From the NCBI RefSeq assembly GCF_013415885.1, contig NZ_CP058910.1, positions 2,046,001-2,110,000 on the forward strand: 64,000 nucleotides of DNA. Direction: 5' to 3'. The position numbers and the translations under genes were made by a program. How positions within the stretch are numbered: position 1 is the first letter of the stretch; each line of letters opens with the position of its first letter. Below are positions 1-64,000 of the stretch, piece by piece. The stretch comes from Halosimplex rubrum (lineage in GTDB: Archaea > Halobacteriota > Halobacteria > Halobacteriales > Haloarculaceae). Under the pieces are notes generated by a model. It did not search any database. It saw only the letters and a list, made by a program, of their open reading frames with translations, and was not told the DNA's origin.

Positions 1-1
1 C

Positions 2-148
2 ATCAGCCAGAACGACTCCACCGTCGCCTACGCCGAGGTGGCCGACGAGGACCGGGGCGCCGCCATCGGCAAGGGCGGCCGCAACATCGACGCCGCCCGC
101 GAACTCGCCGCCCGTCACTTCGACATCGACGAGATCGAGCTGACGTAG
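2..148 (+). CDS. nusA: NusA-like transcription factor, 3' end only
   Basis: This is the C-terminal end of a KH-domain protein of the archaeal NusA family, cut by the left edge of the window; 48 residues and the TAG stop are visible. The GxxG signature of a KH RNA-binding domain is present as GKGGRNIDAAR, followed by the family's short tail ending DEIELT. Archaeal NusA consists only of KH domains and is thought to bind RNA near RNA polymerase. It lies just before rps12, as in other archaea, where it closes the RNA polymerase gene cluster. A T-rich stretch (TCTCTTTT) follows the stop and may end its transcript. Confidence 0.85.
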   Translation: MSQNDSTVAYAEVADEDRGAAIGKGGRNIDAARELAARHFDIDEIELT

Positions 149-393
149 GGCAGCGTCTCTTTTCCGCGAATCGCTTCACCGCTCGGATCTGACGACCGCC
201 ACGGCGAAGCACCCGCGACGGTCCGCCGGTTCGCCGACTCCGGTTCCTCGGTTCGGAGACCCCGTTCACCGGCGCCCGGACACCCTCCGTGTGGACCGGT
301 CGTCGGCACGGGACCCGCTCTCGGTGGGGCCGCCCGAGTCCAGCGACACCGGGCCACGTGGGAGCGTCACAGGCCACGCGCCGAAAGAGGACG

Positions 394-401
394 CTTAAGT
401 A
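394..401 (+). promoter_or_regulatory. TATA box of rps12-rps7
   Basis: CTTAAGTA is centred about 29 nt upstream of the rps12 ATG. This places the transcription start at or within a few bases of the start codon, typical of a leaderless haloarchaeal transcript. It suggests that rps12-rps7 has its own promoter separate from nusA. Confidence 0.55.
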
Positions 402-426
402 CCTCCGTCGGGTATCCACGGCCACT

Positions 427-855
427 ATGGCGAACGGCAAATACGCCGCCCGCAAACTGAAGAAGGACCGCCAACAGCATCGGTGGTCCGACTCCGACTA
501 CGCGCGCCGCGAGCGGGGTCTCGGACAGAAGTCCGACCCGCTGGAGGGCGCGCCCCAGGGGCGTGGCATCGTCCTGGAGAAGGTCGGTATCGAAGCGAAA
601 CAGCCCAACTCCGCGATCCGGAAGTGCGTCCGGGTCCAGCTCATCAAGAACGGGAAGCAGGTCACCGCGTTCTGTCCCGGTGACGGCGCCATCTCCTTCA
701 TCGACGAGCACGACGAGGTCACCATCGCCGGCATCGGCGGTGCGAAGGGCCGCGCGATGGGCGACCTCTCGGGTGTCAACTACAAGGTCGAGAAGGTCAA
801 CGGCGTCTCGATGATCGAACTCGTTCGCGGCAACGCGGAGAAACCGGTCCGATAA
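427..855 (+). CDS. rps12: 30S ribosomal protein S12
   Basis: 142-residue small-subunit protein at the decoding centre of the ribosome. The family signature is clear: [19 protein letters not shown] (residues about 47-65), then [15 protein letters not shown] and [20 protein letters not shown]. The length is normal for archaeal and eukaryotic-type S12. The ATG at 427 is chosen because it gives the conserved start [11 protein letters not shown] and fits the TATA box; the reading frame stays open further upstream but has no conserved sequence there. It is followed after 2 nt by rps7. Confidence 0.97.
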
Positions 856-857
856 TC

Positions 858-1475
858 ATGAGTGCTGACGACGAAGCCCCGGAGCCGGACGCCCCGGCCG
901 GGACAGACGACGAGGACGCGCCCGCCAAGCTCTTCGGCGAGTGGGAGGTCACCGACATCGACTACACCGACCCCTCGACCGAGCGCTACATCACCGTCAC
1001 GCCCATCGCCCACACGATGGGTCGCCACGCCGGCAAGCAGTTCCAGAAGTCGGAGATCAGCGTCGTCGAACGGCTGATCAACCGCCTCATGCAGACCGAG
1101 GAGAACACCGGCGACAAGCAGAAGGTCATGCGCATCACGCGCGACGCCTTCGACATCATCCACGAGCGCACCGACGAGAACCCCGTCCAGGTCCTCGTCG
1201 CCGCCGTGGAGAACGCCGCCCCGCGCGAGGAGACCGTCCGCCTGAAGTACGGTGGGATCAGTGTCCCGAAGGCCGTCGACGTCGCGCCCCAGCGCCGCGT
1301 CGACCAGGCCCTGAAGTTCATCGCCGAGGGCGTCTACAGCGACTCGTTCAAGACGCCGACCGACGCCGAGGAGGCGCTGGCCAACCAGCTCGCTTCGGCC
1401 GCCAACGACGACGTCTCCGCCTACGCCGTCAACCAGAAAGAGGAGAAGGAACGCGTCGCCGCCGCCGCCCGGTAA
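858..1475 (+). CDS. rps7: 30S ribosomal protein S7
   Basis: 205-residue protein that nucleates assembly of the small-subunit head on 16S rRNA. An acidic haloarchaeal N-terminal extension (about 22 residues) precedes the S7 core, which includes GRHAGKQFQKSEISVVERLI and VEVAPQRR-like VDVAPQRRVDQALKFI. It starts 2 nt after rps12 and is probably co-transcribed. In most archaea the next gene is aEF-2; here aEF-2 begins 7.8 kb further on. Confidence 0.97.
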   Translation: MSADDEAPEPDAPAGTDDEDAPAKLFGEWEVTDIDYTDPSTERYITVTPIAHTMGRHAGKQFQKSEISVVERLINRLMQTEENTGDKQKVMRITRDAFDIIHERTDENPVQVLVAAVENAAPREETVRLKYGGISVPKAVDVAPQRRVDQALKFIAEGVYSDSFKTPTDAEEALANQLASAANDDVSAYAVNQKEEKERVAAAAR

Positions 1476-1581
1476 TCTCTGCGGGATTCTCCGCTTTTCC
1501 GTCTTCGCTCGGTCGTGAGTCGTGACTCTGTGAGTGGCGAAGTCCGTAACGTCAAAGTGCTAAACAGTTCCACGGCCGACA

Positions 1582-1761
1582 ATGGTTCCCCTCTAGTCCG
1601 GCGGCAGTGCGGAACTGCTGACCATTCTCGTGTTCGCGGCCGTTATCTCGGTCCCGGTCGTGCTCGTCGTCGGCGTCTTCCTGAAGCGCGCGTTTCGTCG
1701 GGATCGGGAGATCGACGACCTGCAGGACCGAGTGGAGGAGTTGGAGTCCGAGCGCGAGTAA
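1582..1761 (+). pseudogene. Small single-helix membrane protein with TAG at codon 5
   Basis: Reading from the ATG at 1582 gives MVPL, then TAG (1594-1596), then an open frame to TAA at 1761. The residues after the TAG are SGGSAELLTILVFAAVISVP..., a clear membrane helix followed by a basic patch and a coiled-coil-like tail (IDDLQDRVEELESERE). A TATA-like CTAAAC lies about 24 nt upstream of this ATG, as expected for a leaderless gene, so the ATG looks like the original start. A CAG-to-TAG change would explain the stop. Alternatively, translation may start at GTG 1630 inside the helix. I do not recognise a function; the size resembles small proteins often loosely labelled TatA. Confidence 0.55.
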
Positions 1762-2136
1762 GAGAGTCCAATACGTCCGGTTTTTAAATCCTGAACGCTC
1801 CGGCCCGCTCGCTAGCTGGATCGGCTACTGCACTCGACAGCAGACGTTGAAAGCCCTCGACCCGCTCGCGGTCGCTGAGGCGGGATATCCGCGCTCTCCG
1901 CACCGCCCGCGCGGATAGTGGCCCGCTCAGACGACTAAACTGAACGCGAGCGCGCCTCGCCCTTTCAGTCCGCCAGGAAACCACCCCGCACAGCGCCGCA
2001 GACGGCCTCATACCTCCCCACCCTCTTGCGCTTCTCGGCCTGCGGCCTGCGATGCTCGTCCCTCGCACGGTGTCGTCGCGCGCACGAGAGCGCGCGACAG
2101 CGCGCGCCACGGCAGATTCGGTCGGTTTGCTGTCCC
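1762..2136. repeat. Gene-free stretch with dispersed haloarchaeal repeat, copy A
   Basis: I see no gene here. The stretch is a mosaic of repeat-like blocks. The best defined part, about 1957-2110, is recognisably similar to 8946-9090: both run from CCCTTTCA through GCAGACGGCC, ACCTCCCCA, CCCTCGCACG and TGTCGTCG into a CGCGCG-rich tail, with mismatches and small indels. Such imperfect non-coding copies suggest a dispersed repeat or decayed mobile element. Confidence 0.6.
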
Positions 2137-2955
2137 TCAAATACCCATCTCGTTGCGGAGGAAGAGGCCGGCGGACTTCAGGTAGGAGGGGCGACTGATC
2201 CGGTCGCGTTCGTCGTCGGTGAGTTCGAAGTCGAAGACCTCGATGTTCTGGCGGAGGTGCTCGCGGGAGGTGGTCTTGGGGACGGTGGCGACGTTCTCGA
2301 AGCCGGTGACCCACCGGAGCGCGACCTGGACGGGCGTCTTGTCGTAGCGCTCGCCGATCTCGGCGAGGACGGGGTCGTCGAGCAGGCCGCCGTGGGCGAG
2401 CGGGCTGTACGCGGTCAGCATGGTGTCGACCTTCGCGCAGTACTCCCGGAGCGCGCCGTGGGTGTAGAAGGGGTGAAAGCGCACCTGATCGGCGAGGATC
2501 GGGACGGTGGACTTCTCGCGGGCGCGGCGGAGGCGCCAGCGGCGGAAGTTGCTGACGCCGGCGTGACGGATGCGGCCGTCGTCGCGCAACTCGGCCATGC
2601 CGCGGGCGGTGTCGCGGAAGGAGACGAGGGGGTTGGGCCAGTGGAGCAGGAGCAGGTCGACGTAGTCGGTCCCCAGTCTCTCGAGGCTCTCCTCCGTGCT
2701 CTCGACGACGTCCGCCCGGCGGGCGTTGCCCGGCGTGACCTTCGTCGTGATCCACACGTCGTCGCGGTCCACGTCCGAGTCGGCGACGGCGCGGCCGACC
2801 TGCGCTTCGTTTTCGTACATCTGTGCGGTGTCGACGTGACGGTAGCCGAGTTCGAGCGCGGCCGAGACCGTCTCGTAGCACTCCTCGCCGGTGAGCTGCC
2901 ACGTCCCGAGGCCGACGGCGGGAACCTCGACGCCCTGAACGGTGACGTGTTCCAT
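2137..2955 (-). CDS. Aldo/keto reductase
   Basis: 272-residue NADPH-dependent carbonyl reductase of the aldo/keto reductase superfamily (TIM barrel, cytoplasmic). The catalytic tetrad is present: Asp42, Tyr47 (DTAQMYENE), Lys72 (TTKV) and His105 (LLLHWPNP). The C-terminal NADP-binding part reads TVPKTTSREHLRQNIEVFDF. The length is typical of prokaryotic 2,5-diketo-D-gluconate-reductase-like members, but the substrate cannot be predicted. It is a single gene on the minus strand, divergent from bioY; the start is the ATG at 2955, giving the conserved VPAVGLGTWQL at residues 11-21. Confidence 0.9.
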   Translation of the reverse strand: MEHVTVQGVEVPAVGLGTWQLTGEECYETVSAALELGYRHVDTAQMYENEAQVGRAVADSDVDRDDVWITTKVTPGNARRADVVESTEESLERLGTDYVDLLLLHWPNPLVSFRDTARGMAELRDDGRIRHAGVSNFRRWRLRRAREKSTVPILADQVRFHPFYTHGALREYCAKVDTMLTAYSPLAHGGLLDDPVLAEIGERYDKTPVQVALRWVTGFENVATVPKTTSREHLRQNIEVFDFELTDDERDRISRPSYLKSAGLFLRNEMGI

Positions 2956-3088
2956 GGGCCGACTGCGAACGGGCGGGTGGTAAATCCCCGCCTCGGGGCG
3001 GTCGAAACCGGGACGGCCCCGCGAAGCGGACCGATACGGGGTCGCGTAAACCAGTGTCTATTTACCGGTTGACGGGCCAGGGAGGCGC

Positions 3089-3670
3089 ATGGCACAGGAG
3101 TACGAATCGGTCGACCTCGTGGGCGACGACACGGTGCGGAACCTGGCGGGGGCGGCGGTGCTGGCGGCGCTGACGGCGGCGCTCGCGCAGCTGTCGATCC
3201 CGATCCCGAGCGTCGGGGTACCGTTCTCGCTGCAACCGTTCGGCCCCTTCTTCGCGGGCCTGCTCCTCGGACCGCTGTGGGGCGGGTTCGCGATGGCGCT
3301 GTACCTCGCGGCGGGGACGGCGGGCGCGCCGGTGTTCGCCAACGGCGGCGCGGGCATCGGCTACTTCGGCAGTCGAACGGGCGGCTTCCTCGTCGGGTTC
3401 GCCCTGTCGGCGGTCGTCGTGGGCGCGGTCGCCCATCGACGGGTCGAGCCGCGACCGGTGTCGGAACTCTCACCGGCGGTCGAACTCGCCGCGGTGTTCG
3501 CCGGACTCGTCGTCGTCTACGCGGTCGGCCTCCCGTGGATGGCCGAGGTGCTCGGCATCTCCGTCGGCGCGGCGGCCGCCGCCATGGCACCGTTCGCCGT
3601 GCCGGACGTGGTGAAGGTGTTCGTCGCCGTCGCCGTCGTCGAGAGCGGCGCCGTCGCGCTCCGGGGATGA
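3089..3670 (+). CDS. bioY: BioY-type biotin transporter S component
   Basis: 193-residue membrane protein that binds biotin as the substrate-specific (S) component of an energy-coupling-factor transporter. About six hydrophobic helices are visible. The BioY hallmarks are the loop after helix 1 (IPIPSVGVPFSLQPFGPF) and the glycine-rich YLAAGTAGAPVFANGG. A TATA-like TATTTACC is centred 28 nt before the ATG. The stop overlaps the start of the ATPase gene (ATGA), and the T component follows, so this is a complete bioYMN operon. Confidence 0.93.
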   Translation: MAQEYESVDLVGDDTVRNLAGAAVLAALTAALAQLSIPIPSVGVPFSLQPFGPFFAGLLLGPLWGGFAMALYLAAGTAGAPVFANGGAGIGYFGSRTGGFLVGFALSAVVVGAVAHRRVEPRPVSELSPAVELAAVFAGLVVVYAVGLPWMAEVLGISVGAAAAAMAPFAVPDVVKVFVAVAVVESGAVALRG

Positions 3671-4371
3671 TCGAGACCGAGGGGCTCGTCCACCGCTACA
3701 GCGAGGTCGCGGCCGTCGACGGCGTCTCGCTGGCCATCGGCGACGGCGAGGCCGTCGCGGTCGTCGGCGCGAACGGCAGCGGCAAGACGACGCTGGTCCG
3801 CCACTTCGACGCCCTGCTGGAGCCCGACGAGGGGACCGTCCGCGTCGACGGTCGGGACGTGACCGAGGAGCCGGTGTACGCGCGGACCCGCGTCGGGATG
3901 GTGTTCCAGAACCCACGGGACCAGTTCGTCGCCGGGACCGTCGGCGCCGACGTGGCGTTCGGCCCGGAGAACCTCGGCCTCGATCGGGCGGAGATCGACA
4001 GCCGCGTCGACGATGCGCTGGCCGCGGTCGACATGGCCGGCCGCGACGACGAGCGGATCGACCGCCTTTCCGGGGGCGAACGGGCCAGAGTCGCCATCGC
4101 GGGCGCGCTGGCGATGGACCCCGACCACCTCGTGCTGGACGAACCGCTGGTCGGGCTCGACCGGTCGGCCCGCGAGTCGGTGCTGGCCCGCCTCGACGAG
4201 CTGTCGGCGGACGGAACCGGCCTCGTGGTCGTCACCCACGACCTGCGCGACGTGGTCGAACTGGTCGACCGCGTGGTCGGGATGGCCGACGGCCGCGTCG
4301 CGCTGGACGAGCCGACCCCCGCGGCGCTGGACCGGCTGGACGAGGTGGGCGTCCGCGACCCCCGATGCTGA
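3667..4371 (+). CDS. bioM: Biotin ECF transporter ATPase
   Basis: 234-residue ABC ATPase that powers the ECF transporter. It shows Walker A GANGSGKTT (about 34-42), a Q-loop in VFQNPRDQF, the signature RLSGGERARVAIA, Walker B HLVLDEP and the switch His in VVTHD. The start overlaps the bioY stop by 4 nt and its own stop overlaps the next start, indicating translational coupling. The assignment to biotin rests on linkage to bioY. Confidence 0.92.
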   Translation: MIETEGLVHRYSEVAAVDGVSLAIGDGEAVAVVGANGSGKTTLVRHFDALLEPDEGTVRVDGRDVTEEPVYARTRVGMVFQNPRDQFVAGTVGADVAFGPENLGLDRAEIDSRVDDALAAVDMAGRDDERIDRLSGGERARVAIAGALAMDPDHLVLDEPLVGLDRSARESVLARLDELSADGTGLVVVTHDLRDVVELVDRVVGMADGRVALDEPTPAALDRLDEVGVRDPRC

Positions 4372-5081
4372 CCTACGAGCCGGGCGACTCGTTCGCCCAC
4401 GGCCTCGACCCGCGGGCGAAACTCGCCGTCCAGTTCGGCCTCGCGGTCGCGGTGTTCGCCTACCCGACCGTCCGCGGGTTCGCGGTCGGCGGCGCGGTCG
4501 CTCTCGGCGCGCTGGCGGCCGGTCGGCTCTCACCGTTCCGGGTAATTCGCACCTACTGGGCGGTGTTCCTGTTCCTCGCGGTCGGGCCGCTGCTGGGCGG
4601 CGCGGCGCTGGGCGAGCCGTGGTTCCGGGTCGGCCCGGCGGTCGAGTCCCTGCGGTCGGTCGCGCGGGTCATTCCGGTCGTGTTCGTCGGCGCGGTCTAC
4701 GTGCGGACGACGCCGGTCCGCGAGACGCGGGCGGCGATCCAGCGACTCGTCCCGGGGACGGTCGGGCGGCTGTTCGGCGTCGGCGTCGGGCTGGTCTTCC
4801 GGCTGTTCCCGGTCGTGCTGGCGGACCTGCGGGCGACCCGCCGTGCGGTCCACGCCAGGGCGGGCCAGCGCCGGCCGCTGCGCGAGCGCGTCCGGCGGGT
4901 CCTGGCCCGGGGACTCCAGCGGTCGTTCCTGCGAGCCGACCGGCTGACCCTCGCGCTGCGGGCGCGCTGTTTCGCCTGGAACCCGACGCTCCCCGCGCTC
5001 GTCTTCCGGCGGCGGGACTACCCGGTCGCGGCGCTGGGGCTGGCGCTGGCCGCGTCGCCGCTGCTGGCGCTGATCCCTTGA
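4365..5081 (+). CDS. bioN: Biotin ECF transporter T component
   Basis: 238-residue transmembrane coupling subunit of the ECF transporter. It has the N-terminal LDPRAKLAVQF pattern seen in CbiQ/BioN/EcfT proteins, four to five hydrophobic segments, and arginine-rich cytoplasmic helices that contain the two short A-R-x motifs contacting the ATPase (about 155-195; the part around ARAGQRRPLRERVRRVLARG). It overlaps bioM by 7 nt and ends the operon. Confidence 0.88.
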   Translation: MLTYEPGDSFAHGLDPRAKLAVQFGLAVAVFAYPTVRGFAVGGAVALGALAAGRLSPFRVIRTYWAVFLFLAVGPLLGGAALGEPWFRVGPAVESLRSVARVIPVVFVGAVYVRTTPVRETRAAIQRLVPGTVGRLFGVGVGLVFRLFPVVLADLRATRRAVHARAGQRRPLRERVRRVLARGLQRSFLRADRLTLALRARCFAWNPTLPALVFRRRDYPVAALGLALAASPLLALIP

Positions 5082-5240
5082 GGGCCGTCGTCGCTCCCGA
5101 GGGTCGAGGGCCGAAACGATAGCGCCGTCGCCGAAGCCATCGAGGTTGCGGGCGACGGCGGTGTCGGTCGCCGCGGTCGCGCCCGACCGTCGACCGCGAG
5201 TCCCGGAAGATTCATTCCGGTCGGGTAATAGGAGTCGGAC

Positions 5241-6689
5241 ATGCAAAGCGACTCGACGGACCGCGCCGCGAGCTCGCGGGGGCGGTCGCGCCGGCGGTTC
5301 CTCGCCCTGACCGCCGCCGGCGTCGCCGGGCTGGCGGGCTGTTCGACCGAGACCGCGACGCCGACCGGGGGCGGCGCCAGCGATCCGGCAGACGGGAACG
5401 GCGACGGAAGCGACGGGTCCGGTAGCGGCTCGGACGGCGGATCCACGGCCGACACGCCCACGGCGGAGTCCGTCGTCGGCCGCCCCCTCGAATCGTGGTC
5501 CGGGTACGACCCCGAGTGGGAACCGCCGACGAGTTCGCCCCTGGAGGCGACGCTCGGGACGGAAGTCCTCGTCGAGAACCTGGAGGTCCCCTGGGACATC
5601 GCCTTTGCCCCCGACGGGGACATGTTCGTCACCGAGCGCGTCGGCCGCGTGCTCCGGTTCGACGGGGAGAACGTCAGCACCGTCGCCGAGCCCACCGAGG
5701 CCATCGACGCCGGCTCCATCGAACCGGGGTCGGACAAACGGCCCTGGTGGGTCAAGGGCGGCGAGGGCGGCACCCTCGGCGTCGCCGTCCACCCGACGTT
5801 TCCGGACCCCGCGCGCATCTTCGTCTACTACACCTACACGAACGGCGAGGGGACGAAGTACAACAAGGTCGCCGCCTTCGACGTGGACTCGGAGAACCCG
5901 GGCGAACCGGTCGGGACGGTCGTCGACGGCATCCCGGCGAACAACTACCACAACGGCGGCCGGATCACCTTCGGCCCGCGCAACTACCTCTGGATCACCT
6001 GCGGCGACGGCGGCCAGCCCGACGACGCCCAGGACCCCGGTAGCCTCGCCGGCACGATCCTCCGCGTGACGCCTGCGGGCGACCCCGCGCCGGACAATCC
6101 CGACCTGGGCGACGGCGCCGACCCGCGGGTGTTCACCTACGGCCATCGCAACCCCCAGGGGATCGTCTGGCTGCCCGACGGCACGCCGGTCAACTCCGAG
6201 CACGGGCCCACGGGTCGCGACGAGATCAACCGGCTCGTCGCCGGCGACAACTACAGCTGGAACGAGGTACACGAGCCCGAGGACTACCCCGGCAGCGGGT
6301 TCCACCCGCCGCTGTTCAACACGCGCGCCACGAGTTTCGCGCCGACCGGCTCGCTCTTTTACACCGGCGACGCGGTCCCCGCGCTGCGCAACCGGATGGT
6401 CACGGGCGGGCTCGTCAGCCAGCAGCTGATCGTCACGACGCTCACGCCGGAGGGGGGCACGCTCCCGCCGGCCGAGGACGCCTACGCCCAGGTCACCGAC
6501 GACTGGTCCGATCAGGCGTACACCGCGACGGTCCACACGACGATGCAGAACGAACTCGGCCGCATCCGCCACGTCGAGCAGTCGCCCGACGGGGACATCT
6601 ACGTCGTCACCTCCAACCGCGACGGCCGCGCCGAGGGGAAGTTCCCCACCGAGCGCGACGACGTACTCGTCCGGCTGACCCAGGAGTAA
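5241..6689 (+). CDS. PQQ-type sugar dehydrogenase (GSDH beta-propeller), secreted Tat lipoprotein
   Basis: 482-residue extracellular protein. The N-terminus carries a twin-arginine signal (SRRRFLALTAAG) and a lipobox LAGC with Cys34 as the probable lipid anchor, followed by a Gly/Ser/Asp linker to about residue 75. The rest is a glucose/sorbosone dehydrogenase beta-propeller: VPWDIAFAPDGDMFVTERVG, GGRITFGP, the conserved YGHRNPQGI and an EHGPTGRDEINR block that supplies calcium/PQQ-site residues. The family oxidises aldoses with PQQ, but many members have unknown substrates. It appears to be a single gene. Confidence 0.88.
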   Translation: MQSDSTDRAASSRGRSRRRFLALTAAGVAGLAGCSTETATPTGGGASDPADGNGDGSDGSGSGSDGGSTADTPTAESVVGRPLESWSGYDPEWEPPTSSPLEATLGTEVLVENLEVPWDIAFAPDGDMFVTERVGRVLRFDGENVSTVAEPTEAIDAGSIEPGSDKRPWWVKGGEGGTLGVAVHPTFPDPARIFVYYTYTNGEGTKYNKVAAFDVDSENPGEPVGTVVDGIPANNYHNGGRITFGPRNYLWITCGDGGQPDDAQDPGSLAGTILRVTPAGDPAPDNPDLGDGADPRVFTYGHRNPQGIVWLPDGTPVNSEHGPTGRDEINRLVAGDNYSWNEVHEPEDYPGSGFHPPLFNTRATSFAPTGSLFYTGDAVPALRNRMVTGGLVSQQLIVTTLTPEGGTLPPAEDAYAQVTDDWSDQAYTATVHTTMQNELGRIRHVEQSPDGDIYVVTSNRDGRAEGKFPTERDDVLVRLTQE

Positions 6690-6710
6690 CGAAACGCGGC
6701 CGCGCTCGCT

Positions 6711-7460
6711 TCAGTCCGCGGCCCGCTCGCCGCCGGTCGCGTACGCCCGGGTCACGTCCACCAGCGCCTTGCGGTACTCGCTGTCGTCGGGGTTTCGCGC
6801 CAGCGTCCGGAAGCGCCGGGTGAACGCGGCCACGTCGATCTCGGGCGCGTCCTGAGCGGCGGCGTGCGCCAGGTCGTAGATCCGGTGGTCGTCGTCGACG
6901 AGGCCGTGCCGTTCGACCAGTCCCAGCGCGAACGCGGCGTTGACCGCCGTGATGTCCGGATCGGCCGCGGGAGTGAGACGGTCCCAGGCCGGTGGGTCCC
7001 GGGGGCGGTCCGCGACCGCGGCGGCGAGGCTGGATTCGAGGAAGGCCACCAGTTTGTCCGCCGGTGCGACCTCCAGCCAGACGTCGTCGGCGTAGATGTC
7101 TTTCATGTGGTTGGCGATCTGGTAGCAGTGGGTGAGTTTCCGCCGTTCGACCGAGCGACCCGCGAGCGCGAGGAAGATGACCTCTTCCATCGACTGGGTG
7201 TGAGAGGGGTGGTCGCGCTCGTAGTGGTGCATGTGCGCGAACTCGTGGAGCGCGAGTTCGCGGGCCATCGCCGACGTGGCCGCCTGCCGGGAGATGACGA
7301 ACAGGTGCCCCTCCTCGTCGTGGCTCACCCGTGTCCGCTCGTCCGGGTCTTCGCGGATCTCGACGGTGACCGGTCGCTTCAGCGTCCGTTCGGTCTCGAA
7401 CAGGTCGCGCGCCCCGAGAATCGCGCCGTCCGGGCCGGGACCGCGTACTCGCACGTCCAT
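6711..7460 (-). CDS. HExxH-containing haloarchaeal protein (DUF5781-like)
   Basis: 249-residue cytoplasmic protein without signal or membrane helix. Residues 72-76 read HEFAH, a perfect zinc-protease HExxH motif within ALHEFAHMHHYERDHPSH, with further histidines downstream. I recall an uncharacterised haloarchaeal family, DUF5781, of this size. The start at 7460 gives MDVRVRGPGPDG; the frame is open further upstream, but that part runs into the promoter of the divergent low-GC gene. Metallopeptidase activity is only inferred from the motif. Confidence 0.7.
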   Translation of the reverse strand: MDVRVRGPGPDGAILGARDLFETERTLKRPVTVEIREDPDERTRVSHDEEGHLFVISRQAATSAMARELALHEFAHMHHYERDHPSHTQSMEEVIFLALAGRSVERRKLTHCYQIANHMKDIYADDVWLEVAPADKLVAFLESSLAAAVADRPRDPPAWDRLTPAADPDITAVNAAFALGLVERHGLVDDDHRIYDLAHAAAQDAPEIDVAAFTRRFRTLARNPDDSEYRKALVDVTRAYATGGERAAD

Positions 7461-7574
7461 ACGCTCACTGCCAGGGTTTCGGCGAGTATTACTCTTGCGG
7501 GGGTCTGGCATGGAAGACGGAATATTTCCTCTACAGAACAGATCCTCCCGAAATCGTCCCAACACTTCCACCAT

Positions 7575-7584
7575 CTTATAAATA
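7575..7584 (+). promoter_or_regulatory. TATA box of the HsdR_N-like gene
   Basis: CTTATAAATA is a near-ideal archaeal TATA element, centred 28 nt upstream of the ATG at 7608. It supports a leaderless transcript and fixes the start codon. Confidence 0.75.
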
Positions 7585-7607
7585 GATGGATTGTCGAACA
7601 ATTTCCA

Positions 7608-8771
7608 ATGGACAGGCAAGATGTAGGTGAGTATGTTGACCGGAGTCAGCAACTCATCGAAGCGTCTCCCCAGATGGACGAGGCGAATACGAAGGCCGCT
7701 GTCCTTCGAGATTTTCTCGATCTGCTTGACTGGGAGATCCCGATCAATACGCAACTCGAATACTCGGTCAAGGCGTTCGGCCAGACATACAAGGTCGATT
7801 ACGCTTTGATTCTGGAAGGGACACCGGTCGCATTTCTCGAAGCGAAGGGAGCCGATACAGCCCTGACATCGGACCACGAGGAGCAGTTATCCTCGTACAT
7901 GATGAATAAGAACGTCAACTATGGGATACTCAGCAATGGGAAGCAATACCGATTCTTTCAGCGGCACGTTGATGCTACGAACGTAAACGTACAGAGAGTT
8001 ATTGACACACATTTGGAAGTCCTTCCAGAGAAGGTGTCAGTACTGAAGGCCTATACGAGATCAGCAATTGAATCCGGAGAGTCCGGTAAAATTCTCGGTC
8101 GGATCAACGAATTGCGAGAAGCACGGCGAACTCTCGAAGCTGAAAAAGACGATATTTCAGAGGAATTGGCCACCGTACTGGGTGGACAAGTTTCGGATGC
8201 AATCTACTCATTTGCCGAAGCTCAATCAAAAGAGCTAGTTGATAGACTGATCGAAGACATAGATTCTGAGATCGACGCTGGCGGGACAAAGACTACTCGA
8301 ACCAAAACAGAGCGCCCAAATCCTACTGGTGTAAAATCAGCCGAAAATAAGATTGCAGGGGTAATCAATCGGGCCGAGATTAATGGTGATGACGACGCCA
8401 AAGTCGCTGTATTTCCGACTAAGGAATCAGGCGTGCCGTTTTTAGAAGAAAACAACGCATGGGGATTTGTCCGAGTCGGGAGCGAGTTTGACTACGTAGC
8501 GATGTACGTGACTGGGGACCTGCGTCAAGTCCAATATTTTGCGGAAGTGAAAGATGTCGTTTCACCGGACGAAGCAGAATTGGCCCGGCCACCTGAAGAG
8601 TATGCTGACGGTGCAAAGATAGCCGAGGACAAAGTGGTGATACGGTTTGAACCAGGGAAGTTATACGAATTAGCGGATCCGGTCCCATTTGAGACGAAGT
8701 ATCCACAAGGGCTTCGGTATACGACCCTCGGAGCGCTGAAATTAGCAGAAACGACCGACGACATGCTGTAA
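7608..8771 (+). CDS. Solo PD-(D/E)xK protein, type I restriction HsdR N-terminal-like
   Basis: 387-residue protein. Residues about 20-130 match the HsdR N-terminal nuclease layout: a helical start, then KVDYALIL (Asp64) and PVAFLEAKG (Glu78, Lys80), a PD-(D/E)xK nuclease core, followed by [13 protein letters not shown] charged, coiled-coil-rich middle (about 175-260) leads to a C-terminal domain (about 265-387) that I do not recognise. No helicase, methylase or specificity gene is nearby. The gene is clearly lower in GC than its surroundings and uses many A/T-ending codons, which suggests recent transfer. Roles in defence or in DNA repair are both possible. Confidence 0.75.
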
Positions 8772-9258
8772 AATAGAACGAGAGATCGGAAACAGCGTGA
8801 AATCTCCGGTCGTCTACACTCCCGCGGCTCGCTGCGGTCCTCGCCTCACTTCGTTCGGCTGTGGTCCTTGTTTGGGGAGAACTCGTTTTCCCAGCGTTCG
8901 CCTTGCTCCGCTCGGCTCACCGTCGTTGAGGTTCGTGCAGATGACCGCCCCTTTCATTCCACTCCGCGACTGCACGACACCGCAGACGGCCACACACCTC
9001 CCCAGCCGATTCCTTCGCTCCCGGTGGTCGCTTAGTCATCCCTCGCACGATGTCGTCGTGCGCATGAAAGCGCGCTCCAGCGAGCGCCGGCCAGTACGTT
9101 CCGGATCCTGTGCCCCAGTCTATCGCACGCGAATGGAAACACCGCCAGACGGCTCCCTGTCGTCGCCGTCTGCCGACCTTCGAATTTCGTGCTCCTTACT
9201 ATCGCACGAAATTCGAAACAGCACCCTTTTGACGCCCCCATTGATAGAGTGCCGTATA
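8772..9258. repeat. Gene-free stretch with dispersed repeat, copy B
   Basis: There is no credible gene between the HsdR_N-like gene and aEF-2. The frame of aEF-2 stays open upstream to 8797, but the translated sequence has no acidic haloarchaeal composition and no conserved features. Positions about 8946-9090 resemble the repeat at 1957-2110. The right end carries a perfect inverted repeat (listed separately) and the aEF-2 promoter. Confidence 0.6.
9179..9217. promoter_or_regulatory. Perfect 14-bp inverted repeat upstream of aEF-2
   Basis: TTCGAATTTCGTGC (9179-9192) and its exact reverse complement GCACGAAATTCGAA (9204-9217) are separated by 11 nt. The repeat ends 41 nt before the aEF-2 ATG and just upstream of a T-rich TATA candidate (CCCTTTTGA, about 9225-9233). 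It could be an operator or the end of an inserted element. Confidence 0.75.
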
Positions 9259-11448
9259 ATGGGCCGACGTAAGAAAATCGTACAGGAATGCGAGACACTG
9301 ATGGACAAGCCGGAGAACATCCGGAATATCGCCATCGCGGCGCACGTCGACCACGGGAAGACGACGCTGACGGACAACCTGCTCGCCGGTGCGGGCATGA
9401 TCTCCGACGACACCGCGGGCGAACAGCTCGCGATGGACACCGAGGAGGACGAGCAGGAGCGCGGCATCACTATCGACGCCGCGAACGTCTCGATGACCCA
9501 CGAGTACGAGGACACGAACCACCTCATCAACCTCATCGACACGCCGGGCCACGTCGACTTCGGCGGGGACGTGACACGCGCGATGCGCGCCGTCGACGGC
9601 GCGCTCGTGGTCGTCGACGCCGTCGAGGGCGCGATGCCCCAGACCGAGACGGTGCTGCGACAGGCGCTCCGCGAGGGCGTCAAGCCGACCCTGTTCATCA
9701 ACAAGGTCGACCGCCTCATCTCCGAGCTCCAGGAGGGGCCCGAGGAGATGCAGGAACGACTCCTGGCCGTCATCCGCGACGTGAACGAGCTCATCCGCGG
9801 CATGACCGAGGAGATGGACGACATCGACGAGGACTGGACGGTCGGCGTCGAGGAAGGCACCGTCGGCTTCGGGTCCGCGCTGTACAAGTGGGGCGTCTCG
9901 ATGCCCTCGATGCAGCGGACGGGCATGGACTTCGGCGAGATCATGGAGCTCGAACGCGCGGACAAGCGCCAGGAGCTCCACGACCGGACGCCCCTGTCGG
10001 ACGTCGTCCTCGACATGGTCTGTGAGCACTTCCCGAACCCCATCGACGCTCAGCCCCGTCGTATCCCGCGCATCTGGCGCGGCGACGCCGACTCCGACGT
10101 GGCAGAGACGATGCAGTTGGTCGACGAGGAGGGCGAGGTCGTCCTGATGGTCACCGACATCGGGATCGACCCCCACGCCGGCGAGATCGCCGCCGGACGC
10201 GTCTTCTCGGGCACGCTCGAGAAGGGCCAGGAACTCTACGTCTCCGGGACCGCGGGCAAGAACCGCGTCCAGTCCGTCGGTATCTACATGGGCGGCGAGC
10301 GCCAGGAAGTCGACCGCGTCCCCGCCGGGAACATCGCCGCCGTCACCGGTCTCAAGGACGCTATCGCCGGCTCGACGGTCTCCTCGGTCGAGATGACGCC
10401 GTTCGAGTCCATCGAGCACATCTCGGAGCCGGTCATCACGAAGTCCGTCGAGGCCCAGAACATGGACGACCTGCCGAAGCTCATCGAGACGCTCCAGCAG
10501 GTCGCCAAGGAGGACCCGACCATCCAGATCGAGATCAACGAGGACACCGGCGAGCACCTCATCTCCGGCCAGGGTGAGCTCCACCTCGAAGTCATCGGTC
10601 AGCGCATCGAGCGCAACCAGGGCATCCCGATCAACACCGGCGAACCGATCGTCGTCTTCCGCGAGGCGCCACAGGGCGACTCCCGCGAGGTCGAGGGTAT
10701 CTCCCCGAACCGTCACAACCGCTTCTACATCACCGTGACGCCGCTCGACGAGGACATCGTCGAGGCCATCCAGCACGGCGAGGCCTCCATGGACATGCCC
10801 GAACTGGAACGCCGCGAGGCGCTCCAGGACGCCGGCATGGACAAGGACACCTCCCAGAACGTCGAGCACATCCACAACACGAACGTCATCATCGACGACA
10901 CGAAGGGTATCCAGCACCTCAACGAGACGATGGAGCTGGTCCTCGAAGGGATGGAAGAGGCGCTCAACGACGGCCCGCTCGCCGCCGAGCCGGTTCAGGG
11001 CTCGCTCATCCGTCTCCACGACGCCCGGCTCCACGAGGACGCCATCCACCGCGGCCCGGCCCAGGTCATCCCGGCGACCCGCCAGGCCATCCACAACGCC
11101 CTCATCGACGCCGAGGTGCGCCTGCTGGAGCCGATCCAGGAGGTCCGCATCGACGTGCCCAACGACCACATGGGCGCCGCCTCGGGCGAGATCCAGGGTC
11201 GTCGTGGCCGCGTCGACGACATGTACCAGGAAGGCGATCTGATGGTCGTCGAGGGCGTCGCGCCCGTCGACGAGATGATCGGCTTCTCCAGCGACATCCG
11301 CAGCGCCACGGAGGGCCGCGCCTCCTGGAACACCGAGAACGCCGGCTTCCAGGTCATGGCCGACAACCTCCAGCGCGAGACGATCATGGAGATCCGAGAG
11401 CGCAAGGGCATGAAGCAGGAACTCCACGAAGCGATCGGCTACTTCTAA
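9259..11448 (+). CDS. fusA: Translation elongation factor aEF-2
   Basis: 729-residue GTPase that moves tRNAs and mRNA through the ribosome. G1 is AHVDHGKTT (28-36), G2/G3 are visible in ERGITI and DTPGHVDF, and G4 is NKVD. Domain IV contains the diphthamide site in DAIHRGPAQ, with His597 as the modified residue, and domain V ends [15 protein letters not shown]. The start at 9259 gives the archaeal [12 protein letters not shown]. It is isolated from its usual str-cluster partners by several kb on each side. Confidence 0.97.
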
Positions 11449-11620
11449 GCCGTCTCGTCTCCGTCTTTTCGCCGCTCGGTCTTCCCCGCGAGCCGACGGC
11501 TCGTCGCGCGTCTCCGCGTCGGCTCGGTGACTCGCCGCAGGAACAGTCCGTGTCGCGGGGGTTAGGTATCTCTCTCGCGATCCAAGCGGACCTCGCGAGC
11601 GTTCGAACGGCCGCCGGGTG

Positions 11621-12313
11621 TCACTCGACCAGGTCGCGATAGATCGCGCGGTAGTCGTCGCTCCCGTCGACGCGCTCGTCGAAGCGCACGTCGCCGTCGG
11701 CGAGGACGGTCAGCCGGTCGAGCGACGGGCCGAAGGCGTCGAGGTGATGCGTCGAGACGACCACGGTCCGGTCGCCCTCGCAGTAATCGGCGACGAACGC
11801 GACGACGCGCTCGCGGGCGGCGTCGTCGAGTTCGTCCAGCGGTTCGTCGAGCAGGACGAACGCGGGGCGGCGGACGAACGCCAGCGCCACGTCGACCAGG
11901 CGCTGATACCCGCCGGAGAGGTCGGCGACGACGCGGTCGCGTACCTCGTCCAGTTCGAGGCCCGAGCGGACGCTGGCGAGCCAGTCGTCGCCGGCCTCGC
12001 CCATCGCGGCGAACACCCGCAGGTTCTCGTCGACGGTCAGGTCGGGGTAGACGCTCGGCGTCTGGAAGCCACAGCCGATCCGCCCTTCCGGACGGGCGAT
12101 CGTTCCCGAAGTCGGCCGGTCGAGGCCGAGCACGAGCGACAGCAGCGTCGACTTCCCGGAGCCGTTCGGGCCGACCAGCGCGTGCAGGTCGCCGGCCTCG
12201 ATCCGCAGGTCGACCCCGGCGAGCGCGGTGACGCCGTCGTAGCGCCGGACCACGCCGTCGAGGCGGATCTCGCGGGCGCCCTCGCGGTCGGCCGTTCCGT
12301 CGGGGTCAGCCAT
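11621..12313 (-). CDS. ABC transporter ATP-binding protein
   Basis: 230-residue ATPase with Walker A GPNGSGKST (48-56), a Q-loop in GFQTPSVYPDLTVDENL, the signature LSGGYQRLVDVA, Walker B FVLLDEPLDELDD and the H-loop VVSTHH. The DrrA/CcmA-like pattern and the adjacent ABC-2-type permease indicate an exporter. It overlaps the upstream permease gene by 8 nt. The substrate is unknown. Confidence 0.88.
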   Translation of the reverse strand: MADPDGTADREGAREIRLDGVVRRYDGVTALAGVDLRIEAGDLHALVGPNGSGKSTLLSLVLGLDRPTSGTIARPEGRIGCGFQTPSVYPDLTVDENLRVFAAMGEAGDDWLASVRSGLELDEVRDRVVADLSGGYQRLVDVALAFVRRPAFVLLDEPLDELDDAARERVVAFVADYCEGDRTVVVSTHHLDAFGPSLDRLTVLADGDVRFDERVDGSDDYRAIYRDLVE

Positions 12314-13376
12314 CGCGACCCCTCCGTTCGTAGACGAAGACGGTCGCCGCGAGCCAGCAGCCCGCCGCCGCGGCGACGCCGCCGAGCAGGAGCAAGCGGT
12401 CGGCGAACAGCCCGGGGGAGAGGTCCTTCAGCGCGACGGCGCGGACGACGACCGTCGCGTGGTACACCGGACTCCAGCCGGCGATACTCCGGCGGGCCGC
12501 CGAGAAGAACCCGGTGGGGTAGACGGGGTTCGAGAAGGCGACGATCCCGCCGAGGAGCGCGACGTTGACGAACCGGCCGGCGACGGAGAACCGGGTCGCG
12601 AAGGTGACCCCGAGGCTCACCGCGACGAGCGCGGCGCCCGTCAGCGCGACGACGCCGAGCGCCGCGGGGTCGGCGACCGACACGCGATAGCCGAGCGCGA
12701 CGCCGGCCAGTCCCATGCTCGCGACCGCGGCGGCGCCCAGCGCGGCGAACAGCGCGGCCTTCGCGGCGAGCAGCGCCCACAGCGACGACTCGACGCGCAC
12801 GCGGTCGAACACCCGCCGCTCGCGGGCCAGGTGGTAGGGGACGTAGGTGAACGCGTAGATCGCGAGCAGATAGACGAGCCCGGTCGCGAAGAGGAACTCC
12901 GGGAGCGTCCGCTGGGGGCCGACGATCCGCCGCTCGACGGTGACCGTTGACGGGAACACGCCCGCGCGGTCGCGGAGCGTCCCCGTCACCGCCAGCGACG
13001 GGTCGACGTAGGTCACCATCCCGCCGTCGACGGCCAGCGAGAGGGTGGCGTTCGCACCGCTCTCGTAGAGCCCGTGGTCGACCGTGAGGACGCCGTACAC
13101 CCGCTCCCGACGGAGCGCGGTCCGCGCGGCGTCGGTCGAGTCGTAGCTCCGCGGGGCCGAGACCGTCTGCGCGAGCCCGGCGACGGCCTGCAGTTCGTCT
13201 TCCGTCACGGCGTCGTCGGCGGGCACGACCGCGACCGGCACGTCCTGGGGGACGGTCCGGTCGAAGGAGGTCGTGGCGACACCGAACAGCGCGGGCGCGA
13301 GCAGGAAGACGACGGCGACGGCTCGCCAGTTGCGGCGGAGCCAGAACAGTTCCTTCTGGAGGAGCGGTGCGTCCAT
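12306..13376 (-). CDS. ABC-2-type exporter permease
   Basis: 356-residue membrane protein: one N-terminal helix (about 17-35), a roughly 130-residue extracytoplasmic domain with little hydrophobicity, then five or six helices from about 155 to 345. This layout is typical of ABC-2 permeases of the YhgE/NatB/DrrB type. It forms a two-gene operon with the ATPase that follows. The partial duplication of function with known sodium or drug exporters cannot be resolved. Confidence 0.8.
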   Translation of the reverse strand: MDAPLLQKELFWLRRNWRAVAVVFLLAPALFGVATTSFDRTVPQDVPVAVVPADDAVTEDELQAVAGLAQTVSAPRSYDSTDAARTALRRERVYGVLTVDHGLYESGANATLSLAVDGGMVTYVDPSLAVTGTLRDRAGVFPSTVTVERRIVGPQRTLPEFLFATGLVYLLAIYAFTYVPYHLARERRVFDRVRVESSLWALLAAKAALFAALGAAAVASMGLAGVALGYRVSVADPAALGVVALTGAALVAVSLGVTFATRFSVAGRFVNVALLGGIVAFSNPVYPTGFFSAARRSIAGWSPVYHATVVVRAVALKDLSPGLFADRLLLLGGVAAAAGCWLAATVFVYERRGRDG

Positions 13377-13403
13377 TCGAGAACAGTGAGACGGGGGGTC
13401 GCC

Positions 13404-14645
13404 TTAAGCGATCCCTGCTGCGGTCGATCCCGTCGCGACGCCGGTCGCCGTCGAACTCTGGCCGCCGGTCAGGATCGAACCGTACCAGCGGATGAGCGTC
13501 TCGGCGGTCTCGATGTCCGTCTCCCGCGAGACGGTCACCGTCGTACCGTCACGGGTCACGTCGGTCTCGCGGAGCTCGGTCTCCAGGGTCTCGTTCTGGA
13601 TGGCGCCCGCCTGGATGGAGATGAACCCCTGCGCGAGGTCCGTCACGTCCCGGGCGGTGTCCGTGGAGTTCGTCAGGATGCGCGACTCGGTGCCGAGGGC
13701 CTCGCCGTCCTCGGTGATGTAGTAGGTCCCCGAGGTGATGTGGAGGTCGTTGTAGGCCTCGGCGTACGCGGTGACGTTCAGGCCTGTGGACTGGCCCATC
13801 GTCCGGTTGATCTGCGTGACGTTGACGTTCTGGGAGCTCTGGGCGTACCGGAAGTAGCCGTCGCGGGTGTCGTCGAACGCGCGGCGGAGGTCGCCGTCGA
13901 CGGGTTCGGCGTTGCCGGCCTCGACGTCGACGGCGTCGGCGACGGCCTGCTCGGTGCCGAAGACGTACTCGTTCTCGTCGAGGACTGCGACCCACTGGTC
14001 GGGCTCGGGCGGCCCGAAGCTCGTGACGTTGTCTTCCTCCTCCTGCGGCTCGGGCTTGTAGACGGTCACACCGTCGACGGTCGTGTTACGGTACGACCGG
14101 TTGGTGTTCTCCGAGACCGCGTCGACCACGTCGGATTTGTCCCAGTCGGCCTCGACGATGGCGCCCTGGTAGGGCGGCGACGTGAAGTTCGCCTGTCGCT
14201 GGCTGTAGACGATGACCTGCTCGGCCGCGCGCGCGTCGAGCCCGCTCTCGTTTTCGACCTCGTCGAGCGCGCCCGTCAGGTTCGCCGGGATCATCTCGGC
14301 GGGCGAAGTCGTGGAGACCATCTCGCCGTCGGTCTCGTTGGCCATCTCGTCGTCGGTCTCGTTGGCCTCGCCCGGATCCGTGGTGTTGATCGAGCCGGCC
14401 GTGGCGTTGTACCCCGTCGCGTAGAGGCGCTCGGCCGTGTCGGACTCGATGACGCTCGCGTCGAAGACGGCGACGCTGTCGACGCCGTCGGGCACCGGTT
14501 CGAGCAGGGCCGAATCCTGCGAATCCGTGACGCCGTCGAGAGCGCCCATCTGTGCCGCGGCGACGCCGCCGACCGCGAGGAACGCGACGACGACGACCGC
14601 CTTGGCCGCTGTGCTGCTAATCGTGCCTGTCGGTATGGAGGGCAT
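13404..14645 (-). CDS. Secreted, Asn/Thr-rich haloarchaeal protein of unknown function
   Basis: 413-residue protein with an N-terminal hydrophobic segment (about 14-32, KAVVVVAFLAVGGVAAAQ) that fits a signal peptide or anchor. The mature part is acidic and rich in N-x-S/T sequons (for example NTTD, NETD, NRSY, NVTQ), as in surface glycoproteins. No enzymatic motif is recognised; the region around FVFGTEQAV-like YVFGTEQAVADAV resembles surface proteins found in many haloarchaea. It stands alone between the ABC exporter and the divergent ACT operon. Confidence 0.6.
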   Translation of the reverse strand: MPSIPTGTISSTAAKAVVVVAFLAVGGVAAAQMGALDGVTDSQDSALLEPVPDGVDSVAVFDASVIESDTAERLYATGYNATAGSINTTDPGEANETDDEMANETDGEMVSTTSPAEMIPANLTGALDEVENESGLDARAAEQVIVYSQRQANFTSPPYQGAIVEADWDKSDVVDAVSENTNRSYRNTTVDGVTVYKPEPQEEEDNVTSFGPPEPDQWVAVLDENEYVFGTEQAVADAVDVEAGNAEPVDGDLRRAFDDTRDGYFRYAQSSQNVNVTQINRTMGQSTGLNVTAYAEAYNDLHITSGTYYITEDGEALGTESRILTNSTDTARDVTDLAQGFISIQAGAIQNETLETELRETDVTRDGTTVTVSRETDIETAETLIRWYGSILTGGQSSTATGVATGSTAAGIA

Positions 14646-14757
14646 TCCGTCTTCCCCTACTCGAACATGTCAGTAATAAGTGTCGGTTTCGGCGACGAGC
14701 CCCGCGGCCGTCCGGCGGTCCGTCGCGAGGGCCGATCCGACGACCGGAATGGCCGGA

Positions 14758-14766
14758 TTGATATAG
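14758..14766 (+). promoter_or_regulatory. TATA box of the leader-ORF/ACT/hom operon
   Basis: TTGATATAG is centred 28 nt upstream of the leader ORF start at 14790, so the transcript probably begins at that ATG. Confidence 0.55.
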
Positions 14767-14789
14767 CCGCCCCCTGTGAGTCTCCCCTA

Positions 14790-14831
14790 ATGAGCGCACG
14801 CGAGCGCACCAGGGAGGTGATCGGGCGATGA
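14790..14831 (+). CDS. 13-codon leader ORF coupled to the ACT gene
   Basis: The ORF encodes MSARERTREVIGR and stops with TGA that overlaps the ATG of the ACT gene (ATGA). Its start fits the TATA box for leaderless initiation. Inside it, GGAGGTGATC (14813-14822) is a full-length match to the 3' end of archaeal 16S rRNA, 5 nt before the ACT start. Translation of this peptide probably feeds ribosomes into the ACT gene. Whether the peptide itself matters is unknown. Confidence 0.5.
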   Translation: MSARERTREVIGR

Positions 14832-15361
14832 GCGACTCGACCGACGAGGTACGCGCATACACAGTTCGGCTCGAACTCGTCGACGAGCCGGGCGAGCTCC
14901 TGCGGGCGCTGCACCCGATCGCCGACAACGGCGGGAACCTCCTCTCGATCTTCCACGAACGGGGGAATCTCACCCCGCGGGGCCACATCCCCGTCGAGGT
15001 CGACCTGGAGGCGACCCCCGAGCGCTTCGACGAGATCGTCGACGCGCTCCGCGAGGCCGGCATCAACGTCATCCAGGCCGGCACGCAACACTACAGCGAG
15101 TCGCTGACGATCGTCGTCTCCGGCCACATCGTCGACAGCGACCTCTCACACACCCTCTCGCGCATCCGCGAGACGACCGACGCCACGGTGACCGACCTCT
15201 CGCTGTCGGCACCCGAGGGGACGGAAGACGTGTCGAGCGCGCGCCTGCGGCTGGCCACCGAGGAGGGGGAGGCCGACTCGACGCTGGCGGCCCTGCGGGA
15301 CATCGCCGCGGCGAAGGACCTGCGTCTGGTCGAGCCGCTCACGGTGGGTGATGCGGCGTGA
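14828..15361 (+). CDS. ACT-domain regulator linked to homoserine dehydrogenase
   Basis: 177-residue protein with an N-terminal ACT domain (about 9-80; RLELVDEPGELLRALHPIADNGGNL is its characteristic start, where ligand binds at the Gly-rich turn) and a second ACT-like half. In haloarchaea homoserine dehydrogenase often lacks its own ACT domain, and this separate protein probably senses threonine or another end product. Its stop overlaps the GTG start of hom (GTGA), so the two are translationally coupled. Confidence 0.85.
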   Translation: MSDSTDEVRAYTVRLELVDEPGELLRALHPIADNGGNLLSIFHERGNLTPRGHIPVEVDLEATPERFDEIVDALREAGINVIQAGTQHYSESLTIVVSGHIVDSDLSHTLSRIRETTDATVTDLSLSAPEGTEDVSSARLRLATEEGEADSTLAALRDIAAAKDLRLVEPLTVGDAA

Positions 15362-16314
15362 GACTCGCAGTCCTGGGCGCCGGCGCCGTCGGCGCCTCGG
15401 TCGCGGATCTGGCCGCGGACTACGGCCACACCGTCACCGCGCTGGCCGACTCCTCGTCGGCCGCCGTCGACCCCGAGGGGATCGACGTGGCGACCGCGCT
15501 GGAGTCAAAGCGGACCGACGGCGCCGTCGGGAGCGACGACCCCGAGGCCGCGCTGGACGGCGAGTACGACGTTCTCGTCGAGGCGACGCCGACGACGCTC
15601 GGCGACGCCCAGCCCGGCTTCGGCCACGTCCGAACCGCGCTCGAACGGGACCGACACGTCGTCCTCGCCAACAAGGGACCGGTCGCCGAGCGCTACGCCG
15701 ACGTGCGCGAACTCGAACGCGAGAGCAACGGCGAGGTGCTGTTCGAGGCGACCGTCGGCGGCGCGATGCCGGTCCTCTCGACGATCGCCGACTTCGACTC
15801 CGACCACATCACGGCCGCCCGCGGCGTCCTCAACGGGACCGCGAACTTCATCCTGACGCGGATGGCCGCCGAGGGACTGGACTACGAGCACGTCCTCGCG
15901 GAGGCCCAGGATCTGGGCGTCGCCGAGGCCGACCCCGCCTTCGACGTGGAGGGGACCGACGCCGCGCTGAAGTGCGTCATCGTCGCGAACGTCCTCGCGG
16001 GGAACGGCCGCGAGTACACCCTCGAGGACGCAGCGGTGCAGGGAATCGAGGAGATCCCCGGGAGCGCGCTCGACCTGGCGACCGAGGACGGCCGCACCGT
16101 CCGGCTCATCGGCGAAGTCACGCCGCAGGGCAGGGTGCGCGTCGGCCCGCGGCTCGTCCCCGCCAACGGCACGCTCGCCGTGACGGGCACCGAGAACATC
16201 GTCCAGCTGGAGACCGAGCACGCCGGGCAACTCAACATCTCCGGGCGCGGCGCGGGCGGGCCCGAGACCGCGAGCGCGGTGCTGGCCGACGTGGGACGGC
16301 TGCCCGAGCGATAG
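15358..16314 (+). CDS. hom: Homoserine dehydrogenase
   Basis: 318-residue NAD(P)-dependent enzyme that reduces aspartate semialdehyde to homoserine for threonine, methionine and isoleucine synthesis. The Rossmann loop is GAGAVGASV (residues 7-15); NKGPVA, TVGGAMPVL and GVLNGTANFILTRM are classic motifs, and the catalytic lysine is in DAALK. It starts with GTG and overlaps the ACT gene. No C-terminal ACT domain is present, in keeping with a separate regulatory subunit. Confidence 0.95.
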   Translation: MRLAVLGAGAVGASVADLAADYGHTVTALADSSSAAVDPEGIDVATALESKRTDGAVGSDDPEAALDGEYDVLVEATPTTLGDAQPGFGHVRTALERDRHVVLANKGPVAERYADVRELERESNGEVLFEATVGGAMPVLSTIADFDSDHITAARGVLNGTANFILTRMAAEGLDYEHVLAEAQDLGVAEADPAFDVEGTDAALKCVIVANVLAGNGREYTLEDAAVQGIEEIPGSALDLATEDGRTVRLIGEVTPQGRVRVGPRLVPANGTLAVTGTENIVQLETEHAGQLNISGRGAGGPETASAVLADVGRLPER

Positions 16315-16389
16315 CCGAGGGCTCTCGGTCTCGCCGTGTGACTCTGTGGGACCGAAACGCCCTATGCGGACCCGTCTGTTCTGGCGGAC

Positions 16390-17676
16390 ATGAACTCGCG
16401 GATCCCGGGATTCTACGCCCGAGACCGTTCCGAGCGACTGTCGACGGTGGCGAACCGGTGTGACCTCGACGCCGACGCCGTCGACGCGCTCGACGCCGAC
16501 GGCGCGGTCGGCGAGACGGTCGACGGGCTGAGCGAGAACGTCGTCGGCAGCGTCTCCTACCCGTTGAGCGTCGCGACGAACTTCGTTGTCGACGACGAGG
16601 ACGTGCTGGTGCCGATGGCCGTCGAGGAGTCGAGCGTGGTCGCCGCGGCCTCGAAGGGCGCGCTCCTGGCGCGTTCGACTGGAGGGTTCACGACCGATAC
16701 GGACGGGCCGTACATGACCGGTCAGGTTCAGGTCGCGGACGTGGCCGACCCGACCGCCGCACGGCTTCGAATCCTCGAACGCGCCGAGGAGATCGCCGCC
16801 GTCGCCAACGACCAGGGCGTCCTCGTCAGCCACGGCGGCGGGTGCGAGACCGTGACCGCGCGCGTCGTCGACACGCCGGCCGGCGAGATGGTCGTCGTCC
16901 ACCTGCTCGTCGACGTCCGCGACGCGATGGGTGCGAACGCGGTGAACACGATGTGCGAAGCCGTGGCTCCGGTCGTGTCCGACGCGGCCGGCGGCCGCGT
17001 CTCGTTGCGGGTCCTGTCGAACCTGGCCGACTGCCGGCTCGCACGCGCGAGGTGTCGTGTTGATCCCGACGCGCTCGTCGACAGCGGAGACGACCCCGAG
17101 GAATCGAGCGGGATCGGCGGCGTGACCGTCCGCGAGCGCATCGTCGAGGCGTGGGCGTTCGCCGCGGGCGACCCGTACCGGGCGGCCACCCACAACAAGG
17201 GGATCATGAACGCCGTCGACGCGCTCGCGGTCGCGACGTGCAACGACTGGCGTGCGCTCGAAGCGGGCGCACACGCGTATGCCGCACGGGAGGGGTACGG
17301 TCCGCTGACGACTTACGAGGTCGGCGACGACGGGGACCTGATCTGCAGCATCGAACTCCCGGTCCAGGTCGGGACCGTCGGCGGTGCGAGCGCGGTCCAT
17401 CCCGCCGGTCGGGCGGCGATGGATATCCTCGACATCGAGGGGGCCGACGAGTTCGCCCGGGTCGTCGCCGCGCTCGGTCTCGCGGAGAACCTGGCGAGCC
17501 TGCGCGCGCTCGTCGACGAGGGTATCCAGGCCGGCCATATGAAACTCCACGCCGAGAACGTCGCCCGGCAGGCCGGCGCCCCGGCGCGACTGGTCGCGGA
17601 GGTCGCGGCCCGCATGGTCGCCGAGGAGGACGTGCGGGAGAGCCGCGCCCGTGAACTGGTCGCCGAGTTGCAGTGA
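16390..17676 (+). CDS. mvaA: HMG-CoA reductase, class II-like
   Basis: 428-residue enzyme that interconverts HMG-CoA and mevalonate. Catalytic residues are Glu79/80 (VPMAVEES), Lys270 (HNKGIMN), Asp286 (CNDWR) and His383 (QAGHMKLHA). The pattern SENVVG, VEESSVVAAAS, HNKGIMNAVDALAVAT and NDWRALEAGAHAYA follows the class II (bacterial, Pseudomonas mevalonii-type) enzyme rather than class I. The C-terminus is also of class II length. It is a single gene; the biosynthetic class I enzyme, if any, is outside this window. Confidence 0.9.
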   Translation: MNSRIPGFYARDRSERLSTVANRCDLDADAVDALDADGAVGETVDGLSENVVGSVSYPLSVATNFVVDDEDVLVPMAVEESSVVAAASKGALLARSTGGFTTDTDGPYMTGQVQVADVADPTAARLRILERAEEIAAVANDQGVLVSHGGGCETVTARVVDTPAGEMVVVHLLVDVRDAMGANAVNTMCEAVAPVVSDAAGGRVSLRVLSNLADCRLARARCRVDPDALVDSGDDPEESSGIGGVTVRERIVEAWAFAAGDPYRAATHNKGIMNAVDALAVATCNDWRALEAGAHAYAAREGYGPLTTYEVGDDGDLICSIELPVQVGTVGGASAVHPAGRAAMDILDIEGADEFARVVAALGLAENLASLRALVDEGIQAGHMKLHAENVARQAGAPARLVAEVAARMVAEEDVRESRARELVAELQ

Positions 17677-17782
17677 CGACCACCTGTTCGGACCGTCCGC
17701 TTCCCGCACGCCCGTGATCCGTGGGAGCAGTTGCCAAATCGCAAGACGGCGGCGGGATCGTGTGGAGTCGCTATCGAAATGG

Positions 17783-17789
17783 TTTTAAC
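17783..17789 (+). promoter_or_regulatory. Probable TATA box of aEF-1alpha-rps10
   Basis: TTTTAAC lies about 55 nt before the ATG, predicting a transcript with a leader of roughly 28 nt. This is unusual next to the many leaderless genes here, but highly expressed translation genes can have leaders. Confidence 0.4.
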
Positions 17790-17840
17790 ACTAACCGCCA
17801 AAGGATTCCCACATAGCGCCTCTGCGCGTGAGATACACCA

Positions 17841-19109
17841 ATGAGCGACAAACCGCACCAGAACCTGGCCATCATCGGCCACGTTGACCACGGGAAGAGC
17901 ACACTCGTCGGACGACTGCTCTACGAGACGGGCAGCGTCCCCGAGCACGTAATCGAGCAGCACAAGGAAGAGGCCGAGGAGAAGGGCAAGGGCGGCTTCG
18001 AGTTCGCCTACGTCATGGACAACCTCGCCGAGGAGCGAGAGCGCGGTGTCACCATCGACATCGCCCACCAGGAGTTCGACACCGACGAGTACTTCTTCAC
18101 CATCGTCGACTGTCCGGGCCACCGCGACTTCGTCAAGAACATGATCACGGGCGCCTCGCAGGCGGACAACGCCGTGCTCGTGGTCGCCGCGGACGACGGC
18201 GTCCAGCCCCAGACCCAGGAGCACGTCTTCCTGGCCCGCACGCTGGGCATCGGCGAGATGATCGTCGCCATCAACAAGATGGACCTCGTCGACTACGAGG
18301 AAGGCCGCTACCACGAAGCCGTCGACGAAGTCACCGACCTGCTCAACCAGGTCCGCTTCGACACGGAGAACGCGAAGTTCATCCCGGTCTCGGCATTCGA
18401 GGGCGACAACATCGCCAGCGAGTCCGAGAACACCGATTGGTACGACGGCGAGATCCTGCTCGAGGCGCTCAACGCGCTGCCCGAGCCGGAGCCGCCGACG
18501 GACGCGCCGCTGCGCCTCCCGATCCAGGACGTCTACACCATCTCCGGTATCGGGACCGTCCCGGTCGGACGCGTCGAGACGGGCATGCTCAACACGGGCG
18601 ACAACGTGAGCTTCCAGCCCTCGGACGTCGGTGGCGAGGTCAAGACCATCGAGATGCACCACGAAGAGGTGCCCCAGGCCGGCCCCGGTGACAACGTCGG
18701 GTTCAACGTCCGCGGCATCGGTCAGGACGACATCCGCCGTGGCGACGTCTGTGGTCCCGCCGACGACCCGCCGTCGGTCGCCGAGACCTTCCAGGCTCGC
18801 ATCGTCGTGATGCAGCACCCGTCGGTCATCACGGCCGGCTACACCCCGGTCTTCCACGCCCACACGTCGCAGGTCGCGTGTACCATCGAGTCCATCGACC
18901 AGAAGATCGACCCCGCGACGGGCGAGGCCGAGGAGGAGAACCCGGACTTCATCCAGAACGGCGACGCCGCCGTCGTCACCATCCGCCCGCAGAAGCCGCT
19001 CAGCATCGAGTCGGCCAACGAGATTCCCGAGCTGGGGAGCTTCGCCATCCGCGACATGGGTCAGACCATCGCGGCCGGGCAGGTCATGTCCGTCAACGAG
19101 CGCGAGTAA
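17841..19109 (+). CDS. tuf: Translation elongation factor aEF-1alpha
   Basis: 422-residue GTPase that brings aminoacyl-tRNA to the ribosome. G1 is GHVDHGKST (about 13-21), G3 is DCPGHRDF, and G4 is NKMD. The archaeal/eukaryotic insertion [14 protein letters not shown] is present. It is followed after 3 nt by rps10, the conserved end of the str operon. Confidence 0.97.
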
Positions 19110-19112
19110 CTC

Positions 19113-19421
19113 ATGCAGCAAGCACGCGTCAGGCTGGCCGGCACCAGTCCCGAAGACCTCGACTCGATCTGCGGCGAGGTCAACGACATCGCCAACAAGA
19201 CCGGCGTCGAGCTGTCGGGGCCGATCCCGCTCCCGACCAAGACGCTCGAGGTCCCCACGCGCAAGTCCCCCGACGGCGAGGGAACGGCGACGTGGGAGCA
19301 CTGGGAGATGCGCGTCCACAAGCGGCTCATCGACATCGACGCCGACGAACGCGCGCTGCGCCAGCTGATGCGGATCCAGGTCCCGAACGACGTCTCCATC
19401 GAGATCGTCCTCGAGGACTAG
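19113..19421 (+). CDS. rps10: 30S ribosomal protein S10
   Basis: 102-residue protein of the small-subunit head. The motifs [18 protein letters not shown] and [14 protein letters not shown] are diagnostic. It begins 3 nt after the aEF-1alpha stop and ends with [13 protein letters not shown], the usual archaeal C-terminus. tRNA-Ala(CGC) follows about 120 nt downstream on the same strand. Confidence 0.97.
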
Positions 19422-19543
19422 AGGGGACGGTGGCGCCGGCCACCGCCGTCGCCCGGTCGCCCGACGGCGCGACCGTGTGACCGATTGCCGAAGCCGCTCT
19501 CACGCGCAGGACTTATCCCCTCCGCGCTGCGAGCGATATACGC

Positions 19544-19615
19544 GGGCTCGTAGATCAGTGGCAGATCGCTTCCTTCGCAAGGAAGAGGCCCGGGGTTCAA
19601 ATCCCCGCGAGTCCA
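19544..19615 (+). tRNA. tRNA-Ala (anticodon CGC)
   Basis: A full cloverleaf folds: acceptor GGGCTCG/CGAGTCC with the G3:U70 pair that defines alanine tRNAs, D arm GATC/GATC, anticodon stem CTTCC/GGAAG with loop TTCGCAA, T arm CGGGG-TTCAAAT-CCCCG, and discriminator A. The anticodon CGC reads GCG. CCA is not encoded. A TATA candidate (CTTATCC, 19512-19518) lies about 29 nt upstream. Confidence 0.96.
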
Positions 19616-19746
19616 TAATTGCTGTCGCTCGCAAACTCGCGAGCGACGCAATTTTGTTTGTCTGAGCGGGGATTTGAGCCTGGAAGTCGCAGCGCCGAGC
19701 GAAGCGAGGCGACCGTCTTCCTTCGTTCAAATCCCCGCGAGTCCAT
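19595..19746 (+). repeat. Duplicated tRNA-Ala 3' end (attachment-site-like scar)
   Basis: A 22-bp stretch of the tRNA 3' end (19595-19616) is repeated exactly at 19725-19746. An inverted, partial copy of the same T-arm sequence (GAGCGGGGATTTGAG) lies between them at about 19665-19679. Duplication of a tRNA 3' end is the classical footprint of site-specific integration. No integrase lies between the copies, so this looks like the remnant of a lost element. Confidence 0.7.
19617..19656 (+). terminator. Hairpin with T-rich tail after tRNA-Ala
   Basis: AATTGC-T-GTCGCTCG pairs with CGAGCGAC-GCAATT (19617-19653), and TTTGTTTGTC follows. The stem plus T-rich tract, directly after the tRNA 3' end, fits a transcription stop or a processing structure. 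Confidence 0.55.
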
Positions 19747-20444
19747 CCCGGTTTCTCGTCTCTGCGAACTATCCAGTCGTCGGTCGAAGACGAGAGTCGT
19801 ACGGTAGTCTGATCTGGGTGGTCAATAGTTGTCGTCGATCCACTCGCACCACGCGCGGAAGTCTTCGGTACCGCGCTGGCTAGCTTGACTGGAGCGTCCC
19901 CGTCGGAATCTCGTCTCCCGATCTCATCGGAACGGTCACCACCCGTACCTCGTCTCACGACGCCAAAACCACCACAATTATTATATAAAAGATCGGCCTG
20001 TTCGCAGACTCCCGAAGTCGGGTGACTACAACCCCGCCCAATCAATTGTATAAGATCAATTATACACATAGATCGTGTGTCGTGGTATTTCGTCACGGAG
20101 GGGCCCCGAGGTAGTCCCGCAGTCGAAACCCCCGATCGCTTCCACTGCAGATCCGGCCGCTATCACTCGATCTCCGGGGATTCGAAACTACTTTCGCCGC
20201 GGTCCACCCATGTTTAAGAGGGAGTCACCGTATGAAACGTAACGCACGGATACATAGCGAGGGACGCCTGTAGCGGCGCGATTGCTCGGCGATCGGACAC
20301 TTGAAGCGCGCGACAAATTCCCGCAACCAAAGGGTTATTTGGGACCGATACAAACAGAAATTCCGTCACAAATGATAGGTATGAGGCCACAGCGGACACG
20401 CTCTCGATCCGGCGCTGGAACCGCCAGTGGGAGGGGTACGACAC
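19747..20444. other. Gene-free AT-rich stretch before nrdJ
   Basis: I find no intact gene. On the minus strand a short reading frame ends at about 19825 with a convincing peptide end (GTEDFRAWCEWIDDNY), but it has no plausible start and is probably a gene fragment. Positions 19980-20090 are markedly AT-rich and hold an inverted repeat (20047-20066). A TATA candidate for nrdJ (GGTTATTT, about 20333-20340) lies near the right end. Confidence 0.6.
20047..20066. promoter_or_regulatory. AT-rich inverted repeat
   Basis: TGTATAA and TTATACA form 7-bp perfect arms around a 6-nt spacer. The block sits in the AT-rich part of the gene-free stretch, next to another TATA-like run (TATTATATAAAA, about 19980-19991). 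It looks like an operator of a promoter whose gene has been lost or is unrecognised. Confidence 0.45.
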
Positions 20445-23400
20445 ATGAGTAGCGGCGATCTCGGGGTCGGCGACATCGACCTGCCGATCAAGCGCACCGA
20501 GGGGAACACGCTCGAAGACCGCTTGACGGGCAATGCGTACCACAACATTCTGCCCGCGCGCTATCTCCGCAAGGACGCCGACGGGGAACTCGTCGAGGAG
20601 CAGGAGGACCTGTTCGTCCGCGTCGCGAAGAACATCGCGCTGGCCGAGGCCGTCTACGAGGCCGACGAGCGCGGTGTCGAGGTCACGGTCACGCCCGACC
20701 AGCTCAAGCCCGACCACCCGCGCCGCGACGAGCTCGCCGCGGAGGTCTTCGGCACGGGGACGACGGCCGACGACGACGCCGAGACGACCCTCGACCAGTA
20801 CAACGTCAACAAGTTCGCCTACGAGACGGTCGTCCCGGAGCTGCCCGACGAGGTCCGGAGCCACGTCGAGGAGACCGCCGAGGAGTTCCAGCGGCTGATG
20901 GCGGATCTCTCCTTCATGCCGAACTCGCCGACGCTGATGAACGCCGGCGACGAGCTCCAGCAGCTGTCGGCCTGTTTCGTCGACTCGCCCGAGGACGACA
21001 TCACGAACATCCACCAGACCGCCAAGGAGGCCGCCGAAGTCTTCCAGTCCGGCGGCGGCATGGGCTACGCCTTCTGGCGGCTGCGACCGTACGGGGACGC
21101 CGTCGGGTCGACCGGCGGTATCGCGTCCGGCCCGATCACGTTCATGCGCACGTTCGACCAGATGTGCGAGACCATCGCCCAGGGCGGCGCCCGTCGGGGC
21201 GCCCAGATGGGGGTCATGCGCGTCTCCCATCCGGACGTGATCCAGTTCATCCACGCGAAGAACAAGGACGTCTCCCTGGCGCACACCCTGCGCCTGAACG
21301 ACCCGGACGACTTCACGCACAACTCGTTCGCCGACGCGCTGGAGGAGGCCCGGGAGCTCATCGACGACGACGGCAAGGTGCCCAAACACCTCCGCAACGC
21401 CGTTGAGGGCCACCTCTCTAACTTCAACATCTCCGTCGGGATCACCGACGACTTCATGGACGCGGTCAAGGCCGACGAGGAGTTCACCTTCACCAACCCG
21501 CGGACCGAGGAACCCCACGTCGCGACCGCGGAGACGAAGGAGCTGTACGAGATGTTCGACCTCGGCGACCACGTCGAGGTCGGCGAGGTCCTGTCGGTGC
21601 CGGCCCGGAAGGTCTGGGAGCGCATCGTCGACGGCGCCCACGAGAACGGCGAACCGGGCGTCGTCTATCTCGAACGGATCAACAAGGAGCACTCGTTCGA
21701 CGTCGAGGAACACCCGGACCACCGCATCCTCGCGACGAACCCCTGCGGCGAGCAGCCCCTCGAGGAGTACGAGGCGTGTAACCTCGGCCACATCAACCTC
21801 TCGACGCTCGCAGCGACGGACGCGCCGGACTGGCGCGTCTGGTCGGAGGCGCACGCCGACGAGTACGACTCGCTGGAGGACGCGGTCGACGCGTTCCTGC
21901 AGGAGGCCATCGACTTCGAGGCGTTCGACCACCGCATCGAGATGGGGACCCGGTTCCTCGAGAACGTGGTCACGATGTCGGACTTCCCGGTACCGAAGAT
22001 CGAGGAGACCGTCCGGGAGATGCGCAAGATCGGCCTGGGCGTCATGGGCCTGGCGCAGCTGTACATCCAGCTGGGCATGCGCTACGGCGACGACGTGTCC
22101 AACGAGGTCGCCCGCCAGCTGATGCGCCACATCAACCACGGCTCGAAGCGGGCCAGCCACGATCTCGCCGCCGAGCGGGGGAGCTTCGAGGAGTGGGACA
22201 ACTCCAAGTACGCGAACCCCACCGAGTACCGCGAGTGGTTCGAGAAGCAGACCGGTCTCGACGCCGACGAGTGGGCCGAGGGCTTCGCGCTTCGCAACCA
22301 CAACACGACGACCATCGCGCCGACGGGCACGACTTCGATGGTCGGCAACACCACCGGCGGCTGCGAGCCCATCTACAACGTCGCCTACTACAAGAACGTC
22401 TCCGACGACGTGCAGGGCGACGAGATGCTCGTCGAGTTCGACGACTACTTCCTGCGCGTGCTGGAGGAGAACGACATCGACGTCGACGCCGTCAAGCAGG
22501 AGGCCCAGGACCAGATGGCCAACAACGAGTTCGACGGCGTCACCGGTCTCTCGACGGTTCCGGACGCGGTCGGTGAGCTGTTCGTCACCACCGGCGACCT
22601 CTCCGCCAAGCAGCACGCTGGCATCCAGGTCGCCTGCCAGGAGGGCGTCGACTCCGCAATCTCCAAAACCGTGAACGCCCCCAACGACTCCACCGTCGAG
22701 GACGCCGCCGATGTCTTCGAGTACATCTACGACCACGGCGGCAAGGGCGTCACCTACTACCGCGACGGCACCCGTTCGAAGCAGGTGCTGACGACGCGCG
22801 CCCAGAACGCGGAGTTCGCCGACATGGACGCCGACGAGGTCATCGCCCAGATCGAGGAGGTCTTCGGCGGCTTCGACGCGTTCCTCGAAGAAGATGCGGT
22901 TCAGGCGGCAATCGACACCGAGGTATCGGGCATCCTCTCGGCCGCCGACGGCGAGCGCCCCGACTACGCCCAGAAGCGCTCCCGTCCCGACGTCCTCCAC
23001 GGCGTCACCCAGCGCATCGACACCGGCTACGGGAAGCTCTACGTCAACATCAACGAGGACCCCGAGGCCGAGCGCCCGTTCGAGCTGTTCGCCAACATCG
23101 GCAACTCCGGCGGGTTCACGGCTTCGTTCACCGAGGCGCTCGCCAAGACCATCTCGACGGCGCTGCGCGCGGGCGTCGACCCCCACGAGATCGCCGACGA
23201 GCTGCAGGGCATCCGCAGCCCGAAGGTCGCCTGGGACAAGGGCGAGCAGATCCAGTCCATCCCGGACGCCATCGGCACCGCCCTGCGTCGCTATCTCGAC
23301 GACGAGATCGACAAGGGCTACCCCCAGCAGGCGACGCTGGAGGAGACCGCCGAGGAGCGCGAGGCGCGACGCGCCTCGGACGGCGCGAGCGGTGAAACCG

Positions 23401-23663
23401 CGAGCGAGGACGGCAGTAACCCGAACCAGGACGTCGGCGCCACCGAACCGGAGACGGATGGCGGGGCGTCCGTCTCGATGGGCGCCGCGCCCGGCGGCGA
23501 CGCGGGCGAGCCCGGTCCCGAGGCGGGACAGGCCGCCGAGGGCGACCAGCAGGAGCTGATCGACGCCGGCGAGAGCCCGGAGTGTCCGGAGTGCTCGTCG
23601 CTGTCGCTGTACTACTCCGAAGGCTGCAAGACCTGCGAGTCCTGCGGCTGGTCGGAGTGCTGA
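20445..23663 (+). CDS. nrdJ: Ribonucleoside-diphosphate reductase, adenosylcobalamin-dependent (class II)
   Basis: 1072-residue class II reductase that makes deoxyribonucleotides with a B12-derived radical, independent of oxygen. The active-site block is NPCGEQPLEEYEACNLGHINLS (Cys434 radical Cys, Glu436); FQSGGGMGYAFWRLRP and APTGTTSMVGNTTGGCEP are further family signatures. The C-terminal tail ends in a four-cysteine zinc-ribbon-like block (CPECSS...CKTCESCGWSEC) that passes electrons. Residues about 970-995 contain an in-frame palindromic repeat (listed separately) in the linker before that tail. The start at 20445 gives MSSGDLGVGDIDLP. Confidence 0.95.
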   Translation: MSSGDLGVGDIDLPIKRTEGNTLEDRLTGNAYHNILPARYLRKDADGELVEEQEDLFVRVAKNIALAEAVYEADERGVEVTVTPDQLKPDHPRRDELAAEVFGTGTTADDDAETTLDQYNVNKFAYETVVPELPDEVRSHVEETAEEFQRLMADLSFMPNSPTLMNAGDELQQLSACFVDSPEDDITNIHQTAKEAAEVFQSGGGMGYAFWRLRPYGDAVGSTGGIASGPITFMRTFDQMCETIAQGGARRGAQMGVMRVSHPDVIQFIHAKNKDVSLAHTLRLNDPDDFTHNSFADALEEARELIDDDGKVPKHLRNAVEGHLSNFNISVGITDDFMDAVKADEEFTFTNPRTEEPHVATAETKELYEMFDLGDHVEVGEVLSVPARKVWERIVDGAHENGEPGVVYLERINKEHSFDVEEHPDHRILATNPCGEQPLEEYEACNLGHINLSTLAATDAPDWRVWSEAHADEYDSLEDAVDAFLQEAIDFEAFDHRIEMGTRFLENVVTMSDFPVPKIEETVREMRKIGLGVMGLAQLYIQLGMRYGDDVSNEVARQLMRHINHGSKRASHDLAAERGSFEEWDNSKYANPTEYREWFEKQTGLDADEWAEGFALRNHNTTTIAPTGTTSMVGNTTGGCEPIYNVAYYKNVSDDVQGDEMLVEFDDYFLRVLEENDIDVDAVKQEAQDQMANNEFDGVTGLSTVPDAVGELFVTTGDLSAKQHAGIQVACQEGVDSAISKTVNAPNDSTVEDAADVFEYIYDHGGKGVTYYRDGTRSKQVLTTRAQNAEFADMDADEVIAQIEEVFGGFDAFLEEDAVQAAIDTEVSGILSAADGERPDYAQKRSRPDVLHGVTQRIDTGYGKLYVNINEDPEAERPFELFANIGNSGGFTASFTEALAKTISTALRAGVDPHEIADELQGIRSPKVAWDKGEQIQSIPDAIGTALRRYLDDEIDKGYPQQATLEETAEEREARRASDGASGETASEDGSNPNQDVGATEPETDGGASVSMGAAPGGDAGEPGPEAGQAAEGDQQELIDAGESPECPECSSLSLYYSEGCKTCESCGWSEC
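23360..23410 (+). repeat. Palindromic repeat inside nrdJ
   Basis: CGAGGCGC-GAC-GCGCCTCG (23360-23378) is a perfect 8-bp hairpin followed by GACGGCGCGAGCGG. The same hairpin plus tail occurs in the RND exporter gene (36880-36937), in the same reading frame (REARRASDGASG here, REARSASDGRAG there), and at the 3' end of the aldolase gene (43730-43790). Confidence 0.65.
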
Positions 23664-23668
23664 GGTAG

Positions 23669-24349
23669 ATGGACGAGGCCCCCGCGCCGACGCCGTTGCG
23701 GGGGCTCGCGTGGCTCCGCACCGTGCCGGCCACCCTCTTTCTCTGCGGTCTCTTCGTTCTCGTCTTCGCCGCCGAGTGGTACGTCTGGCGCCGTTTCGGC
23801 TACGCGACGTTCGTCACGCTGTTCATCGCGACGCCCGACCCATCGGTCGGCTGGCTGCTCGCCTCGCTCGCGCACTTGCCGACGGACCCCCGGCATCTCG
23901 TTTCGAGCGTCGTGCAACTGCTCCTGTTCGGCGGCGTCGTCGAGCGTCGGCTGGGTCGGCGGCGCTTTCTCGCGCTGGCCGCGGTGGCCGGACTGGCGAC
24001 GACGGGCGCGCAGGTCGCCTGGTACGTGTCGCTCGGCGTCTCCGGCGGGGCGGCGGGGACGCTCGGCGCCAGCGGGGTCGTCCTCGCGATGACGGCGCTC
24101 GTGGTCGTCGACAGCGTCCGGTACCGGGTCGCGACGGGCGACTGGCACGGCGAGGTCACCTGGCTGTGGGTCTTCTTCGGCAGCGTGATCGCCGGGCAGG
24201 CCGTCTTCGGGCTGGTCGCGCTCGCCGCCGGAACCGCGGAGGTCGGCGTGGTCGGCCACCTGACCGGCGTGGCGATCGGGCTCGGCGTCGGACTCGCTCG
24301 ACCGACCGGTGCGGTGTTGCGCTCGGGCGACGCCCGCTACCGGTCGTAG
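23669..24349 (+). CDS. Rhomboid-family intramembrane serine protease
   Basis: 226-residue protein with about six membrane helices. The catalytic dyad is visible: Ser135 in GASGVVLAMT and His197 in VGHLTGVAIGLG, both in helices as in GlpG. Rhomboids cut single-pass membrane proteins within or near the membrane. It starts 5 nt after nrdJ and may be co-transcribed with it, though a functional link is not obvious. Confidence 0.85.
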   Translation: MDEAPAPTPLRGLAWLRTVPATLFLCGLFVLVFAAEWYVWRRFGYATFVTLFIATPDPSVGWLLASLAHLPTDPRHLVSSVVQLLLFGGVVERRLGRRRFLALAAVAGLATTGAQVAWYVSLGVSGGAAGTLGASGVVLAMTALVVVDSVRYRVATGDWHGEVTWLWVFFGSVIAGQAVFGLVALAAGTAEVGVVGHLTGVAIGLGVGLARPTGAVLRSGDARYRS

Positions 24350-24425
24350 GCGTCGTCCACTCGCCGAGTCGGTCCGCGCTTCCGGGAGGCGTGGACTTTT
24401 ACCCCACCGCCGTAACGCGGAGGGT

Positions 24426-25493
24426 ATGACGTACGACATCGCGTTTATCGGCACGGGGCCGGAGCCGGAGAACCCGGTGTGGGGCGAGAGCGCGGCGATG
24501 GCCTACCGCCACGCCGAGGGGTACCGCGAGCGCGACGACTGCCGGATCGTCGCCGCCGCCGACATCGTCCGCGAGAACGTCGTCGCCTTCGCCGACGAGT
24601 TCGATATCGCCGAGTCGGGGATCTTCGAAGACTACGAGGCGATGCTCGACGCCGCCGAGCCGGACATCGTCTCGGTCTCGACGCCGGTGCCGACCCACGC
24701 CGATATCGTCCTCGACTGCATCGAAAGCGGCGTCCCCGACGCCGTCCACTGCGAGAAGCCCATGGCGACGACGTGGGGCGACGCGCGCCTGATGGCCCAG
24801 GAGGCCGGTCGCCGGGACGTGCAACTCACCTTCAACCACCAGCGGCGCTTCTCGCCGGTCTGGCGCGAGCCCAAGCGCGCGCTGGACGAGGGAGCCATCG
24901 GCGACCTCCAGCGGGTCGAGGTCGGCACGAGCACCCTGCTGGACAACGGTACCCACCACGTCGACCTGGCGCACATGTACACCGGCGAGGCGCCCGTCGA
25001 GTGGGTGATCGGGCAGGTCGACTACCGCGAGGAACACGTCAAGTACGGCGCCCACAACGAGAACCAGGGGCTCGTCCAGTGGGCCTACGAGAGCGGCGTC
25101 CAGGGCATCGCGACGACGGGCTTCGGCGAGGACGGCGTCGGCGTCCACCACCGCCTACGGGGCACCGACGGCGTCATCGAGGTGACGCCGTGGAACGAGA
25201 CCCAGGCGCGGGTCCGCCGTGACGGCGAGGGCTGGGAGACGCTGGTCGCCGGCGTCGAGAACGCGGCGGCGGTCCCGCCGGCTATCGACCACGTCGTCGA
25301 CTGTCTGCACGAGGGCGTCGAGCCGGAGTTCTCGGCGCGGCGGGCGCTGTCGGTGACGGAAGTCATCTTCGGCGCCTGGGAGTCCGCGCGGCGCCGCGGG
25401 CGGGTGGACCTGCCGCTCCGTATCGAGGACAACCCGCTCGAAGCGATGGTCGACTCCGGCGAGTTGTCGCCGGAACCCACCGGCGAGGACTGA
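24426..25493 (+). CDS. Gfo/Idh/MocA-family oxidoreductase
   Basis: 355-residue NAD(P)-dependent dehydrogenase. The N-terminal Rossmann fold is seen in YDIAFIGTGPEPEN with an insertion after the glycine loop, followed by VSVSTPVPTHADIV and the conserved HCEKPMATTWGDARLM (Lys and Pro of the EKP motif). The C-terminal alpha/beta domain has the HHVDLAHMY histidine pair. The family acts mostly on sugars, inositols or their derivatives. The substrate is not predictable, and it seems to be a single gene. Confidence 0.88.
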   Translation: MTYDIAFIGTGPEPENPVWGESAAMAYRHAEGYRERDDCRIVAAADIVRENVVAFADEFDIAESGIFEDYEAMLDAAEPDIVSVSTPVPTHADIVLDCIESGVPDAVHCEKPMATTWGDARLMAQEAGRRDVQLTFNHQRRFSPVWREPKRALDEGAIGDLQRVEVGTSTLLDNGTHHVDLAHMYTGEAPVEWVIGQVDYREEHVKYGAHNENQGLVQWAYESGVQGIATTGFGEDGVGVHHRLRGTDGVIEVTPWNETQARVRRDGEGWETLVAGVENAAAVPPAIDHVVDCLHEGVEPEFSARRALSVTEVIFGAWESARRRGRVDLPLRIEDNPLEAMVDSGELSPEPTGED

Positions 25494-25587
25494 CGGCGGG
25501 GCCCGGGTATCCGCGGGCCGCCGTTCGCCCGTCGACCGCGGCCGGACGGCCCGGAAGCTTATGGTCACGGGCCGGCCTGTATCCGGT

Positions 25588-25782
25588 ATGCTCAGCGCAG
25601 TGGCACTCCAGTTGGACGTTCTCACGCAACCCGTCGGGATCCTCGGCGTCCTCATCCTGCTGGCGGCGATCATCCTGATCGGGCGGTTCCTGCTGTCGAT
25701 GGCCTGGCGGCTGGTGATCATCGGCATCATCGTCGTCGGCACGCTGTACATCCTCAGCGTCCTCGGGTTCAACTTCCTGTAG
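25588..25782 (+). CDS. Small two-helix membrane protein
   Basis: 64 residues with two long hydrophobic segments (about 17-39 and 41-62) and almost no loops. The ATG at 25588 is preferred over an in-frame ATG at 25561 because GCTTATGG (about 25556-25563) is a TATA candidate 28 nt upstream, which makes the first ATG part of the promoter. I do not recognise a function; similar small proteins are common in haloarchaea. Confidence 0.7.
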   Translation: MLSAVALQLDVLTQPVGILGVLILLAAIILIGRFLLSMAWRLVIIGIIVVGTLYILSVLGFNFL

Positions 25783-25854
25783 CGGCGCTCGCTCGGCCCG
25801 GGCGAGGTCGGACCCCGCCCGTGGCTTTTTCACCGCTCGACCGAAGCGCCAGTC

Positions 25855-26220
25855 GTGACGCAGTCGTCCGTCCCCGACGGCCGCGAGCAGGAACGACTGT
25901 TCGTCCGCCGACGCGAGCGACGGCTGACCCGGACCCACGCCGCGCTGTGGGTCGTGATCCTCGCGACCACGGCCGCGGACATCGTCCTGACGATGGCCGG
26001 GCTGGCCGCCGGGCTCCCCGAGGGGAACCCCGTCGTCCGGGCGATGGTCGCGTCGTTCGGTCCCGCCGGCCTCTGGACGGTGAAGTTCGCCGCGATGTGC
26101 TGGCTGGTCGCCGGGTGGTCGCTGTTGTCCGACCGGAACGCTTCGGTCTTTCTCGGGCTGTTCGCCGCGGTCACGTCGCTGGTCGTGGCGAACAACGCGT
26201 TTGCGGTCTTCGGTGCGTGA
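25855..26220 (+). CDS. Small membrane protein (DUF5658-like)
   Basis: 121 residues, GTG start, three or four membrane helices. The pattern AADIVLTMAGLAAGLPEGNPVVRAMV, with an Asp in helix 1 and EGNP(V/L) after it, resembles the DUF5658 group of small archaeal membrane proteins. A TATA-like GCTTTTTC is centred roughly 28 nt before the GTG. The function is unknown. Confidence 0.7.
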   Translation: MTQSSVPDGREQERLFVRRRERRLTRTHAALWVVILATTAADIVLTMAGLAAGLPEGNPVVRAMVASFGPAGLWTVKFAAMCWLVAGWSLLSDRNASVFLGLFAAVTSLVVANNAFAVFGA

Positions 26221-26279
26221 GTGCCGGTTCCCGGATATCCGACTACGCGCCGGAGCCGAGGAAGAAGCTGTCCGACCGC

Positions 26280-26903
26280 TCAGACGCCGTCGAGGAAGTT
26301 GGCGATCACGTCGTGGCCGACGGCGGTCAGCACGGACTCGGGGTGGAACTGGACGGCCTCGATGGGGTGGTCGCGGTGGCGGATCCCCATCACGAGGTCC
26401 ACGGTGTCGCCGTCCTCGGTCTCGGCCGCCGTCGTGGCCGTCACCTCGAAGCAGTCGGGGACTTCGGTGGCGACCAGCGAGTGATAGCGCCCGCCGCGGA
26501 TCCCCTGGTCCAGTCCCGAGAACACGCCCTCGGCGTCGTGACTGATGGGGAAGGCCTTGCCGTGGATGGGTTCGGGCGCGCGTCCGACCGTCCCGCCGTA
26601 GGCGTAGACGGCGGCCTCCAGCCCGAGACAGACGCCGAGCGTCGGCACGTCCGGACTGACCTCGGTCAGCACGTCGTTCGTGACGCCGATGTCGCGGTCG
26701 TTCTTCGGGTGGCCCGGCCCGGGGCTGATCACGATGGCGTCGGGGTCGGCGTCGCGCACGTCGTCCAGCGAGGCGGTGTTGCGGACGACCTCGGTGTCGG
26801 CGTGCTCGCTGACGTACTCGACGAGGTTGTAGGTGAACGAATCGAAGTTGTCGACGAACAGCACCCGCCGCTCGTCGGAACGCTCGCGCTGGCCGGCGCT
26901 CAT
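26280..26903 (-). CDS. trpG: Anthranilate synthase component II (glutamine amidotransferase)
   Basis: 207-residue class I glutaminase that supplies ammonia to TrpE. The oxyanion loop is SPGPGHP, the nucleophile lies in GVCLGLEAAVYAYGG (Cys about 91), and the His/Glu pair in QFHPES. The usual GHQ after the nucleophile is GLE here, a variant I associate with haloarchaeal TrpG. It is the last gene of trpDFEG and overlaps trpE by 4 nt. Confidence 0.93.
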   Translation of the reverse strand: MSAGQRERSDERRVLFVDNFDSFTYNLVEYVSEHADTEVVRNTASLDDVRDADPDAIVISPGPGHPKNDRDIGVTNDVLTEVSPDVPTLGVCLGLEAAVYAYGGTVGRAPEPIHGKAFPISHDAEGVFSGLDQGIRGGRYHSLVATEVPDCFEVTATTAAETEDGDTVDLVMGIRHRDHPIEAVQFHPESVLTAVGHDVIANFLDGV

Positions 26904-28570
26904 CGGGACACCTCCTCGGCCTCGGCGGGAGCGCTCCCCTCCTCGTCCGCGGCCTCGGACTCCGAGACCTCGATGGCTTCGAGCGCGTCGAGGACGCCGC
27001 GCATCTTCTGCTCGGTCTCCTCGTACTCGCTGGTCGGGTCGCTGTCGGCGACGATACCGGCGCCGGCCTGGACGGTGACGCGGTCGGCGCTGTCGGCCGC
27101 TTCGTCGGGGATCTCGACGCCGTAGCGGCTGTCGAGGTCCTCGACGGTCGCGGTGCGGATGACGATGGCGAGTTCGGCGTCGCCAGTCCAGGTGAAGTAA
27201 CCGACGCCGCCGCCGTAGGGGCCTCTGGGAGTCCGCTCCAGGTCGTCGATGATCTCCATCGCGCGGATCTTCGGCGCGCCCGAGAGCGTCCCGGCGGGGA
27301 AGGAAGCGCGGGCCGCGTCGAAGGCGTCGGCGTCGTCGGCCAGGGTCCCGGTCACCGTCGACTCGATGTGCTGGACGTGGCTGTACTTGAGGACGCTCAT
27401 GAACTCCTCGACGCGGACGCTTCCGGGTTCGGCGACGCGGCGCACGTCGTTGCGCGCCAGGTCGACGAGCATCGTGTGTTCGGCGCGTTCCTTCCCGTCG
27501 GCGAGCATCTCCCCGGCCAGCCGTCGGTCCTCGACCGGGCTGGTCCCGCGGGAACAGGTGCCGGCGATGGGGTTCGAGAGCACGCGGTCCCCGCGCACCG
27601 CGACCAGCGTCTCCGGGCTGGCGCCGACGACCGAGAGGCCGTCGTAGTCGAGGACGTACATGTACGGCGAGGGGTTGACCGAGCGCAGCGACTCGTACAG
27701 TCCCAGCGGGTCCACGTCGCCGTACAGCTCGCGCGTCCGCGAGATGACGCCCTGGTAGATGTCGCCCGCGAGGACGTGTTCCTTGGCTTTCTCGACGGCG
27801 TCCTCGTACTCGTCCTGCGGGCCGGCCGTCTCGCCGTCGCGGACGAATCCGCCCGTCTCCAGGTCGGTGGCGCCGTCGAGCAGGTCGGCGACGCGCTCGG
27901 CCTCCCGCTCCAGCTCGTCGTAGCGGGCGGCGGCGTCGTCGCCGGGTTCGAGGATCGGCGTGTGTACCAGCGAGACGCTGTCCTCGACCTCGTCGAAGAC
28001 CAACGTGGTCGTCGTGAGGACGAACTGGGCGTCGGGGTACCGGGAGTCCGGATGCTCCAGGCCGACCTCGTCGAGCCAGCAGTCGTAGACGGCGTCGTAG
28101 CCGAGGAAGCCGACGAGCCCGCCTTCGAAGTGCTCGCGGTCCATGTCGGGGAACCCGCGGCGCTGTACGTCGGGCATCGCGCCGCGGACGCTGTCGAGCG
28201 TGTCGCCGCCGTCGGCGTCGAAGAGGGTGTCGTAGCGGTCGTCGAACGTCTCGACGGTCGCGCCGTCGGCGTCGACGGTGACGACGCCCTTCGGGTCGTA
28301 ACCGACGAACGAGTAGCGGGCGTGTCGGTCCTCCGTCGTGGGCGCGAACGCGCCGTCGGGGTCGCTGGAGGCGACCTTCTCGGCGCTCTCCAGCAGGAAC
28401 GTGTAGTCGGCGCCCTCGATGTCGGTGGTCCGGCCCGAGAGCGCGGCGTAGGCGTCCAGCGGCCCCAGGTCGGTGTCGAGCTCGACCGCGGCACGGACGA
28501 CCACCGGCTCGTCGGCGTCGGCCAGCTCGACGAACTCGTCTTTCGACGGTTCGAGCGCGCGGTCGCTCAC
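26900..28570 (-). CDS. trpE: Anthranilate synthase component I
   Basis: 556-residue chorismate-binding subunit. The tryptophan-feedback motif near the N-terminus appears as FLLESAEK (the LLES element), and the catalytic half contains GDIYQGVISRTRELY, NPIAGTCSRG, VDLARNDV and the SFPAGTLSGAPKIRAME block with the magnesium-binding acids. The GTG start at 28570 overlaps the trpF stop by 4 nt (GTGA). A repetitive acidic C-terminal tail follows the catalytic domain. Confidence 0.95.
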   Translation of the reverse strand: MSDRALEPSKDEFVELADADEPVVVRAAVELDTDLGPLDAYAALSGRTTDIEGADYTFLLESAEKVASSDPDGAFAPTTEDRHARYSFVGYDPKGVVTVDADGATVETFDDRYDTLFDADGGDTLDSVRGAMPDVQRRGFPDMDREHFEGGLVGFLGYDAVYDCWLDEVGLEHPDSRYPDAQFVLTTTTLVFDEVEDSVSLVHTPILEPGDDAAARYDELEREAERVADLLDGATDLETGGFVRDGETAGPQDEYEDAVEKAKEHVLAGDIYQGVISRTRELYGDVDPLGLYESLRSVNPSPYMYVLDYDGLSVVGASPETLVAVRGDRVLSNPIAGTCSRGTSPVEDRRLAGEMLADGKERAEHTMLVDLARNDVRRVAEPGSVRVEEFMSVLKYSHVQHIESTVTGTLADDADAFDAARASFPAGTLSGAPKIRAMEIIDDLERTPRGPYGGGVGYFTWTGDAELAIVIRTATVEDLDSRYGVEIPDEAADSADRVTVQAGAGIVADSDPTSEYEETEQKMRGVLDALEAIEVSESEAADEEGSAPAEAEEVSR

Positions 28571-29256
28571 GCGGCCACCTCCCGCCGCCGCGCCGCGGCG
28601 ACGAACGAGCGGACCGTCTCCGGGTCCTTCTCGCCGCCGACGCGGCTCCCGTCGCCGTCGACCCGTTCGACGCCCGTCGCCACGTCGACACCGAACGGTC
28701 GAACGGTTTCGACGGCCGCGGCGACGTTCTCGGGGGTGAGTCCGCCGGCGAGGATCACGGGCACGTCCAGGTCGGCGACGACCTCGCGGGTACGCTCCCA
28801 GTCGTGGGTCTCGCCGGTGCCGCCGCCACCCTCGGCGTCGACCGAATCGACCAGCAGGGCGTCCGCGGCGTCGGCGTAGTCGGCGATATCGTCGGCCTCG
28901 GCGTCGACCGCGACGACCAGGTCCTGACTCAGACGGTGGCCGAGCGCGCCGAGTTCGCCCGGCGAGAGCCCGCCGTGGACCTGCACGGCGTCCGGTTCGA
29001 CGGTCGCCGCGAGGTCGACCGCGGCCTCGACGGTCGTCGGCATCGTCACCAGCACACCGGTCACCAGCGGCGGGACGCCAGCGAGGAGGTCGCCAGCGGT
29101 ATCGGCGTCGACCTCCCGGGGGGTGTCGACGGGCACGTCGCTGATGACGCCCACCGCGTCGGCGCCCGCGGCGACGACGGCCTCGCGGTCGGTCTCGCGG
29201 GTGACCCCGCAGACCTTGACGCGGGCGTCCGGGCGGTCGTCGGTGGCGTCGCTCAT
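28567..29256 (-). CDS. trpF: Phosphoribosylanthranilate isomerase
   Basis: 229-residue TIM-barrel enzyme of the tryptophan pathway. The catalytic Cys is in KVCGVTRETD (position about 16), the catalytic Asp is in VDSVDAEGGGGTGETHDW, and the phosphate-binding turn is ILAGGLTPENV. The end GVDVATGVER is typical. It is coupled to trpD upstream and trpE downstream through 4-nt overlaps. Confidence 0.93.
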   Translation of the reverse strand: MSDATDDRPDARVKVCGVTRETDREAVVAAGADAVGVISDVPVDTPREVDADTAGDLLAGVPPLVTGVLVTMPTTVEAAVDLAATVEPDAVQVHGGLSPGELGALGHRLSQDLVVAVDAEADDIADYADAADALLVDSVDAEGGGGTGETHDWERTREVVADLDVPVILAGGLTPENVAAAVETVRPFGVDVATGVERVDGDGSRVGGEKDPETVRSFVAAARRREVAA

Positions 29257-30278
29257 TGGCCCCCGTCGGCGGCGACGCGGCTGGTGACCTCCCGAAGGTC
29301 GTCGAGCTTCGCGGCGGCGTCGCCGGCGTCGATGGCGTCGGCGGCGGCCTCGACGCCGCCCTCCAGCGAGTCGGCCATGCCGGCGACGTAGACGGCCGCG
29401 CCGGCGTTCGCGAGGATGATGTCGCGCTTTGCGCCGGTGACCGTGCCGTCGACGATACCCTGCAGGTCCGCGGCGTTCTCCGCGGGCGTGCCGCCCGAGA
29501 CGGCCTCGATGTCGTGGGTCTCCAGCCCGAGGTCCTCGGGGGTGATCGTGTACTCGGTGACCTCACCGGCTTTCACTTCGGCGACGGCGGTCTCGTCGTG
29601 GATCGTGATCTCGTCCATCCCGGAGCCGTGGACGATCAGGGCGTGGTCGACCGGCATCTCGGCGACCGCGCGGCCGATCAGGCCGACGAGATCCGCGTCG
29701 TAGACGCCCATGACCTGCGCGTCGGCGCCGGCGGGGTTCGTGAGGGGGCCGAGCACGTTGAAGATGGTCCGCATCCCCACCTCGCGGCGCGGGCCGATGA
29801 CGGCCTTCATCGCCGGGTGGAACGCGGGGGCGTGCATGTAGCCGATGCCGGCCTCCTCGACGGTCGCCTCGACGGCCTCGGGGTGGGTGTCCATGTCGAG
29901 GCCGACCTCCTCCAGCACGTCCGAGCTCCCCGACGACGAGGAGACGGAGTAGTTGCCGTGTTTGGCGATCGGGACGCCGGCGCCGGCGGCGACGATGGCG
30001 CTGGTCGTCGAGACGTTGATCGTGTCGTAGTCGTCGCCCCCGGTGCCGCAGGTGTCGACCAGCGGCGCCCGGTCGGGGTCGATGGTTCTGGCGGCCTCGC
30101 GCATCCCCTGGGCGAAGCCGGCGATCTCGGCCTCGGTCTCGCCCTTCGCGCGCAGCCCCGCCAGCAGCGCGCCGATCTGTGCCTCTGTCGCGTCCTCGAA
30201 GACGGCCGTCGCCGCCTCGCGAGCCTCCGCGAGCGTCAGGTCCTCGCCGTCCGTGACGGATTCGATGTATGCTTTCAT
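29253..30278 (-). CDS. trpD: Anthranilate phosphoribosyltransferase
   Basis: 341-residue enzyme that joins anthranilate to PRPP. The PRPP loop is DTCGTGGDDYDTINVST (about 76-92), then KHGNYSVSSSSGSSDVLE, and the metal-binding region DE(I)T in SGMDEITIHDET. It opens the trpDFEG operon, and a palindromic operator candidate lies in its promoter. Confidence 0.95.
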   Translation of the reverse strand: MKAYIESVTDGEDLTLAEAREAATAVFEDATEAQIGALLAGLRAKGETEAEIAGFAQGMREAARTIDPDRAPLVDTCGTGGDDYDTINVSTTSAIVAAGAGVPIAKHGNYSVSSSSGSSDVLEEVGLDMDTHPEAVEATVEEAGIGYMHAPAFHPAMKAVIGPRREVGMRTIFNVLGPLTNPAGADAQVMGVYDADLVGLIGRAVAEMPVDHALIVHGSGMDEITIHDETAVAEVKAGEVTEYTITPEDLGLETHDIEAVSGGTPAENAADLQGIVDGTVTGAKRDIILANAGAAVYVAGMADSLEGGVEAAADAIDAGDAAAKLDDLREVTSRVAADGGQ

Positions 30279-30308
30279 GTGTGTCTTCGATGGACTGTTT
30301 CGTTCTAC

Positions 30309-30338
30309 GATGTACGAATCAGTACATCAACTTAAGCG
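30309..30338 (-). promoter_or_regulatory. trpDFEG promoter with palindromic operator candidate
   Basis: On the minus strand a TATA candidate (CGCTTAAG, 30331-30338) is followed by the palindrome GATGTAC-N6-GTACATC (30309-30328), which lies between the TATA box and the predicted start site near 30307. A repressor bound here would block polymerase. The leader to the trpD ATG would be about 29 nt. Confidence 0.55.
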
Positions 30339-30521
30339 TATCGGGCGCGGTTCGCCCGGTCACCGGCGGGGCGGTAGTGCCCGCCGGGCGGCGAGGCGAG
30401 CGGCGAGACCGGGGGCGGTCGCGGCGGCCTCCCGGCGGTCGCTCGGCCGCTCGGCACCTTATTCTCAAAGTTTGTACCGCGGCAGAAGGGACTATATGAG
30501 TGTTCGGTATATTCTGGTGAC

Positions 30522-31988
30522 ATGCGACCGACCCTCAAGCGACGGATCGGGCTCGCGCTGGGTGGGCAGTTCGCTCACGCGTGCTATCAGGTGGTGGTCT
30601 TCCTGGTCGCGCCGGGGCTGTGGCCGGTGCTCGGCGGGATGGGCGTTCTCGCGGCCGCGGCGGGGTTCGCGTACGCCTACCGCGACATCGACCGGGCGCT
30701 CGACGAGCGAGCGAGCGAGCGCCGGGAACTGCAGACCGCGCTGACCGAGGCCGAGCGCGAGCGCGACGACCTCCGCTCGCGGCTGGACGACGCGGAGGCC
30801 GAACTGGTGGACCGCCGGGCGGGACCGGACGCCGGACCCACCGGGCCGGTCGTCGCGGCTCCGGACGGCGGTGTCCAGACCGCCGACGACGCCGCGCTGG
30901 CCGACTACGAGGGCAGCGTCCGAACGGCCGGGACGGCGCTGGGCGCGTTCGGCGACGGCGATCTGACCCAGCGGCTCGACGCCGACGACGACTCCGAGGC
31001 GCTCGCGGCCCTCGCGGCGGAGTTCAACGAGATGGCCGCGACCTTCGAGCAGACGTTCGAGGCGGCCGCCGGCTTCAGCGACGAGGTCGTCGGCTCCTCG
31101 GAGCAGGTGACGACCGCGACCCAGGCGGTGACCGACTCCAGCGAGAAGGTCGCCCAGCGCGTCGCCGAGATCGCCGACGTGTTCCACGATCAACACCAGC
31201 AGATCAGCGGGATCTCCGACGAGATGTCAGACATGTCGGCGACCGTCGAGGAGATCGCCGCCTCCTCCGACGAGGTCAAGGAGATGGCCGACCGGACCGA
31301 GCGCTCGACGGTCGAGGGGATCGAGGCCGGCCGCTCGGCGCGAGACACCATGGACGAGGCCCAGGACCAGATCGAGGGCGTCGTCGAGACGGTCACCGAA
31401 CTCGACGAGCGGATGGACGAGGTCGGCCAGATCGTCGACCTCATCGACGACATCGCCGAGCAGACCAACATCCTCGCGCTGAACGCCTCGATCGAGGCGG
31501 CCCACGCCTCGGCGGGCGCGAACGACAACGGCTTCGGCGTCGTCGCCGACGAGGTCAAGAGCCTCGCCGAGGAGACCAAAGACGCCACCGACGAGATCGC
31601 GGGGCTCATCGGCGAGATCCAGGACCAGACCGACGAGACCGTCGAGGAGATCACCGACATGCAGTCGACCATCGACGAGGGCAAAGACACGGTCGGCGAG
31701 GGCCTGGACGCCCTCGAATCGATCCTCGAACACGTCCAGCAGACCGCCTCGGGCGTCACCGAGATCTCCAACGCCACCGACGACCAGGCCGCCTCCTCGG
31801 AGGAGGTCGCCGCCATCGCCGACGAGGCCGCCGAGACCAGCAAAGAGAACGTCGAGGTGGCCGAGGAGGTCGCCGCCATCGCCGAGGAGCAGAACCTCGC
31901 GCTCTCGGAGATGTACGTCAACGCGAAGATGCTCACGATGCGCGCCGAGCAGCTCTCGGCGCTGTTCGAGGGCTACGAGACCGAGTAG
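30522..31988 (+). CDS. Methyl-accepting transducer (Htr-type)
   Basis: 488-residue chemotaxis or phototaxis-type signal transducer. Two hydrophobic N-terminal segments (about 10-32 and 33-50) anchor it with almost no outer loop, so it probably senses a cytoplasmic cue or a partner protein. A HAMP-like part (about 105-175, with GDLTQRLDADDDSEAL) leads into the signalling domain, whose hairpin tip is VGQIVDLIDDIAEQTNILALNASIEAAHA (CheA/CheW contact). Methylation-type Glu/Gln pairs flank it. A CheW gene lies 10 kb downstream. Confidence 0.9.
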   Translation: MRPTLKRRIGLALGGQFAHACYQVVVFLVAPGLWPVLGGMGVLAAAAGFAYAYRDIDRALDERASERRELQTALTEAERERDDLRSRLDDAEAELVDRRAGPDAGPTGPVVAAPDGGVQTADDAALADYEGSVRTAGTALGAFGDGDLTQRLDADDDSEALAALAAEFNEMAATFEQTFEAAAGFSDEVVGSSEQVTTATQAVTDSSEKVAQRVAEIADVFHDQHQQISGISDEMSDMSATVEEIAASSDEVKEMADRTERSTVEGIEAGRSARDTMDEAQDQIEGVVETVTELDERMDEVGQIVDLIDDIAEQTNILALNASIEAAHASAGANDNGFGVVADEVKSLAEETKDATDEIAGLIGEIQDQTDETVEEITDMQSTIDEGKDTVGEGLDALESILEHVQQTASGVTEISNATDDQAASSEEVAAIADEAAETSKENVEVAEEVAAIAEEQNLALSEMYVNAKMLTMRAEQLSALFEGYETE

Positions 31989-32005
31989 GGTCGAGCGCTC
32001 CCGGA

Positions 32006-32229
32006 TCGGGTCGGGTCGGGTCGGGTCGGGTCGGGTCGGGTCGGGTCGGGTCGGGTCGGGTCGGGTCGGGTCGGGTCGGGTCGGGTCGGGTCGGGTCGGG
32101 TCGGGTCGGGTCGGGTCGGGTCGGGTCGGGTCGGGTCGGGTCGGGTCGGGTCGGGTCGGGTCGGGTCGGGTCGGGTCGGGTCGGGTCGGGTCGGGTCGGG
32201 TCGGGTCGGGTCGGGTCGGGTCGGGTCGG
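32006..32229 (+). repeat. TCGGG pentanucleotide tract, 44 perfect copies
   Basis: TCGGG is repeated 44 times without a single mismatch (32006-32225), plus a partial unit TCGG. It begins 17 nt after the transducer stop and ends about 57 nt before the TATA box of the next gene. The G-rich strand carries GGG every 5 nt, so it can in principle form G-quadruplexes. Because 5 is not a multiple of 3, the open frames across it are artefacts of the repeat. Confidence 0.97.
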
Positions 32230-32318
32230 TCCCGGTCGCTGCGGTCCGTTTGCTCCCACCGCGCCGTTCGGCGCCGTCTCGCGACGCCTTTAACTCCCGC
32301 TGCCGAGCAGTACCGACC

Positions 32319-33410
32319 ATGTCCCACACCGACGCGGTCCGCGAGCGACTCGACGCGTATCTCGCAGCGAACGGTCTGGAAGCCGTCTGGTTCGCCCGCC
32401 CGCCCTCGTTCGCGTGGCTGACCGGCGGGAACAACGTCGTCGACCGCGCCGCGGACGTCGGCGTCGCCGCCGCCGGCTACGACGGCGACGGCCTCACCGT
32501 CGTCACCGACAACATCGAAGCGAAGCGCCTCGTCGACGAGGAACTCCCCGCCGACGCGACCGTCGAGACCGTCGACTGGCACGAGGCGGACCTCCCCGAA
32601 GCCGTCGAACGGTACAGCCCGACGCCGGCGGCCGCCGACTTCGACGTGCCGGGCTTCGAGTCGGTCGACCCGACCGACCTGCGCCAGCCGCTGACCGACG
32701 CCGACGTCGAGCGGTTCCGCGCGCTCGGCGCGGACGCGGCCGAGGTCGTCGAGGGCGTCGTGCGCGAGGCCAGCGCCGACGACACCGAGCGCGAGGTCGG
32801 CGGGCGCCTGCGCGACCGGCTGTTCGCCCGCGGCATCGACTCGCCGGTGGTCCTCGTCGGGAGCGGCGAGCGTACCCGGAAGTACCGCCACTACACGACC
32901 CGTGACAACGAACTCGGCGACTACGCGCTGGTCTCCGTGACGGCGGTCCGCGACGGCCTCCACGCGAGTATCACCCGCTCGGTCGCTTTCGACGCGCCGG
33001 AGTGGCTCGACGAGCGCACCGAGGCCGCCATGCGCGTCGAGGCGAGCGCCCTCGCCGCCACGCAGCGGGTCGGGCGCGACGACGGTACCGCCGGCGACGT
33101 GTTCGACGGCATCGAAGACGCCTACGCCGCGGTCGGCTACGAGGGCGAGTGGCGCAACCACCATCAGGGCGGCGCCGCGGCCTACGCCGGCCGCGAGTGG
33201 TTCGGGACGCCCGACTCGGCGGCGTCGGTCCACCTGCCGATGACCTACGCCTACAACCCCACGGTCCAGGGCGCGAAAAGCGAGGACACCCACCTCGTCA
33301 CCGACGACGGGATCGAACTGCTGACGGGCACCGGCGACTGGCCGACCGAGACCGTCGAACCCGTCGGCGACGGCCCCGCGATGGACCGCCACGCCGTCCT
33401 CCACCGCTGA
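32319..33410 (+). CDS. M24-fold (Xaa-Pro aminopeptidase-like) protein without visible metal ligands
   Basis: 363-residue protein. The N-terminal half resembles the creatinase/prolidase N-domain (VWFARPPSFAWLTGGNN), and the C-terminal half the M24 'pita-bread' domain. The expected metal site is missing: the region that should read SDxTRT is ASITRSVAF, and the usual HGxGHxxG is HHQGGAAAYAGREWF. The protein may be a pseudo-enzyme or use another mechanism. A TATA box (CTTTAACT, about 32288-32295) 28 nt upstream supports the ATG at 32319. Confidence 0.65.
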   Translation: MSHTDAVRERLDAYLAANGLEAVWFARPPSFAWLTGGNNVVDRAADVGVAAAGYDGDGLTVVTDNIEAKRLVDEELPADATVETVDWHEADLPEAVERYSPTPAAADFDVPGFESVDPTDLRQPLTDADVERFRALGADAAEVVEGVVREASADDTEREVGGRLRDRLFARGIDSPVVLVGSGERTRKYRHYTTRDNELGDYALVSVTAVRDGLHASITRSVAFDAPEWLDERTEAAMRVEASALAATQRVGRDDGTAGDVFDGIEDAYAAVGYEGEWRNHHQGGAAAYAGREWFGTPDSAASVHLPMTYAYNPTVQGAKSEDTHLVTDDGIELLTGTGDWPTETVEPVGDGPAMDRHAVLHR

Positions 33411-33448
33411 ACGCCGCGCCGTTCACTATCGCGACCCTCGCGCCCCTC

Positions 33449-33501
33449 CCGTTTTCGAGACGTTCACGCGCCGCTCGCGAGCGTCGCGAGTCGGAAAACG
33501 G
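33449..33501. terminator. Possible bidirectional terminator between converging genes
   Basis: CCGTTTTC (33449-33456) and GAAAACGG (33494-33501) are exact reverse complements flanking a GC-rich spacer, so a T-run follows the stem start in both directions. It sits between the M24-like gene (plus) and the zinc-ribbon gene (minus). Confidence 0.35.
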
Positions 33502-33512
33502 CCCGAGCCCGA

Positions 33513-33683
33513 TCAGTCGTCGTCGGCGACTGCGCCGGCCGCCGCCGTCTCGCCGGCCGTCACGCGATACGCGGGCTTTCGAACGATCTCCGTCCGGTGG
33601 CAGCGAGCGCAGACGTACTCCGTCAGCTTCGTCGTCTCGTCGTTGTGGCTCATGCGCTCGCCGCAGTTCGGGCACTCGGGCAT
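33513..33683 (-). CDS. Small zinc-ribbon protein
   Basis: 56 residues with two CxxC pairs (CPNC near residue 4 and CARC near residue 28), spaced as in zinc ribbons, and an Ala-rich acidic tail. The start at 33683 (MPECPNCGERM) is preferred to an upstream ATG at 33707 because the palindromic TATA box at 33709-33718 lies 31 nt upstream. Small zinc-finger proteins are frequent in haloarchaea and often regulate stress or biofilm; no specific role can be assigned. Confidence 0.7.
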   Translation of the reverse strand: MPECPNCGERMSHNDETTKLTEYVCARCHRTEIVRKPAYRVTAGETAAAGAVADDD

Positions 33684-33708
33684 TATATTCCTAATATGGT
33701 TCGGCATA

Positions 33709-33718
33709 CTATAAATAG
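33709..33718. promoter_or_regulatory. Shared divergent TATA box
   Basis: CTATAAATAG is nearly palindromic. It is centred about 31 nt from the zinc-ribbon start on the minus strand and about 28 nt from a GTG (33742) on the plus strand, so it could serve both directions. Confidence 0.45.
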
Positions 33719-33741
33719 TTACGTTCCCGACTCTCGTCGGC

Positions 33742-33864
33742 GTGGATCGCGCGGTCGGCCCAGATGGACGGGCGTCGTCGGTCGGGGCAGTCGGGGTGGT
33801 CGGGGCAGTCAGGGCGGTCGGGGCGCCGTCGGCAGACGCGCGTCTGACTGAGCTTTACGTGTGA
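33742..33864 (+). CDS. Possible 40-residue leaderless ORF with VGA repeats
   Basis: A GTG start fits the TATA box at 33709-33718. The product is MDRAVGPDGRASS followed by five imperfect three-residue units (VGA VGV VGA VRA VGA) and a short tail ending LTELYV. The repeats come from five 9-bp units (33781-33825; consensus GTCGGGGCG). No homologue is recognised, and the repeat may simply be non-coding. Confidence 0.3.
   Translation: MDRAVGPDGRASSVGAVGVVGAVRAVGAPSADARLTELYV
33781..33825 (+). repeat. Five imperfect 9-bp tandem repeats
   Basis: Units GTCGGGGCA, GTCGGGGTG, GTCGGGGCA, GTCAGGGCG and GTCGGGGCG follow each other without gaps. They lie in a candidate small ORF and keep its frame. Confidence 0.8.
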
Positions 33865-33885
33865 TCTTTCGAAAGCAAGCCGTGG

Positions 33886-34077
33886 ATGGCACGATTCACG
33901 ATACAGTTGCCCGCCGGTCTCGCGGGCGACGGAACGGGCGCGGGCGAGCGGACTGTCACGGACGATCGGACGGGCGCGAACGGCGCGGCTCGCGGCGAGA
34001 CGCGAACGGACGGCGGCGAGGTCGACGCGGCGACCCGCGGGTTCGTCTCCTGGGTCGAGTGCTGGGCCGACGCGTAG
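33886..34077 (+). CDS. Small unknown protein
   Basis: 63 residues with a low-complexity Gly/Thr/Asp/Arg middle and a hydrophobic-aromatic end (RGFVSWVECWADA). A TATA candidate (GCTTTACG, about 33852-33859) lies about 30 nt before the ATG, in keeping with a leaderless gene. I do not recognise the family. Confidence 0.45.
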   Translation: MARFTIQLPAGLAGDGTGAGERTVTDDRTGANGAARGETRTDGGEVDAATRGFVSWVECWADA

Positions 34078-34092
34078 GTCGGCCGGCGATTC

Positions 34093-35127
34093 TCAGGCGT
34101 TGTCGACGAGGCGGCCGGCGATGCGCTGGGCGCCCAGCGACGGCGAGATGTCGGGGTGGTCGGCGGCGACGGCCTCGACCTCGCGGTCGAGTTCCTCGCT
34201 GACCCGCTTTTCGAACTCCTCGACGATGCCGGGGATGCAGGCCATGCCCCCGGTGAGGACGATGCGGTTGTCCAGCGCCAGCTGGTAGACCTTCATGTAG
34301 TCGTTGGCCAGTTCCGGGAGGAACGTGTTGCAGAACTCCTCGACGGCGTCGTCGAGGTACTCGTTGCAGGCGTCCATGACGCTGCGCTCGATGGTGAACT
34401 CGTGGGCGCCGCCGCCGGGCTGCTGGATGATGTCCGTGAACGGCTCGAACTCGTCGAAGTCGGCGTGTTCCTCCTTGTACTCCCGGGCGGTCTGGGTGTC
34501 GATGTTGACCCGGCCCTGGGTCTCCTCCTCGACGTAGTTGGCGATCATCCGGTCGACTTCGTTGCCGGTGACGGCGCCGGTCGTGAACGGCGCGAGCTGT
34601 TCGCCGCGGCGGTAGCCCGACGCCTCGAGGTTCGTCGACCCCATGTTGACGGCGACGAAGATATCCTCGATCGCTTCGAGGTCGTCGCCGCGGGCGGGGA
34701 TGGCGCCACAGAGCGACTCGGGGTAGCTCTCGACCAGCGCCTGCCCGATGGACGACTCCTCGATGACCTCCTCTAGGTTCTCCAGGCCCTCGGGGTTGTC
34801 GATGGTCGGGATGGCGTAGACGACGCCGCTGTTCTCGGGCACGTCGTTGGCGTCGATGACCTCCTCGAAGAACGTCTTCGTCAGCTCCGCGCGCTCCTCG
34901 TCCTCGGGCAGACCCGACCGGAGCATGAACTGGACCTCGTCGGGGTACTCCGTGGCCGCCTCCTCGCCGTAGAGGACCCGTTCCTCGCCCGTGAGAGCGT
35001 CCTCGTAGGTCGCCAGACAGGTCAGCGTCCGGATCGTCTGGATCTCGCCGTCGTCGTCGGGATAGGCGATCACCGTGCGGGTACTGCCGAGTTTCACGCC
35101 GATGGGCACCGGCTCGTCGTCGCTCAT
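34093..35127 (-). CDS. Actin/MreB/Hsp70-fold ATPase (salactin-like)
   Basis: 344-residue protein with the actin-fold nucleotide site: phosphate-1 loop GVKLGSTRTVIAY (about 9-21), phosphate-2 region VAVNMGSTNLEASGYRRGE, and adenosine motif VLTGGMACIPGI. It lacks MreB's membrane-binding features and the Hsp70 substrate domain. The size and haloarchaeal character suggest the group that includes salactin, a dynamically unstable filament from Halobacterium; that match is from memory and not verified. It is a single gene, divergent from the RND operon. Confidence 0.7.
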   Translation of the reverse strand: MSDDEPVPIGVKLGSTRTVIAYPDDDGEIQTIRTLTCLATYEDALTGEERVLYGEEAATEYPDEVQFMLRSGLPEDEERAELTKTFFEEVIDANDVPENSGVVYAIPTIDNPEGLENLEEVIEESSIGQALVESYPESLCGAIPARGDDLEAIEDIFVAVNMGSTNLEASGYRRGEQLAPFTTGAVTGNEVDRMIANYVEEETQGRVNIDTQTAREYKEEHADFDEFEPFTDIIQQPGGGAHEFTIERSVMDACNEYLDDAVEEFCNTFLPELANDYMKVYQLALDNRIVLTGGMACIPGIVEEFEKRVSEELDREVEAVAADHPDISPSLGAQRIAGRLVDNA

Positions 35128-35326
35128 GTCCCCGGCTTTACGGTCACCCCGGATAAATGTACCCCGTACATTATCGTTTCTGCGAACGTCGAACTCCTCG
35201 GAAATTAGGGACGGGCCGCCCGGAAATTAGCGGACAGGAGCCGTTCGGCATCCGTCCGCCCGAGACGAGCCGCGGCTCGAGCCGCGAGCCCGCCGCCCCG
35301 GGTTCGTCCGACCGCCGCTTCGGTAC

Positions 35327-35360
35327 GTTTATGCCGAGGCGTTAGTAGGATTCTACCAAC
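35327..35360 (+). promoter_or_regulatory. RND operon promoter with inverted-repeat operator candidate
   Basis: A TATA candidate GTTTATGC (35327-35334) is followed by GTTAGTAG-GATT-CTACCAAC (35341-35360), an inverted repeat with one mismatch in 8-bp arms. It covers the region between the TATA box and the expected start near 35357, where a repressor would act. Confidence 0.55.
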
Positions 35361-35372
35361 AGAGTTGTCGTG

Positions 35373-35414
35373 ATGGACGCATACATATCGGGAGACCGGC
35401 GGAGGGGTCGCTGA
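35373..35414 (+). CDS. 13-codon leader ORF coupled to the RND gene
   Basis: The ORF encodes MDAYISGDRRRGR and ends with TGA overlapping the ATG of the exporter gene (TGATG). A purine-rich GGAGGGG (35401-35407) inside it lies 6 nt before the exporter start and can act as its Shine-Dalgarno site. The arrangement mirrors the 13-codon leader before the ACT gene at 14790. Confidence 0.4.
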   Translation: MDAYISGDRRRGR

Positions 35415-38400
35415 TGGTCGGGATGGACGACGTGGCCGACGCCGTCGTCGACCACCGGCGGCTGGTGGTCGTGACCCTGCTCGTGGTGATCGGCGCGGTC
35501 GGCGCCGGCGCGGCGCAGGTCGAGGACTCGGCGTCGCTGTCGCAGTTCGAGACGAGCTCCGACGAGGCCGAGAAGCTCGAGTACGTCGACTCGAACTTCG
35601 GGTCGAGCGGGAACACGACGACCGTCCAGGTGATCGTCCGCGAGGACAACGTCCTCGCCCGCGAGTCGCTGCTCGAACAGTTGCGCTTCGAGCGCGCGCT
35701 CGTCGAGGACGACTCGATCAACCGAACGCTCGACGGGTCACAGGCTCCGGCGGGGATCGCCAACGTCGTCGCGACCGCGGCGATCCGGGAGGGGCAGGCG
35801 GCGAACCTGACCGAGCGCGGCCGGGCGCTGGGGGCCGAGCGCCAGCGGCTCAACGAGACCGGCGCGCGGCTGAGCGACGCCCTCAACCGGACGCGAGGGC
35901 TGCAACGGGACTACGTCGCGCTCAACCGCTCGCACGCCGCCGGCGAGGTCGACGACGCGACCTACCGTCAGCGGTCGGCGGCCATCGAGCGGAACCTGAC
36001 CGCCGTCCGGACCGACGCGACCGCGGGGCTGTCGGCCAACCAGAGCGAGACGTTCGGGAATCTCACCTCGCAGGCGCGGACGCTCCAGTCGCGGCTGGCC
36101 GCGCTGAACGCCTCCTACGAGCGGGGCGAGATCAACGAGTCGACCTATCGCCAGCGCTCCGGCGAGATCCAGGCGCAGTTCGGCGAGGTGTACGCCGGCA
36201 TCGAACGCGTCCTCGCGCCGGACGCCCGCGCGCTGGAGGAGCGGGCCGCCGCCCTGCAGGCCGACCGGGCCGCGCTCCAGGAGCGCGCCGAGAACGGTTC
36301 GACGCCGCCGCTCGCCGACCAGATCGACCGGATCGAGTCGATGAACGCCTCGGCGGTCGAGGCGAGCGTCGAGCGGGTGCTGAGCGAGGGGAGCGGGACG
36401 CAGGCGTTCGCGCTGATGCCGACCAGCTACGACCTCGGCTCGACGAGCGCCGACGCGACGATGATCGTCGTCACGCAGACGACGGAGTCGGCGGTCGCCC
36501 AGGGGTCGGCGAGCGCGCGCCTCCAGAACAGCCAGACCGAGATTCAGGACGTCGCCCGTGACCGGCTGAGCGGCGACGCGATGGTCTTCGGCGCGGGCAT
36601 CATCGCCGACGAGACCAACCGGTCGATGCAGGACAGCCTCACCGTCGTCGGTCCGTTCGCGATCCTATTCGTCCTCGTGGTGCTGACGGTCGCCTACCGG
36701 GACCTGCTGGACATCCTGCTGGGCGTCTTCGGGCTGGCGCTCACGTTGCTCCTGACGTTCGGCTACATGGGCTGGACGGGCGTGGCGTTCAACCAGCTGT
36801 TCGTCGCCATCCCGGTCCTGCTGATCGGGCTGTCGATCGACTACGCGATACACGTGTTCATGCGCCACCGGGAGGCACGCGAGGCGCGAAGCGCCTCGGA
36901 CGGCCGAGCGGGGAGCGACGCGACCCGCGAGGCGCGCGGCACGGAGGGAGACGGGGGCGACCCCGCGGCGGTCGCGGGGTCGATGCGGACGGCGCTGGCC
37001 GGCGTCGGCACGGCGCTGGTGCTGGTGACCGCGACGACCGTGATCGGGTTCCTCTCGAATCTCACCAGCCCCGTCGGTCCGATCCGCGAGTTCGGGATCG
37101 TCAGCGCGGTCGGCATCGTCGGCGCGCTCGTCGTCTTCGGCGCGCTGATCCCGGCGATCAAGGTCGAGGTCGACGCCGTCCTCGAAGGCCGCGGGTTCGA
37201 CCGACGCAAGCGGGCGTTCGGTACCGGCGGCGGGGCGTTCGGCCGCCTGCTCGAAGCCGGCGCGACGGCGGCCGACCGGGCGCCGTGGGCGGTCATTCTC
37301 GCCACGCTGCTGATCAGCGCCGGCGGTGCCTACGGCGCGACCGAGGTCGACACCTCCTTCGCGCAGACGGACTTCATCGCCGAGGAGCCGCCCGAGTGGA
37401 TGGATAACCTACCCGAGGAGATGCGACCCGGCGAGTACTCGATGCGGGCGACCTTCGAGTACGTCAACGACAACTTCCTGCGGGAGGACGCGACCGCGGA
37501 GTTCCTCTTCGAGGGCGAGGTGGCGACCGGCGACGCCCTCCAGCGGGTGAACCGGACCGGTGAACTCGCCGCCGAGAAGGGGGTGACCGTCGAGCTCTCG
37601 AACGGCGAGGCGGACGTGCGGAGCCCGCTGACGGTCATGCGGTCGGTCGCGGCGACCAACGAGACGTTCAACGCGACGCTGGCCGCCAGCGACACCGACG
37701 GCGACGGCGTCCCCGACCGCGACGTGGCGGGCGTCTTCGACGCCCTGTACGAGACGGCGCCCGACCAGGCCCGCCAGTACGTCCAGCGCGAGGACGGCGA
37801 GTACGAGGCCCTGCTGCTCACGGCGTCGCTGCGCGGCGGCGCCTCGGGGTCGGCGGTCACGACCCAGATGGACGCCGTCGAGTCGGCCGTCTCCGGCGGC
37901 GACGTGACCGTCACCGCGACCGGTCGGCCGATCGTCAACGAGATCGTCCAGTCGGACCTGCTCACCACCGTCGTCGAGAGCCTGATCATCACGCTCGTCG
38001 TCTCGTTCGTCTTCCTGATGGTCGTCTATCGCGTCGCGGAGGGGTCGGCGACGCTCGGGCTCGTGACGCTGTTGCCGGTCGTCTTCAACGTCTCGTGGAT
38101 CCTCGGGACGATGTACCTGCTGGAGATCCCCTTCAACGTGTTGACGGGGATGATCACGAGCCTGACCATCGGCCTCGGGGTGGCCTACTCGATCCACCTC
38201 AGCGAGCGGTTCAGTCTCGAACTGGATCGACGGGAGTCGGGCAGCGAGGCGATGCATACCGCCGTCACCGGCACCGGCGGTGCGCTGCTGGGGTCGGCGG
38301 CGACGACCGTCGGCGGCTTCGGCGTCCTCGTGTTCGCCATCCTGCCGCCGCTCCAGCAGTTCGGCTTCATCACCGGGCTCACGATCGTCTACGCGTTCCT

Positions 38401-39298
38401 CGCGAGCGTGTTCGTCCTCCCGAGCCTGCTCGCGGTGTGGAGCCGCCACTTCGGGCCCGCCGGCGCGTTCGACGCCGACGGCACCGGTGACGACGGGTCC
38501 GACGGCGGCGCGCCGACGGCGGACCCGATCGCCGGCGGCGCGGACGGTCGGTCCCCGGCGGTCGACGAACCCGCGGGGGCCGCCGATGGTGTCTCGTCGG
38601 GCGTCGGTTCGGCGGGATCGTCGGGTGCGGCGACCGCCGCGACCCCGACGGCCGGCGCGCGGACGAACGGCGACGCGGTGCCGTACGCCACCCGATCCGT
38701 CGAACCGACTCGCGTCTATCCCGGCGGGACCGCGCGCGTGACGGTCGCGCTCCCGTCGGCTTCGGGCCGGGTCGTCCTCCGCGAGACGCCGTCGGTCGGG
38801 TCGGTTTCGATCGACCGCGTCTCGCCCGAACCCGTCGAGCGGGTCGCCGCCGACGGGCGGGTGTACGCCGTCTGGGAGCTCGACGCCGAGGACGGCGAGC
38901 GAGCGGAACTCGAGTACACGCTCGCGGTCCCGGCGGGGCTGGCCGACGGCGAGACCGTCGCGTTCGACGGCGAGTTGCTCCTGCCGGACCACGCCGTGCC
39001 GGTCGCCGGCCCGGACGCGGCACCGGTCACGACGGACGTGGCCGGGGCCGTCATCGCCGACGGTCCCGTCGACGAGCGCGGCATCGCGGACGCGGGTCGG
39101 CACCTCGCGGCCGGACGGCTGTCGCCCGAGGCGTTCGAGCGCGTCACCCACGCGTGGCTCGACGAGCACGCCAGCGACGCGCCGACCGGCGAGTCGCCCC
39201 CGGGCGCGAACGGCTCGGGCGCGAACGGCTCGGGCGCGAGCGACTCGCGTGGGGACGCCCGCGCCGACGAGCGGCGGACGGAGGGGGACGATGACTGA
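35414..39298 (+). CDS. RND/MMPL-family exporter
   Basis: 1294-residue membrane protein with the double RND plan: one helix near the N-terminus (about 17-35), a long outer domain rich in N-x-T/S sites and coiled coil, a group of helices (about 410-600), a second outer domain, and a second group (about 855-1010). The family exports lipids, drugs or other hydrophobic compounds, driven by ions. The C-terminal 260 residues are an unusual soluble extension with a beta-rich part (SVEPTRVYPGGTARVTVALP) and a Gly/Ser/Asn tail. Residues about 490-520 in a cytoplasmic loop are an inserted palindromic repeat. The stop overlaps the TrmB-type regulator gene. Confidence 0.88.
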   Translation: MVGMDDVADAVVDHRRLVVVTLLVVIGAVGAGAAQVEDSASLSQFETSSDEAEKLEYVDSNFGSSGNTTTVQVIVREDNVLARESLLEQLRFERALVEDDSINRTLDGSQAPAGIANVVATAAIREGQAANLTERGRALGAERQRLNETGARLSDALNRTRGLQRDYVALNRSHAAGEVDDATYRQRSAAIERNLTAVRTDATAGLSANQSETFGNLTSQARTLQSRLAALNASYERGEINESTYRQRSGEIQAQFGEVYAGIERVLAPDARALEERAAALQADRAALQERAENGSTPPLADQIDRIESMNASAVEASVERVLSEGSGTQAFALMPTSYDLGSTSADATMIVVTQTTESAVAQGSASARLQNSQTEIQDVARDRLSGDAMVFGAGIIADETNRSMQDSLTVVGPFAILFVLVVLTVAYRDLLDILLGVFGLALTLLLTFGYMGWTGVAFNQLFVAIPVLLIGLSIDYAIHVFMRHREAREARSASDGRAGSDATREARGTEGDGGDPAAVAGSMRTALAGVGTALVLVTATTVIGFLSNLTSPVGPIREFGIVSAVGIVGALVVFGALIPAIKVEVDAVLEGRGFDRRKRAFGTGGGAFGRLLEAGATAADRAPWAVILATLLISAGGAYGATEVDTSFAQTDFIAEEPPEWMDNLPEEMRPGEYSMRATFEYVNDNFLREDATAEFLFEGEVATGDALQRVNRTGELAAEKGVTVELSNGEADVRSPLTVMRSVAATNETFNATLAASDTDGDGVPDRDVAGVFDALYETAPDQARQYVQREDGEYEALLLTASLRGGASGSAVTTQMDAVESAVSGGDVTVTATGRPIVNEIVQSDLLTTVVESLIITLVVSFVFLMVVYRVAEGSATLGLVTLLPVVFNVSWILGTMYLLEIPFNVLTGMITSLTIGLGVAYSIHLSERFSLELDRRESGSEAMHTAVTGTGGALLGSAATTVGGFGVLVFAILPPLQQFGFITGLTIVYAFLASVFVLPSLLAVWSRHFGPAGAFDADGTGDDGSDGGAPTADPIAGGADGRSPAVDEPAGAADGVSSGVGSAGSSGAATAATPTAGARTNGDAVPYATRSVEPTRVYPGGTARVTVALPSASGRVVLRETPSVGSVSIDRVSPEPVERVAADGRVYAVWELDAEDGERAELEYTLAVPAGLADGETVAFDGELLLPDHAVPVAGPDAAPVTTDVAGAVIADGPVDERGIADAGRHLAAGRLSPEAFERVTHAWLDEHASDAPTGESPPGANGSGANGSGASDSRGDARADERRTEGDDD
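36880..36937 (+). repeat. Palindromic repeat inside the RND gene
   Basis: CGAGGCGC-GAA-GCGCCTCG (36880-36898) followed by GACGGCCGAGCGGGGA and GACCCGCGAG. It matches the repeats at 23360-23410 and 43730-43790. It encodes EARSASDGRAGSDATREA within a loop that is normally short in this family. Confidence 0.65.
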
Positions 39299-40073
39299 CG
39301 ACGGCGAGGCCGAGGCGGTCGAGGCGCTCCAGCGGCTCGGGCTCTCGAAGTACGAGGCGGGGGTGTTCGTCGCCCTCGAACGGCTCGGGACCGGGACCGC
39401 CCGCGACGTGGACCGGATGACCGACGTGCCCCGCTCGCAGGTGTACGGCGCCGCCGAGAACCTCGAAGAGCGCGGCCTCGTCGAGGTCCAGCAGTCCAAC
39501 CCGATCCAGTACCGCGCGGTCCCGCTGGCGGAGGCCCGCGAGACGCTCGCCGAGCGCTTCGAGCGCGAGCAGGACCGCGCGTTCGAGTACCTCGAGGCGG
39601 CCAGGCGGGGCGCCGACCACGAGGACGAACACCAGGAGGGCGTCTGGACCGTTCACGGCCGCGACAACGTCTCCTCGCGGGTCCGGCAGATCGTCGCCGA
39701 CGCCGAGGAGAGCGTCCTCTACGCGGGCGGGACGGACCTGCTCGACGACGAGGTCGCCGCGGCCCTGCGCGAGCGGGCCGAGGAGGTCGACGTGTGGGTC
39801 TGCAGCGCGCACGTCGACGACCCGGAACTCGCCGAGGCGTTCGCCGATTCGGCGGTCACGCTCGCGCCGTTCCCGGACGACCCGACCGACGACGCCGCCG
39901 GGCGGCTGCTCGCCGTCGACGGCCACACGATCCTGCTCAGCGTCCTCGGCGGCGAGGAACTGCCGGGCGTCCGCAAGGAGACCGCCATCTGGAGCGCCGA
40001 CACCGGGATCGCGACGGTCCTGCTGGAGCTGTTGCGAAGTCACGTCGTCGACGACATCGACGCAGAACTGTAG
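39291..40073 (+). CDS. TrmB-family transcriptional regulator
   Basis: 260-residue protein. Residues about 8-80 form a winged helix of the TrmB type (LGLSKYEAGVFVALERLG, then ARDVDRMTDVPRSQVYGAAENLEERGLV). The C-terminal part (about 120-255) resembles the phospholipase-D-like or effector domain of TrmB proteins without the sugar-binding site. It overlaps the exporter gene by 8 nt, so it probably controls its own operon, perhaps through the inverted repeat at 35341-35360. Confidence 0.85.
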   Translation: MTDDGEAEAVEALQRLGLSKYEAGVFVALERLGTGTARDVDRMTDVPRSQVYGAAENLEERGLVEVQQSNPIQYRAVPLAEARETLAERFEREQDRAFEYLEAARRGADHEDEHQEGVWTVHGRDNVSSRVRQIVADAEESVLYAGGTDLLDDEVAAALRERAEEVDVWVCSAHVDDPELAEAFADSAVTLAPFPDDPTDDAAGRLLAVDGHTILLSVLGGEELPGVRKETAIWSADTGIATVLLELLRSHVVDDIDAEL

Positions 40074-40141
40074 CGCCGGTCACCCCCGCGACCGGTGTGG
40101 TTCGAGCCCGTGGGCGGTGCGATTCGGTCTCCGCGGCCGGT

Positions 40142-40669
40142 CTACTGCATCCCGGTGAGCTTGGCGACGTAGACGAGACTGAGCATGTGGTCGTCCACGT
40201 CGAGGTCGTTGCCGTCGTTCGACCCGCTCTCGTCGATCCCCAGGAGGTAGTCGTTGAGCTGGCCGGCCACGTCCTCGGTGATCCAGTCGATCGACTCGTA
40301 GTAGCTCAGCGCGTCGGCGGCGCCCTTGTAGCCGGCGTGCATCAGCAGGAACTCCAGCCACTCGAAGACGACGAACTCGGCGGCGTACGTGTCGGGCACG
40401 GCCCGCAGATACGGCTTTTCGAGGTCCTCGGAGCCGCCGACCAGCGGGAGGAGTTCGCGGTAGAGCCCCGCGCGGAACGAGTCACCGGCGGACATGCTCG
40501 CGTCGCCCACGTCGTCGAGGGGCCCCCACTCCGCCTCGCTCGGGTCGTCCGGCCGCGGGTCCTCCGGTCGGCCGTCGCTCGGTCGCGGGTCCTCGGCGTC
40601 GAGGTCGTCGCGCTTGCGCGCCATCTCGCGCAGCTCGTTTAAGTCGTAGTCCCGGGGGTTGATCGTCAT
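40142..40669 (-). CDS. ArlD/E (FlaD/E)-domain protein
   Basis: 175-residue protein. The C-terminal half (about 80-140) carries the conserved domain of archaellum accessory proteins ArlD/ArlE: YLRAVPDTYAAEFVVFEWLE followed by FLLMHAGYKGAADALSYYESIDWI. The N-terminal half is acidic and charged with DPRPSDGRPEDPRPDD repeats, and lacks the coiled coil of full-length ArlD. No other archaellum genes lie in this window. It is divergent from a ParA-CheW pair, which suggests a chemotaxis or motor-positioning role. Confidence 0.8.
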   Translation of the reverse strand: MTINPRDYDLNELREMARKRDDLDAEDPRPSDGRPEDPRPDDPSEAEWGPLDDVGDASMSAGDSFRAGLYRELLPLVGGSEDLEKPYLRAVPDTYAAEFVVFEWLEFLLMHAGYKGAADALSYYESIDWITEDVAGQLNDYLLGIDESGSNDGNDLDVDDHMLSLVYVAKLTGMQ

Positions 40670-40851
40670 CGATACTGAGTCTATTCCGCCCCGTCCTGAT
40701 AAATCTTGCACACGGTCAGACGCCCGTCTGACGGCGTCTCGGCCGTGTTCGGTCCGCTCGCCGCCCGTCGCGGGCTGGCGATCTCGGAACGGCATCGGTC
40801 GCCGGCGGCCCGGCGGCCGGTCGCCGTCGACCGATTTCAACGTTTGATATC

Positions 40852-40875
40852 CCGGCGCGTAATTTTATACGCCGG
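40852..40875 (+). promoter_or_regulatory. parA promoter flanked by inverted repeat
   Basis: The TATA-like AATTTTATAC (40861-40870) is bracketed by CCGGCG (40852-40857) and CGCCGG (40870-40875). It is centred about 30 nt upstream of the parA GTG start. A factor bound to the arms would cover the TATA box; ParA proteins are often autoregulated. Confidence 0.45.
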
Positions 40876-40896
40876 TAGGGCCGACTCCGGGACAAC

Positions 40897-41793
40897 GTGG
40901 CGAGAAGCACCGGATCGGCGCGCATCTGCGTGACCAACGCGAAGGGCGGGACCGGCAAGACGACCGTCGCGATCAACGTCGCGGGGGCACTCTCAGAGCG
41001 CGGTCGCGACGTGCTGTTCGTCGACCTGGACCCGCAGGGTAACGCGACCGAGGGGCTCGGCCTGCTCGAGGAGTACGACGCGGCGCCGCCGACGCTGTTC
41101 GACGTGCTGACCGACGGCGACCAGCGCGACCGGATGGGCGAGCTGGTGGTCGAGCACCCCGAGATGGACGTGGTCCCGAGCAACATCGACATGCTCCAGG
41201 CCGAGCGCGAGCTGACCATCGCGGATCTGGTGGCCCGCGCGACCGAGGGCGACGCGGACATCGACCCGGCGGCGCTGTCGGCGCTGGCGGTCAACGTCAC
41301 GCCCGACACGGTCGCGGGCGGCCACGCGCTGGACACGCTCGACGACGCGCTCGCGGCCGTCGAGGACGACTACGACTACGTCGTCGTCGACTCGCCGCCG
41401 TTCTACGGCAAACTGACCGACACCGGCATCTACGCGACCCGGAACATCCTCGTTCCGGCGCTGACGGAGGCCACCTCCGAGCGGGCCATCGAGCTGCTCA
41501 TCGACCAGATGACCGCGCTGGAGGGCCAGACGGGCATCGCCGTCGACACGCTCGGCGTCGTGGCGAATCGGGTCGAGACCACGGGCGAGGACGAGACGAT
41601 GCTGGAGTGGTTCGAGGCGGTCTTCTCCGACGACGCCGTCTGGGAGGTCCGCAAGCGCGTGGCGCTCCAGCGGGCGTTCTCGGCGGGCGAGTCGATCTTC
41701 GCCTACGACCCGTCGGTCGACATGGCCGACGTGTTCCTCGATATCGCGGCGGATCTGGACCGGCAGTTCGACTACGCGGAGGTAACAGCATGA
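40897..41793 (+). CDS. parA: ParA/MinD-family ATPase
   Basis: 298-residue P-loop ATPase with deviant Walker A NAKGGTGKTT (14-23; the first Lys is typical of ParA/MinD), the switch FVDLDPQGNAT and Walker B VVVDSPPF. There is no C-terminal amphipathic MinD helix, so it resembles DNA- or cargo-positioning ParA proteins. GTG start, leaderless, with a TATA box 30 nt upstream. Its stop overlaps the CheW gene by 4 nt, a strong sign that it positions or counts chemosensory clusters. Confidence 0.9.
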   Translation: MARSTGSARICVTNAKGGTGKTTVAINVAGALSERGRDVLFVDLDPQGNATEGLGLLEEYDAAPPTLFDVLTDGDQRDRMGELVVEHPEMDVVPSNIDMLQAERELTIADLVARATEGDADIDPAALSALAVNVTPDTVAGGHALDTLDDALAAVEDDYDYVVVDSPPFYGKLTDTGIYATRNILVPALTEATSERAIELLIDQMTALEGQTGIAVDTLGVVANRVETTGEDETMLEWFEAVFSDDAVWEVRKRVALQRAFSAGESIFAYDPSVDMADVFLDIAADLDRQFDYAEVTA

Positions 41794-42875
41794 CCGACGA
41801 CGACGAACGCATGGACCGGGCCCGCCGCATCCGCGAGATGCGCGAGGGATCCCGGCCGGACGACGAGGCACAGGACGACGACCGAACCGACGCGGACGAC
41901 GACTCCGCCGACGCGACGGCCGACGAATCGGCGGCCGCCGAGCCCGACGAGGTGCCGGAAGGCGACGCCGGGTCCGACGAGGTGCCGGAAGGCGACGCCG
42001 GGTCCGACGAGGTGCCGGAAGGCGACGCCGAGTCCGGCGAACCGGCGGTCGACGAACCGGGCGAGCCGGACGGAGCGGCGGAGACGGAGGCCGACGGCGG
42101 CCCCGACGCGACCGACGACGGCGGCGACTCGACCGAGGGAGGCGCCGACCCCGCGGCGGACGACGAGCCGTCCGAGACCGGACCGTCCGCCGACGAGGCC
42201 GCCGAGGCCGTGGCGAACCTGGACATCGACGAGGAAGCGGTCGGCGGTGGCGGCGGCGACGACGGCGACGGCACTATCCACATCCCCGGCGCCGACGTGG
42301 GCGACGTGGACGTCGACGTGGCAGAGATGGCCCGTCAGGCCGGCCTGAGCTCCGGCGGCTCGGCGTCGGGAGACGGCGAACCGGCCGACGGCACCGAGGC
42401 CGCCGAGATGGGCATCGGCGCGGCGGGCCGGGCGGCGGCGGAACAGGAGACGGGCGAGGAGACCCGCGTGCTGGAGTTCGCGCTGGGCGACGAGCAGTAC
42501 TGTCTCGACATCGAGTACGTCGAGGAGATCGTCAAGCGCGAGACGGTCACGCGCGTGCCGAACACGCCCGACTGCGTCGAGGGCGTCGTCGACCTGCGCG
42601 GGCAGATCACGACCATCCTCGATCCGAAGGTCCTGCTCGACATCGACCAGGCGGGGAGCAAGGACCTCATCGTCGTCTTCGACCCCGAGGCGTTCGACGA
42701 CCAGGGCGCCGTCGGCTGGGTCGTCGACGACGTGAACCAGGTGACGCCGATCACCGAGGAGGAGGTCAACGACTCGCCCGTCGACCAGGACCACATCAAC
42801 GGCGTCGTCGACCGCGACGGCGATTTCGTCATCTGGACGACCCCCGAACTCGACCTCGACGAAGTGGCCGGGTAG
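41790..42875 (+). CDS. cheW: CheW-family chemotaxis coupling protein with long acidic extension
   Basis: 361 residues. The C-terminal CheW domain (about 225-361) contains VLEFALGDEQYCLDIEYVEE, GVVDLRGQITTILDPKVLL and the closing beta strand VIWTTPELDLDE, so it should bind CheA and transducer tips. The first 220 residues are disordered, very acidic, and include three copies of a 10-residue unit (DEVPEGDAGS) encoded by 30-bp repeats. Ordinary CheW is only about 150-180 residues. It is translationally coupled to parA. Confidence 0.92.
   Translation: MTDDDERMDRARRIREMREGSRPDDEAQDDDRTDADDDSADATADESAAAEPDEVPEGDAGSDEVPEGDAGSDEVPEGDAESGEPAVDEPGEPDGAAETEADGGPDATDDGGDSTEGGADPAADDEPSETGPSADEAAEAVANLDIDEEAVGGGGGDDGDGTIHIPGADVGDVDVDVAEMARQAGLSSGGSASGDGEPADGTEAAEMGIGAAGRAAAEQETGEETRVLEFALGDEQYCLDIEYVEEIVKRETVTRVPNTPDCVEGVVDLRGQITTILDPKVLLDIDQAGSKDLIVVFDPEAFDDQGAVGWVVDDVNQVTPITEEEVNDSPVDQDHINGVVDRDGDFVIWTTPELDLDEVAG
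41946..42035 (+). repeat. Three 30-bp tandem repeats in cheW
   Basis: The 30-bp unit begins GACGAGGTGCCGGAAGGCGA and is repeated at 41946, 41976 and 42006. The first two units are identical and the third differs only at its end (GAGTCC for GGGTCC). It encodes DEVPEGDAGS repeats. Unit number may vary between strains by slippage. Confidence 0.95.
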
Positions 42876-42944
42876 CCCCCGACCGGATACCCTCGTGGCC
42901 GTCGCCGGCACCACGCTTACGGCCGCGGCGGCCGATTCCCGCGC

Positions 42945-43739
42945 ATGGTCGACGACCACCGCGGAAACGCAGTCAGGGACCGGATCGTGGCGGACGAGGT
43001 CGCGCTGGGCGTCCTCGACAACACGTACAGTCCGACGCTCGTCGAGTTCTACGGCGAACTCGGGATGGACTTCGTCTGGCTCGACTTCGAACACGGCGGC
43101 CCGAGCCCCTGGGACGCGACCGCGATGGAGGACCTGCTGCGAGCGGCCGAGTGTACCGGAACGGAAGTCCTCGCGCGGGTGCCGACCACCGAGCCCGCGC
43201 TGGTCCGGAAGACGCTGGACGCCGGCGTCCGGAACCTCTTCCTCTCGCGGGTCGGCGGCGTCGACGAAGTGGAGCGAGCCGCGCGAGCGGCCCGTTTCGA
43301 GTACGACGGCGAACCGGGCGACCGCGGGCTCGCCAACCCCCGGGCCCGCCGCTGGGGACAGGCCGACGACTACGTCGCGACGGAGGACGAGGAGGTCTTC
43401 TTCGGCGTGACCGTCGAGAACCGCGAGGCCGTCGAGGTGATCGACGATATCGTCGCCGTCCCCGAGCTCGACTTCGTCTTCGCCGGTCCGCTCGACCTGT
43501 CAGTGTCGCTGGGTCACCCCGGCGAACTCGACCACCCCGAGGTCCGGGAAGGGATCGAGACGATCCGCTCGACCGCGGTCGAGTCGGACGTGGCACTGGG
43601 CGGGCTCGGCTTCGGGACCGAGGACGTGAACGAGAAGGCCGCCAACGGCTACCAGTTGCTCCACGTCGGGAGCACGACCGGCGCGGTGCAGTCGGCGGTC
43701 GAGGGGTGGCTGGACGGGTTCGAGGGCCGGGAGGCGTGA
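42945..43739 (+). CDS. HpcH/HpaI-family aldolase
   Basis: 264-residue class II (metal-dependent) pyruvate-type aldolase, TIM barrel. The motif MDFVWLDFEHGG (about 44-55) carries substrate-binding and metal residues, the metal acids appear again in VFFGVTVENREAVE and FVFAGPLDLSVSLG, and RVPTTEPALVRKTLDAGVRNL contains the conserved Arg. Substrates in this family are 2-keto-3-deoxy acids such as 4-hydroxy-2-oxoheptanedioate. The C-terminus EGREA comes from a palindromic repeat that continues past the stop. Confidence 0.88.
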   Translation: MVDDHRGNAVRDRIVADEVALGVLDNTYSPTLVEFYGELGMDFVWLDFEHGGPSPWDATAMEDLLRAAECTGTEVLARVPTTEPALVRKTLDAGVRNLFLSRVGGVDEVERAARAARFEYDGEPGDRGLANPRARRWGQADDYVATEDEEVFFGVTVENREAVEVIDDIVAVPELDFVFAGPLDLSVSLGHPGELDHPEVREGIETIRSTAVESDVALGGLGFGTEDVNEKAANGYQLLHVGSTTGAVQSAVEGWLDGFEGREA

Positions 43740-43790
43740 GCGAAGCGAGCGCCTCCGGACGGCGAGCGGGGAGGCACGACCCGCGAACAG
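43730..43790 (+). repeat. Palindromic repeat at the aldolase 3' end
   Basis: GGAGGCG (43730-43736) and CGCCTCC (43750-43756) form the hairpin, then GGACGGCGAGCGGGGA and GACCCGCGA follow. It is the third member of the family seen at 23360 and 36880. Here the element's frame (REA-stop-AKRAPPDGERGG) contains TGA, which is the stop of the aldolase gene. Confidence 0.55.
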
Positions 43791-43884
43791 CGAGGGCCCA
43801 ACGGAGTGAGCGTCTCCGATAGCCGAGCGCAGCGACTGACGCCGGTCAGTCCGGGACCGTCCGGTGGGTCCGAGACCGGCGCGC

Positions 43885-44220
43885 TCAGTCCGGGTCGTAG
43901 GCGTCGTCGAACGCGCGGGCGGCGTCGAGCAGGTCGCTGTCGGCGGCGACGCGATACTGCGGTTCGGTCTCGTCGTCGCCTTCGTCGTCGGCCCGGACGA
44001 GCAGCCCAAGGTCGACGAACTCGTCGAGCAGGCCGTTCAGGTACAGCGTCTTCAGCGGGACGCCGGACCGCTCGGAGAGGTCCGAGCGCGTGTACGCCCG
44101 CTCGGCGTTGAGTTCGGTGAGCGTCCCGAGGAGGTTCGCGGCGCCGTCGCTCGTGGCGACGAACGCCCAGCCGCCGTCGGGCTGTCCGTCCGACCCGTCC
44201 GACGGGTCCGTGTCCAACAT
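43885..44220 (-). CDS. Small winged-helix-like regulator
   Basis: 111-residue acidic protein with a predicted helix-turn-helix in YTRSDLSERSGVPLKTLYLNGLLDEFVDLGLL (about 42-75), where the loop after the first helix has the classic SGVP turn. The start at 44220 fits a TATA candidate (minus-strand TTTTATGC, about 44242-44249). Similar small HTH proteins occur widely in haloarchaea with unknown targets. It is divergent from the Lrp gene. Confidence 0.65.
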   Translation of the reverse strand: MLDTDPSDGSDGQPDGGWAFVATSDGAANLLGTLTELNAERAYTRSDLSERSGVPLKTLYLNGLLDEFVDLGLLVRADDEGDDETEPQYRVAADSDLLDAARAFDDAYDPD

Positions 44221-44367
44221 GGCGCGGTCTATGCGAGAGGGCCGCATAAAACCGCCCGTCTCGACAATTACCGCGCGGTCGCGGGCGAGCGGTCGCGGGG
44301 ACGGCGGTGTGGCAGTCCCTGCCGCGATGGAGAAACCCTTTTGGTCGCAGTGGGCCGGAGGGTAGGT

Positions 44368-44856
44368 ATGAGCGACCGCGAGGAGATACTGGCGTTGCTC
44401 CGCGAGAACGCGCGGTACTCGACGGAAGACCTGGCCCGACAGACCGGCCTCGACGCCGAGGCGGTCGAAGCCGTCGTCGAGGACCTCGAGTCCGAGGGCG
44501 TCATCAAGGGGTACCAGGCCGTCGTAAACTGGGAGAAAGTCGAGCCCGAGCGCGTGCGCGCGGCCGTCGAGCTGAACGTCACGCTGGACCGCGAGACGGG
44601 CTACGACGACATCGCAGAGCGCCTCGCGAAGTTCCCCGAGGTGCAGGGGCTGCGACTGGTCAGCGGCGACTACGACTTCGCCATGGAGGTCGAGGGCGAC
44701 TCGATGAGTCAGGTGTCGCGGTTCATCAGCGAGAAGGTCGCGCCCGTCCCCGAGATCACCCAGACGGTGACCCACTACATCATGGAGAGCTACAAGGAGC
44801 GCGGCGTCGAGTTCGGGGACGGCCACGACGACGACCGGCTGTCGATATCGCCATGA
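44368..44856 (+). CDS. lrp: Lrp/AsnC-family transcriptional regulator
   Basis: 162-residue regulator with an N-terminal winged helix (about 1-50; YSTEDLARQTGLDAEAVEAV) and a C-terminal RAM ligand domain (about 62-140; GLRLVSGDYDFAMEVEG is its core). The family senses amino acids and controls their metabolism. It overlaps the aminotransferase gene by 4 nt, which suggests that the two act in the same pathway. Confidence 0.92.
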   Translation: MSDREEILALLRENARYSTEDLARQTGLDAEAVEAVVEDLESEGVIKGYQAVVNWEKVEPERVRAAVELNVTLDRETGYDDIAERLAKFPEVQGLRLVSGDYDFAMEVEGDSMSQVSRFISEKVAPVPEITQTVTHYIMESYKERGVEFGDGHDDDRLSISP

Positions 44857-45998
44857 CGTTCGAGGCGAGCGAGCGCGTCGCGGGCGTGCCGCCCTCGGGC
44901 ATCCGTCGCTTCTTCGAGATCGCCGAGGAGTACGACGACATCATCTCGCTCGGGGTCGGCGAACCCGACTTCGCGCCGCCGTGGGCGGCCCGCGACGCCG
45001 CCATCGCGTCGCTGGAGCGGGGGCAGACCTCCTACACCGCCAACCGGGGAATGGCCGAACTGCGCGAGCGGATCGCCTCGTTCGCGGACCGCCGGTACGG
45101 CCTGCGCTACGACCCCGACGAGGAGATCCTCGTCACGTCGGGCGCCAGCGAGGCCGTCGATCTGGCCTTCCGGGCGTTCCTCGACCCCGGCGACACGGTC
45201 GCGGTCGCCCAGCCCTGTTACATCTCCTACGCGCCGGGCGTGCAGTTCGCCGGCGCGGACGTGCTGGACGTGCCCACGCGCGCGGCCGACGAGTTCAAGC
45301 TCACCCGCGAGGCGCTGGAATCTTCGGGCGCGGCCGACGCCGACGTGCTCGTCATGTGTTACCCGAACAACCCGACCGGCGCGACGATGACCCGCGAGGA
45401 GCTGAAGCCGGTCGCCGAGTTCGCCCGCGAACACGACCTGCTGGTGTTCTCCGACGAGATCTACTCGGAGCTCAGCTACGAACACGACCACGCCTCGATC
45501 GCGACGCTGCCGGGGATGCGCGAGCGGACGGTCGTCTTCAACGGCTTCTCGAAGGCCTACGCGATGACCGGGCTCCGGCTCGGATACGCGCTCGCGCCGC
45601 CGGAGGCCATCGAGACGATGAACCGGATCCACCAGTACACGATGCTGTCGGCGCCGACGACCGCCCAGCACGCGGCCGTCGAGGCGCTCGAATCCTGTGA
45701 CGACGAGGTCCGGGAGATGCGCGACCAGTACGACCGCCGCCGGAACTTCGTCCTCTCGCGGTTCGAGGAGATGGGGATCGACTGCTTCCCCGCCGCAGGG
45801 GCGTTCTACGCGTTCCCCGAGTGTCCCTGGGACGACAGCGACGAGTTCGCGGAGGCGCTGATCGAGGACCAGCGCGTCGCCGTCGTTCCGGGGAACGTCT
45901 TCGGTGCGGGCGGCGAGGGCCACCTCCGGGTCTCCTACGCGACGAGTCTCGGCGACCTCAAGGAGGCGATGGATCGGATAGAATCATTTATCGGATAG
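44853..45998 (+). CDS. PLP-dependent aminotransferase, class I
   Basis: 381-residue fold-type I aminotransferase. The PLP lysine is Lys234 in FNGFSKAYAMTGLRLGY; CYPNNPTGATM carries the conserved Asn, and GVGEPDFAPP is the N-terminal substrate gate. The pattern is that of aspartate/aromatic transaminases (subgroup I-gamma). The exact amino acid cannot be assigned. It is coupled to the Lrp-type regulator. Confidence 0.92.
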   Translation: MTFEASERVAGVPPSGIRRFFEIAEEYDDIISLGVGEPDFAPPWAARDAAIASLERGQTSYTANRGMAELRERIASFADRRYGLRYDPDEEILVTSGASEAVDLAFRAFLDPGDTVAVAQPCYISYAPGVQFAGADVLDVPTRAADEFKLTREALESSGAADADVLVMCYPNNPTGATMTREELKPVAEFAREHDLLVFSDEIYSELSYEHDHASIATLPGMRERTVVFNGFSKAYAMTGLRLGYALAPPEAIETMNRIHQYTMLSAPTTAQHAAVEALESCDDEVREMRDQYDRRRNFVLSRFEEMGIDCFPAAGAFYAFPECPWDDSDEFAEALIEDQRVAVVPGNVFGAGGEGHLRVSYATSLGDLKEAMDRIESFIG

Positions 45999-46048
45999 CA
46001 TTTACCGATTACACGTTTCGGAACAACGGCGATACAGCCGCCCTACCG

Positions 46049-46069
46049 CCGTCGATCGGCGGTCGACGG
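46049..46069. terminator. Hairpin between aminotransferase and pilB
   Basis: CCGTCGA and TCGACGG form 7-bp arms around TCGGCGG. It lies about 50 nt after the aminotransferase stop and could end that transcript, or act as an upstream site for pilB. A poor T-run makes the first only moderately likely. Confidence 0.35.
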
Positions 46070-46132
46070 TGATTATCGGTTGGCTACCTTTGGGCGTAAA
46101 GCTTTTTCCGTCTTACTAGCAGTTAGCCTGTA

Positions 46133-48655
46133 ATGGCAATTGATGGCACGGGGGGCAACGAATCTGACCAGGTCGCGTCGGGGGGCGAGCGGCTCTCGGG
46201 GGACGGTGCGACCGTGGGCGAGTACACGTGGAACGACCTGCGCCGGGACGTGCATACGGGCGGGCGCTTCGACCGCAGCGAGTACCTCGGATTCGATCCG
46301 ATCGACGTCGAAGACCGGCTCCGGTCGGCCGCGAGCGCCGCCAAGACGCTCGAACGAGCGTGGGACGAGCGCATCGAGGCCGAGCGGTCGTTCGTCGTCA
46401 AGGACCGCTACACCTGGGAGCACTTCAAACAGGAGTACTACTACGACGAGGACGGCGAGATCCCTCGGGACGGCGACGGCGAGAAGGTGCCGTTCGAGCC
46501 CGAGGAGTATCTGGGGTTCGACCCCGAGGAGACGGAGGGCCGACTGAGCCGGGGCGGGGACGCGGCCGAACGGCTCGCGTCGGTCGTCGACGAGCGCACG
46601 ATCGACGTCAACCCCGACCTCGACGAGGACGCCTTCTTCTCGACGGTCGACGGCCACTCGACGGTCGTCAACCGCTACGACCTCGAGAAGGCGGTCCCGC
46701 TGGAGAAGAAGGCCCACTTCGTCGAGGTCGAGCGCTACTGGGTGAACAAACCGTACGCCTGCGTGATCATCTTCCACTCGCGCAAGGAGAACGAGAAGAA
46801 GTACTACGCCATCGAGCCCTACGAGAACGACATCGAGTCCCAGCTGGTCGACTTTCTCTCGGGCAAGCTCAAATCGGCGATCAAGTACTCCGAGGACGAG
46901 GTCGTCGTCGAGGGGTCCGACGCCGACCGCGCCGGCGTCATCCAGCGCGAGACCGAGCGCCTGCTCGAACGGTACGACCTGTACACGCCGGGTCAACAGG
47001 GCGATCTCGGGATGATGGACCAGCTCAAGGGGGCGCTTGGCATGGAGATCGAGGTCGAGACTCAGGGAGGTGAACTCGACGGCATCCGGGCCCGCCCCGA
47101 GCCAGCGGTCGTCGGCGACGACCCGAAGACGCTCAACGAGTATCAGGTCGAAAAGCTGCTCTACCGCCTGAAGCGGGACTTCATCGGCTACGCGCGTATC
47201 GACCCGATCAAACACGACATCAACGTCGAGGACATCTCCTGCGACGGCTACAACTCCCGGGTGTTCGTCTACCACACCGAGTACGAGAACATCATCACGA
47301 ACGTCGAACACGGGAAACAGGAGCTCGACGACTTCGTCGTCAAGCTGGCCCAGCGCTCCGGGAAGGGGATCAGCAAGCGCCAGCCGCAGGTCGACGCCAC
47401 CCTGCCCGACGGCTCGCGCTCGCAGCTGACGCTCGGCGAGGAAGTGTCGGACCACGGGACCAACTACACCATCCGCCAGTTCAAAGACGTCCCGTTCACG
47501 CCGGTGGACCTCATCAACTGGAACACCTTCTCGCTCGACGAGATGGCCTTCCTCTGGCTCTGTATCGAGAACAACAAGTCGATGATCTTCGCGGGCGGGA
47601 CGGCGTCGGGGAAGACCACCTCGCTGAACGCCATCTCCCTGTTCATCCCGTCCAACGCGAAGATCGTCTCCATCGAGGACACCCGCGAGGTCGAACTCCC
47701 CCAGCGCAACTGGGTCGCCTCGGTGACTCGCCCCTCCTTCGGCGAGGACGACAAGGGCGACGTGGACGAGTTCGACCTGCTGGAGGCCGCGCTCCGACAA
47801 CGGCCCGACTACATCGTGATGGGGGAGGTCCGTGGTGAGGAAGGTCGGGACCTCTTCCAGGTCATGTCGACCGGGCACACCGCCTACTCCACCTTCCACG
47901 CCGACACCGTCGGAGAGGTTATCAAGCGGTTCACGACCGAGCCGATCAACGTCTCGAAGACCCTCTTCACGGCGCTGGACCTGGTCTCCATCCAGACCCA
48001 GACCCGCGTCGACGGCAACAAGGTCCGCCGGAACAAGAACCTCACCGAGATCAACGAGTACTCGGCGGAACACGACGAGATCAACGTCCGCGACGTCTAC
48101 GAGTGGCAGGCCGAGACCGACGAGTTCCTCCAGATGGGCAACTCCAACACCCTGGAGGAGCTGAAGTTCGACCGCGGGTGGACCCAGGAACGGCTCGACG
48201 AGGAGCTGTTCATGCGGAAGGTCGTCCTCGCCTACCTCATCGAGCAGAACCTCAACACCTACACGGAGGTCGCGGCGGCCGTCCAGGCGTTCATCAACGA
48301 CCCGGACACGATCATGGCGCTCATCGCCGAGGATAAGCTGGAGCGGTCGCTGGAGGACCTCCGGGAGATGGAGTCGGTCAAGATCAACATCGACCCCGAG
48401 AAAGAGGAGATGGTCCCGCGGCCGGACCCGCCGGCGGAGATGCTCGACGAGGCCGAGGGCATCCTGGAAAACGCCCAGCCGCTGCTCCAGCGCTTCCGCG
48501 AGAAGGAGACCTCCGACATCGTCAGCGCCCTGACGGGCTCGGGCGTCGACGAGGAGGAGACCGACATCACGCCGGTCGAGAGCGAGGACGAGGACGACGA
48601 CATCGACTTCAGCGAGTTCGTCCCGGCGGCCGGTGCGGAGGCTGACGAGGCATGA
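46133..48655 (+). CDS. pilB: Type IV pilus assembly ATPase (PilB/GspE-type)
   Basis: 840-residue secretion ATPase. The P-loop is GGTASGKTT (488-496), followed by the Asp box SIEDTREVELPQ, the Walker B-type region with RPDYIVMGEVRGEE, and the His box STGHTAYSTFHAD. The first 350 residues are a haloarchaeal extension with repeated EYLGFDP units (about 50 and 125). The protein polymerises pilin-like subunits at the membrane. It overlaps pilC by 4 nt. A disordered acidic tail closes the protein. Confidence 0.93.
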   Translation: MAIDGTGGNESDQVASGGERLSGDGATVGEYTWNDLRRDVHTGGRFDRSEYLGFDPIDVEDRLRSAASAAKTLERAWDERIEAERSFVVKDRYTWEHFKQEYYYDEDGEIPRDGDGEKVPFEPEEYLGFDPEETEGRLSRGGDAAERLASVVDERTIDVNPDLDEDAFFSTVDGHSTVVNRYDLEKAVPLEKKAHFVEVERYWVNKPYACVIIFHSRKENEKKYYAIEPYENDIESQLVDFLSGKLKSAIKYSEDEVVVEGSDADRAGVIQRETERLLERYDLYTPGQQGDLGMMDQLKGALGMEIEVETQGGELDGIRARPEPAVVGDDPKTLNEYQVEKLLYRLKRDFIGYARIDPIKHDINVEDISCDGYNSRVFVYHTEYENIITNVEHGKQELDDFVVKLAQRSGKGISKRQPQVDATLPDGSRSQLTLGEEVSDHGTNYTIRQFKDVPFTPVDLINWNTFSLDEMAFLWLCIENNKSMIFAGGTASGKTTSLNAISLFIPSNAKIVSIEDTREVELPQRNWVASVTRPSFGEDDKGDVDEFDLLEAALRQRPDYIVMGEVRGEEGRDLFQVMSTGHTAYSTFHADTVGEVIKRFTTEPINVSKTLFTALDLVSIQTQTRVDGNKVRRNKNLTEINEYSAEHDEINVRDVYEWQAETDEFLQMGNSNTLEELKFDRGWTQERLDEELFMRKVVLAYLIEQNLNTYTEVAAAVQAFINDPDTIMALIAEDKLERSLEDLREMESVKINIDPEKEEMVPRPDPPAEMLDEAEGILENAQPLLQRFREKETSDIVSALTGSGVDEEETDITPVESEDEDDDIDFSEFVPAAGAEADEA

Positions 48656-50745
48656 GTCTCGGGCGCTCCTCGAAGCAACTCGGCGGCGCCAACACGGTGG
48701 GGGACACGTTCTACCCCCTCTACCAGGCGCTGTTCGACGAGGAGGGCGACTTCGTCTCCGGCATCGAGGCCAAACTCGCCGAGGCGCGGATGGGCGACAA
48801 CGTCGAGATGTACATCTCGCGGGCGCTCGCGGTCGGCACCGTCGCCGGGCTGACGCTCTGGTTGCTCGGCATGCTGCTCGGGTTCCTCGTCGTCCAGATG
48901 CTCGGGCTCGCCGAGGGGCCGCTGCTCGGCCTGCGGATCCCCGACGCCATCGAGCCGGTCGTGCTGGCGCTGAAAGTGCCGGCGATCGTGTTCGTCTCCG
49001 GCCTCGTCTTCGGCGCCGTCGGCTTCGGTATCGGGTTCGGCTCGCTGCTGTCGATCCCCTACTTCCGGTCGAACGCGCGCAAACGCGAGATCAACGTTCT
49101 CCTGTCGGACTCGGTCGCGTTCATGTACGCCCTCTCGGTGGGGGGGCTGAACCAGCTCGAAATTCTGCAGGCGATGGCCCAGGCCGACGACACCTACGGG
49201 GAGGTCGCCAAGGAGTTCCAGTCGCTGGTGCTCGAGACGGAGTACTTCGACACCGACTACCGGACGGCGATCCGCAATCAGGCCATCGAGACGCCGAGCG
49301 ACGAGCTCGGCCAGTTCCTCACGGACATGCTGTCGATCGTCGACTCCGGCGGGGACATGACCTCGTTCCTCGAGGACCAGAAGGACAAGCAGATGCGGAC
49401 GGCCAGACAGGAGCAGGAGAAGATGCTGGACACCCTGGAGCTGTTCGGCGAGATGTACATGACCCTCTCGCTGTTCCCGCTCCTGCTCATCATCATCACC
49501 GTCATCATGAGCATGATGTCCTCGGGGTCGAAGATGAACCTGATGGTCGGGACGGTGTACGGACTCATCCCGCTGACGGGCGTGGGCTTCCTCGTGCTCA
49601 CGTCGACGGTCACGCAGGACTCCATCGGTGACGGCTACCTCCACCCCGACCGCGGCGACGAGACCTACTCCGAGGCCGACGACGGGCTGTTGAACCTCGG
49701 CCTCGTCGAGGGGTACACCGGGAGCTACGGCGTCTTCGACCGGGTCAAGAGCCGCGAGGGGACCTACCGCGCGACCCAGATCCTCAAACAGCCCCACATC
49801 TTCTTCCGCGACAATCCGCTGTACGTCCTCGGCGTGACGATCCCGATCACGATCGCCTTCTTCGCCGTCGTGGTCATCTTCCACATGGCGCCGATGACGA
49901 TCTCGGAACTGGTCGTCCCACAGGGCGGGGACGTGCCGGAAGGGCTCAACGACCCGACGAAGCGCTGGGTGTACCCCGTCATCACGGGGACGTTCATGTG
50001 GGTGTACGTCCCGATCTACCTCAACCTCCTCCCGCTGGCGGTCTTCTACGAGTGGAACCTCCGGACGCGCCGCAGCGTCATCGGCAACCTCTCGGAGAAC
50101 CTCCGCAAGCTCGCCAGCGCGAACGACACCGGGATGACCCTGCTGGAGTCGATTCGGGTCGTCGCCGACACCTCCTCGGGGCGGATGGCCGACGAGCTGG
50201 AGACGATGCACGCCAAGGTCAACTACGGGACCAGCCTCAAGGACGCGCTCCGGGAGTTCAACAACCGCTATCACATCCCCAGACTCGCCCGGACGGTCAA
50301 GCTCATCAGCGAGGCCCAGGAAGCCTCCAGCCAGATCCAGGACGTGCTCTCGACGGCCGCCCAGGCCTCCGAGAACCAGGACGACATCGACCTCGAACGC
50401 AAGTCCCGCGCCCGGATGCAGATGGTCATCATCATCATGACCTACCTCACGCTGCTGGGCGTGATGGCGCTGCTGAAGGTCCGATTCCTGACTGTCATGG
50501 CCGACCTCGCGACCCAGACGACCTCTAGCGGGTCGTCCGGCGGCGTCCCCGGCGGTAGCTTCAGCGGCGTCAACACGCAGATCCTCTCGGTCCTCTTCTT
50601 CCACGCCGTCGTCCTCCAGGCGCTGCTGTCGTCGTTCATCGCCGGCTACATCCGCGACGTGAACCTGCTGTCGGGCGTCAAGTTCGCCGTCATCCTCCCG
50701 ACGATCGCGCTCGTCGTCTGGTACGCCGTCACGCTGATGTCCTGA
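48652..50745 (+). CDS. pilC: Pilus assembly membrane platform protein (PilC/TadC-type)
   Basis: 697 residues containing two copies of the T2SF domain (about 150-240 and 455-560), with hydrophobic helices around 60-80, 100-135, 275-325, 395-420, 440-460, 590-620 and 640-697. The second copy shows LASANDTGMTLLESIRVVAD, the usual conserved stretch. PilC anchors the ATPase and pilins in the membrane. It forms a two-gene operon with pilB; the prepilin genes lie 2 kb downstream. Confidence 0.9.
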   Translation: MSLGRSSKQLGGANTVGDTFYPLYQALFDEEGDFVSGIEAKLAEARMGDNVEMYISRALAVGTVAGLTLWLLGMLLGFLVVQMLGLAEGPLLGLRIPDAIEPVVLALKVPAIVFVSGLVFGAVGFGIGFGSLLSIPYFRSNARKREINVLLSDSVAFMYALSVGGLNQLEILQAMAQADDTYGEVAKEFQSLVLETEYFDTDYRTAIRNQAIETPSDELGQFLTDMLSIVDSGGDMTSFLEDQKDKQMRTARQEQEKMLDTLELFGEMYMTLSLFPLLLIIITVIMSMMSSGSKMNLMVGTVYGLIPLTGVGFLVLTSTVTQDSIGDGYLHPDRGDETYSEADDGLLNLGLVEGYTGSYGVFDRVKSREGTYRATQILKQPHIFFRDNPLYVLGVTIPITIAFFAVVVIFHMAPMTISELVVPQGGDVPEGLNDPTKRWVYPVITGTFMWVYVPIYLNLLPLAVFYEWNLRTRRSVIGNLSENLRKLASANDTGMTLLESIRVVADTSSGRMADELETMHAKVNYGTSLKDALREFNNRYHIPRLARTVKLISEAQEASSQIQDVLSTAAQASENQDDIDLERKSRARMQMVIIIMTYLTLLGVMALLKVRFLTVMADLATQTTSSGSSGGVPGGSFSGVNTQILSVLFFHAVVLQALLSSFIAGYIRDVNLLSGVKFAVILPTIALVVWYAVTLMS

Positions 50746-50836
50746 CCGCGACCGCTTTCCACTTCCGCCCACGGCGCGCACCGCCGCCTGCAGCGTCCGG
50801 CACAGCGCTTAGGCGCGCGCGGGCGCAACCGCGCTC

Positions 50837-51079
50837 GTGGACGCACCCAGCACACTCCGTTCGGCGGCGGCCAACGACGAGGGCATCGCGATCACACGGC
50901 GCGAGTCCGGCGGCGAGACGACGCTCGTCGTCGACTTCGGCGAGGGCGCCGACGCGAAACTCGACACGGTCGGCGAGACCGCGATCGTCGTCGCCGGCGA
51001 CCGCCAGTTCGAGTTCGAGATCCCGCCCGAGGTGACCGACCTGTCCGTCAACGACGGGATGCTGACGCTCCGGTCCTGA
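50837..51079 (+). CDS. Small unknown haloarchaeal protein
   Basis: 80 residues, GTG start, no signal or membrane helix. The sequence is beta-rich with a strand pattern (TTLVVDFG, ETAIVVAGDRQFEFEIP) that recalls Hsp20-like domains. A haloarchaeal family (I recall DUF7127) has this size, but I cannot confirm it. The function is unknown. Confidence 0.6.
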   Translation: MDAPSTLRSAAANDEGIAITRRESGGETTLVVDFGEGADAKLDTVGETAIVVAGDRQFEFEIPPEVTDLSVNDGMLTLRS

Positions 51080-51125
51080 ACGCGGCGGTCGCGCTCTCCG
51101 GGGCCGCGCCCGTCGAATCCGCCGG

Positions 51126-52049
51126 TCAGCCGCCGGCGGTGGCCGCGGTGGCCGCCCCGTCGTGTTCGTCGGTGACCGTGCCGGTGCCGTTCGGCGTCCC
51201 CGGTCGTTCGGCGGTCGCGGTCCGCTCGGGCGTCGCGTCGGGGTCGACGGGCGCCGGCGTCGACCGCCGGGTGACGTTCCCGACCCAGTCGGGCGCGGAC
51301 GGCGCCGACTCGCCGAGGCGACTGTAGTCGTAGCGTATCGAGACGTGCGAGGGGTCGCCGTCGACGACGCGGTCGTACTCGGCGGCCAGCGACCGGACGA
51401 ACCCCTCCCGGGTCACGTAGGCGGTGGCGCTGAAGTGGCGGATCGTCGCCTCCGCGGGCCCCAGCGCCCTCGGCGCGGGCCCGCCGGCGGCGTGGAGTCG
51501 GTAGTAGGTGCGACCGCGTCGGTCGACCGTCGACACCGCGACCGTCCGGTCGCCGAGGAACTGCCGGATCGACACGGTCGCGAAGACGTAGTCGGCGGGC
51601 CGCCCGGGTAGTCTGAGCAGGTCGTACCGGGTCCCCTCCGGTTCGGCTACCCGCAGGAACCCGCCGCTCTCGTTGACGTACAGCGAGGCGTTCCGCCGGA
51701 GTTCGCCCTGGACCTGCGAGAGGGAGAACGTCTCGTTGCCGACGACGACCCGGCGAACGAACCCAGCGCCGGGACCGCTGGCGTCCTCTCTCATCGACCA
51801 GGTGTAGGTCCGGTCGGCCAGATACTCGGTGTGCGCGCGAGCGAGCGCCTCGGCGTCGACCGTCCCGTTGACACTCACGCCCGGCGGGCGCTCCCCCACG
51901 CCCGTCCGCGTCGGCGGCGGGCTGTCGGTGACGGGGACGGGCGTCACGGTACTCGTCGGATCGGATCCCGGCCCGTCGCCGCCGAACGAGACCGCGCTAC
52001 AGCCGGCTACGAGGACGGCTACCGCGACGGCCACCAGACCCCAGCGCAT
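51126..52049 (-). CDS. Secreted lipoprotein of unknown function
   Basis: 307 residues starting MRWGLVAVAVAVLVAGC, a short signal peptide with a lipobox whose Cys17 should be lipidated. A Thr/Pro/Ser linker follows (about 25-50), then a beta-rich domain (about 60-255) with patterns such as YTWSMREDASGPG and FSATAYVTREGF. The C-terminus is again Thr/Pro-rich. Several haloarchaeal lipoprotein families (for example DUF7537-like) look like this; no ligand is known. Confidence 0.75.
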   Translation of the reverse strand: MRWGLVAVAVAVLVAGCSAVSFGGDGPGSDPTSTVTPVPVTDSPPPTRTGVGERPPGVSVNGTVDAEALARAHTEYLADRTYTWSMREDASGPGAGFVRRVVVGNETFSLSQVQGELRRNASLYVNESGGFLRVAEPEGTRYDLLRLPGRPADYVFATVSIRQFLGDRTVAVSTVDRRGRTYYRLHAAGGPAPRALGPAEATIRHFSATAYVTREGFVRSLAAEYDRVVDGDPSHVSIRYDYSRLGESAPSAPDWVGNVTRRSTPAPVDPDATPERTATAERPGTPNGTGTVTDEHDGAATAATAGG

Positions 52050-52136
52050 CACTTCCACTACGGAGTTGCGACACAATACGCCTTCGGCGGGAGATACGAG
52101 GGGTGAAGCCGATCCGACCCGTACCGCCATCGAACG

Positions 52137-52385
52137 ATGCCCGACGACCTCGACTTGCGAGTGTACAGACGCGCGCCCGACCGCTACGTGCTCTGGTCGA
52201 CGCGAGTCTCGGACGCCCTGCTCGACGACGCGAGCCGCGAAGAGCTCGTGGAGTGGTACCTGTACAGGCGACCGGACGGGACGCGCGCCGAGATCGAGGC
52301 GCTCGTCGACGCCGCCGACGAGCGCGCCGCCACCGACGCCAGCGACACCTACGAGGAGTCGCCCGACTGGCTGGCCGGGAACTGA
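52137..52385 (+). CDS. Small acidic protein of unknown function
   Basis: 82 residues, soluble and strongly acidic in its second half (EIEALVDAADERAATDASD). No motif is recognised. The ATG at 52137 lies 88 nt from the divergent lipoprotein start, so they may share a promoter region. Codon use matches neighbouring genes, which supports it as a real gene. Confidence 0.55.
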   Translation: MPDDLDLRVYRRAPDRYVLWSTRVSDALLDDASREELVEWYLYRRPDGTRAEIEALVDAADERAATDASDTYEESPDWLAGN

Positions 52386-52478
52386 CTCGCCGCCACCGAG
52401 CGAGAGTCAGAGACCAGCGGCGCCGTGCTGGGCTGTTGCAGTCCGAGCGGCCGCAGATTGCGGGCGCTCGGGGTACTC

Positions 52479-52498
52479 TCCACCGCAATAGCGGTGGA
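52479..52498. repeat. Perfect 8-bp hairpin beside the tRNA scar
   Basis: TCCACCGC and GCGGTGGA surround AATA. The right arm overlaps the start of the 15-bp copy of the tRNA-Ala 3' end (52494-52508). It may be a terminator for the tRNA or part of the decayed element. Confidence 0.5.
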
Positions 52499-52599
52499 CT
52501 CGCCGGGACCGAGCGAACGCGAAGCGTTCGCGAGGGTCGGCGAGTTTACGAACGACTGACGGAGCGAAGCGACGGAAGGAGTGAGTGGACTCGCCGGGA
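52494..52599 (-). repeat. Second tRNA-Ala 3'-end duplication
   Basis: The 15-bp sequence GTGGACTCGCCGGGA occurs at the tRNA 3' end (52585-52599) and again at 52494-52508, 91 nt away, in direct orientation. Relative to the tRNA this copy lies downstream of the 3' end, as expected for an integration footprint. It is shorter than the scar at 19595-19746. Confidence 0.55.
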
Positions 52600-52657
52600 T
52601 TTGAACCCGGGGCCTTCCCCGTGCCAGGGGGATGATCTACCACTGATCTACGAGCCC
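52586..52657 (-). tRNA. tRNA-Ala (anticodon GGC)
   Basis: On the minus strand the sequence folds with acceptor GGGCTCG/CGAGTCC (G3:U70, alanine identity), D arm GATC/GATC, anticodon stem TCCCC/GGGGA with loop CTGGCAC (anticodon GGC, reading GCC/GCT), T arm CCGGG-TTCAAAT-CCCGG and discriminator A. No encoded CCA. It differs from the CGC isoacceptor at 19544 mainly in the anticodon arm. Confidence 0.96.
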
Positions 52658-52889
52658 GCACGCAAATACCGGTAGCCGGGACTGTTTCATAAACCCATCG
52701 AAGCGTCGAAGCTCCGTCAGCGACTACCACGCGCGTGGTGTCAGTCGCCGAACCAGCGCAGTATCAGAATAGATAACGAGGAGCTAACGGATATAACCGG
52801 GAGTGTTCTCTCCCACGACAGGCACGGTCGGGTTCGGGCGTCGTTCGGGGGACAATGGCGGCGTCCGTGGCTCGCGCCGGAGGCACACG

Positions 52890-53489
52890 ATGACAGCATT
52901 CGGGGATAGCCACAGGTCCGCGACACACGGCGCGGGCTCACGAGGAGTCGAGAGCGGCGAGCAGCGCGACCGACGCGGGCAGACGACGCTGGATTTCGCG
53001 ATCGGGATGAGCATCTTCCTGCTGGCGCTGACGTTCGCGCTGGCGTTCGTGCCGGGGATGCTGGGCCCGTTTTCGGACGGCGGCCAGTCGGAGACGCCGG
53101 CGACCAACCGCGTCGCCGACGACCTCACCCAGCGGTCGCTGGGCAACGCGACCGCGCCGTACGTGCTCGACGGCGAGTGTACCCGGGCGTTCTTCGACGA
53201 GGGGTACTCGCGGTGCGGCTTCGACGGCGGCCCCATTCAGCAGCGGGTCGGCGTCCTCGACCGGACGCCGGTGAACGTGACGATCAGCGGCGACGTGGGG
53301 TCGAGCGAGGACGCGATCCTCTGCTGGGACGACAGCGCCTCGGCGCTCGTCGAGTGTTCGGGCGCGGGCGGCGAGACGGTTCTCGCCGACGGGTCGAACC
53401 CCGCGGGCAGCGGGGGGAAGACGGTCAGCGCGCAGCGGGTCGCACTGCTCGACGGGCGCGACGTCACGGTGCGGGTGGTGATGTGGTGA
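52890..53489 (+). CDS. Pilin-like protein with class III signal (DUF7287-like)
   Basis: 199 residues. After a basic start, RRGQTTLDFAIGMSIFLLAL (about 29-48) gives the glycine/Gln cleavage region plus hydrophobic stretch of archaeal prepilins; the QTTLDFA motif resembles the QxSxE pattern of euryarchaeal pilins cut by PibD. The outer domain has four Cys (for example CTRAFFDEGYSRC) that could form disulfides. First gene of a tightly overlapping operon of pilin-like genes. Confidence 0.75.
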   Translation: MTAFGDSHRSATHGAGSRGVESGEQRDRRGQTTLDFAIGMSIFLLALTFALAFVPGMLGPFSDGGQSETPATNRVADDLTQRSLGNATAPYVLDGECTRAFFDEGYSRCGFDGGPIQQRVGVLDRTPVNVTISGDVGSSEDAILCWDDSASALVECSGAGGETVLADGSNPAGSGGKTVSAQRVALLDGRDVTVRVVMW

Positions 53490-54136
53490 CCGTTCGTCGA
53501 CCGCCGGACGGTCGGCGACCGGGCGGGTCGCCGTGCGACCGGAAGCGGCGCGACCGGGGACAGGCCCACACGCTGGAAGGCGTGGTCGCGGCCCTGATCG
53601 TGCTGTCGGCGGTCGTGTTCGCACTGGAGATGACGGCGGTGACCCCGCTGTCGGCGAGCACGTCGAGCCAGCACATCGAGAACCAGCAGGAAGGGACGGC
53701 CCGGGGCCTGCTCGCCTCGGCCGCGGAGACCGGCGCGCTCGAACGGGCGGTGCTCTCGTGGAACGCGACGAGCGAGCAGTTCTACCACGCGCCGGACGTG
53801 GGCCGCTTCACGACCGGGGCGCCGCCGAACCGCTTCGGCGAGATGCTCGAACGGTCGTTCGACCGACAGGGGATCGCCTACAACGTCTACCTGCGCTATC
53901 GGGGCGCGGACGGGCGGCTCCGGACCCAGAAGTACGTCGACCAGGGCGAGCCGAGCGACCACGCGGTCCGGGCGACGTGGCCGCTGTCGCTGATGGCGGA
54001 CGACGCGATCCGCGACGGGAACGGCGACCCGACGGGGACGACGGTCAGCGACGAGTCGACGTACTTCGCGCCGCGCCAGTCGAGCGCCGGCGTCTACAGC
54101 GTGATCGACGTGGAGGTGGTGGTGTGGCGGATCTGA
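53486..54136 (+). CDS. Pilin-like protein (DUF7288-like)
   Basis: 216 residues, GTG start overlapping the previous stop (GTGA). RRDRGQAHTLEGVVAALIVL (about 22-41) is a prepilin-type signal and helix. The outer domain is mixed alpha/beta without known motifs. It is likely a minor pilin together with its neighbours. The next gene starts within its stop (TGATG). Confidence 0.72.
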   Translation: MTVRRPPDGRRPGGSPCDRKRRDRGQAHTLEGVVAALIVLSAVVFALEMTAVTPLSASTSSQHIENQQEGTARGLLASAAETGALERAVLSWNATSEQFYHAPDVGRFTTGAPPNRFGEMLERSFDRQGIAYNVYLRYRGADGRLRTQKYVDQGEPSDHAVRATWPLSLMADDAIRDGNGDPTGTTVSDESTYFAPRQSSAGVYSVIDVEVVVWRI

Positions 54137-55026
54137 TGCCGGGCGCCGACCGCCGGGACGGCCGCGGCCAGATACTCCTGATCGGGGCGTTCGCGCTGGC
54201 CGTCGCGTTCGTCGCGCTGGCGCTGGTGATGAACGCCGCCATCTACACGGAGAACCTGGCGACGCGCAGCGAGTCCGCCGAGACCGCGAACGCCCACGTG
54301 TTCCACCGAGCGACGGCGACGATGGCGTCCGACTCGTTCCGGTACGCCCACGACGCACACAGCGGCGACCACGACGCGCTGGATCGGAGCGTCCGGGACG
54401 CCGTCGAGGTGTACTACAACGCGACGCGGCGCCAGCAGGCGGTCCACGGGCAGATCACCAACGTCAGCGTCGCGCGGACGAACCCGGGCGTCAACGTCAC
54501 CAACACGGACGGTACGTTCGGATCCGACGGCGGCCTCGACGACTGGACCGTCGCCTCCGGGGTGCGGCAGTTTCACACGTTCCGCCTCGACGTGGCGGGG
54601 TGGTCCGGCCCCGACAGCGAGGAACTCCGGGTCGTCGCCGACGACACCGAGACCTGGTACGTGAACGTCTCGCACGACGGGTCGTCGTACACGGTCGGTG
54701 TCAACGATTCGGGGACGTACTCGGAGTGCGAACCGTCGATATCCGGCGACTTCACGGTCGACTTCGCGGCGGGCACGGTCGCGGGGGACGACTGCGACGC
54801 GCTCGACCTGAAGGGGGTGTCCGGCCCGTACGACCTCCGGTTCGAGAACGGGTCGGTCGCGAGCGGCGACTACACGATGGTCGTCGACGGGGCCGCCGGA
54901 TCCGAGGTGGCAGCCGCCCAGAAGACCGAGATACTCTACTCGATGGAGGTCGACCTCGTCTACTGGTCGCCGGATCTGCGCTATCGGTCGACGATACGGG
55001 TCGGGCCGGGTGAGAGACGTGGGTAG
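54136..55026 (+). CDS. Pilin-like protein (DUF7261-like)
   Basis: 296 residues. The N-terminus RRDGRGQILLIGAFALAVAF is a prepilin-like signal, followed by LVMNAAIYTENLATR, a stretch I associate with the haloarchaeal DUF7261 group. The outer part is rich in N-x-T/S sites and beta strands. The ATG at 54136 is used because it overlaps the preceding stop; an in-frame GTG at 54124 is an alternative. Confidence 0.72.
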   Translation: MPGADRRDGRGQILLIGAFALAVAFVALALVMNAAIYTENLATRSESAETANAHVFHRATATMASDSFRYAHDAHSGDHDALDRSVRDAVEVYYNATRRQQAVHGQITNVSVARTNPGVNVTNTDGTFGSDGGLDDWTVASGVRQFHTFRLDVAGWSGPDSEELRVVADDTETWYVNVSHDGSSYTVGVNDSGTYSECEPSISGDFTVDFAAGTVAGDDCDALDLKGVSGPYDLRFENGSVASGDYTMVVDGAAGSEVAAAQKTEILYSMEVDLVYWSPDLRYRSTIRVGPGERRG

Positions 55027-55597
55027 CCCTCCGCCGCGGCCCCGCCGGCGCCCGGGGAGTGGTGACGACGACAGTCTGTCCGACAGCGGCTTGGACGAAA
55101 GCGGCCCGGACGACGGCGGTCTCCTGAGTGGGAACCGCGGCCAGTCGACGGCGCTCGAGTACACGCTCGCGCTGGCGGTCGCGTCGCTGGTCGTCACCGG
55201 ACTGTTGGTGACGGCGGGGGACTTCGTGACCCAGCAGCGGTCCGAGGTCGTCAGGACGGAACTCGGCGTCGTCGGTCAGCAACTCGCCGGCGACGTCGTC
55301 GCGGCGGACAGGCTCGCACGGGCCGGCGCGAGGACGGAGACCGTCGCGGTCAACGCGTCGCTCCCGCGGACCGTCGCCGGCGCGGGCTACACCGTCGAAG
55401 TCGCCGACTCCGGCTCGGGCCAGTGGCTGCACCTCTCGACGGCCGACCCGTCGGTCGGCGTGTCGGTCCGCTTCGAGACCGAGACCGTGGTGGCGACCGG
55501 TTCGGTTTCCGGCGGCGACGTCAGCGTGGTCTACGACGAGGGCGACCCCGGCGACCCCGACGAGCCCGACGACCCGCATCTGGAGGTGCGCGGATGA
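55010..55597 (+). CDS. Pilin-like protein (DUF7266-like)
   Basis: 195 residues with an unusually long acidic N-terminus (about 40 residues, SDSGLDESGPDDGG) before the prepilin-like segment NRGQSTALEYTLALAVASLV (about 42-61). The start at GTG 55010 overlaps the previous gene by 17 nt; GTG 55019 is possible. The distant signal position means cleavage would remove a long leader. Its stop overlaps the next gene by 4 nt. Confidence 0.68.
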   Translation: MRDVGSPPPRPRRRPGSGDDDSLSDSGLDESGPDDGGLLSGNRGQSTALEYTLALAVASLVVTGLLVTAGDFVTQQRSEVVRTELGVVGQQLAGDVVAADRLARAGARTETVAVNASLPRTVAGAGYTVEVADSGSGQWLHLSTADPSVGVSVRFETETVVATGSVSGGDVSVVYDEGDPGDPDEPDDPHLEVRG

Positions 55598-56370
55598 ACG
55601 GTCCCGTCGCGGGCGGCGAGCGCGGCGTGAGCGACATCGTCGGCTTCGTGATGGTCTTCGGGATGATCGCCAGCGTCGTCGCGATCGTCGCCCTGTCCGG
55701 GCTCGCCGGGCTCGAATCCGCCCGCGACGCCCAGCAGACCGACAACGCCGTGCGCGCGATGGAGGTCCTCTCGGACAACATGGGAGACATCGCCGAGCGC
55801 GGGGCGCCCAGTCGCGCCACCGAGATCAGCCTCGAGGACGCCTCGCTCTCGCTCGGCGCGGAGACGGTCGTCACCGTCCGCGACCCGAACGAGAGCGCGA
55901 GCGACCCGTCGTTCCTCGAGAACCGGACCCACAAGATCCGTCCGATCGTCTACGACGACGGCGACACGGAACTCGTCTACGCGATGGGCGCCGTCTTCCG
56001 CGACGACCCGCAGGGCGGCACCGTCGTCCAGCCGTGGTCGCCGGTGTTCGACGAGGAGCGGACCATGATCCCGGTCGTCACGACCGTCTCGGCGACCGAC
56101 ACCGGCCAGCAGATCCAGAGTTCGACGGTCCTCGTCCGCGCGCGGGCGAACGACCGCCTCGTCCCCGTGGCAGACGACGAGGGGATCTACGACGACATCT
56201 GGATCAACGTCACCTCCTCCCGGAGCGACCTCTGGTTGACCATGCTCGGCCGGGACCCCGCGCTGACCTGTTTCCAGTCGGGGACCGACAGGGTCTCCTG
56301 CCAGCTCGACGAGACGCCGGAACAGCTCTACGTCACCGAAGTCCGGGTCGCGGTCGAACTGAAGCCCTGA
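55594..56370 (+). CDS. Pilin-like protein (DUF7289-like)
   Basis: 258 residues. GGERGVSDIVGFVMVFGMIA (about 7-26) is the N-terminal signal and helix in the (R)(A/G)VSD(I/V)VG form common in haloarchaeal pilins. The outer domain is large and beta-rich. Last gene on the plus strand in the cluster; the next pilin-like gene converges from the minus strand. Confidence 0.72.
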   Translation: MNGPVAGGERGVSDIVGFVMVFGMIASVVAIVALSGLAGLESARDAQQTDNAVRAMEVLSDNMGDIAERGAPSRATEISLEDASLSLGAETVVTVRDPNESASDPSFLENRTHKIRPIVYDDGDTELVYAMGAVFRDDPQGGTVVQPWSPVFDEERTMIPVVTTVSATDTGQQIQSSTVLVRARANDRLVPVADDEGIYDDIWINVTSSRSDLWLTMLGRDPALTCFQSGTDRVSCQLDETPEQLYVTEVRVAVELKP

Positions 56371-56421
56371 CGCGACCGGGCGGTGCTCTTCCGCCGCGGT
56401 CGCCCGCCGGGTGCCCTCGCG

Positions 56422-57840
56422 TCACTTGCTGGTGACGTTGACGGGGTTCTCGGTCACGTGGAGGTAGGTGACCGGCGTGATATCCCCGGTCAGTTCGAGG
56501 TCGGTGTTGTCGACGCTGGGGTCGTAGTCGAAGTCGTTGGGGTTGCCGTTGACCGTGACGCTCTCGCAGACGACGCCGCCGACGATGTTCGGTTCGACCG
56601 CTCCACCGCCGTTCATGTTGCAGTCCGACCCGGGCGCGTACAGCAGGCCGACGAGTCTGAAGTTCCCGTTGCCGTTGACCGCGCCGTCCGAGTGCACGAC
56701 TACCGAGAAGTCGCCCGCGGCCCCACCGTCGTTGAGGAGATCGTTCGACCCCATGTCGAAGGAGTTCCGGACGAGGACCGTCGTGTTGTGGCTGCTGGTG
56801 ACCGTCACACCGTCGGGGCTGAAGTTCTCGTCGACGACGACCGTGACGTCGTCGCCGGGGCTGTCGATGTCGAGCGTCCCGGAGAAGTACGAGTCCGTGA
56901 AGTAGGTGCCCCCGCTCGTTATCTCGTTGTCCGCAGGCATCGCTTCGCAGGCGTCGTCGTCGTTCTCGCACTCGTCGATGCGGTCCTCGATCCGGTCGTC
57001 GACGAGCGGGTAGTTGACGCCGGTCGCCGACCGCGTCGGCGGGTCGTCGTCGCCGTTCATCCGGATCGCGCCGGGCTGGGTCGTCGCGATGACCTGGTCG
57101 TAGCCCTCGTCGAACGGGACGACCAGTTTCGCGCGGGCGGTCCCTCCGGCGTGGTCGTAGCTGACGTTCCCCTCGGTCCGCTGGGCGAAAAAGCGCCCCC
57201 ACGCCTCGTAGTACTCGCTGTGGACGGTGACGTTCACGTGGCCCGACTCCAGCGGGTTGGTGAAGTGGGGGTCGGCAGTCGCGTTCGGATAGCGGACCCG
57301 GGTTGGCTCGGCCTTGCTGACCGTCGCGCCCGACCCGAGAGTCGGAGTGCCGCTCACGGTGATGATCGGGAGCGTCAGGGTGGCCTTCCGGAAGTGAAAC
57401 TCCGGCGGCGAGAGCATGGTCGCTCCGGCTTCGGTCCCCTTCCAGACCCCGCCGCCCTGATACGCGATCGTCCGGTCGCCGTTCTCGTAGCGGACGGCGC
57501 CGAGGGTCACGTTGGTGAGCGTCTTCCGCTCGTCGGCGGTCCGGTTGTAGATGGTGACGTTCATCCAGCCCATCGAGTCGTCGACCCCGTAGGCGGCACC
57601 GGGGACGGTCGACAGATCGACGCCCTGGCGGCTCGTCCCGCCGAGCGCGACCATCGCGCTCCGGGAGTCGAACTGCGTCAGTGCCTTCTCCGCGCGGCCC
57701 GTGTCCAGTTGCTGGCGCGTGTCGTCCAGCGCCGTCGCCCCGACCGTGACGACGACCGCCGTCCCCCCGAGGACGACGGCGAGCAGCAACACGATCCCCA
57801 GTACGCTGCTCACCCCCCGACCGTCGTGACTCGTCGGCAT
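56422..57840 (-). CDS. Large pilin-like surface protein
   Basis: 472 residues. HDGRGVSSVLGIVLLLAVVL (about 5-24) is the prepilin-like N-terminus. The outer part has a jelly-roll-like beta region and N-x-T/S sites, and a Gly/Asn/Asp-rich C-terminal domain (about 330-460) that resembles the polymer-bactofilin or autotransporter-like beta helix (SFDMGSNDLLNDGG, GAVNGNGNF). It converges on the four-gene operon and shares its likely assembly by PilB/PilC. TATA candidate (minus CGCTTATTG, about 57866-57874). Confidence 0.72.
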   Translation of the reverse strand: MPTSHDGRGVSSVLGIVLLLAVVLGGTAVVVTVGATALDDTRQQLDTGRAEKALTQFDSRSAMVALGGTSRQGVDLSTVPGAAYGVDDSMGWMNVTIYNRTADERKTLTNVTLGAVRYENGDRTIAYQGGGVWKGTEAGATMLSPPEFHFRKATLTLPIITVSGTPTLGSGATVSKAEPTRVRYPNATADPHFTNPLESGHVNVTVHSEYYEAWGRFFAQRTEGNVSYDHAGGTARAKLVVPFDEGYDQVIATTQPGAIRMNGDDDPPTRSATGVNYPLVDDRIEDRIDECENDDDACEAMPADNEITSGGTYFTDSYFSGTLDIDSPGDDVTVVVDENFSPDGVTVTSSHNTTVLVRNSFDMGSNDLLNDGGAAGDFSVVVHSDGAVNGNGNFRLVGLLYAPGSDCNMNGGGAVEPNIVGGVVCESVTVNGNPNDFDYDPSVDNTDLELTGDITPVTYLHVTENPVNVTSK

Positions 57841-58267
57841 CTGCCCACCGTTCCACTCCCCCCTCAATAAGCGCGCGGACCTTGGTATCAAAAATGAAAA
57901 TAGATTGGGGGTCGAAGTCGACGTTCGGCCGTACGTTCGGCCGTACGTCCGGCTCCGGTGGCCGTTTCGGGCTAGGAGTGCGGACGTCGGGGACCCGCGG
58001 CGGGCGGTCCGTGACGGTCGCGACGGCCGCCGCGGTCGATAGTAACCGTTTAGTGTCGCAAGCGGGACTCTCCGGTGGGAACGCACGACCGCAAATCTGA
58101 CTCGCTGTGCGCTTGCACAGCTCGGGATTGCGGCCGTGTTCGCGCCGATCGCCGCTTCGCCTCGCGGAGCGCGCGGCGCACACACGCACCGTGCGGGCCG
58201 GGACCGCGGTCGATGTCCGGTCGCCGCCCGCCGACCAGCGGTCAGTCGCGTTCCAACAATCAGACAC
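57841..58267. other. Gene-free stretch upstream of rps15
   Basis: No gene is seen between the pilin-like gene and rps15. A 12-bp tandem duplication ACGTTCGGCCGT occurs at 57921-57944, next to a short AT-rich run (57885-57905). The sequence before rps15 has low-complexity CG-rich character. Regulation of the rps15 operon may lie here. Confidence 0.5.
57921..57944 (+). repeat. Tandem 12-bp repeat
   Basis: ACGTTCGGCCGT is present twice in direct succession, with a partial third unit (ACGTCCGG) after it. It may be an operator pair or a short slippage event. Confidence 0.8.
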
Positions 58268-58732
58268 ATGGCACGAATGCACACCCGCCGTCGCGGCTCG
58301 TCCAGTTCGGACAAGCCGGCGGCAGACGAACCCCCGGAGTGGAGTGACGTAGACGAATCGGCGATCGAGGAGCGCGTCGTCGAGCTGGCCGACCAGGGCC
58401 ACAGCCCGAGCCAGATCGGCCTGAAGCTGCGCGACGAGGGCGTCAACGGGACTCCCGTCCCGGACGTCTCCCTCGCGACCGGCAAGAAGATCACCGAGAT
58501 CTTAGAGGAGAACGACGCCGACCCCGAGCTGCCCGAGGACCTGCGCAACCTCTTCGAGCGGGCCGTCCGCCTGCACGAGCACATGGACGAGAACCCGACC
58601 GACCACCAGAACAAGCGCGCGCTCCAGAACACCGAGTCGAAGATCCGCCGCCTGATCGACTACTACCGCGGCGACGAACTCGACGAGGAGTTCACCTACA
58701 GCTACGACGAAGTCGCCGAACTCCTCGAATAG
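58268..58732 (+). CDS. rps15: 30S ribosomal protein S15
   Basis: 154-residue archaeal/eukaryotic-type S15 (S13e). MARMHTRRRGSSSSDKP and WSDVDESAIEERVVELA are typical N-terminal parts, and NLFERAVRLHEHMDENPTDH with RRLIDYYRGD at the end is the rRNA-binding helix set. It is the first gene of an operon with the RecJ-like protein, Pcc1 and S3Ae. Confidence 0.96.
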   Translation: MARMHTRRRGSSSSDKPAADEPPEWSDVDESAIEERVVELADQGHSPSQIGLKLRDEGVNGTPVPDVSLATGKKITEILEENDADPELPEDLRNLFERAVRLHEHMDENPTDHQNKRALQNTESKIRRLIDYYRGDELDEEFTYSYDEVAELLE

Positions 58733-59902
58733 ATGTCCGCCACCGCCCGCTCCGAGGACGCCCCCGCCGCCGGCGAGATCGCCGGACGGCTCCGCGAGGC
58801 CGGCTTCGTCCGCCTCGTCGGCGCCGCGACCGGCGACGCGCTGGCCGCCAGCGGCGTCCTCGCGCGGGCGCTGGCCGACCGCGACCGACCGTTTCAGGTC
58901 TCGGTCGCCGACCTCCCCGCCGACACCGAGCGCTCGACCGACGCCGACCTGACCGTCGCCGTCGGCCGGAGCGACCCCGTCGCCGACTGCTCGATCGCCG
59001 CCGGTGCGGAACCCGCCAGCGAGACGGCCTTCGCGGTCGCGCGCGAACTCGACGCCGACCCGGACGTAGCGCTCGCGCTCGCCGGTTGCGTCGCCGACGG
59101 TCGCGCGCTCGGCGGATCGGTCGCCGAGGCCGCCGAGGCCGCGGGGGTCGAACGCCGACCCGGCGTGGCCGTCCCGACGACCGACCTGGTCGACGGACTG
59201 GCCCACTCGACGCTCGTCCACGCGCCGTTCTCGGGCGACCCCGACGCGGTCGCCGCGGCGCTCGACGGAGCGGGGCTCGTTGCCGAGGAATCGACCGACG
59301 GCTCCGGTCCCGTCGTCGACGCGACGACGCTCGACGAGGCGGCTCGTCGCCGCGCGGCCTCGCTGGTCGCGCTGCGGACCGTCGGCGACGATTCGGTCCC
59401 GCCGCGGGGCGGTCACGCCGTCGAGCGGGCGCTGCGCCCCTTCGACGGCGGCCCGTTCGAGACGGTCGGCGGCTACGCCGACGTGCTCGACGCCGTCGCC
59501 CGGGAGCGACCGGGGACCGGCGTCGCGCTCGCGCTCGGGCACGACGTGAGCGAGGCCGCGCTCGACGCGTGGCGCTCGCACGCCCGACGCGCCCACGGCG
59601 CGGTCGCCGACGCGACGACCGGTCGCTACGACGGGCTGTTCGTCGCACGCGCGGAGACGGACGCCGCACCGGTCGCCACGCTGGCGCGGTTCGTCCACGC
59701 CTACCGCTCGCCCGAGCCGGTGACCCTCGCGGTCACCGAGGGCGCGGCGGCGGTCGTCGCCGACGACCGGGACCTCGAGTCGGTCCTGACGACGGCCGCG
59801 GAGGGCGTCGACGGGACCGCGGCGGCGACCCGGACGACGGGCCGCGCCCGCTTCGACGTGGAGACGGGCGCCTTCATCACCGCGTTCAGGGAGGCGCTAT
59901 GA
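58733..59902 (+). CDS. RecJ/DHH-family protein with degenerate active site
   Basis: 389-residue protein that follows rps15 directly. Its order in the operon and general pattern (ATGDALAASGVLARAL where active DHH proteins read DxDGxxSxA) identify a RecJ/Cdc45-like protein. The catalytic DHH triad is not visible: the region that should hold it reads ADLTVAVGRSDP. It may therefore be a Cdc45-like replication partner rather than a nuclease. The C-terminal domain (about 285-385) would be DHHA1-like. It overlaps pcc1 by 4 nt. Confidence 0.75.
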   Translation: MSATARSEDAPAAGEIAGRLREAGFVRLVGAATGDALAASGVLARALADRDRPFQVSVADLPADTERSTDADLTVAVGRSDPVADCSIAAGAEPASETAFAVARELDADPDVALALAGCVADGRALGGSVAEAAEAAGVERRPGVAVPTTDLVDGLAHSTLVHAPFSGDPDAVAAALDGAGLVAEESTDGSGPVVDATTLDEAARRRAASLVALRTVGDDSVPPRGGHAVERALRPFDGGPFETVGGYADVLDAVARERPGTGVALALGHDVSEAALDAWRSHARRAHGAVADATTGRYDGLFVARAETDAAPVATLARFVHAYRSPEPVTLAVTEGAAAVVADDRDLESVLTTAAEGVDGTAAATRTTGRARFDVETGAFITAFREAL

Positions 59903-60186
59903 GACGGGCGACGATCACGACGACCCACGGCGACGACGCCGCACGACGCGTCGCGGCCGCGCTCGCCCCCGACAACACCGCGGAGATGGAGACGCGGACC
60001 GAGGGTGAGGCGGTCGTGACGACGGTCACCCGAGCGGGGACGAGCGGCCTGCGGTCGACGGTCGACGACTACGTCGTCAACTGCCGGGTCGCGGACCGAC
60101 TCGGCGGGGACGGCGGAGCGGTCACCGAGACGGACGACAGCACAGCGCGGACAGACGAACCCGACGACACAGACACCAACACATGA
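59899..60186 (+). CDS. pcc1: KEOPS complex subunit Pcc1
   Basis: 95-residue dimeric subunit of the KEOPS complex that adds threonylcarbamoyl to adenosine 37 of ANN-reading tRNAs. The core matches the family: RATITTTHGDDAARRVAAAL, then EMETRTEGEAVVTTVTRAG and LRSTVDDYVVNCRVAD. A short acidic tail follows. It is embedded between the RecJ-like gene and rps3ae by 4-nt overlaps, a haloarchaeal arrangement I recall. Confidence 0.88.
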   Translation: MRRATITTTHGDDAARRVAAALAPDNTAEMETRTEGEAVVTTVTRAGTSGLRSTVDDYVVNCRVADRLGGDGGAVTETDDSTARTDEPDDTDTNT

Positions 60187-60833
60187 GCGAACGATCAGTT
60201 TCACGACGCAAGCAAGAGAAGCGGTGGTACACCCTGATAGCGCCCGAGCAGTTCGACCGGGAGGAGCTGGGTGAGACCGTCGCGGACGAACCGGACAAGG
60301 TGCTCGGCCGCACCATCGAGACCACGCTGGGCGACCTGCGCAACGAGGCCAGCGAGAACAACACCAAACTGACCTTCAAGGTCAACGAGGTCGCGTCGGA
60401 CTCGGCGTACACCGAGTTCATCAAACACGAGCTGACGCGGGACTACCTGCGCTCGCTCGTCCGACGGGGCTCCTCGAAGATCGCGGCCTACATCACCGTC
60501 CTCACCGAGGACGACTACCGCGTCCAGATCCAGCCCGTCGCGCTCACCACCAAGAGCGCCGACGAGAGCCAGGAGAAGGCCATCCGCCGTCAGATGATCG
60601 ACCTCGTCGAGGAGAGCGCCCGCGAGCGCACCTACGCGGAACTCGTCGACAGCATCGTCGAGGGACGGCTCTCCTCGGCGATCTACAACGAGGCCAAGAC
60701 GATCTACCCGCTGCGCCGCGTGGAGATCCAGAAGCTGACCCTCGAGGCCCGCCCCGAGGAAGTCGCCGCCGAAGAGGAGACCTCCGTCGACGTCGACGAA
60801 GAGGAAGTCGCCGTCGACGAGTCCGCCGACTGA
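60183..60833 (+). CDS. rps3ae: 30S ribosomal protein S3Ae
   Basis: 216-residue archaeal/eukaryotic S1e family protein. It contains RRKQEKRWYTLIAPEQF, GRTIETTLGDLRNEASENNTK, VRRGSSKI and the conserved IYNEAKTIYPLRRVEIQKL near the end, followed by an acidic tail. It binds near the mRNA exit. Last gene of the operon, overlapping pcc1 by 4 nt. Confidence 0.96.
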   Translation: MSERSVSRRKQEKRWYTLIAPEQFDREELGETVADEPDKVLGRTIETTLGDLRNEASENNTKLTFKVNEVASDSAYTEFIKHELTRDYLRSLVRRGSSKIAAYITVLTEDDYRVQIQPVALTTKSADESQEKAIRRQMIDLVEESARERTYAELVDSIVEGRLSSAIYNEAKTIYPLRRVEIQKLTLEARPEEVAAEEETSVDVDEEEVAVDESAD

Positions 60834-60876
60834 CGGCGCGCGCGTTTCGACTTCTTTCGCCGACCTGGCCCGTCAG

Positions 60877-61335
60877 CTACGCGTCGGTCGCCGCGTCCGT
60901 TCCGGCGGCGGTCGCGTCCTCGCTGACGACGACGTTGCCGACCATGCCGCTGGCCTCGTGGGGGATGCAGAAGTAGGCGTGCGTGCCGACGGTCTCGAAC
61001 GTGCGCTCGTACGTTTCCCCCTCGTAGATCCCGCCCTCCCTGTCGCCGAGCCAGCCGTCCTCGGCGGCGGTCTGGGAGTCGAAGTCGCCGGTCGCCCAGA
61101 ACCCGGCCTCGTCGGGAACGCTGTCCTCGTAGGCGGTGACGGTGTGGGCGTGCGAGCTGGTGTTCTTCCAGCGGACGGTCGTCCCCGGCGGCACCTCGAC
61201 CGTCGCCGGGTCGAACTTCCGGGTGGTCATCCCCACGTCGTAGTTCCCGGTGTCGCCGCTGGTCTGCCCGCAGCCGGCCAGCCCGACCGCGACGGCGACG
61301 CCGCCCAGGCTCCCGAGGAACGCCCGTCTGTCCAT
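60877..61335 (-). CDS. Halocyanin-like cupredoxin lipoprotein
   Basis: 152-residue blue-copper protein. The N-terminus MDRRAFLGSLGG is a twin-arginine signal with lipobox LAGC (Cys22). The copper ligands are His (SSHAHTV), Cys (HAYFCIPH), His of the same segment, and Met in ASGMVGNVVV, all in the plastocyanin order. It carries electrons at the outer membrane face in respiration. Single gene. Confidence 0.9.
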   Translation of the reverse strand: MDRRAFLGSLGGVAVAVGLAGCGQTSGDTGNYDVGMTTRKFDPATVEVPPGTTVRWKNTSSHAHTVTAYEDSVPDEAGFWATGDFDSQTAAEDGWLGDREGGIYEGETYERTFETVGTHAYFCIPHEASGMVGNVVVSEDATAAGTDAATDA

Positions 61336-61443
61336 GTCTCGGTCTCGGAACTCCGTGCAAATAGAGGGCTCGATATCGAGCGAGGCGCCGCCGTCGCCCG
61401 GTGCGGAGAAACGTCTTTCAGGAGACGGCCCGTACGGCCGGAT

Positions 61444-62355
61444 ATGCAGCCCAAGCCCGACTGGTCTCTCCGGGTCCGCATGCTCGCGGCGATGGCCGGG
61501 ATGGCCGCCCTCTACGCCGCGTTCGTCGGCGTCGCCGCGTGGTGGGCGACCGACGCCTTCGGAAGCACCGGACTGGTCCTCGCCGTCGGCGTCGCGGGCG
61601 TGCTCGTCGCCCTCCAGTACAAGTACGCACCGGACGCCGCGCTCAGGGCACTCGACGCCGACCGCGTGAGCCGGTCGGCGTATCCCGACTTGCACGCTCG
61701 CGTGAGCCGCCTCGCCAACCAGGCCGGCGTGCCCGAGCCCGACGTGGCGGTCGCGCCCCAGGCCCAGCCCAACGCCTTCGCCACCGCGACGGGCCGAGAC
61801 GACGCCGTCGTCGCGGTCACCGAGGGACTGCTCGAACGGCTCCAGGGCGACGAACTCGACGCCGTGCTGGCCCACGAGATCGCCCACATCAAACACCGCG
61901 ACGCGTTGGTCATGTCCGTGGTCACGTTCCTCGTGACCGTCGCCGCGATGGTCGTGCGGAACTTCTGGTGGTTCGGCGACGGCGGCGGCGACGGTGGGGG
62001 CGGCGACGGCGGGATGCCCTGGCTGTGGGCGTTCGTCGCCGTCTCGGCGGTCGCGTGGCTCGGCGGCTACCTCGTCTCGCGAGCCATCTCCCGCCACCGC
62101 GAGTACGCCGCCGACCGCGGCGCCGCCGTCATCACCGGCAAGCCCGCCGCGATGGCCGCCGCCATCGAGACGATCACCGCCGAGATGGCCGCGACCCCCG
62201 AGCGGGACCTGCGCGACCACGCCGAGATGAACGCTCTCTTCATCGTCCCGGCCGACGCGAAATCGCGACTCGTCAGGGCGATGGAGACCCATCCCGACCC
62301 CGAGAAGCGCGTCGAGCGACTCTCCGAGTTGGCCGGCGAGTTCGAGGGTCGCTGA
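61444..62355 (+). CDS. htpX: HtpX-like membrane metalloprotease (M48)
   Basis: 303-residue zinc protease of the inner membrane. Two N-terminal helices (about 10-30, 38-55) are followed by the active site HEIAH (144-148) and, further on, the third zinc ligand Glu in SRHREYAADRGAA. Two more helices flank a Gly-rich loop (about 180-195). It probably cuts misfolded membrane proteins. Divergent from the halocyanin gene. Confidence 0.92.
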   Translation: MQPKPDWSLRVRMLAAMAGMAALYAAFVGVAAWWATDAFGSTGLVLAVGVAGVLVALQYKYAPDAALRALDADRVSRSAYPDLHARVSRLANQAGVPEPDVAVAPQAQPNAFATATGRDDAVVAVTEGLLERLQGDELDAVLAHEIAHIKHRDALVMSVVTFLVTVAAMVVRNFWWFGDGGGDGGGGDGGMPWLWAFVAVSAVAWLGGYLVSRAISRHREYAADRGAAVITGKPAAMAAAIETITAEMAATPERDLRDHAEMNALFIVPADAKSRLVRAMETHPDPEKRVERLSELAGEFEGR

Positions 62356-62439
62356 CCGGGGCCACCCGCGACCGAGCGGGCGGACGGTCCGAGTCGCCGA
62401 ATGGAAACGCCTTTGGCCCGGACAGTCGCATTTCGGGGT

Positions 62440-63723
62440 ATGAGCAACGGGGACGACGAAGCGGCCGACGAGGAGGCCGCGAACGAGGAAGCCGACGCGG
62501 GCGAGGCCGAAGAGACGGCGCTGTCGGCCGACACGCTCGACCAGCGCCTCGACGACGCCGAGGAGGCCCTCGACGGCGCGGAGACCGAGGCCGACCTCGA
62601 CGAGGTCGAGGAGGACCTCAACGAGATCGAGGCCGACCTCGACGCCGCGGACCTGCCCGAGCCCGACGAGGACGACGAGGACGCGGAGGACCCGGCGGCG
62701 GAACTCGAGGACCGCATCACCGACCTGCGCGACCAGCTGGAGGACCAGCGCGGTCCCTACGCCGAGGACGTGGTCACCACCCTCGAAGCGGCCCAGTCGA
62801 CGATCACCGACACACGCTGGACCGAGGACGGCCGCCCCGACGTGGTCGCGGCCGTCGACTCGTACCTGAAGACCGTCGAGTCGGAGATCGACACCGCCAT
62901 CTCGGCCGAGAGCGGGGACAGCGAGGACCTGGCCGACGCCGTCGACCAGGTCGCGCAGGTGATCGAGGGCAGCGCCCTCGACCCCGACGAGGACGAGGAG
63001 ACCATCGCGGCGCTGCTGGAGGCCGCCGAGACCCTGCAGGACGACCTGGAGGCCGCCGAGGAGTGGGACGACCTCACCGTTCGCCAGCAGCTCGACGCCG
63101 AGGGCTTTTACGACGTGCTCGAATCGGAGAACCGCAAGGACTTCCCCGCCGAGTGGAACGCGGTGAAGGTCTACGAGGAGCTCGGCGAGGTCGAACCCAT
63201 CGTCAAGGCGCTGGAGACGTTCGATTCGGACTTCATGGAGGAGAACGTCCTCGACACGCTCTGGCGGATGGGTCCCGAGGAGGCCTACGACGCCGTCGAA
63301 CAGCGCGCCCAGAAGCGCAACGTGCGACCCGTCCAGATCCTCGGGAAGATCGGTAACGCCGACGCCACCGAGACGCTCCACGACTTCATCGACGGCGACG
63401 GCGACGCCGCCCTCCAGAAGGTCACGCTGCGCGCGCTCGGCGAGATCGGCAGCGAGGAGTCGGTTCAGCCGGTCGCTCAACGGCTCGACGCCGACAACTA
63501 CGAGATCCGCTCGGCCGCGGCCCGCTCGCTCGGCCTGCTCGGCGACACCCGCGCCATCGAGCCGCTCGCCGACGTGCTCGAAGACGACGAGGCCAACGAA
63601 GTCCGCGCCAGCGCCGCCTGGGCGCTCAACCAGATCGGCACCCAGCGCGCGCTCGACGTGGTCGCCGAGTACGCCGACGACCGCGCCTACCTCGTCCAGT
63701 CCGAAGCCGAGAAGGCGGTCTAG
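62440..63723 (+). CDS. HEAT-repeat protein with acidic coiled-coil N-terminus
   Basis: 427 residues. The first 100 residues are extremely acidic and coiled-coil-like (EADLDEVEEDLNEIEADLD). The C-terminal half (about 250-427) contains HEAT/PBS-lyase-like repeats, for example ALGEIGSEESVQPVAQRL and SLGLLGDTRAIEPLADVL, which make a helical scaffold for protein binding. The start at 62440 is chosen over an upstream ATG at 62401 because the latter gives a basic peptide unlike the rest. Partner unknown. Confidence 0.85.
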   Translation: MSNGDDEAADEEAANEEADAGEAEETALSADTLDQRLDDAEEALDGAETEADLDEVEEDLNEIEADLDAADLPEPDEDDEDAEDPAAELEDRITDLRDQLEDQRGPYAEDVVTTLEAAQSTITDTRWTEDGRPDVVAAVDSYLKTVESEIDTAISAESGDSEDLADAVDQVAQVIEGSALDPDEDEETIAALLEAAETLQDDLEAAEEWDDLTVRQQLDAEGFYDVLESENRKDFPAEWNAVKVYEELGEVEPIVKALETFDSDFMEENVLDTLWRMGPEEAYDAVEQRAQKRNVRPVQILGKIGNADATETLHDFIDGDGDAALQKVTLRALGEIGSEESVQPVAQRLDADNYEIRSAAARSLGLLGDTRAIEPLADVLEDDEANEVRASAAWALNQIGTQRALDVVAEYADDRAYLVQSEAEKAV

Positions 63724-63760
63724 AAGAGCCGAACACGGATTCTCGCTGTCGCGTCCGCAC

Positions 63761-63769
63761 CTTTATATC
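63761..63769 (+). promoter_or_regulatory. TATA box of the last gene
   Basis: CTTTATATC is centred 28 nt upstream of the GTG at 63793 and supports a leaderless start. Confidence 0.6.
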
Positions 63770-63792
63770 CGAGAGCGCGACCAGCCACTCGC

Positions 63793-64000
63793 GTGTCCGA
63801 AGTGGCCCGAATCGCGGTGGCCTGTCTGCTGGTGGCGGGAGCCGTCGGTCCGGCGGTCGGAGCGGTCACCCACGGCGCGGCTCCGTCGGACGCCGGGGAC
63901 GCGAGCCAGCCGTCCCAACCGCGGATCGCGGCGGTCTACCCGAACCCCGTCGCCGACGGCGACCGCGGCGAGTTCGTGGTCCTCGACGTGCCGAACCGGA
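63793..64000 (+). CDS. Secreted protein, 5' part (lamin-tail/phospholipase D-like?)
   Basis: The gene is cut by the right edge; 69 residues are visible. A signal peptide (ARIAVACLLVAGAVGPAVGA, about 5-24) is followed by a low-complexity linker and then RIAAVYPNPVADGDRGEFVV, which resembles the start of a lamin-tail domain seen before phospholipase-D-like domains in haloarchaea. The catalytic part lies outside the window, so the function is uncertain. Confidence 0.6.
   Translation, partial: MSEVARIAVACLLVAGAVGPAVGAVTHGAAPSDAGDASQPSQPRIAAVYPNPVADGDRGEFVVLDVPNR

Follow-up and report, generated by a model that had tools for sequence, protein, structure and literature searches.

Several published systems combine elements of the arrangement that is the subject of this work. 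Leaderless mRNAs make up 72% of the protein-coding transcripts of Haloferax volcanii (PMC4983044), and hom and ilvB are not among the genes in that report's table of upstream ORFs (uORFs), which covers 5'-UTRs of 150-250 nt only. The same archaeon translates certain gene pairs in a coupled manner, including an apparent ACT/hom junction where coupling is strict; such pairs overlap by ATGA or GTGA and carry a Shine-Dalgarno (SD) sequence within the 3' portion of the first ORF, and the SD is reported to be inactive for de novo initiation at 5'-UTRs and to contribute variably to reinitiation (Huber et al. 2019, PMC6728339). In bacteria, the uPPE2-PPE2 locus of M. tuberculosis employs a translated leader ORF as a landing pad, with the gene itself translated mainly by termination-reinitiation at an AUGA (PMC11260477). 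Likewise, in E. coli mRNAs with a 5'-terminal AUG, a leaderless uORF is read in a different frame from the SD-led gene; among these, rhaB has an 8-aa 5'-terminal uORF with an ATGA overlap, and breaking the uORF leaves the gene unaffected (PMC4965119). Finally, the idea of a short ORF that delivers a ribosome has been named in a review (PMC12548453).

The locus described here lies in a 64,000-nucleotide stretch of the Halosimplex rubrum genome (the window), ahead of genes for an ACT-domain protein and a homoserine dehydrogenase, hom. It shares with the coupled Haloferax pairs both the stop/start overlap and the position of the SD. In those pairs both partners are ordinary genes, whereas the upstream ORF of the present locus spans only 13 codons, has no other obvious role and starts at the predicted 5' end. 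The M. tuberculosis case differs in being bacterial, in its B12 riboswitch control and in its larger uORF (6.3 kDa tagged). The E. coli set comprises thirteen selected genes in which the effects of the upstream AUG (uAUG) were mixed or nil, whereas the haloarchaeal uORF is conserved across an order, among organisms in which the SD by itself reportedly has no activity.

The mini-ORF and Shine-Dalgarno sequence of the window

The initial annotation of the window proposed a 13-codon ORF at 14790 with an SD ahead of the ACT and hom genes and a stop overlapping the ACT start, and both proposals are confirmed from the window sequence (Table 1). The mini-ORF reads ATG AGC GCA CGC GAG CGC ACC AGG GAG GTG ATC GGG CGA TGA, with the stop at 14829-14831, and is out of frame with ACT. 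There is no ATG, GTG or TTG in the ACT frame 5' of 14828 before an in-frame stop is reached, so 14828 is the only plausible ACT start.

Table 1. Coordinates of the features at the ACT-hom locus of the window.
Feature	Position	Strand	Remarks
Gene upstream of the mini-ORF	13404-14645	-	opposite strand to the mini-ORF
GATATA, TATA-like element of the presumed promoter	14760-14765	+	CTTATA or TTTTAC equally distant in most orthologues
Predicted transcription start	14788-14790	+	at or just before the mini-ORF ATG; placed by TATA spacing only
Mini-ORF (uORF)	14790-14831	+	13 sense codons; peptide MSARERTREVIGR*
Shine-Dalgarno GGAGGTGATC inside the mini-ORF	14813-14822	+	complementary to own 16S 3' end
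ATGA	14828-14831	+	mini-ORF stop sharing bases with the ACT start
ACT-domain protein gene	14828-15361	+	177 aa; ORF and family matches
SD-like GGTGGGTGATG ahead of hom	15343-15353	+	-14.6 kcal/mol
GTGA	15358-15361	+	hom start overlapping the ACT stop
hom, homoserine dehydrogenase	15358-16314	+	318 aa; ORF and family match

The first base of GATATA precedes the mini-ORF ATG by 30 nt. This element is a weaker TATA box than the CTTATA found at equal spacing in most Haloarculaceae orthologues, and the 30-nt distance, constant in orthologues, is the one basis on which the mini-ORF AUG is predicted to be 5'-terminal. Since the gene upstream of the promoter is on the opposite strand, no upstream gene on the same strand is placed to supply ribosomes. 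The leader RNA of the window matches no family in Rfam 15 and has no unusual predicted fold (z = -0.58). The ACT protein has its closest match among named records in Halosimplex pelagicum (98%); its family matches are weak, the best being ACT domains from the regulatory end of threonine ammonia-lyases, below the cut-off. Downstream of hom lies a gene for HMG-CoA reductase (16390-17676, plus strand), which scores above the cut-off of the NCBIfam "degradative" (NAD) model.

The SD was described in the initial annotation as a complete match to the 16S 3' end, and this description is borne out over 10 nt: both rRNA operons of the same genome have a 16S gene with the 3' end ...GGCTGGATCACCTCCT, so the match is real. 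The sequence GGAGGTGATC is present in a single exact copy in the 64 kb, counting both strands, with 14 copies when up to one mismatch is allowed, against 5.96 expected. Its predicted duplex with the 16S 3' end has an energy of -20.7 kcal/mol. Of 350 predicted genes sampled from this genome, 2 are equally strong.

The layout across haloarchaea

Orthologues were collected in two ways: 79 loci of named records were obtained by protein search, and 387 of 392 genomes searched across the order proved to contain ACT; from the latter, 100 upstream stretches representing 99 genomes, mostly one per genus, were sampled. The layout was scored as present where a TATA-like hexamer is followed about 30 nt on by an ATG whose ORF stops at offset 0, 1, 4 or 8 from an in-frame ACT start. 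By this rule it is present in 78 of the 79 named loci; the sole exception, Halorussus litoreus (L057), has ACT itself starting 31 nt after the TATA box and is thus directly leaderless. In the order-wide sample the layout was found in 76 of the 100 loci, in addition to the window, and 23 have no uORF under the rule. The remaining locus, L115, was set aside, as its uORF is spurious: the ATG sits within the TATA box, and the locus is directly leaderless.

The loci outside the rule fall into several kinds. Together with L057 and L115, five more are directly leaderless (L143, L148, L155, L158, L160), of which L143 and L148 were called by eye, the script having given their TATA no score. An offset-4 uORF with a weaker TATA is present at L099, L127 and L156, with another recognised by eye at L136; the uORF stops at offset 11 in L116, L117, L120, L125 and L168, and 1 nt ahead of a start in L181. 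No recognisable arrangement was found upstream of ACT in L114, L131, L167 or L170-L174.

Close relatives preserve the layout in detail. All six Halosimplex loci (the window, L003-L006 and L082) retain start, frame, SD and stop; the changes are substitutions only (T to S in L005, R to E in L004 and L082), and no frame-breaking indels occur in the mini-ORF. Loss of the ORF in close relatives that keep the SD, which would have spoken against the initial annotation, is not seen, since the five other Halosimplex loci keep both. Further afield, uORF length ranges from 7 to 70 codons while the overlap with ACT is retained. An EV(I/S)GR C-terminus is shared by several Haloarculaceae uORFs, and this motif is simply the SD read in one frame; the Natrialbaceae uORFs read the SD in another frame, and both the sequence and the length of the uORF differ between families. 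These differences argue against a small protein acting in trans, a role for which nothing in the comparison was found to speak and which we consider exceedingly improbable. One genome holds two tandem copies of the ACT gene about 2.3 kb apart (L091 and L092), each with its own mini-ORF, encoding MNPIESGVSVR* and MSVSDPGVSVR*, respectively.

A stricter test, with a tighter TATA pattern and the promoter nearest the gene, was applied to 101 loci (the window plus 100). Among these, 22 have no TATA-positioned ATG, 4 have one in the open ACT frame and 75 have a uORF. The stops of these 75 are placed at offset 0, 4 or 8 in 71 loci, at 11 in 3 and at -1 in 1. Randomising the frame predicts 30.3 at offset 0, 4 or 8 and shuffling the interior predicts 24.4, for loci that are related rather than independent, and none of 200,000 simulations reached 71, with TATA patterns and accepted offsets that were fixed after a first look at the data. 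The ACT start was taken as the candidate closest to the uORF stop, and the simulations used the same choice. All 47 loci in which NTGA closes the frame have A at base +4, and 41 of them have C as the codon-2 wobble base. In the 25 loci where the stop must instead be ATGNNTGA or ATGNNTAA, the wobble base is T 21 times, compared with 35 of 214 background ATG genes. With T at codon 2 where the stop needs it, the ACT coding sequence bends to preserve the uORF stop.

The frequency of the layout in the genome was estimated from 464 kb (the window and 20 further stretches), in which a simple codon-usage gene finder predicted 356 genes. A strict scan found the layout at 4 of these, one of them inside another gene. 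Outside genes, uORFs of 5-22 codons ending at offset 4 precede 3 of the 356 genes, and the same scan at each of five control offsets yielded 0 of 356. They belong to ACT, to a purU-like gene for formyltetrahydrofolate deformylase and to a putative methyltransferase gene, the last named by inspection of the sequence only. Of 28 Haloarculaceae loci of the purU-like gene, which also has an ACT domain (L303-L330), 24 show a coupled mini-ORF under a permissive TATA rule. The layout is therefore rare within the genome and yet recurrent, and the description of it as uncommon in the initial annotation stands for the genome at large (3 of 356 genes), but not for the ACT locus, where it is the rule, nor for the purU-like gene, where it recurs. 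Upstream of trpD (12 loci) and thrC (22 loci), the search yielded no coupled uORF; this negative is a soft one, as several of these loci have no resolved start codon or a possibly misjudged strand.

These observations bear on the possibility that the mini-ORF is a chance ORF, that is, a transcription-start ATG that happens to stay open. As A follows ATG in 85 of 214 background ATG-start genes, ATGA is common and roughly one frame in three could end there. Against this, 71 stops out of 75 are observed where 24-30 are expected, the control offsets are empty and the six Halosimplex loci are free of frame-breaking indels, such that a chance origin is very unlikely. The layout at ACT is not due to chance, and the mini-ORF observation is confirmed as real and above chance.

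A few further features are of note. The purU-like gene of the same genome is at L186, around 9957 (minus strand), and MTVRSHTRSSASRRWSP* is one example of the mini-ORFs coupled to purU-like genes. The window's trpD (29253-30278, minus strand) has a CTTAAG box upstream, and reading by eye saw no coupled uORF there. Of the 25 leuA-like loci viewed, several of which likewise have no resolved start codon or a possibly misjudged strand, L252, L259 and L268 carry short ORFs of this sort (MSDYTDTEDRGSRLTAAGREILRHV* and its relatives) some 30 nt past AT-rich boxes. Finally, an S15-Halobacteria ribosomal protein leader (RF03143) is present in the window at 58074-58139 (plus strand; 72.2 bits, above the gathering score).

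Proposed ribosome hand-over to ACT and hom

Strong SD sequences and uORFs go together at ACT. The median SD duplex energy in the 77 uORF loci is -13.6 kcal/mol, with 75 of the 77 at -8.4 or stronger, and in background genes it is -6.3 kcal/mol (94 of 350 at -8.4 or stronger). In the seven directly leaderless ACT loci the energies range from -3.2 to -7.2 kcal/mol and none reaches -8.4. A strong SD and a uORF thus co-occur, and directly leaderless ACT genes lack such an SD.

Leaderless initiation on the mini-ORF, followed by SD-assisted termination-reinitiation at ACT and hom, is the best explanation of this pattern, and on the comparison of sequences we hold it to be probable. The transcript would most likely start at the mini-ORF ATG, where a ribosome could initiate without a leader, read the 13 codons and end at the TGA that overlaps the ACT start. 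The just-passed GGAGGTGATC would retain the small subunit (or the 70S ribosome) through the 16S 3' end, and the ribosome would then presumably reinitiate at the overlapping ACT ATG; hand-over from ACT to hom would proceed likewise through the GTGA overlap. The mini-ORF would serve as a ribosome landing pad for an SD-led operon. Proposed in the initial annotation, this scheme is well supported by the finding that frame, stop position and SD are kept throughout the order. It is also in line with the published strict coupling of the apparent ACT/hom junction in Haloferax (PMC6728339). It is considered the likeliest reading because the evidence published for Haloferax and for M. tuberculosis combines with the idea named in the review.

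A different course of events could start from the SD itself. Near-perfect, with a predicted duplex energy of -20.7 kcal/mol, it might attract ribosomes directly to ACT by de novo initiation on a leader of 38 nt, leaving the mini-ORF incidental or mildly inhibitory. An SD in Haloferax, that of gvpH (GGAGGUCA), was reported to enhance translation (PMC7531240), which leaves room for SD-only initiation, and the 5'-uAUG of E. coli rhaB can be removed without effect (PMC4965119). On this account, however, the uORF frame and stop should not have been kept so far above expectation (71 of 75), nor should ACT codon 2 carry T where the uORF stop depends on it. Furthermore, a strong SD accompanies 75 of 77 loci with a uORF and 0 of 7 without, and the SD is reported to be non-functional at Haloferax 5'-UTRs (PMC6728339). 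De novo recruitment is accordingly judged unlikely, and leaderless initiation with reinitiation remains the preferred reading.

Threonine, isoleucine and valine codons in longer leaders

Homoserine, the product of the hom operon, is the precursor of threonine and isoleucine, and leaders before ACT-hom differ in their content of the corresponding codons. The ACT uORF has 24-70 codons in Halorubrum and many other loci of the Haloferacaceae type. Across 27 loci, threonine accounts for 158 of 1045 residues in the long uORFs (15.1%), compared with 61 (5.8%) and 76 (7.3%) in the other frames (frame permutation, p < 1e-5), a richness that was noticed before it was tested, with the other frames of the same DNA as the control. 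The uORF frame has the highest threonine content in 21 of the 27 loci (not in L086, L108, L134, L137, L149 and L152), and the residues most enriched relative to the other frames are isoleucine (3.0-fold) and threonine (2.3-fold). The test left out the long uORF of L091, where a shorter inner ORF is likelier, and L168, where the stop is at offset 11. Among 40 unique long uORFs, many from Halorubrum, ACA makes up 60 of 259 threonine codons, as against 252 of 7201 in a background from another genus. Runs such as PITIITATG (L063), PMTIITSTG (L142) and PITIIGSTTT (L164) resemble the E. coli thr leader.

In these long-leader lineages, the uORF may additionally sense the supply of threonine and isoleucine through its codons. 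The long uORFs before ACT-hom resemble an attenuator of the E. coli thrL type in their many threonine and isoleucine codons. The window copy differs from one in lacking this richness and in having a uORF stop that overlaps the gene start. Short uORFs show no threonine enrichment (49 loci; 8.9% versus 8.2 and 6.4% in the other frames, p = 0.14). As the enrichment is limited to long uORFs, codon sensing may be real in the lineages that have them and is unsupported in the window.

It might still be supposed that the window mini-ORF is itself a threonine/isoleucine attenuator, with slow decoding of either residue altering ACT-hom expression, given that its long orthologues are rich in both residues, that the operon leads to both amino acids and that its peptide contains one threonine and one isoleucine. 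These two residues stand among 13 codons with no run of cognate codons, however; L005 has serine in place of the threonine, several short uORFs have no threonine at all (e.g., L007, L036, L048, L069), short uORFs as a class are not threonine-enriched and the leader RNA fold is not unusual. We regard an attenuator at this copy as quite unlikely. The translational control of threonine-branch genes suggested by the initial annotation is consequently not borne out for the window, whose mini-ORF looks like a reduced, non-sensing form.

Structure in the long hom leaders is a lead only. A candidate hairpin is 78.1% paired, a value that none of 500 shuffles matched, in 16 rows of alignment A2 that were hand-picked for the hairpin; RNAalifold on two alignments of long hom leaders returned no such helix, and the fold z-scores of single long leaders are weak and of both signs. 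No Rfam match at or near the gathering score was found in 11 long-leader loci. The candidate, CGACACGGAGC...GCTCCCTGTCG followed by ACAACA, was first spotted by eye and lies inside the long uORF, with some compensating changes, in loci such as L110, L130, L133, L138, L141 and L152.

A further leader lies upstream of ilvB (acetolactate synthase), where Ile/Val codons occur in 12 of the first 12 genomes and in 34 of 40 haloarchaeal loci overall. The set includes L202-L213 and L279-L302, with L275-L278 and L294 negative; L298 was dropped, the match being inside another gene. The leader encodes (I/R/G)IVG(A/V) and similar sequences directly at a stem GTAGGGG...CCCC, and its peptide ends in ...IIVGA*, IIVGV* or RIVGAx*. 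Across the 34 loci the stops are TAG (27), TGA (4) or TAA (3) and fall 12 or 15 nt (once 21) after the conserved core begins. Of 33 loci scored, 32 have an in-frame ATG ahead of the core (L202 does not), and the copy of the same genome as the window is at L204:1278-1321. Eight of the first 12 loci also have a second uORF, 15-37 codons long, whose end overlaps the ilvB start by 4 or 8 nt. A search of 12 loci found no matching Rfam family, and the stem is too invariant for covariation to be judged. By its sequence, the ilvB leader looks like an Ile/Val leader-peptide attenuator.

Taken together, the individual mechanisms are known from Haloferax or from bacteria, and what is new is their combination: a leaderless mini-ORF as the partner of SD-assisted reinitiation, order-wide at one operon. 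Strong SD motifs in haloarchaeal leaders thereby gain a role, in that the leaderless mini-ORF would bring the ribosome and the SD would keep it. Since the arrangement is deeply conserved at a single metabolic operon, ACT-hom is a ready test case.

It is tempting to suggest, with somewhat less than even confidence, that leaderless leader peptides of haloarchaea are codon-based amino-acid sensors that act via reinitiation, rather than or besides transcription termination, and so would be the archaeal equivalent of attenuation by ribosomes. The leaders would be Thr/Ile-rich before ACT-hom in long-leader lineages and Ile/Val-rich before ilvB, and the short leader of the window would be a stripped-down form that keeps the ribosome hand-over only. 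Threonine regulation may be a testable extension, one that the window alone does not support. To our knowledge, leader-peptide control of biosynthetic operons of this kind is known mainly from bacteria, and no published description of an archaeal equivalent was found among the titles and abstract openings of the open-licence literature, which is weak evidence of absence. If the Thr/Ile- and Ile/Val-rich leaders do sense amino acids, archaea would have leader-peptide control of their biosynthetic operons.

Follow-up and report, generated by a model that had tools for sequence, protein, structure and literature searches.

A ParA-CheW gene pair of haloarchaea with features of plasmid partition modules: a candidate positioning system for chemoreceptor arrays

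Results and discussion

In a 64,000-nucleotide stretch (hereafter, the window) of a 4.48-Mb haloarchaeal genome of the genus Halosimplex, we identified a ParA-type ATPase gene coupled to a gene for an N-terminally extended CheW, which together probably constitute a ParA-driven system, derived from a plasmid-partition module, that positions chemoreceptor arrays as its cargo. A positioning module for chemosensory arrays had also been the original prediction for this pair, and it remains the best reading given that the two genes are conserved as a coupled pair and that their products display the anatomy of a ParA and its cargo adaptor. The pair represents a candidate ATPase and adaptor for placing or inheriting chemosensory arrays in archaea, including a 16-residue candidate contact peptide. 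ParA-based array positioning pairs are already known in bacteria; what appears to be new here is an origin from plasmid partition modules via adaptor swapping, separate from the bacterial systems.

Organization of the locus

The features of the locus are summarized in Table 1. As originally predicted, parA and cheW are coupled by a 4-nt overlap (the cheW start and parA stop share ATGA), the CheW protein carries an acidic extension of ~221 aa, with the CheW domain beginning at about residue 222, and a DE-domain gene lies divergent from the pair. This DE-domain protein had been taken for an additional, stand-alone ArlD/E-domain protein, which does not hold. The window genome encodes exactly two DE-domain proteins, and since the other is a 556-aa ArlCE (FlaC plus DE) in an arl/che cluster at 3.89-3.91 Mb, 1.8 Mb from the window trio, the window protein, comprising a DE domain and no FlaC part, is the one ArlD that this genome encodes, at a site removed from the arl operon. 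Its start corresponds to a conserved MTINP(R/K)DYDL motif (at 40669), for which a TTG 170 nt upstream was dropped as a candidate start. The statement that no archaellum or other che genes are near also needs amending, as ArlD is itself an archaellum gene and an MCP-domain gene lies ~10 kb from the trio, which puts at least one further chemotaxis gene in the window. A long tandem repeat (~31990-32290), reading GRVGS in one frame and DPTRP on the other strand, lies downstream of this MCP gene.

Table 1. Features of the window at and around the parA-cheW-arlD locus.
Feature	Coordinates	Strand	Details and basis
MCP-domain transducer	30522..31988	+	488 aa
Salactin, polar actin homolog	34093..35127	-	344 aa; in most relatives the next gene downstream of arlD
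MMPL transporter and TrmB regulator	35414..40073	+	between salactin and arlD in the window genome
arlD (DE domain)	40142..40669	-	175 aa; Arch_fla_DE 3e-29; sole ArlD of the genome
Shared divergent promoter region, arlD-parA	40670..40896		227 bp; sequence, alignment
Inverted repeat GTCAGACGCCCGTCTGAC, possible operator	40715..40732		just upstream of the arlD TATA-like box
ParA-type ATPase	40897..41793	+	298 aa; GTG start at 40897; Pfam AAA_31/CbiA (AAA_31 2e-33)
CheW with N-terminal extension	41790..42875	+	361 aa; ATG at 41790; Pfam 6e-22
Candidate ParA-contacting basic peptide of CheW, RMDRARRIREMREGSR	41808..41855	+	residues 7-22; conservation, predicted helix
Acidic linker of CheW	41856..42452	+	residues 23-221; unconserved, low pLDDT; net charge about -66 in 202 aa
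CheW domain	42453..42872	+	Pfam, solved-structure matches, alignment

Conservation of the ParA-CheW pair

We searched 242 members of the haloarchaeal class and fetched the DNA of matching loci, with family-type labels inferred by matching named loci: Haloarculaceae-type (f1, which contains Haloarcula, Halomicrobium, Halorientalis and Salinibaculum), Natrialbaceae-type (f3) and Haloferacaceae-type (f4). An orthologous ParA followed by an extended CheW was found in all 34 Haloarculaceae-type genomes fetched with this ParA, the window genome included. Identity to the window ParA is 67-77% across other Haloarculaceae-type genomes, and 95% for the ParA of Halosimplex carlsbadense. Within this family type the two genes nearly always overlap by 4 or 8 nt, the exception being genome G138, where the nearest cheW start lies 10 nt past the parA stop. 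Also identified were 16 Natrialbaceae-type genomes in which a related ParA (47-52% identical) precedes an extended CheW, several of these pairs having an ordinary cheW and cheA within a few kb, i.e. lying inside a che cluster, and a third version of the pair in two Haloferacaceae-type genomes (g57; ParA about 65% identical). Nearly all of the Haloarculaceae-type, Natrialbaceae-type and g57 genomes examined share the ATGA overlap, and conservation of ParA and CheW as a coupled pair exceeds chance. DE-domain archaellum proteins occur in 52/52 pair-bearing genomes compared with 192/242 overall, counts which are not independent of relatedness, and the pair is absent from many motile haloarchaea.

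Two further loci merit description. In an assembly of Haloarcula rara (L246) the extended cheW runs out of frame before the CheW domain, which points to a disrupted gene or a faulty assembly. In genome G020 (L191:2562-5944) a third ParA-CheW pair directly follows an ArlCE-like gene in a che/arl cluster; its ParA is distant (35%) and it has no RAxR peptide, and it was left out of the counts.

A partition-type ATPase

The window ParA possesses a deviant Walker A motif (AKGGTGKTT) that starts at about residue 15 and contains the signature lysine (KGGxGKT), invariant in its ortholog group (A1). There is no N-terminal HTH preceding the Soj-like core, and the nearest solved structures are those of Soj/ParA. 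Against the archaeal MinD profile minD_arch the protein scores 77 bits, far below the curated cut-off of 201.75. Judged by its sequence, it is a partition-type (type Ib) ParA and not an archaeal MinD. Near the C-terminus, R252, K253, R254 and R259 (A1 numbering) are invariant in a putative basic patch, and the stretch VRKRVALQR aligns with IPKSVKLAE of Soj, the site of the basic C-terminal residues that serve Soj as a DNA-binding patch.

Conserved peptide, variable linker and CheW domain

Whether the CheW extension varies freely, a question raised with the original prediction, has a divided answer: residues 23-221 do so, but residues 7-22 are nearly invariant. In an alignment of 24 orthologs, R7, M8, R10, A11, R13, R15, R18 and G20 are invariant and no position between residues 23 and 225 is, with a mean majority fraction per column of 0.79 for residues 1-22, 0.30 for residues 23-221 and 0.77 for the CheW domain. 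Among six orthologs measured, net charge ranges from +4 to +6 for the basic peptide and from -47 to -76 for the linker. An AlphaFold model of this extended CheW comprises a helix at residues 3-18 (pLDDT ~83), after which confidence is low; the CheW domain itself is poorly modelled, probably because the alignment was shallow. The CheW domain of the window protein scores 78 bits against a Pfam cut-off of 23.5. Further, the residues that form the receptor-binding groove of Thermotoga maritima CheW, which binds receptor tips (L14, V27, I30 and V33; PMC5706961), align with L228, I241, V244 and I247 of the window protein, such that branched hydrophobic residues are kept.

Kinship with plasmid partition modules

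Residues 7-22 of the window CheW resemble the N-termini of the partition partners of related plasmid ParAs. The closest such case was found in Halococcus thailandensis, whose ParA is 69% identical to the window ParA and overlaps, again through ATGA, a gene for a 161-aa partner that takes the place of CheW and is followed by a gene with a ParB_N domain. This partner starts MSDEGESESDDRMGRADRIRNTREGRR, its peptide being DDRMGRADRIRNTREGRR. A profile built from the Haloarculaceae-type CheW peptides gives its N-terminus 24 bits, and gives more than 5 bits to only 0.6% of shuffled N-termini. Most other ParAs of the clan, many on plasmid contigs or records, are likewise coupled by this overlap to a small partner whose peptide is of the RAxRLRxRR type. 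All 25 matched plasmid records hold this ParA annotated as 'ParA family protein', and the plasmid ParAs are 36-57% identical to the window ParA. On Halobacterium salinarum pHS4 (56%), for example, the gene after parA overlaps it by 4 nt and begins MSGDEDNGQSRSERLRQRRQSR. Scores of the plasmid partners against the peptide profile are weak for most, with 6/25 above 5 bits, and their likeness derives also from the position, charge and R-A/S-x-R-L/I-R spacing of the peptide. The two g57 CheWs score below 0 on the same profile, yet their N-termini are basic.

The basic peptide motif was found in none of the ~45 CheWs examined outside the ParA-CheW module, and the CheW of a Haloferacaceae-type genome (G080) that is sister to the Haloarculaceae-type pair CheWs lacks it. 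The C-terminal domain of the small partners (~70 aa, unclassified) gave no convincing Pfam or NCBIfam family and no structural match; a ribbon-helix-helix fold, suspected from sequence, was rejected, as the model had no strand and no PDB match. The best reading of these comparisons is an adaptor switch, in which CheW would have replaced a plasmid-partition cargo domain on a ParA/peptide module.

Trees of both proteins bear on the number of such events. In the CheW tree, adaptor domains of Haloarculaceae-type and Natrialbaceae-type fall in different clades (100/100), and constraining the adaptor CheWs to one clade is rejected (p 2e-8). The ParA tree similarly rejects a single clade of CheW-associated ParAs (p 0.001), though no longer one enlarged to take in the Halococcus ParA (p 0.089). 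Since a common origin of the CheW-bearing partners is rejected, CheW appears to have joined the ParA/peptide module at least twice, and perhaps three times counting g57. This would constitute a case of ParA cargo switching, in which the same kind of ATPase and peptide carries either a plasmid-partition domain or CheW, the CheW form having arisen more than once.

Proposed function

We propose that ATP-bound ParA dimers bind nucleoid DNA via the basic patch near their C-terminus, and that the basic helix of CheW (residues 7-22) touches this dimer and, in the manner of a partition adaptor, stimulates its ATPase activity, as the common peptide and gene order suggest. A flexible tether would be provided by the long acidic linker, and the CheW domain would enter receptor arrays through its conserved receptor-binding groove; arrays may in turn follow ParA gradients, and thus be positioned or shared out at division. 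In partition adaptors a charged N-terminal peptide contacts ParA and the remainder serves the cargo (PMC10241942), and arginine-finger stimulation has been reviewed (PMC9178275). The combination of peptide, tether and cargo domain with a Soj-like basic stretch favours a nucleoid-based mode of array distribution or segregation, such as that of PpfA, over a membrane-based, MinD-like action.

Two other accounts of the pair were considered. The extended CheW might instead be a signalling modulator, tuning kinase recruitment in competition with CheW1 for receptors, with ParA setting its availability and not moving arrays. Such a role would parallel that of Halobacterium salinarum CheW2, which binds receptors, not CheA, and has been proposed as a CheW1 competitor (PMC3579733); however, the Halobacterium-type second CheW that we examined has no extension and the ATPase nearby is MinD-like rather than this ParA, and modulation alone leaves unexplained why the peptide is common to partition partners. 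We consider this account unlikely. Kinship of ParA with plasmid partition proteins could also mean that the pair still partitions DNA, with CheW a by-stander domain, but the good conservation of the CheW domain and its groove, and the chromosomal location of the pair, which several Natrialbaceae-type genomes have inside a che cluster, make this highly improbable. A possible parA1-cheW2 neighbourhood in Halobacterium was also evaluated as an instance of the same system and rejected, given the MinD-like ATPase and unextended second CheW of a Halobacterium-type genome; a literature search found no paper on parA1 beside cheW2.

Comparison with known systems

Vibrio ParC-ParP resembles the window pair in coupling a ParA-like gene to the gene of a CheW-like array protein; the N-terminal part of ParP binds the ATPase and its C-terminal CheW-like domain enters arrays (PMC5706961). 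The partner in the window pair has a conserved basic N-terminal peptide that is predicted to bind the ATPase. The AIF domain of ParP is nearer to CheA-P5 than to CheW (PMC5706961), whereas the window partner is a CheW proper: judged by its solved-structure matches, all to CheW, and by its placement among haloarchaeal CheWs in the tree, it does not appear to possess a ParP-type AIF. The resemblance of the window ATPase and peptide to haloarchaeal plasmid partition modules points, in addition, to an origin separate from ParC-ParP. Those plasmid modules (e.g. pHS4) share the ATGA overlap and basic N-terminal peptide with the window pair, differing in the ~70-aa domain that stands in place of CheW.

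To our knowledge, MinD2 and MinD4 are known players in archaeal array placement, and we know of no adaptors for them. In Haloferax volcanii these two ATPases, of the ParA/MinD superfamily like the window ParA, are required for polar arrays and archaella (PMC11588486); they differ in being of MinD type and in having no reported CheW partner gene. Closer in architecture is ParC-CheW of Halothiobacillus neapolitanus (Hn0722-Hn0723), where the ATPase and neighbouring genes overlap and CheW is taken as the ParC partner, its N-terminal peptide being docked on the ATPase; this system is bacterial and located in a chemotaxis operon, and a long acidic linker is not described in the portion of the study that served as our source (PMC10241942). 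In Rhodobacter sphaeroides PpfA-TlpT, arrays are likewise distributed by a nucleoid-type ParA to which the partner N-terminus binds (PMC5706961), the partner TlpT being a cytoplasmic receptor and not a CheW.

ArlD, Salactin and the shared intergenic region

ArlD is adjacent and divergent to the pair in 27 of the 34 Haloarculaceae-type genomes. It is located elsewhere in the other seven, which belong to genera g7 (named loci: Halorientalis) and g8, and does not adjoin the Natrialbaceae-type pairs. Of the conserved three-gene neighbourhood originally envisaged, the pair itself is therefore upheld, but the link to ArlD only in part, and a self-contained trio is not supported, Salactin being the more widespread partner of ArlD. 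Indeed, arlD in g7 and g8 mostly adjoins an actin gene named Salactin by Pfam, and among salactin-bearing genomes salactin has a DE-domain gene no more than 1 kb away in 30/40 Haloarculaceae-type genomes, 59/59 Haloferacaceae-type genomes and the single f5 genome (1/1), with one exception always upstream and on the same strand, compared with 0/8 Halobacterium-type genomes. The order salactin-arlD-parA-cheW is found within a few kb in 21 Haloarculaceae-type genomes. In most other genomes arlD and salactin are spaced by about 0.13-0.3 kb; in the window the MMPL and TrmB genes intervene. In one genome (G117:C5:296350-303434), DE-domain and salactin genes are interleaved in tandem (three DE and two salactin matches), perhaps through local duplication.

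Salactin forms dynamic filaments that grow from the cell poles, and has a DNA phenotype at low phosphate; synteny around the Halobacterium gene was reported to be poor (PMC10746226). In Haloferax volcanii, ArlD and HVO_1202, which we infer to be a Salactin homolog, are listed as a single transcriptional unit (PMC13286277). The arlD-salactin gene order is reported neither in the Salactin paper (PMC10746226) nor in other literature found, and is new; it provides a lead on the function of this pole-anchored archaeal actin. Together with the pair, this gene order defines a motility-and-polarity locus, contact between its two halves being only putative.

What the linkage to ArlD means can be read in several ways. 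ParA, CheW and ArlD could form one mechanical module in which ArlD, possibly along with Salactin filaments, links array placement to the archaellum base. Such coupling is possible, and consistent with the 27/34 adjacency, the compact four-gene cluster in 21 genomes, the polar start of Salactin filaments (PMC10746226) and the polar, MinD2/MinD4-dependent foci of ArlD-GFP and CheW in Haloferax (PMC11588486). However, seven genomes have ArlD away from the pair, ArlD does not adjoin the Natrialbaceae pairs, and Halobacterium salinarum without salactin has no motility defect (PMC10746226), and we regard a single mechanical module as doubtful. Equally tentative is a broader proposal of a haloarchaeal polar organization module, in which a partition ParA retargeted to arrays by adaptor swap is genetically joined to arlD and Salactin, and Salactin, instead of or in addition to serving DNA segregation, may act via ArlD at the archaellum pole. 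Alternatively, there may be no physical coupling at all, and the linkage may reflect nothing beyond joint control of the genes by a bidirectional promoter region. This explanation, to which we assign an even chance, is favoured by the 227-bp intergenic region, where an inverted repeat is conserved and two sites resemble promoters; it leaves unexplained why the arlD-salactin order is kept across families.

Co-regulation of arlD with the ParA-CheW pair is itself probable. TATA-like boxes, read by eye, precede each start by ~27-30 nt, as with leaderless transcripts, and the inverted repeat GTCAGACGNNCGTCTGAC is kept from Halosimplex to Halomicrobium, and in part in Haloarcula. The exact repeat occurs as a single copy in the genome; allowing up to three mismatches (<=3) gave 58 genome sites, compared with 18 for a reversed control. 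These near-matches may represent a regulon, and one of them lies ~190 bp upstream of arlCE.
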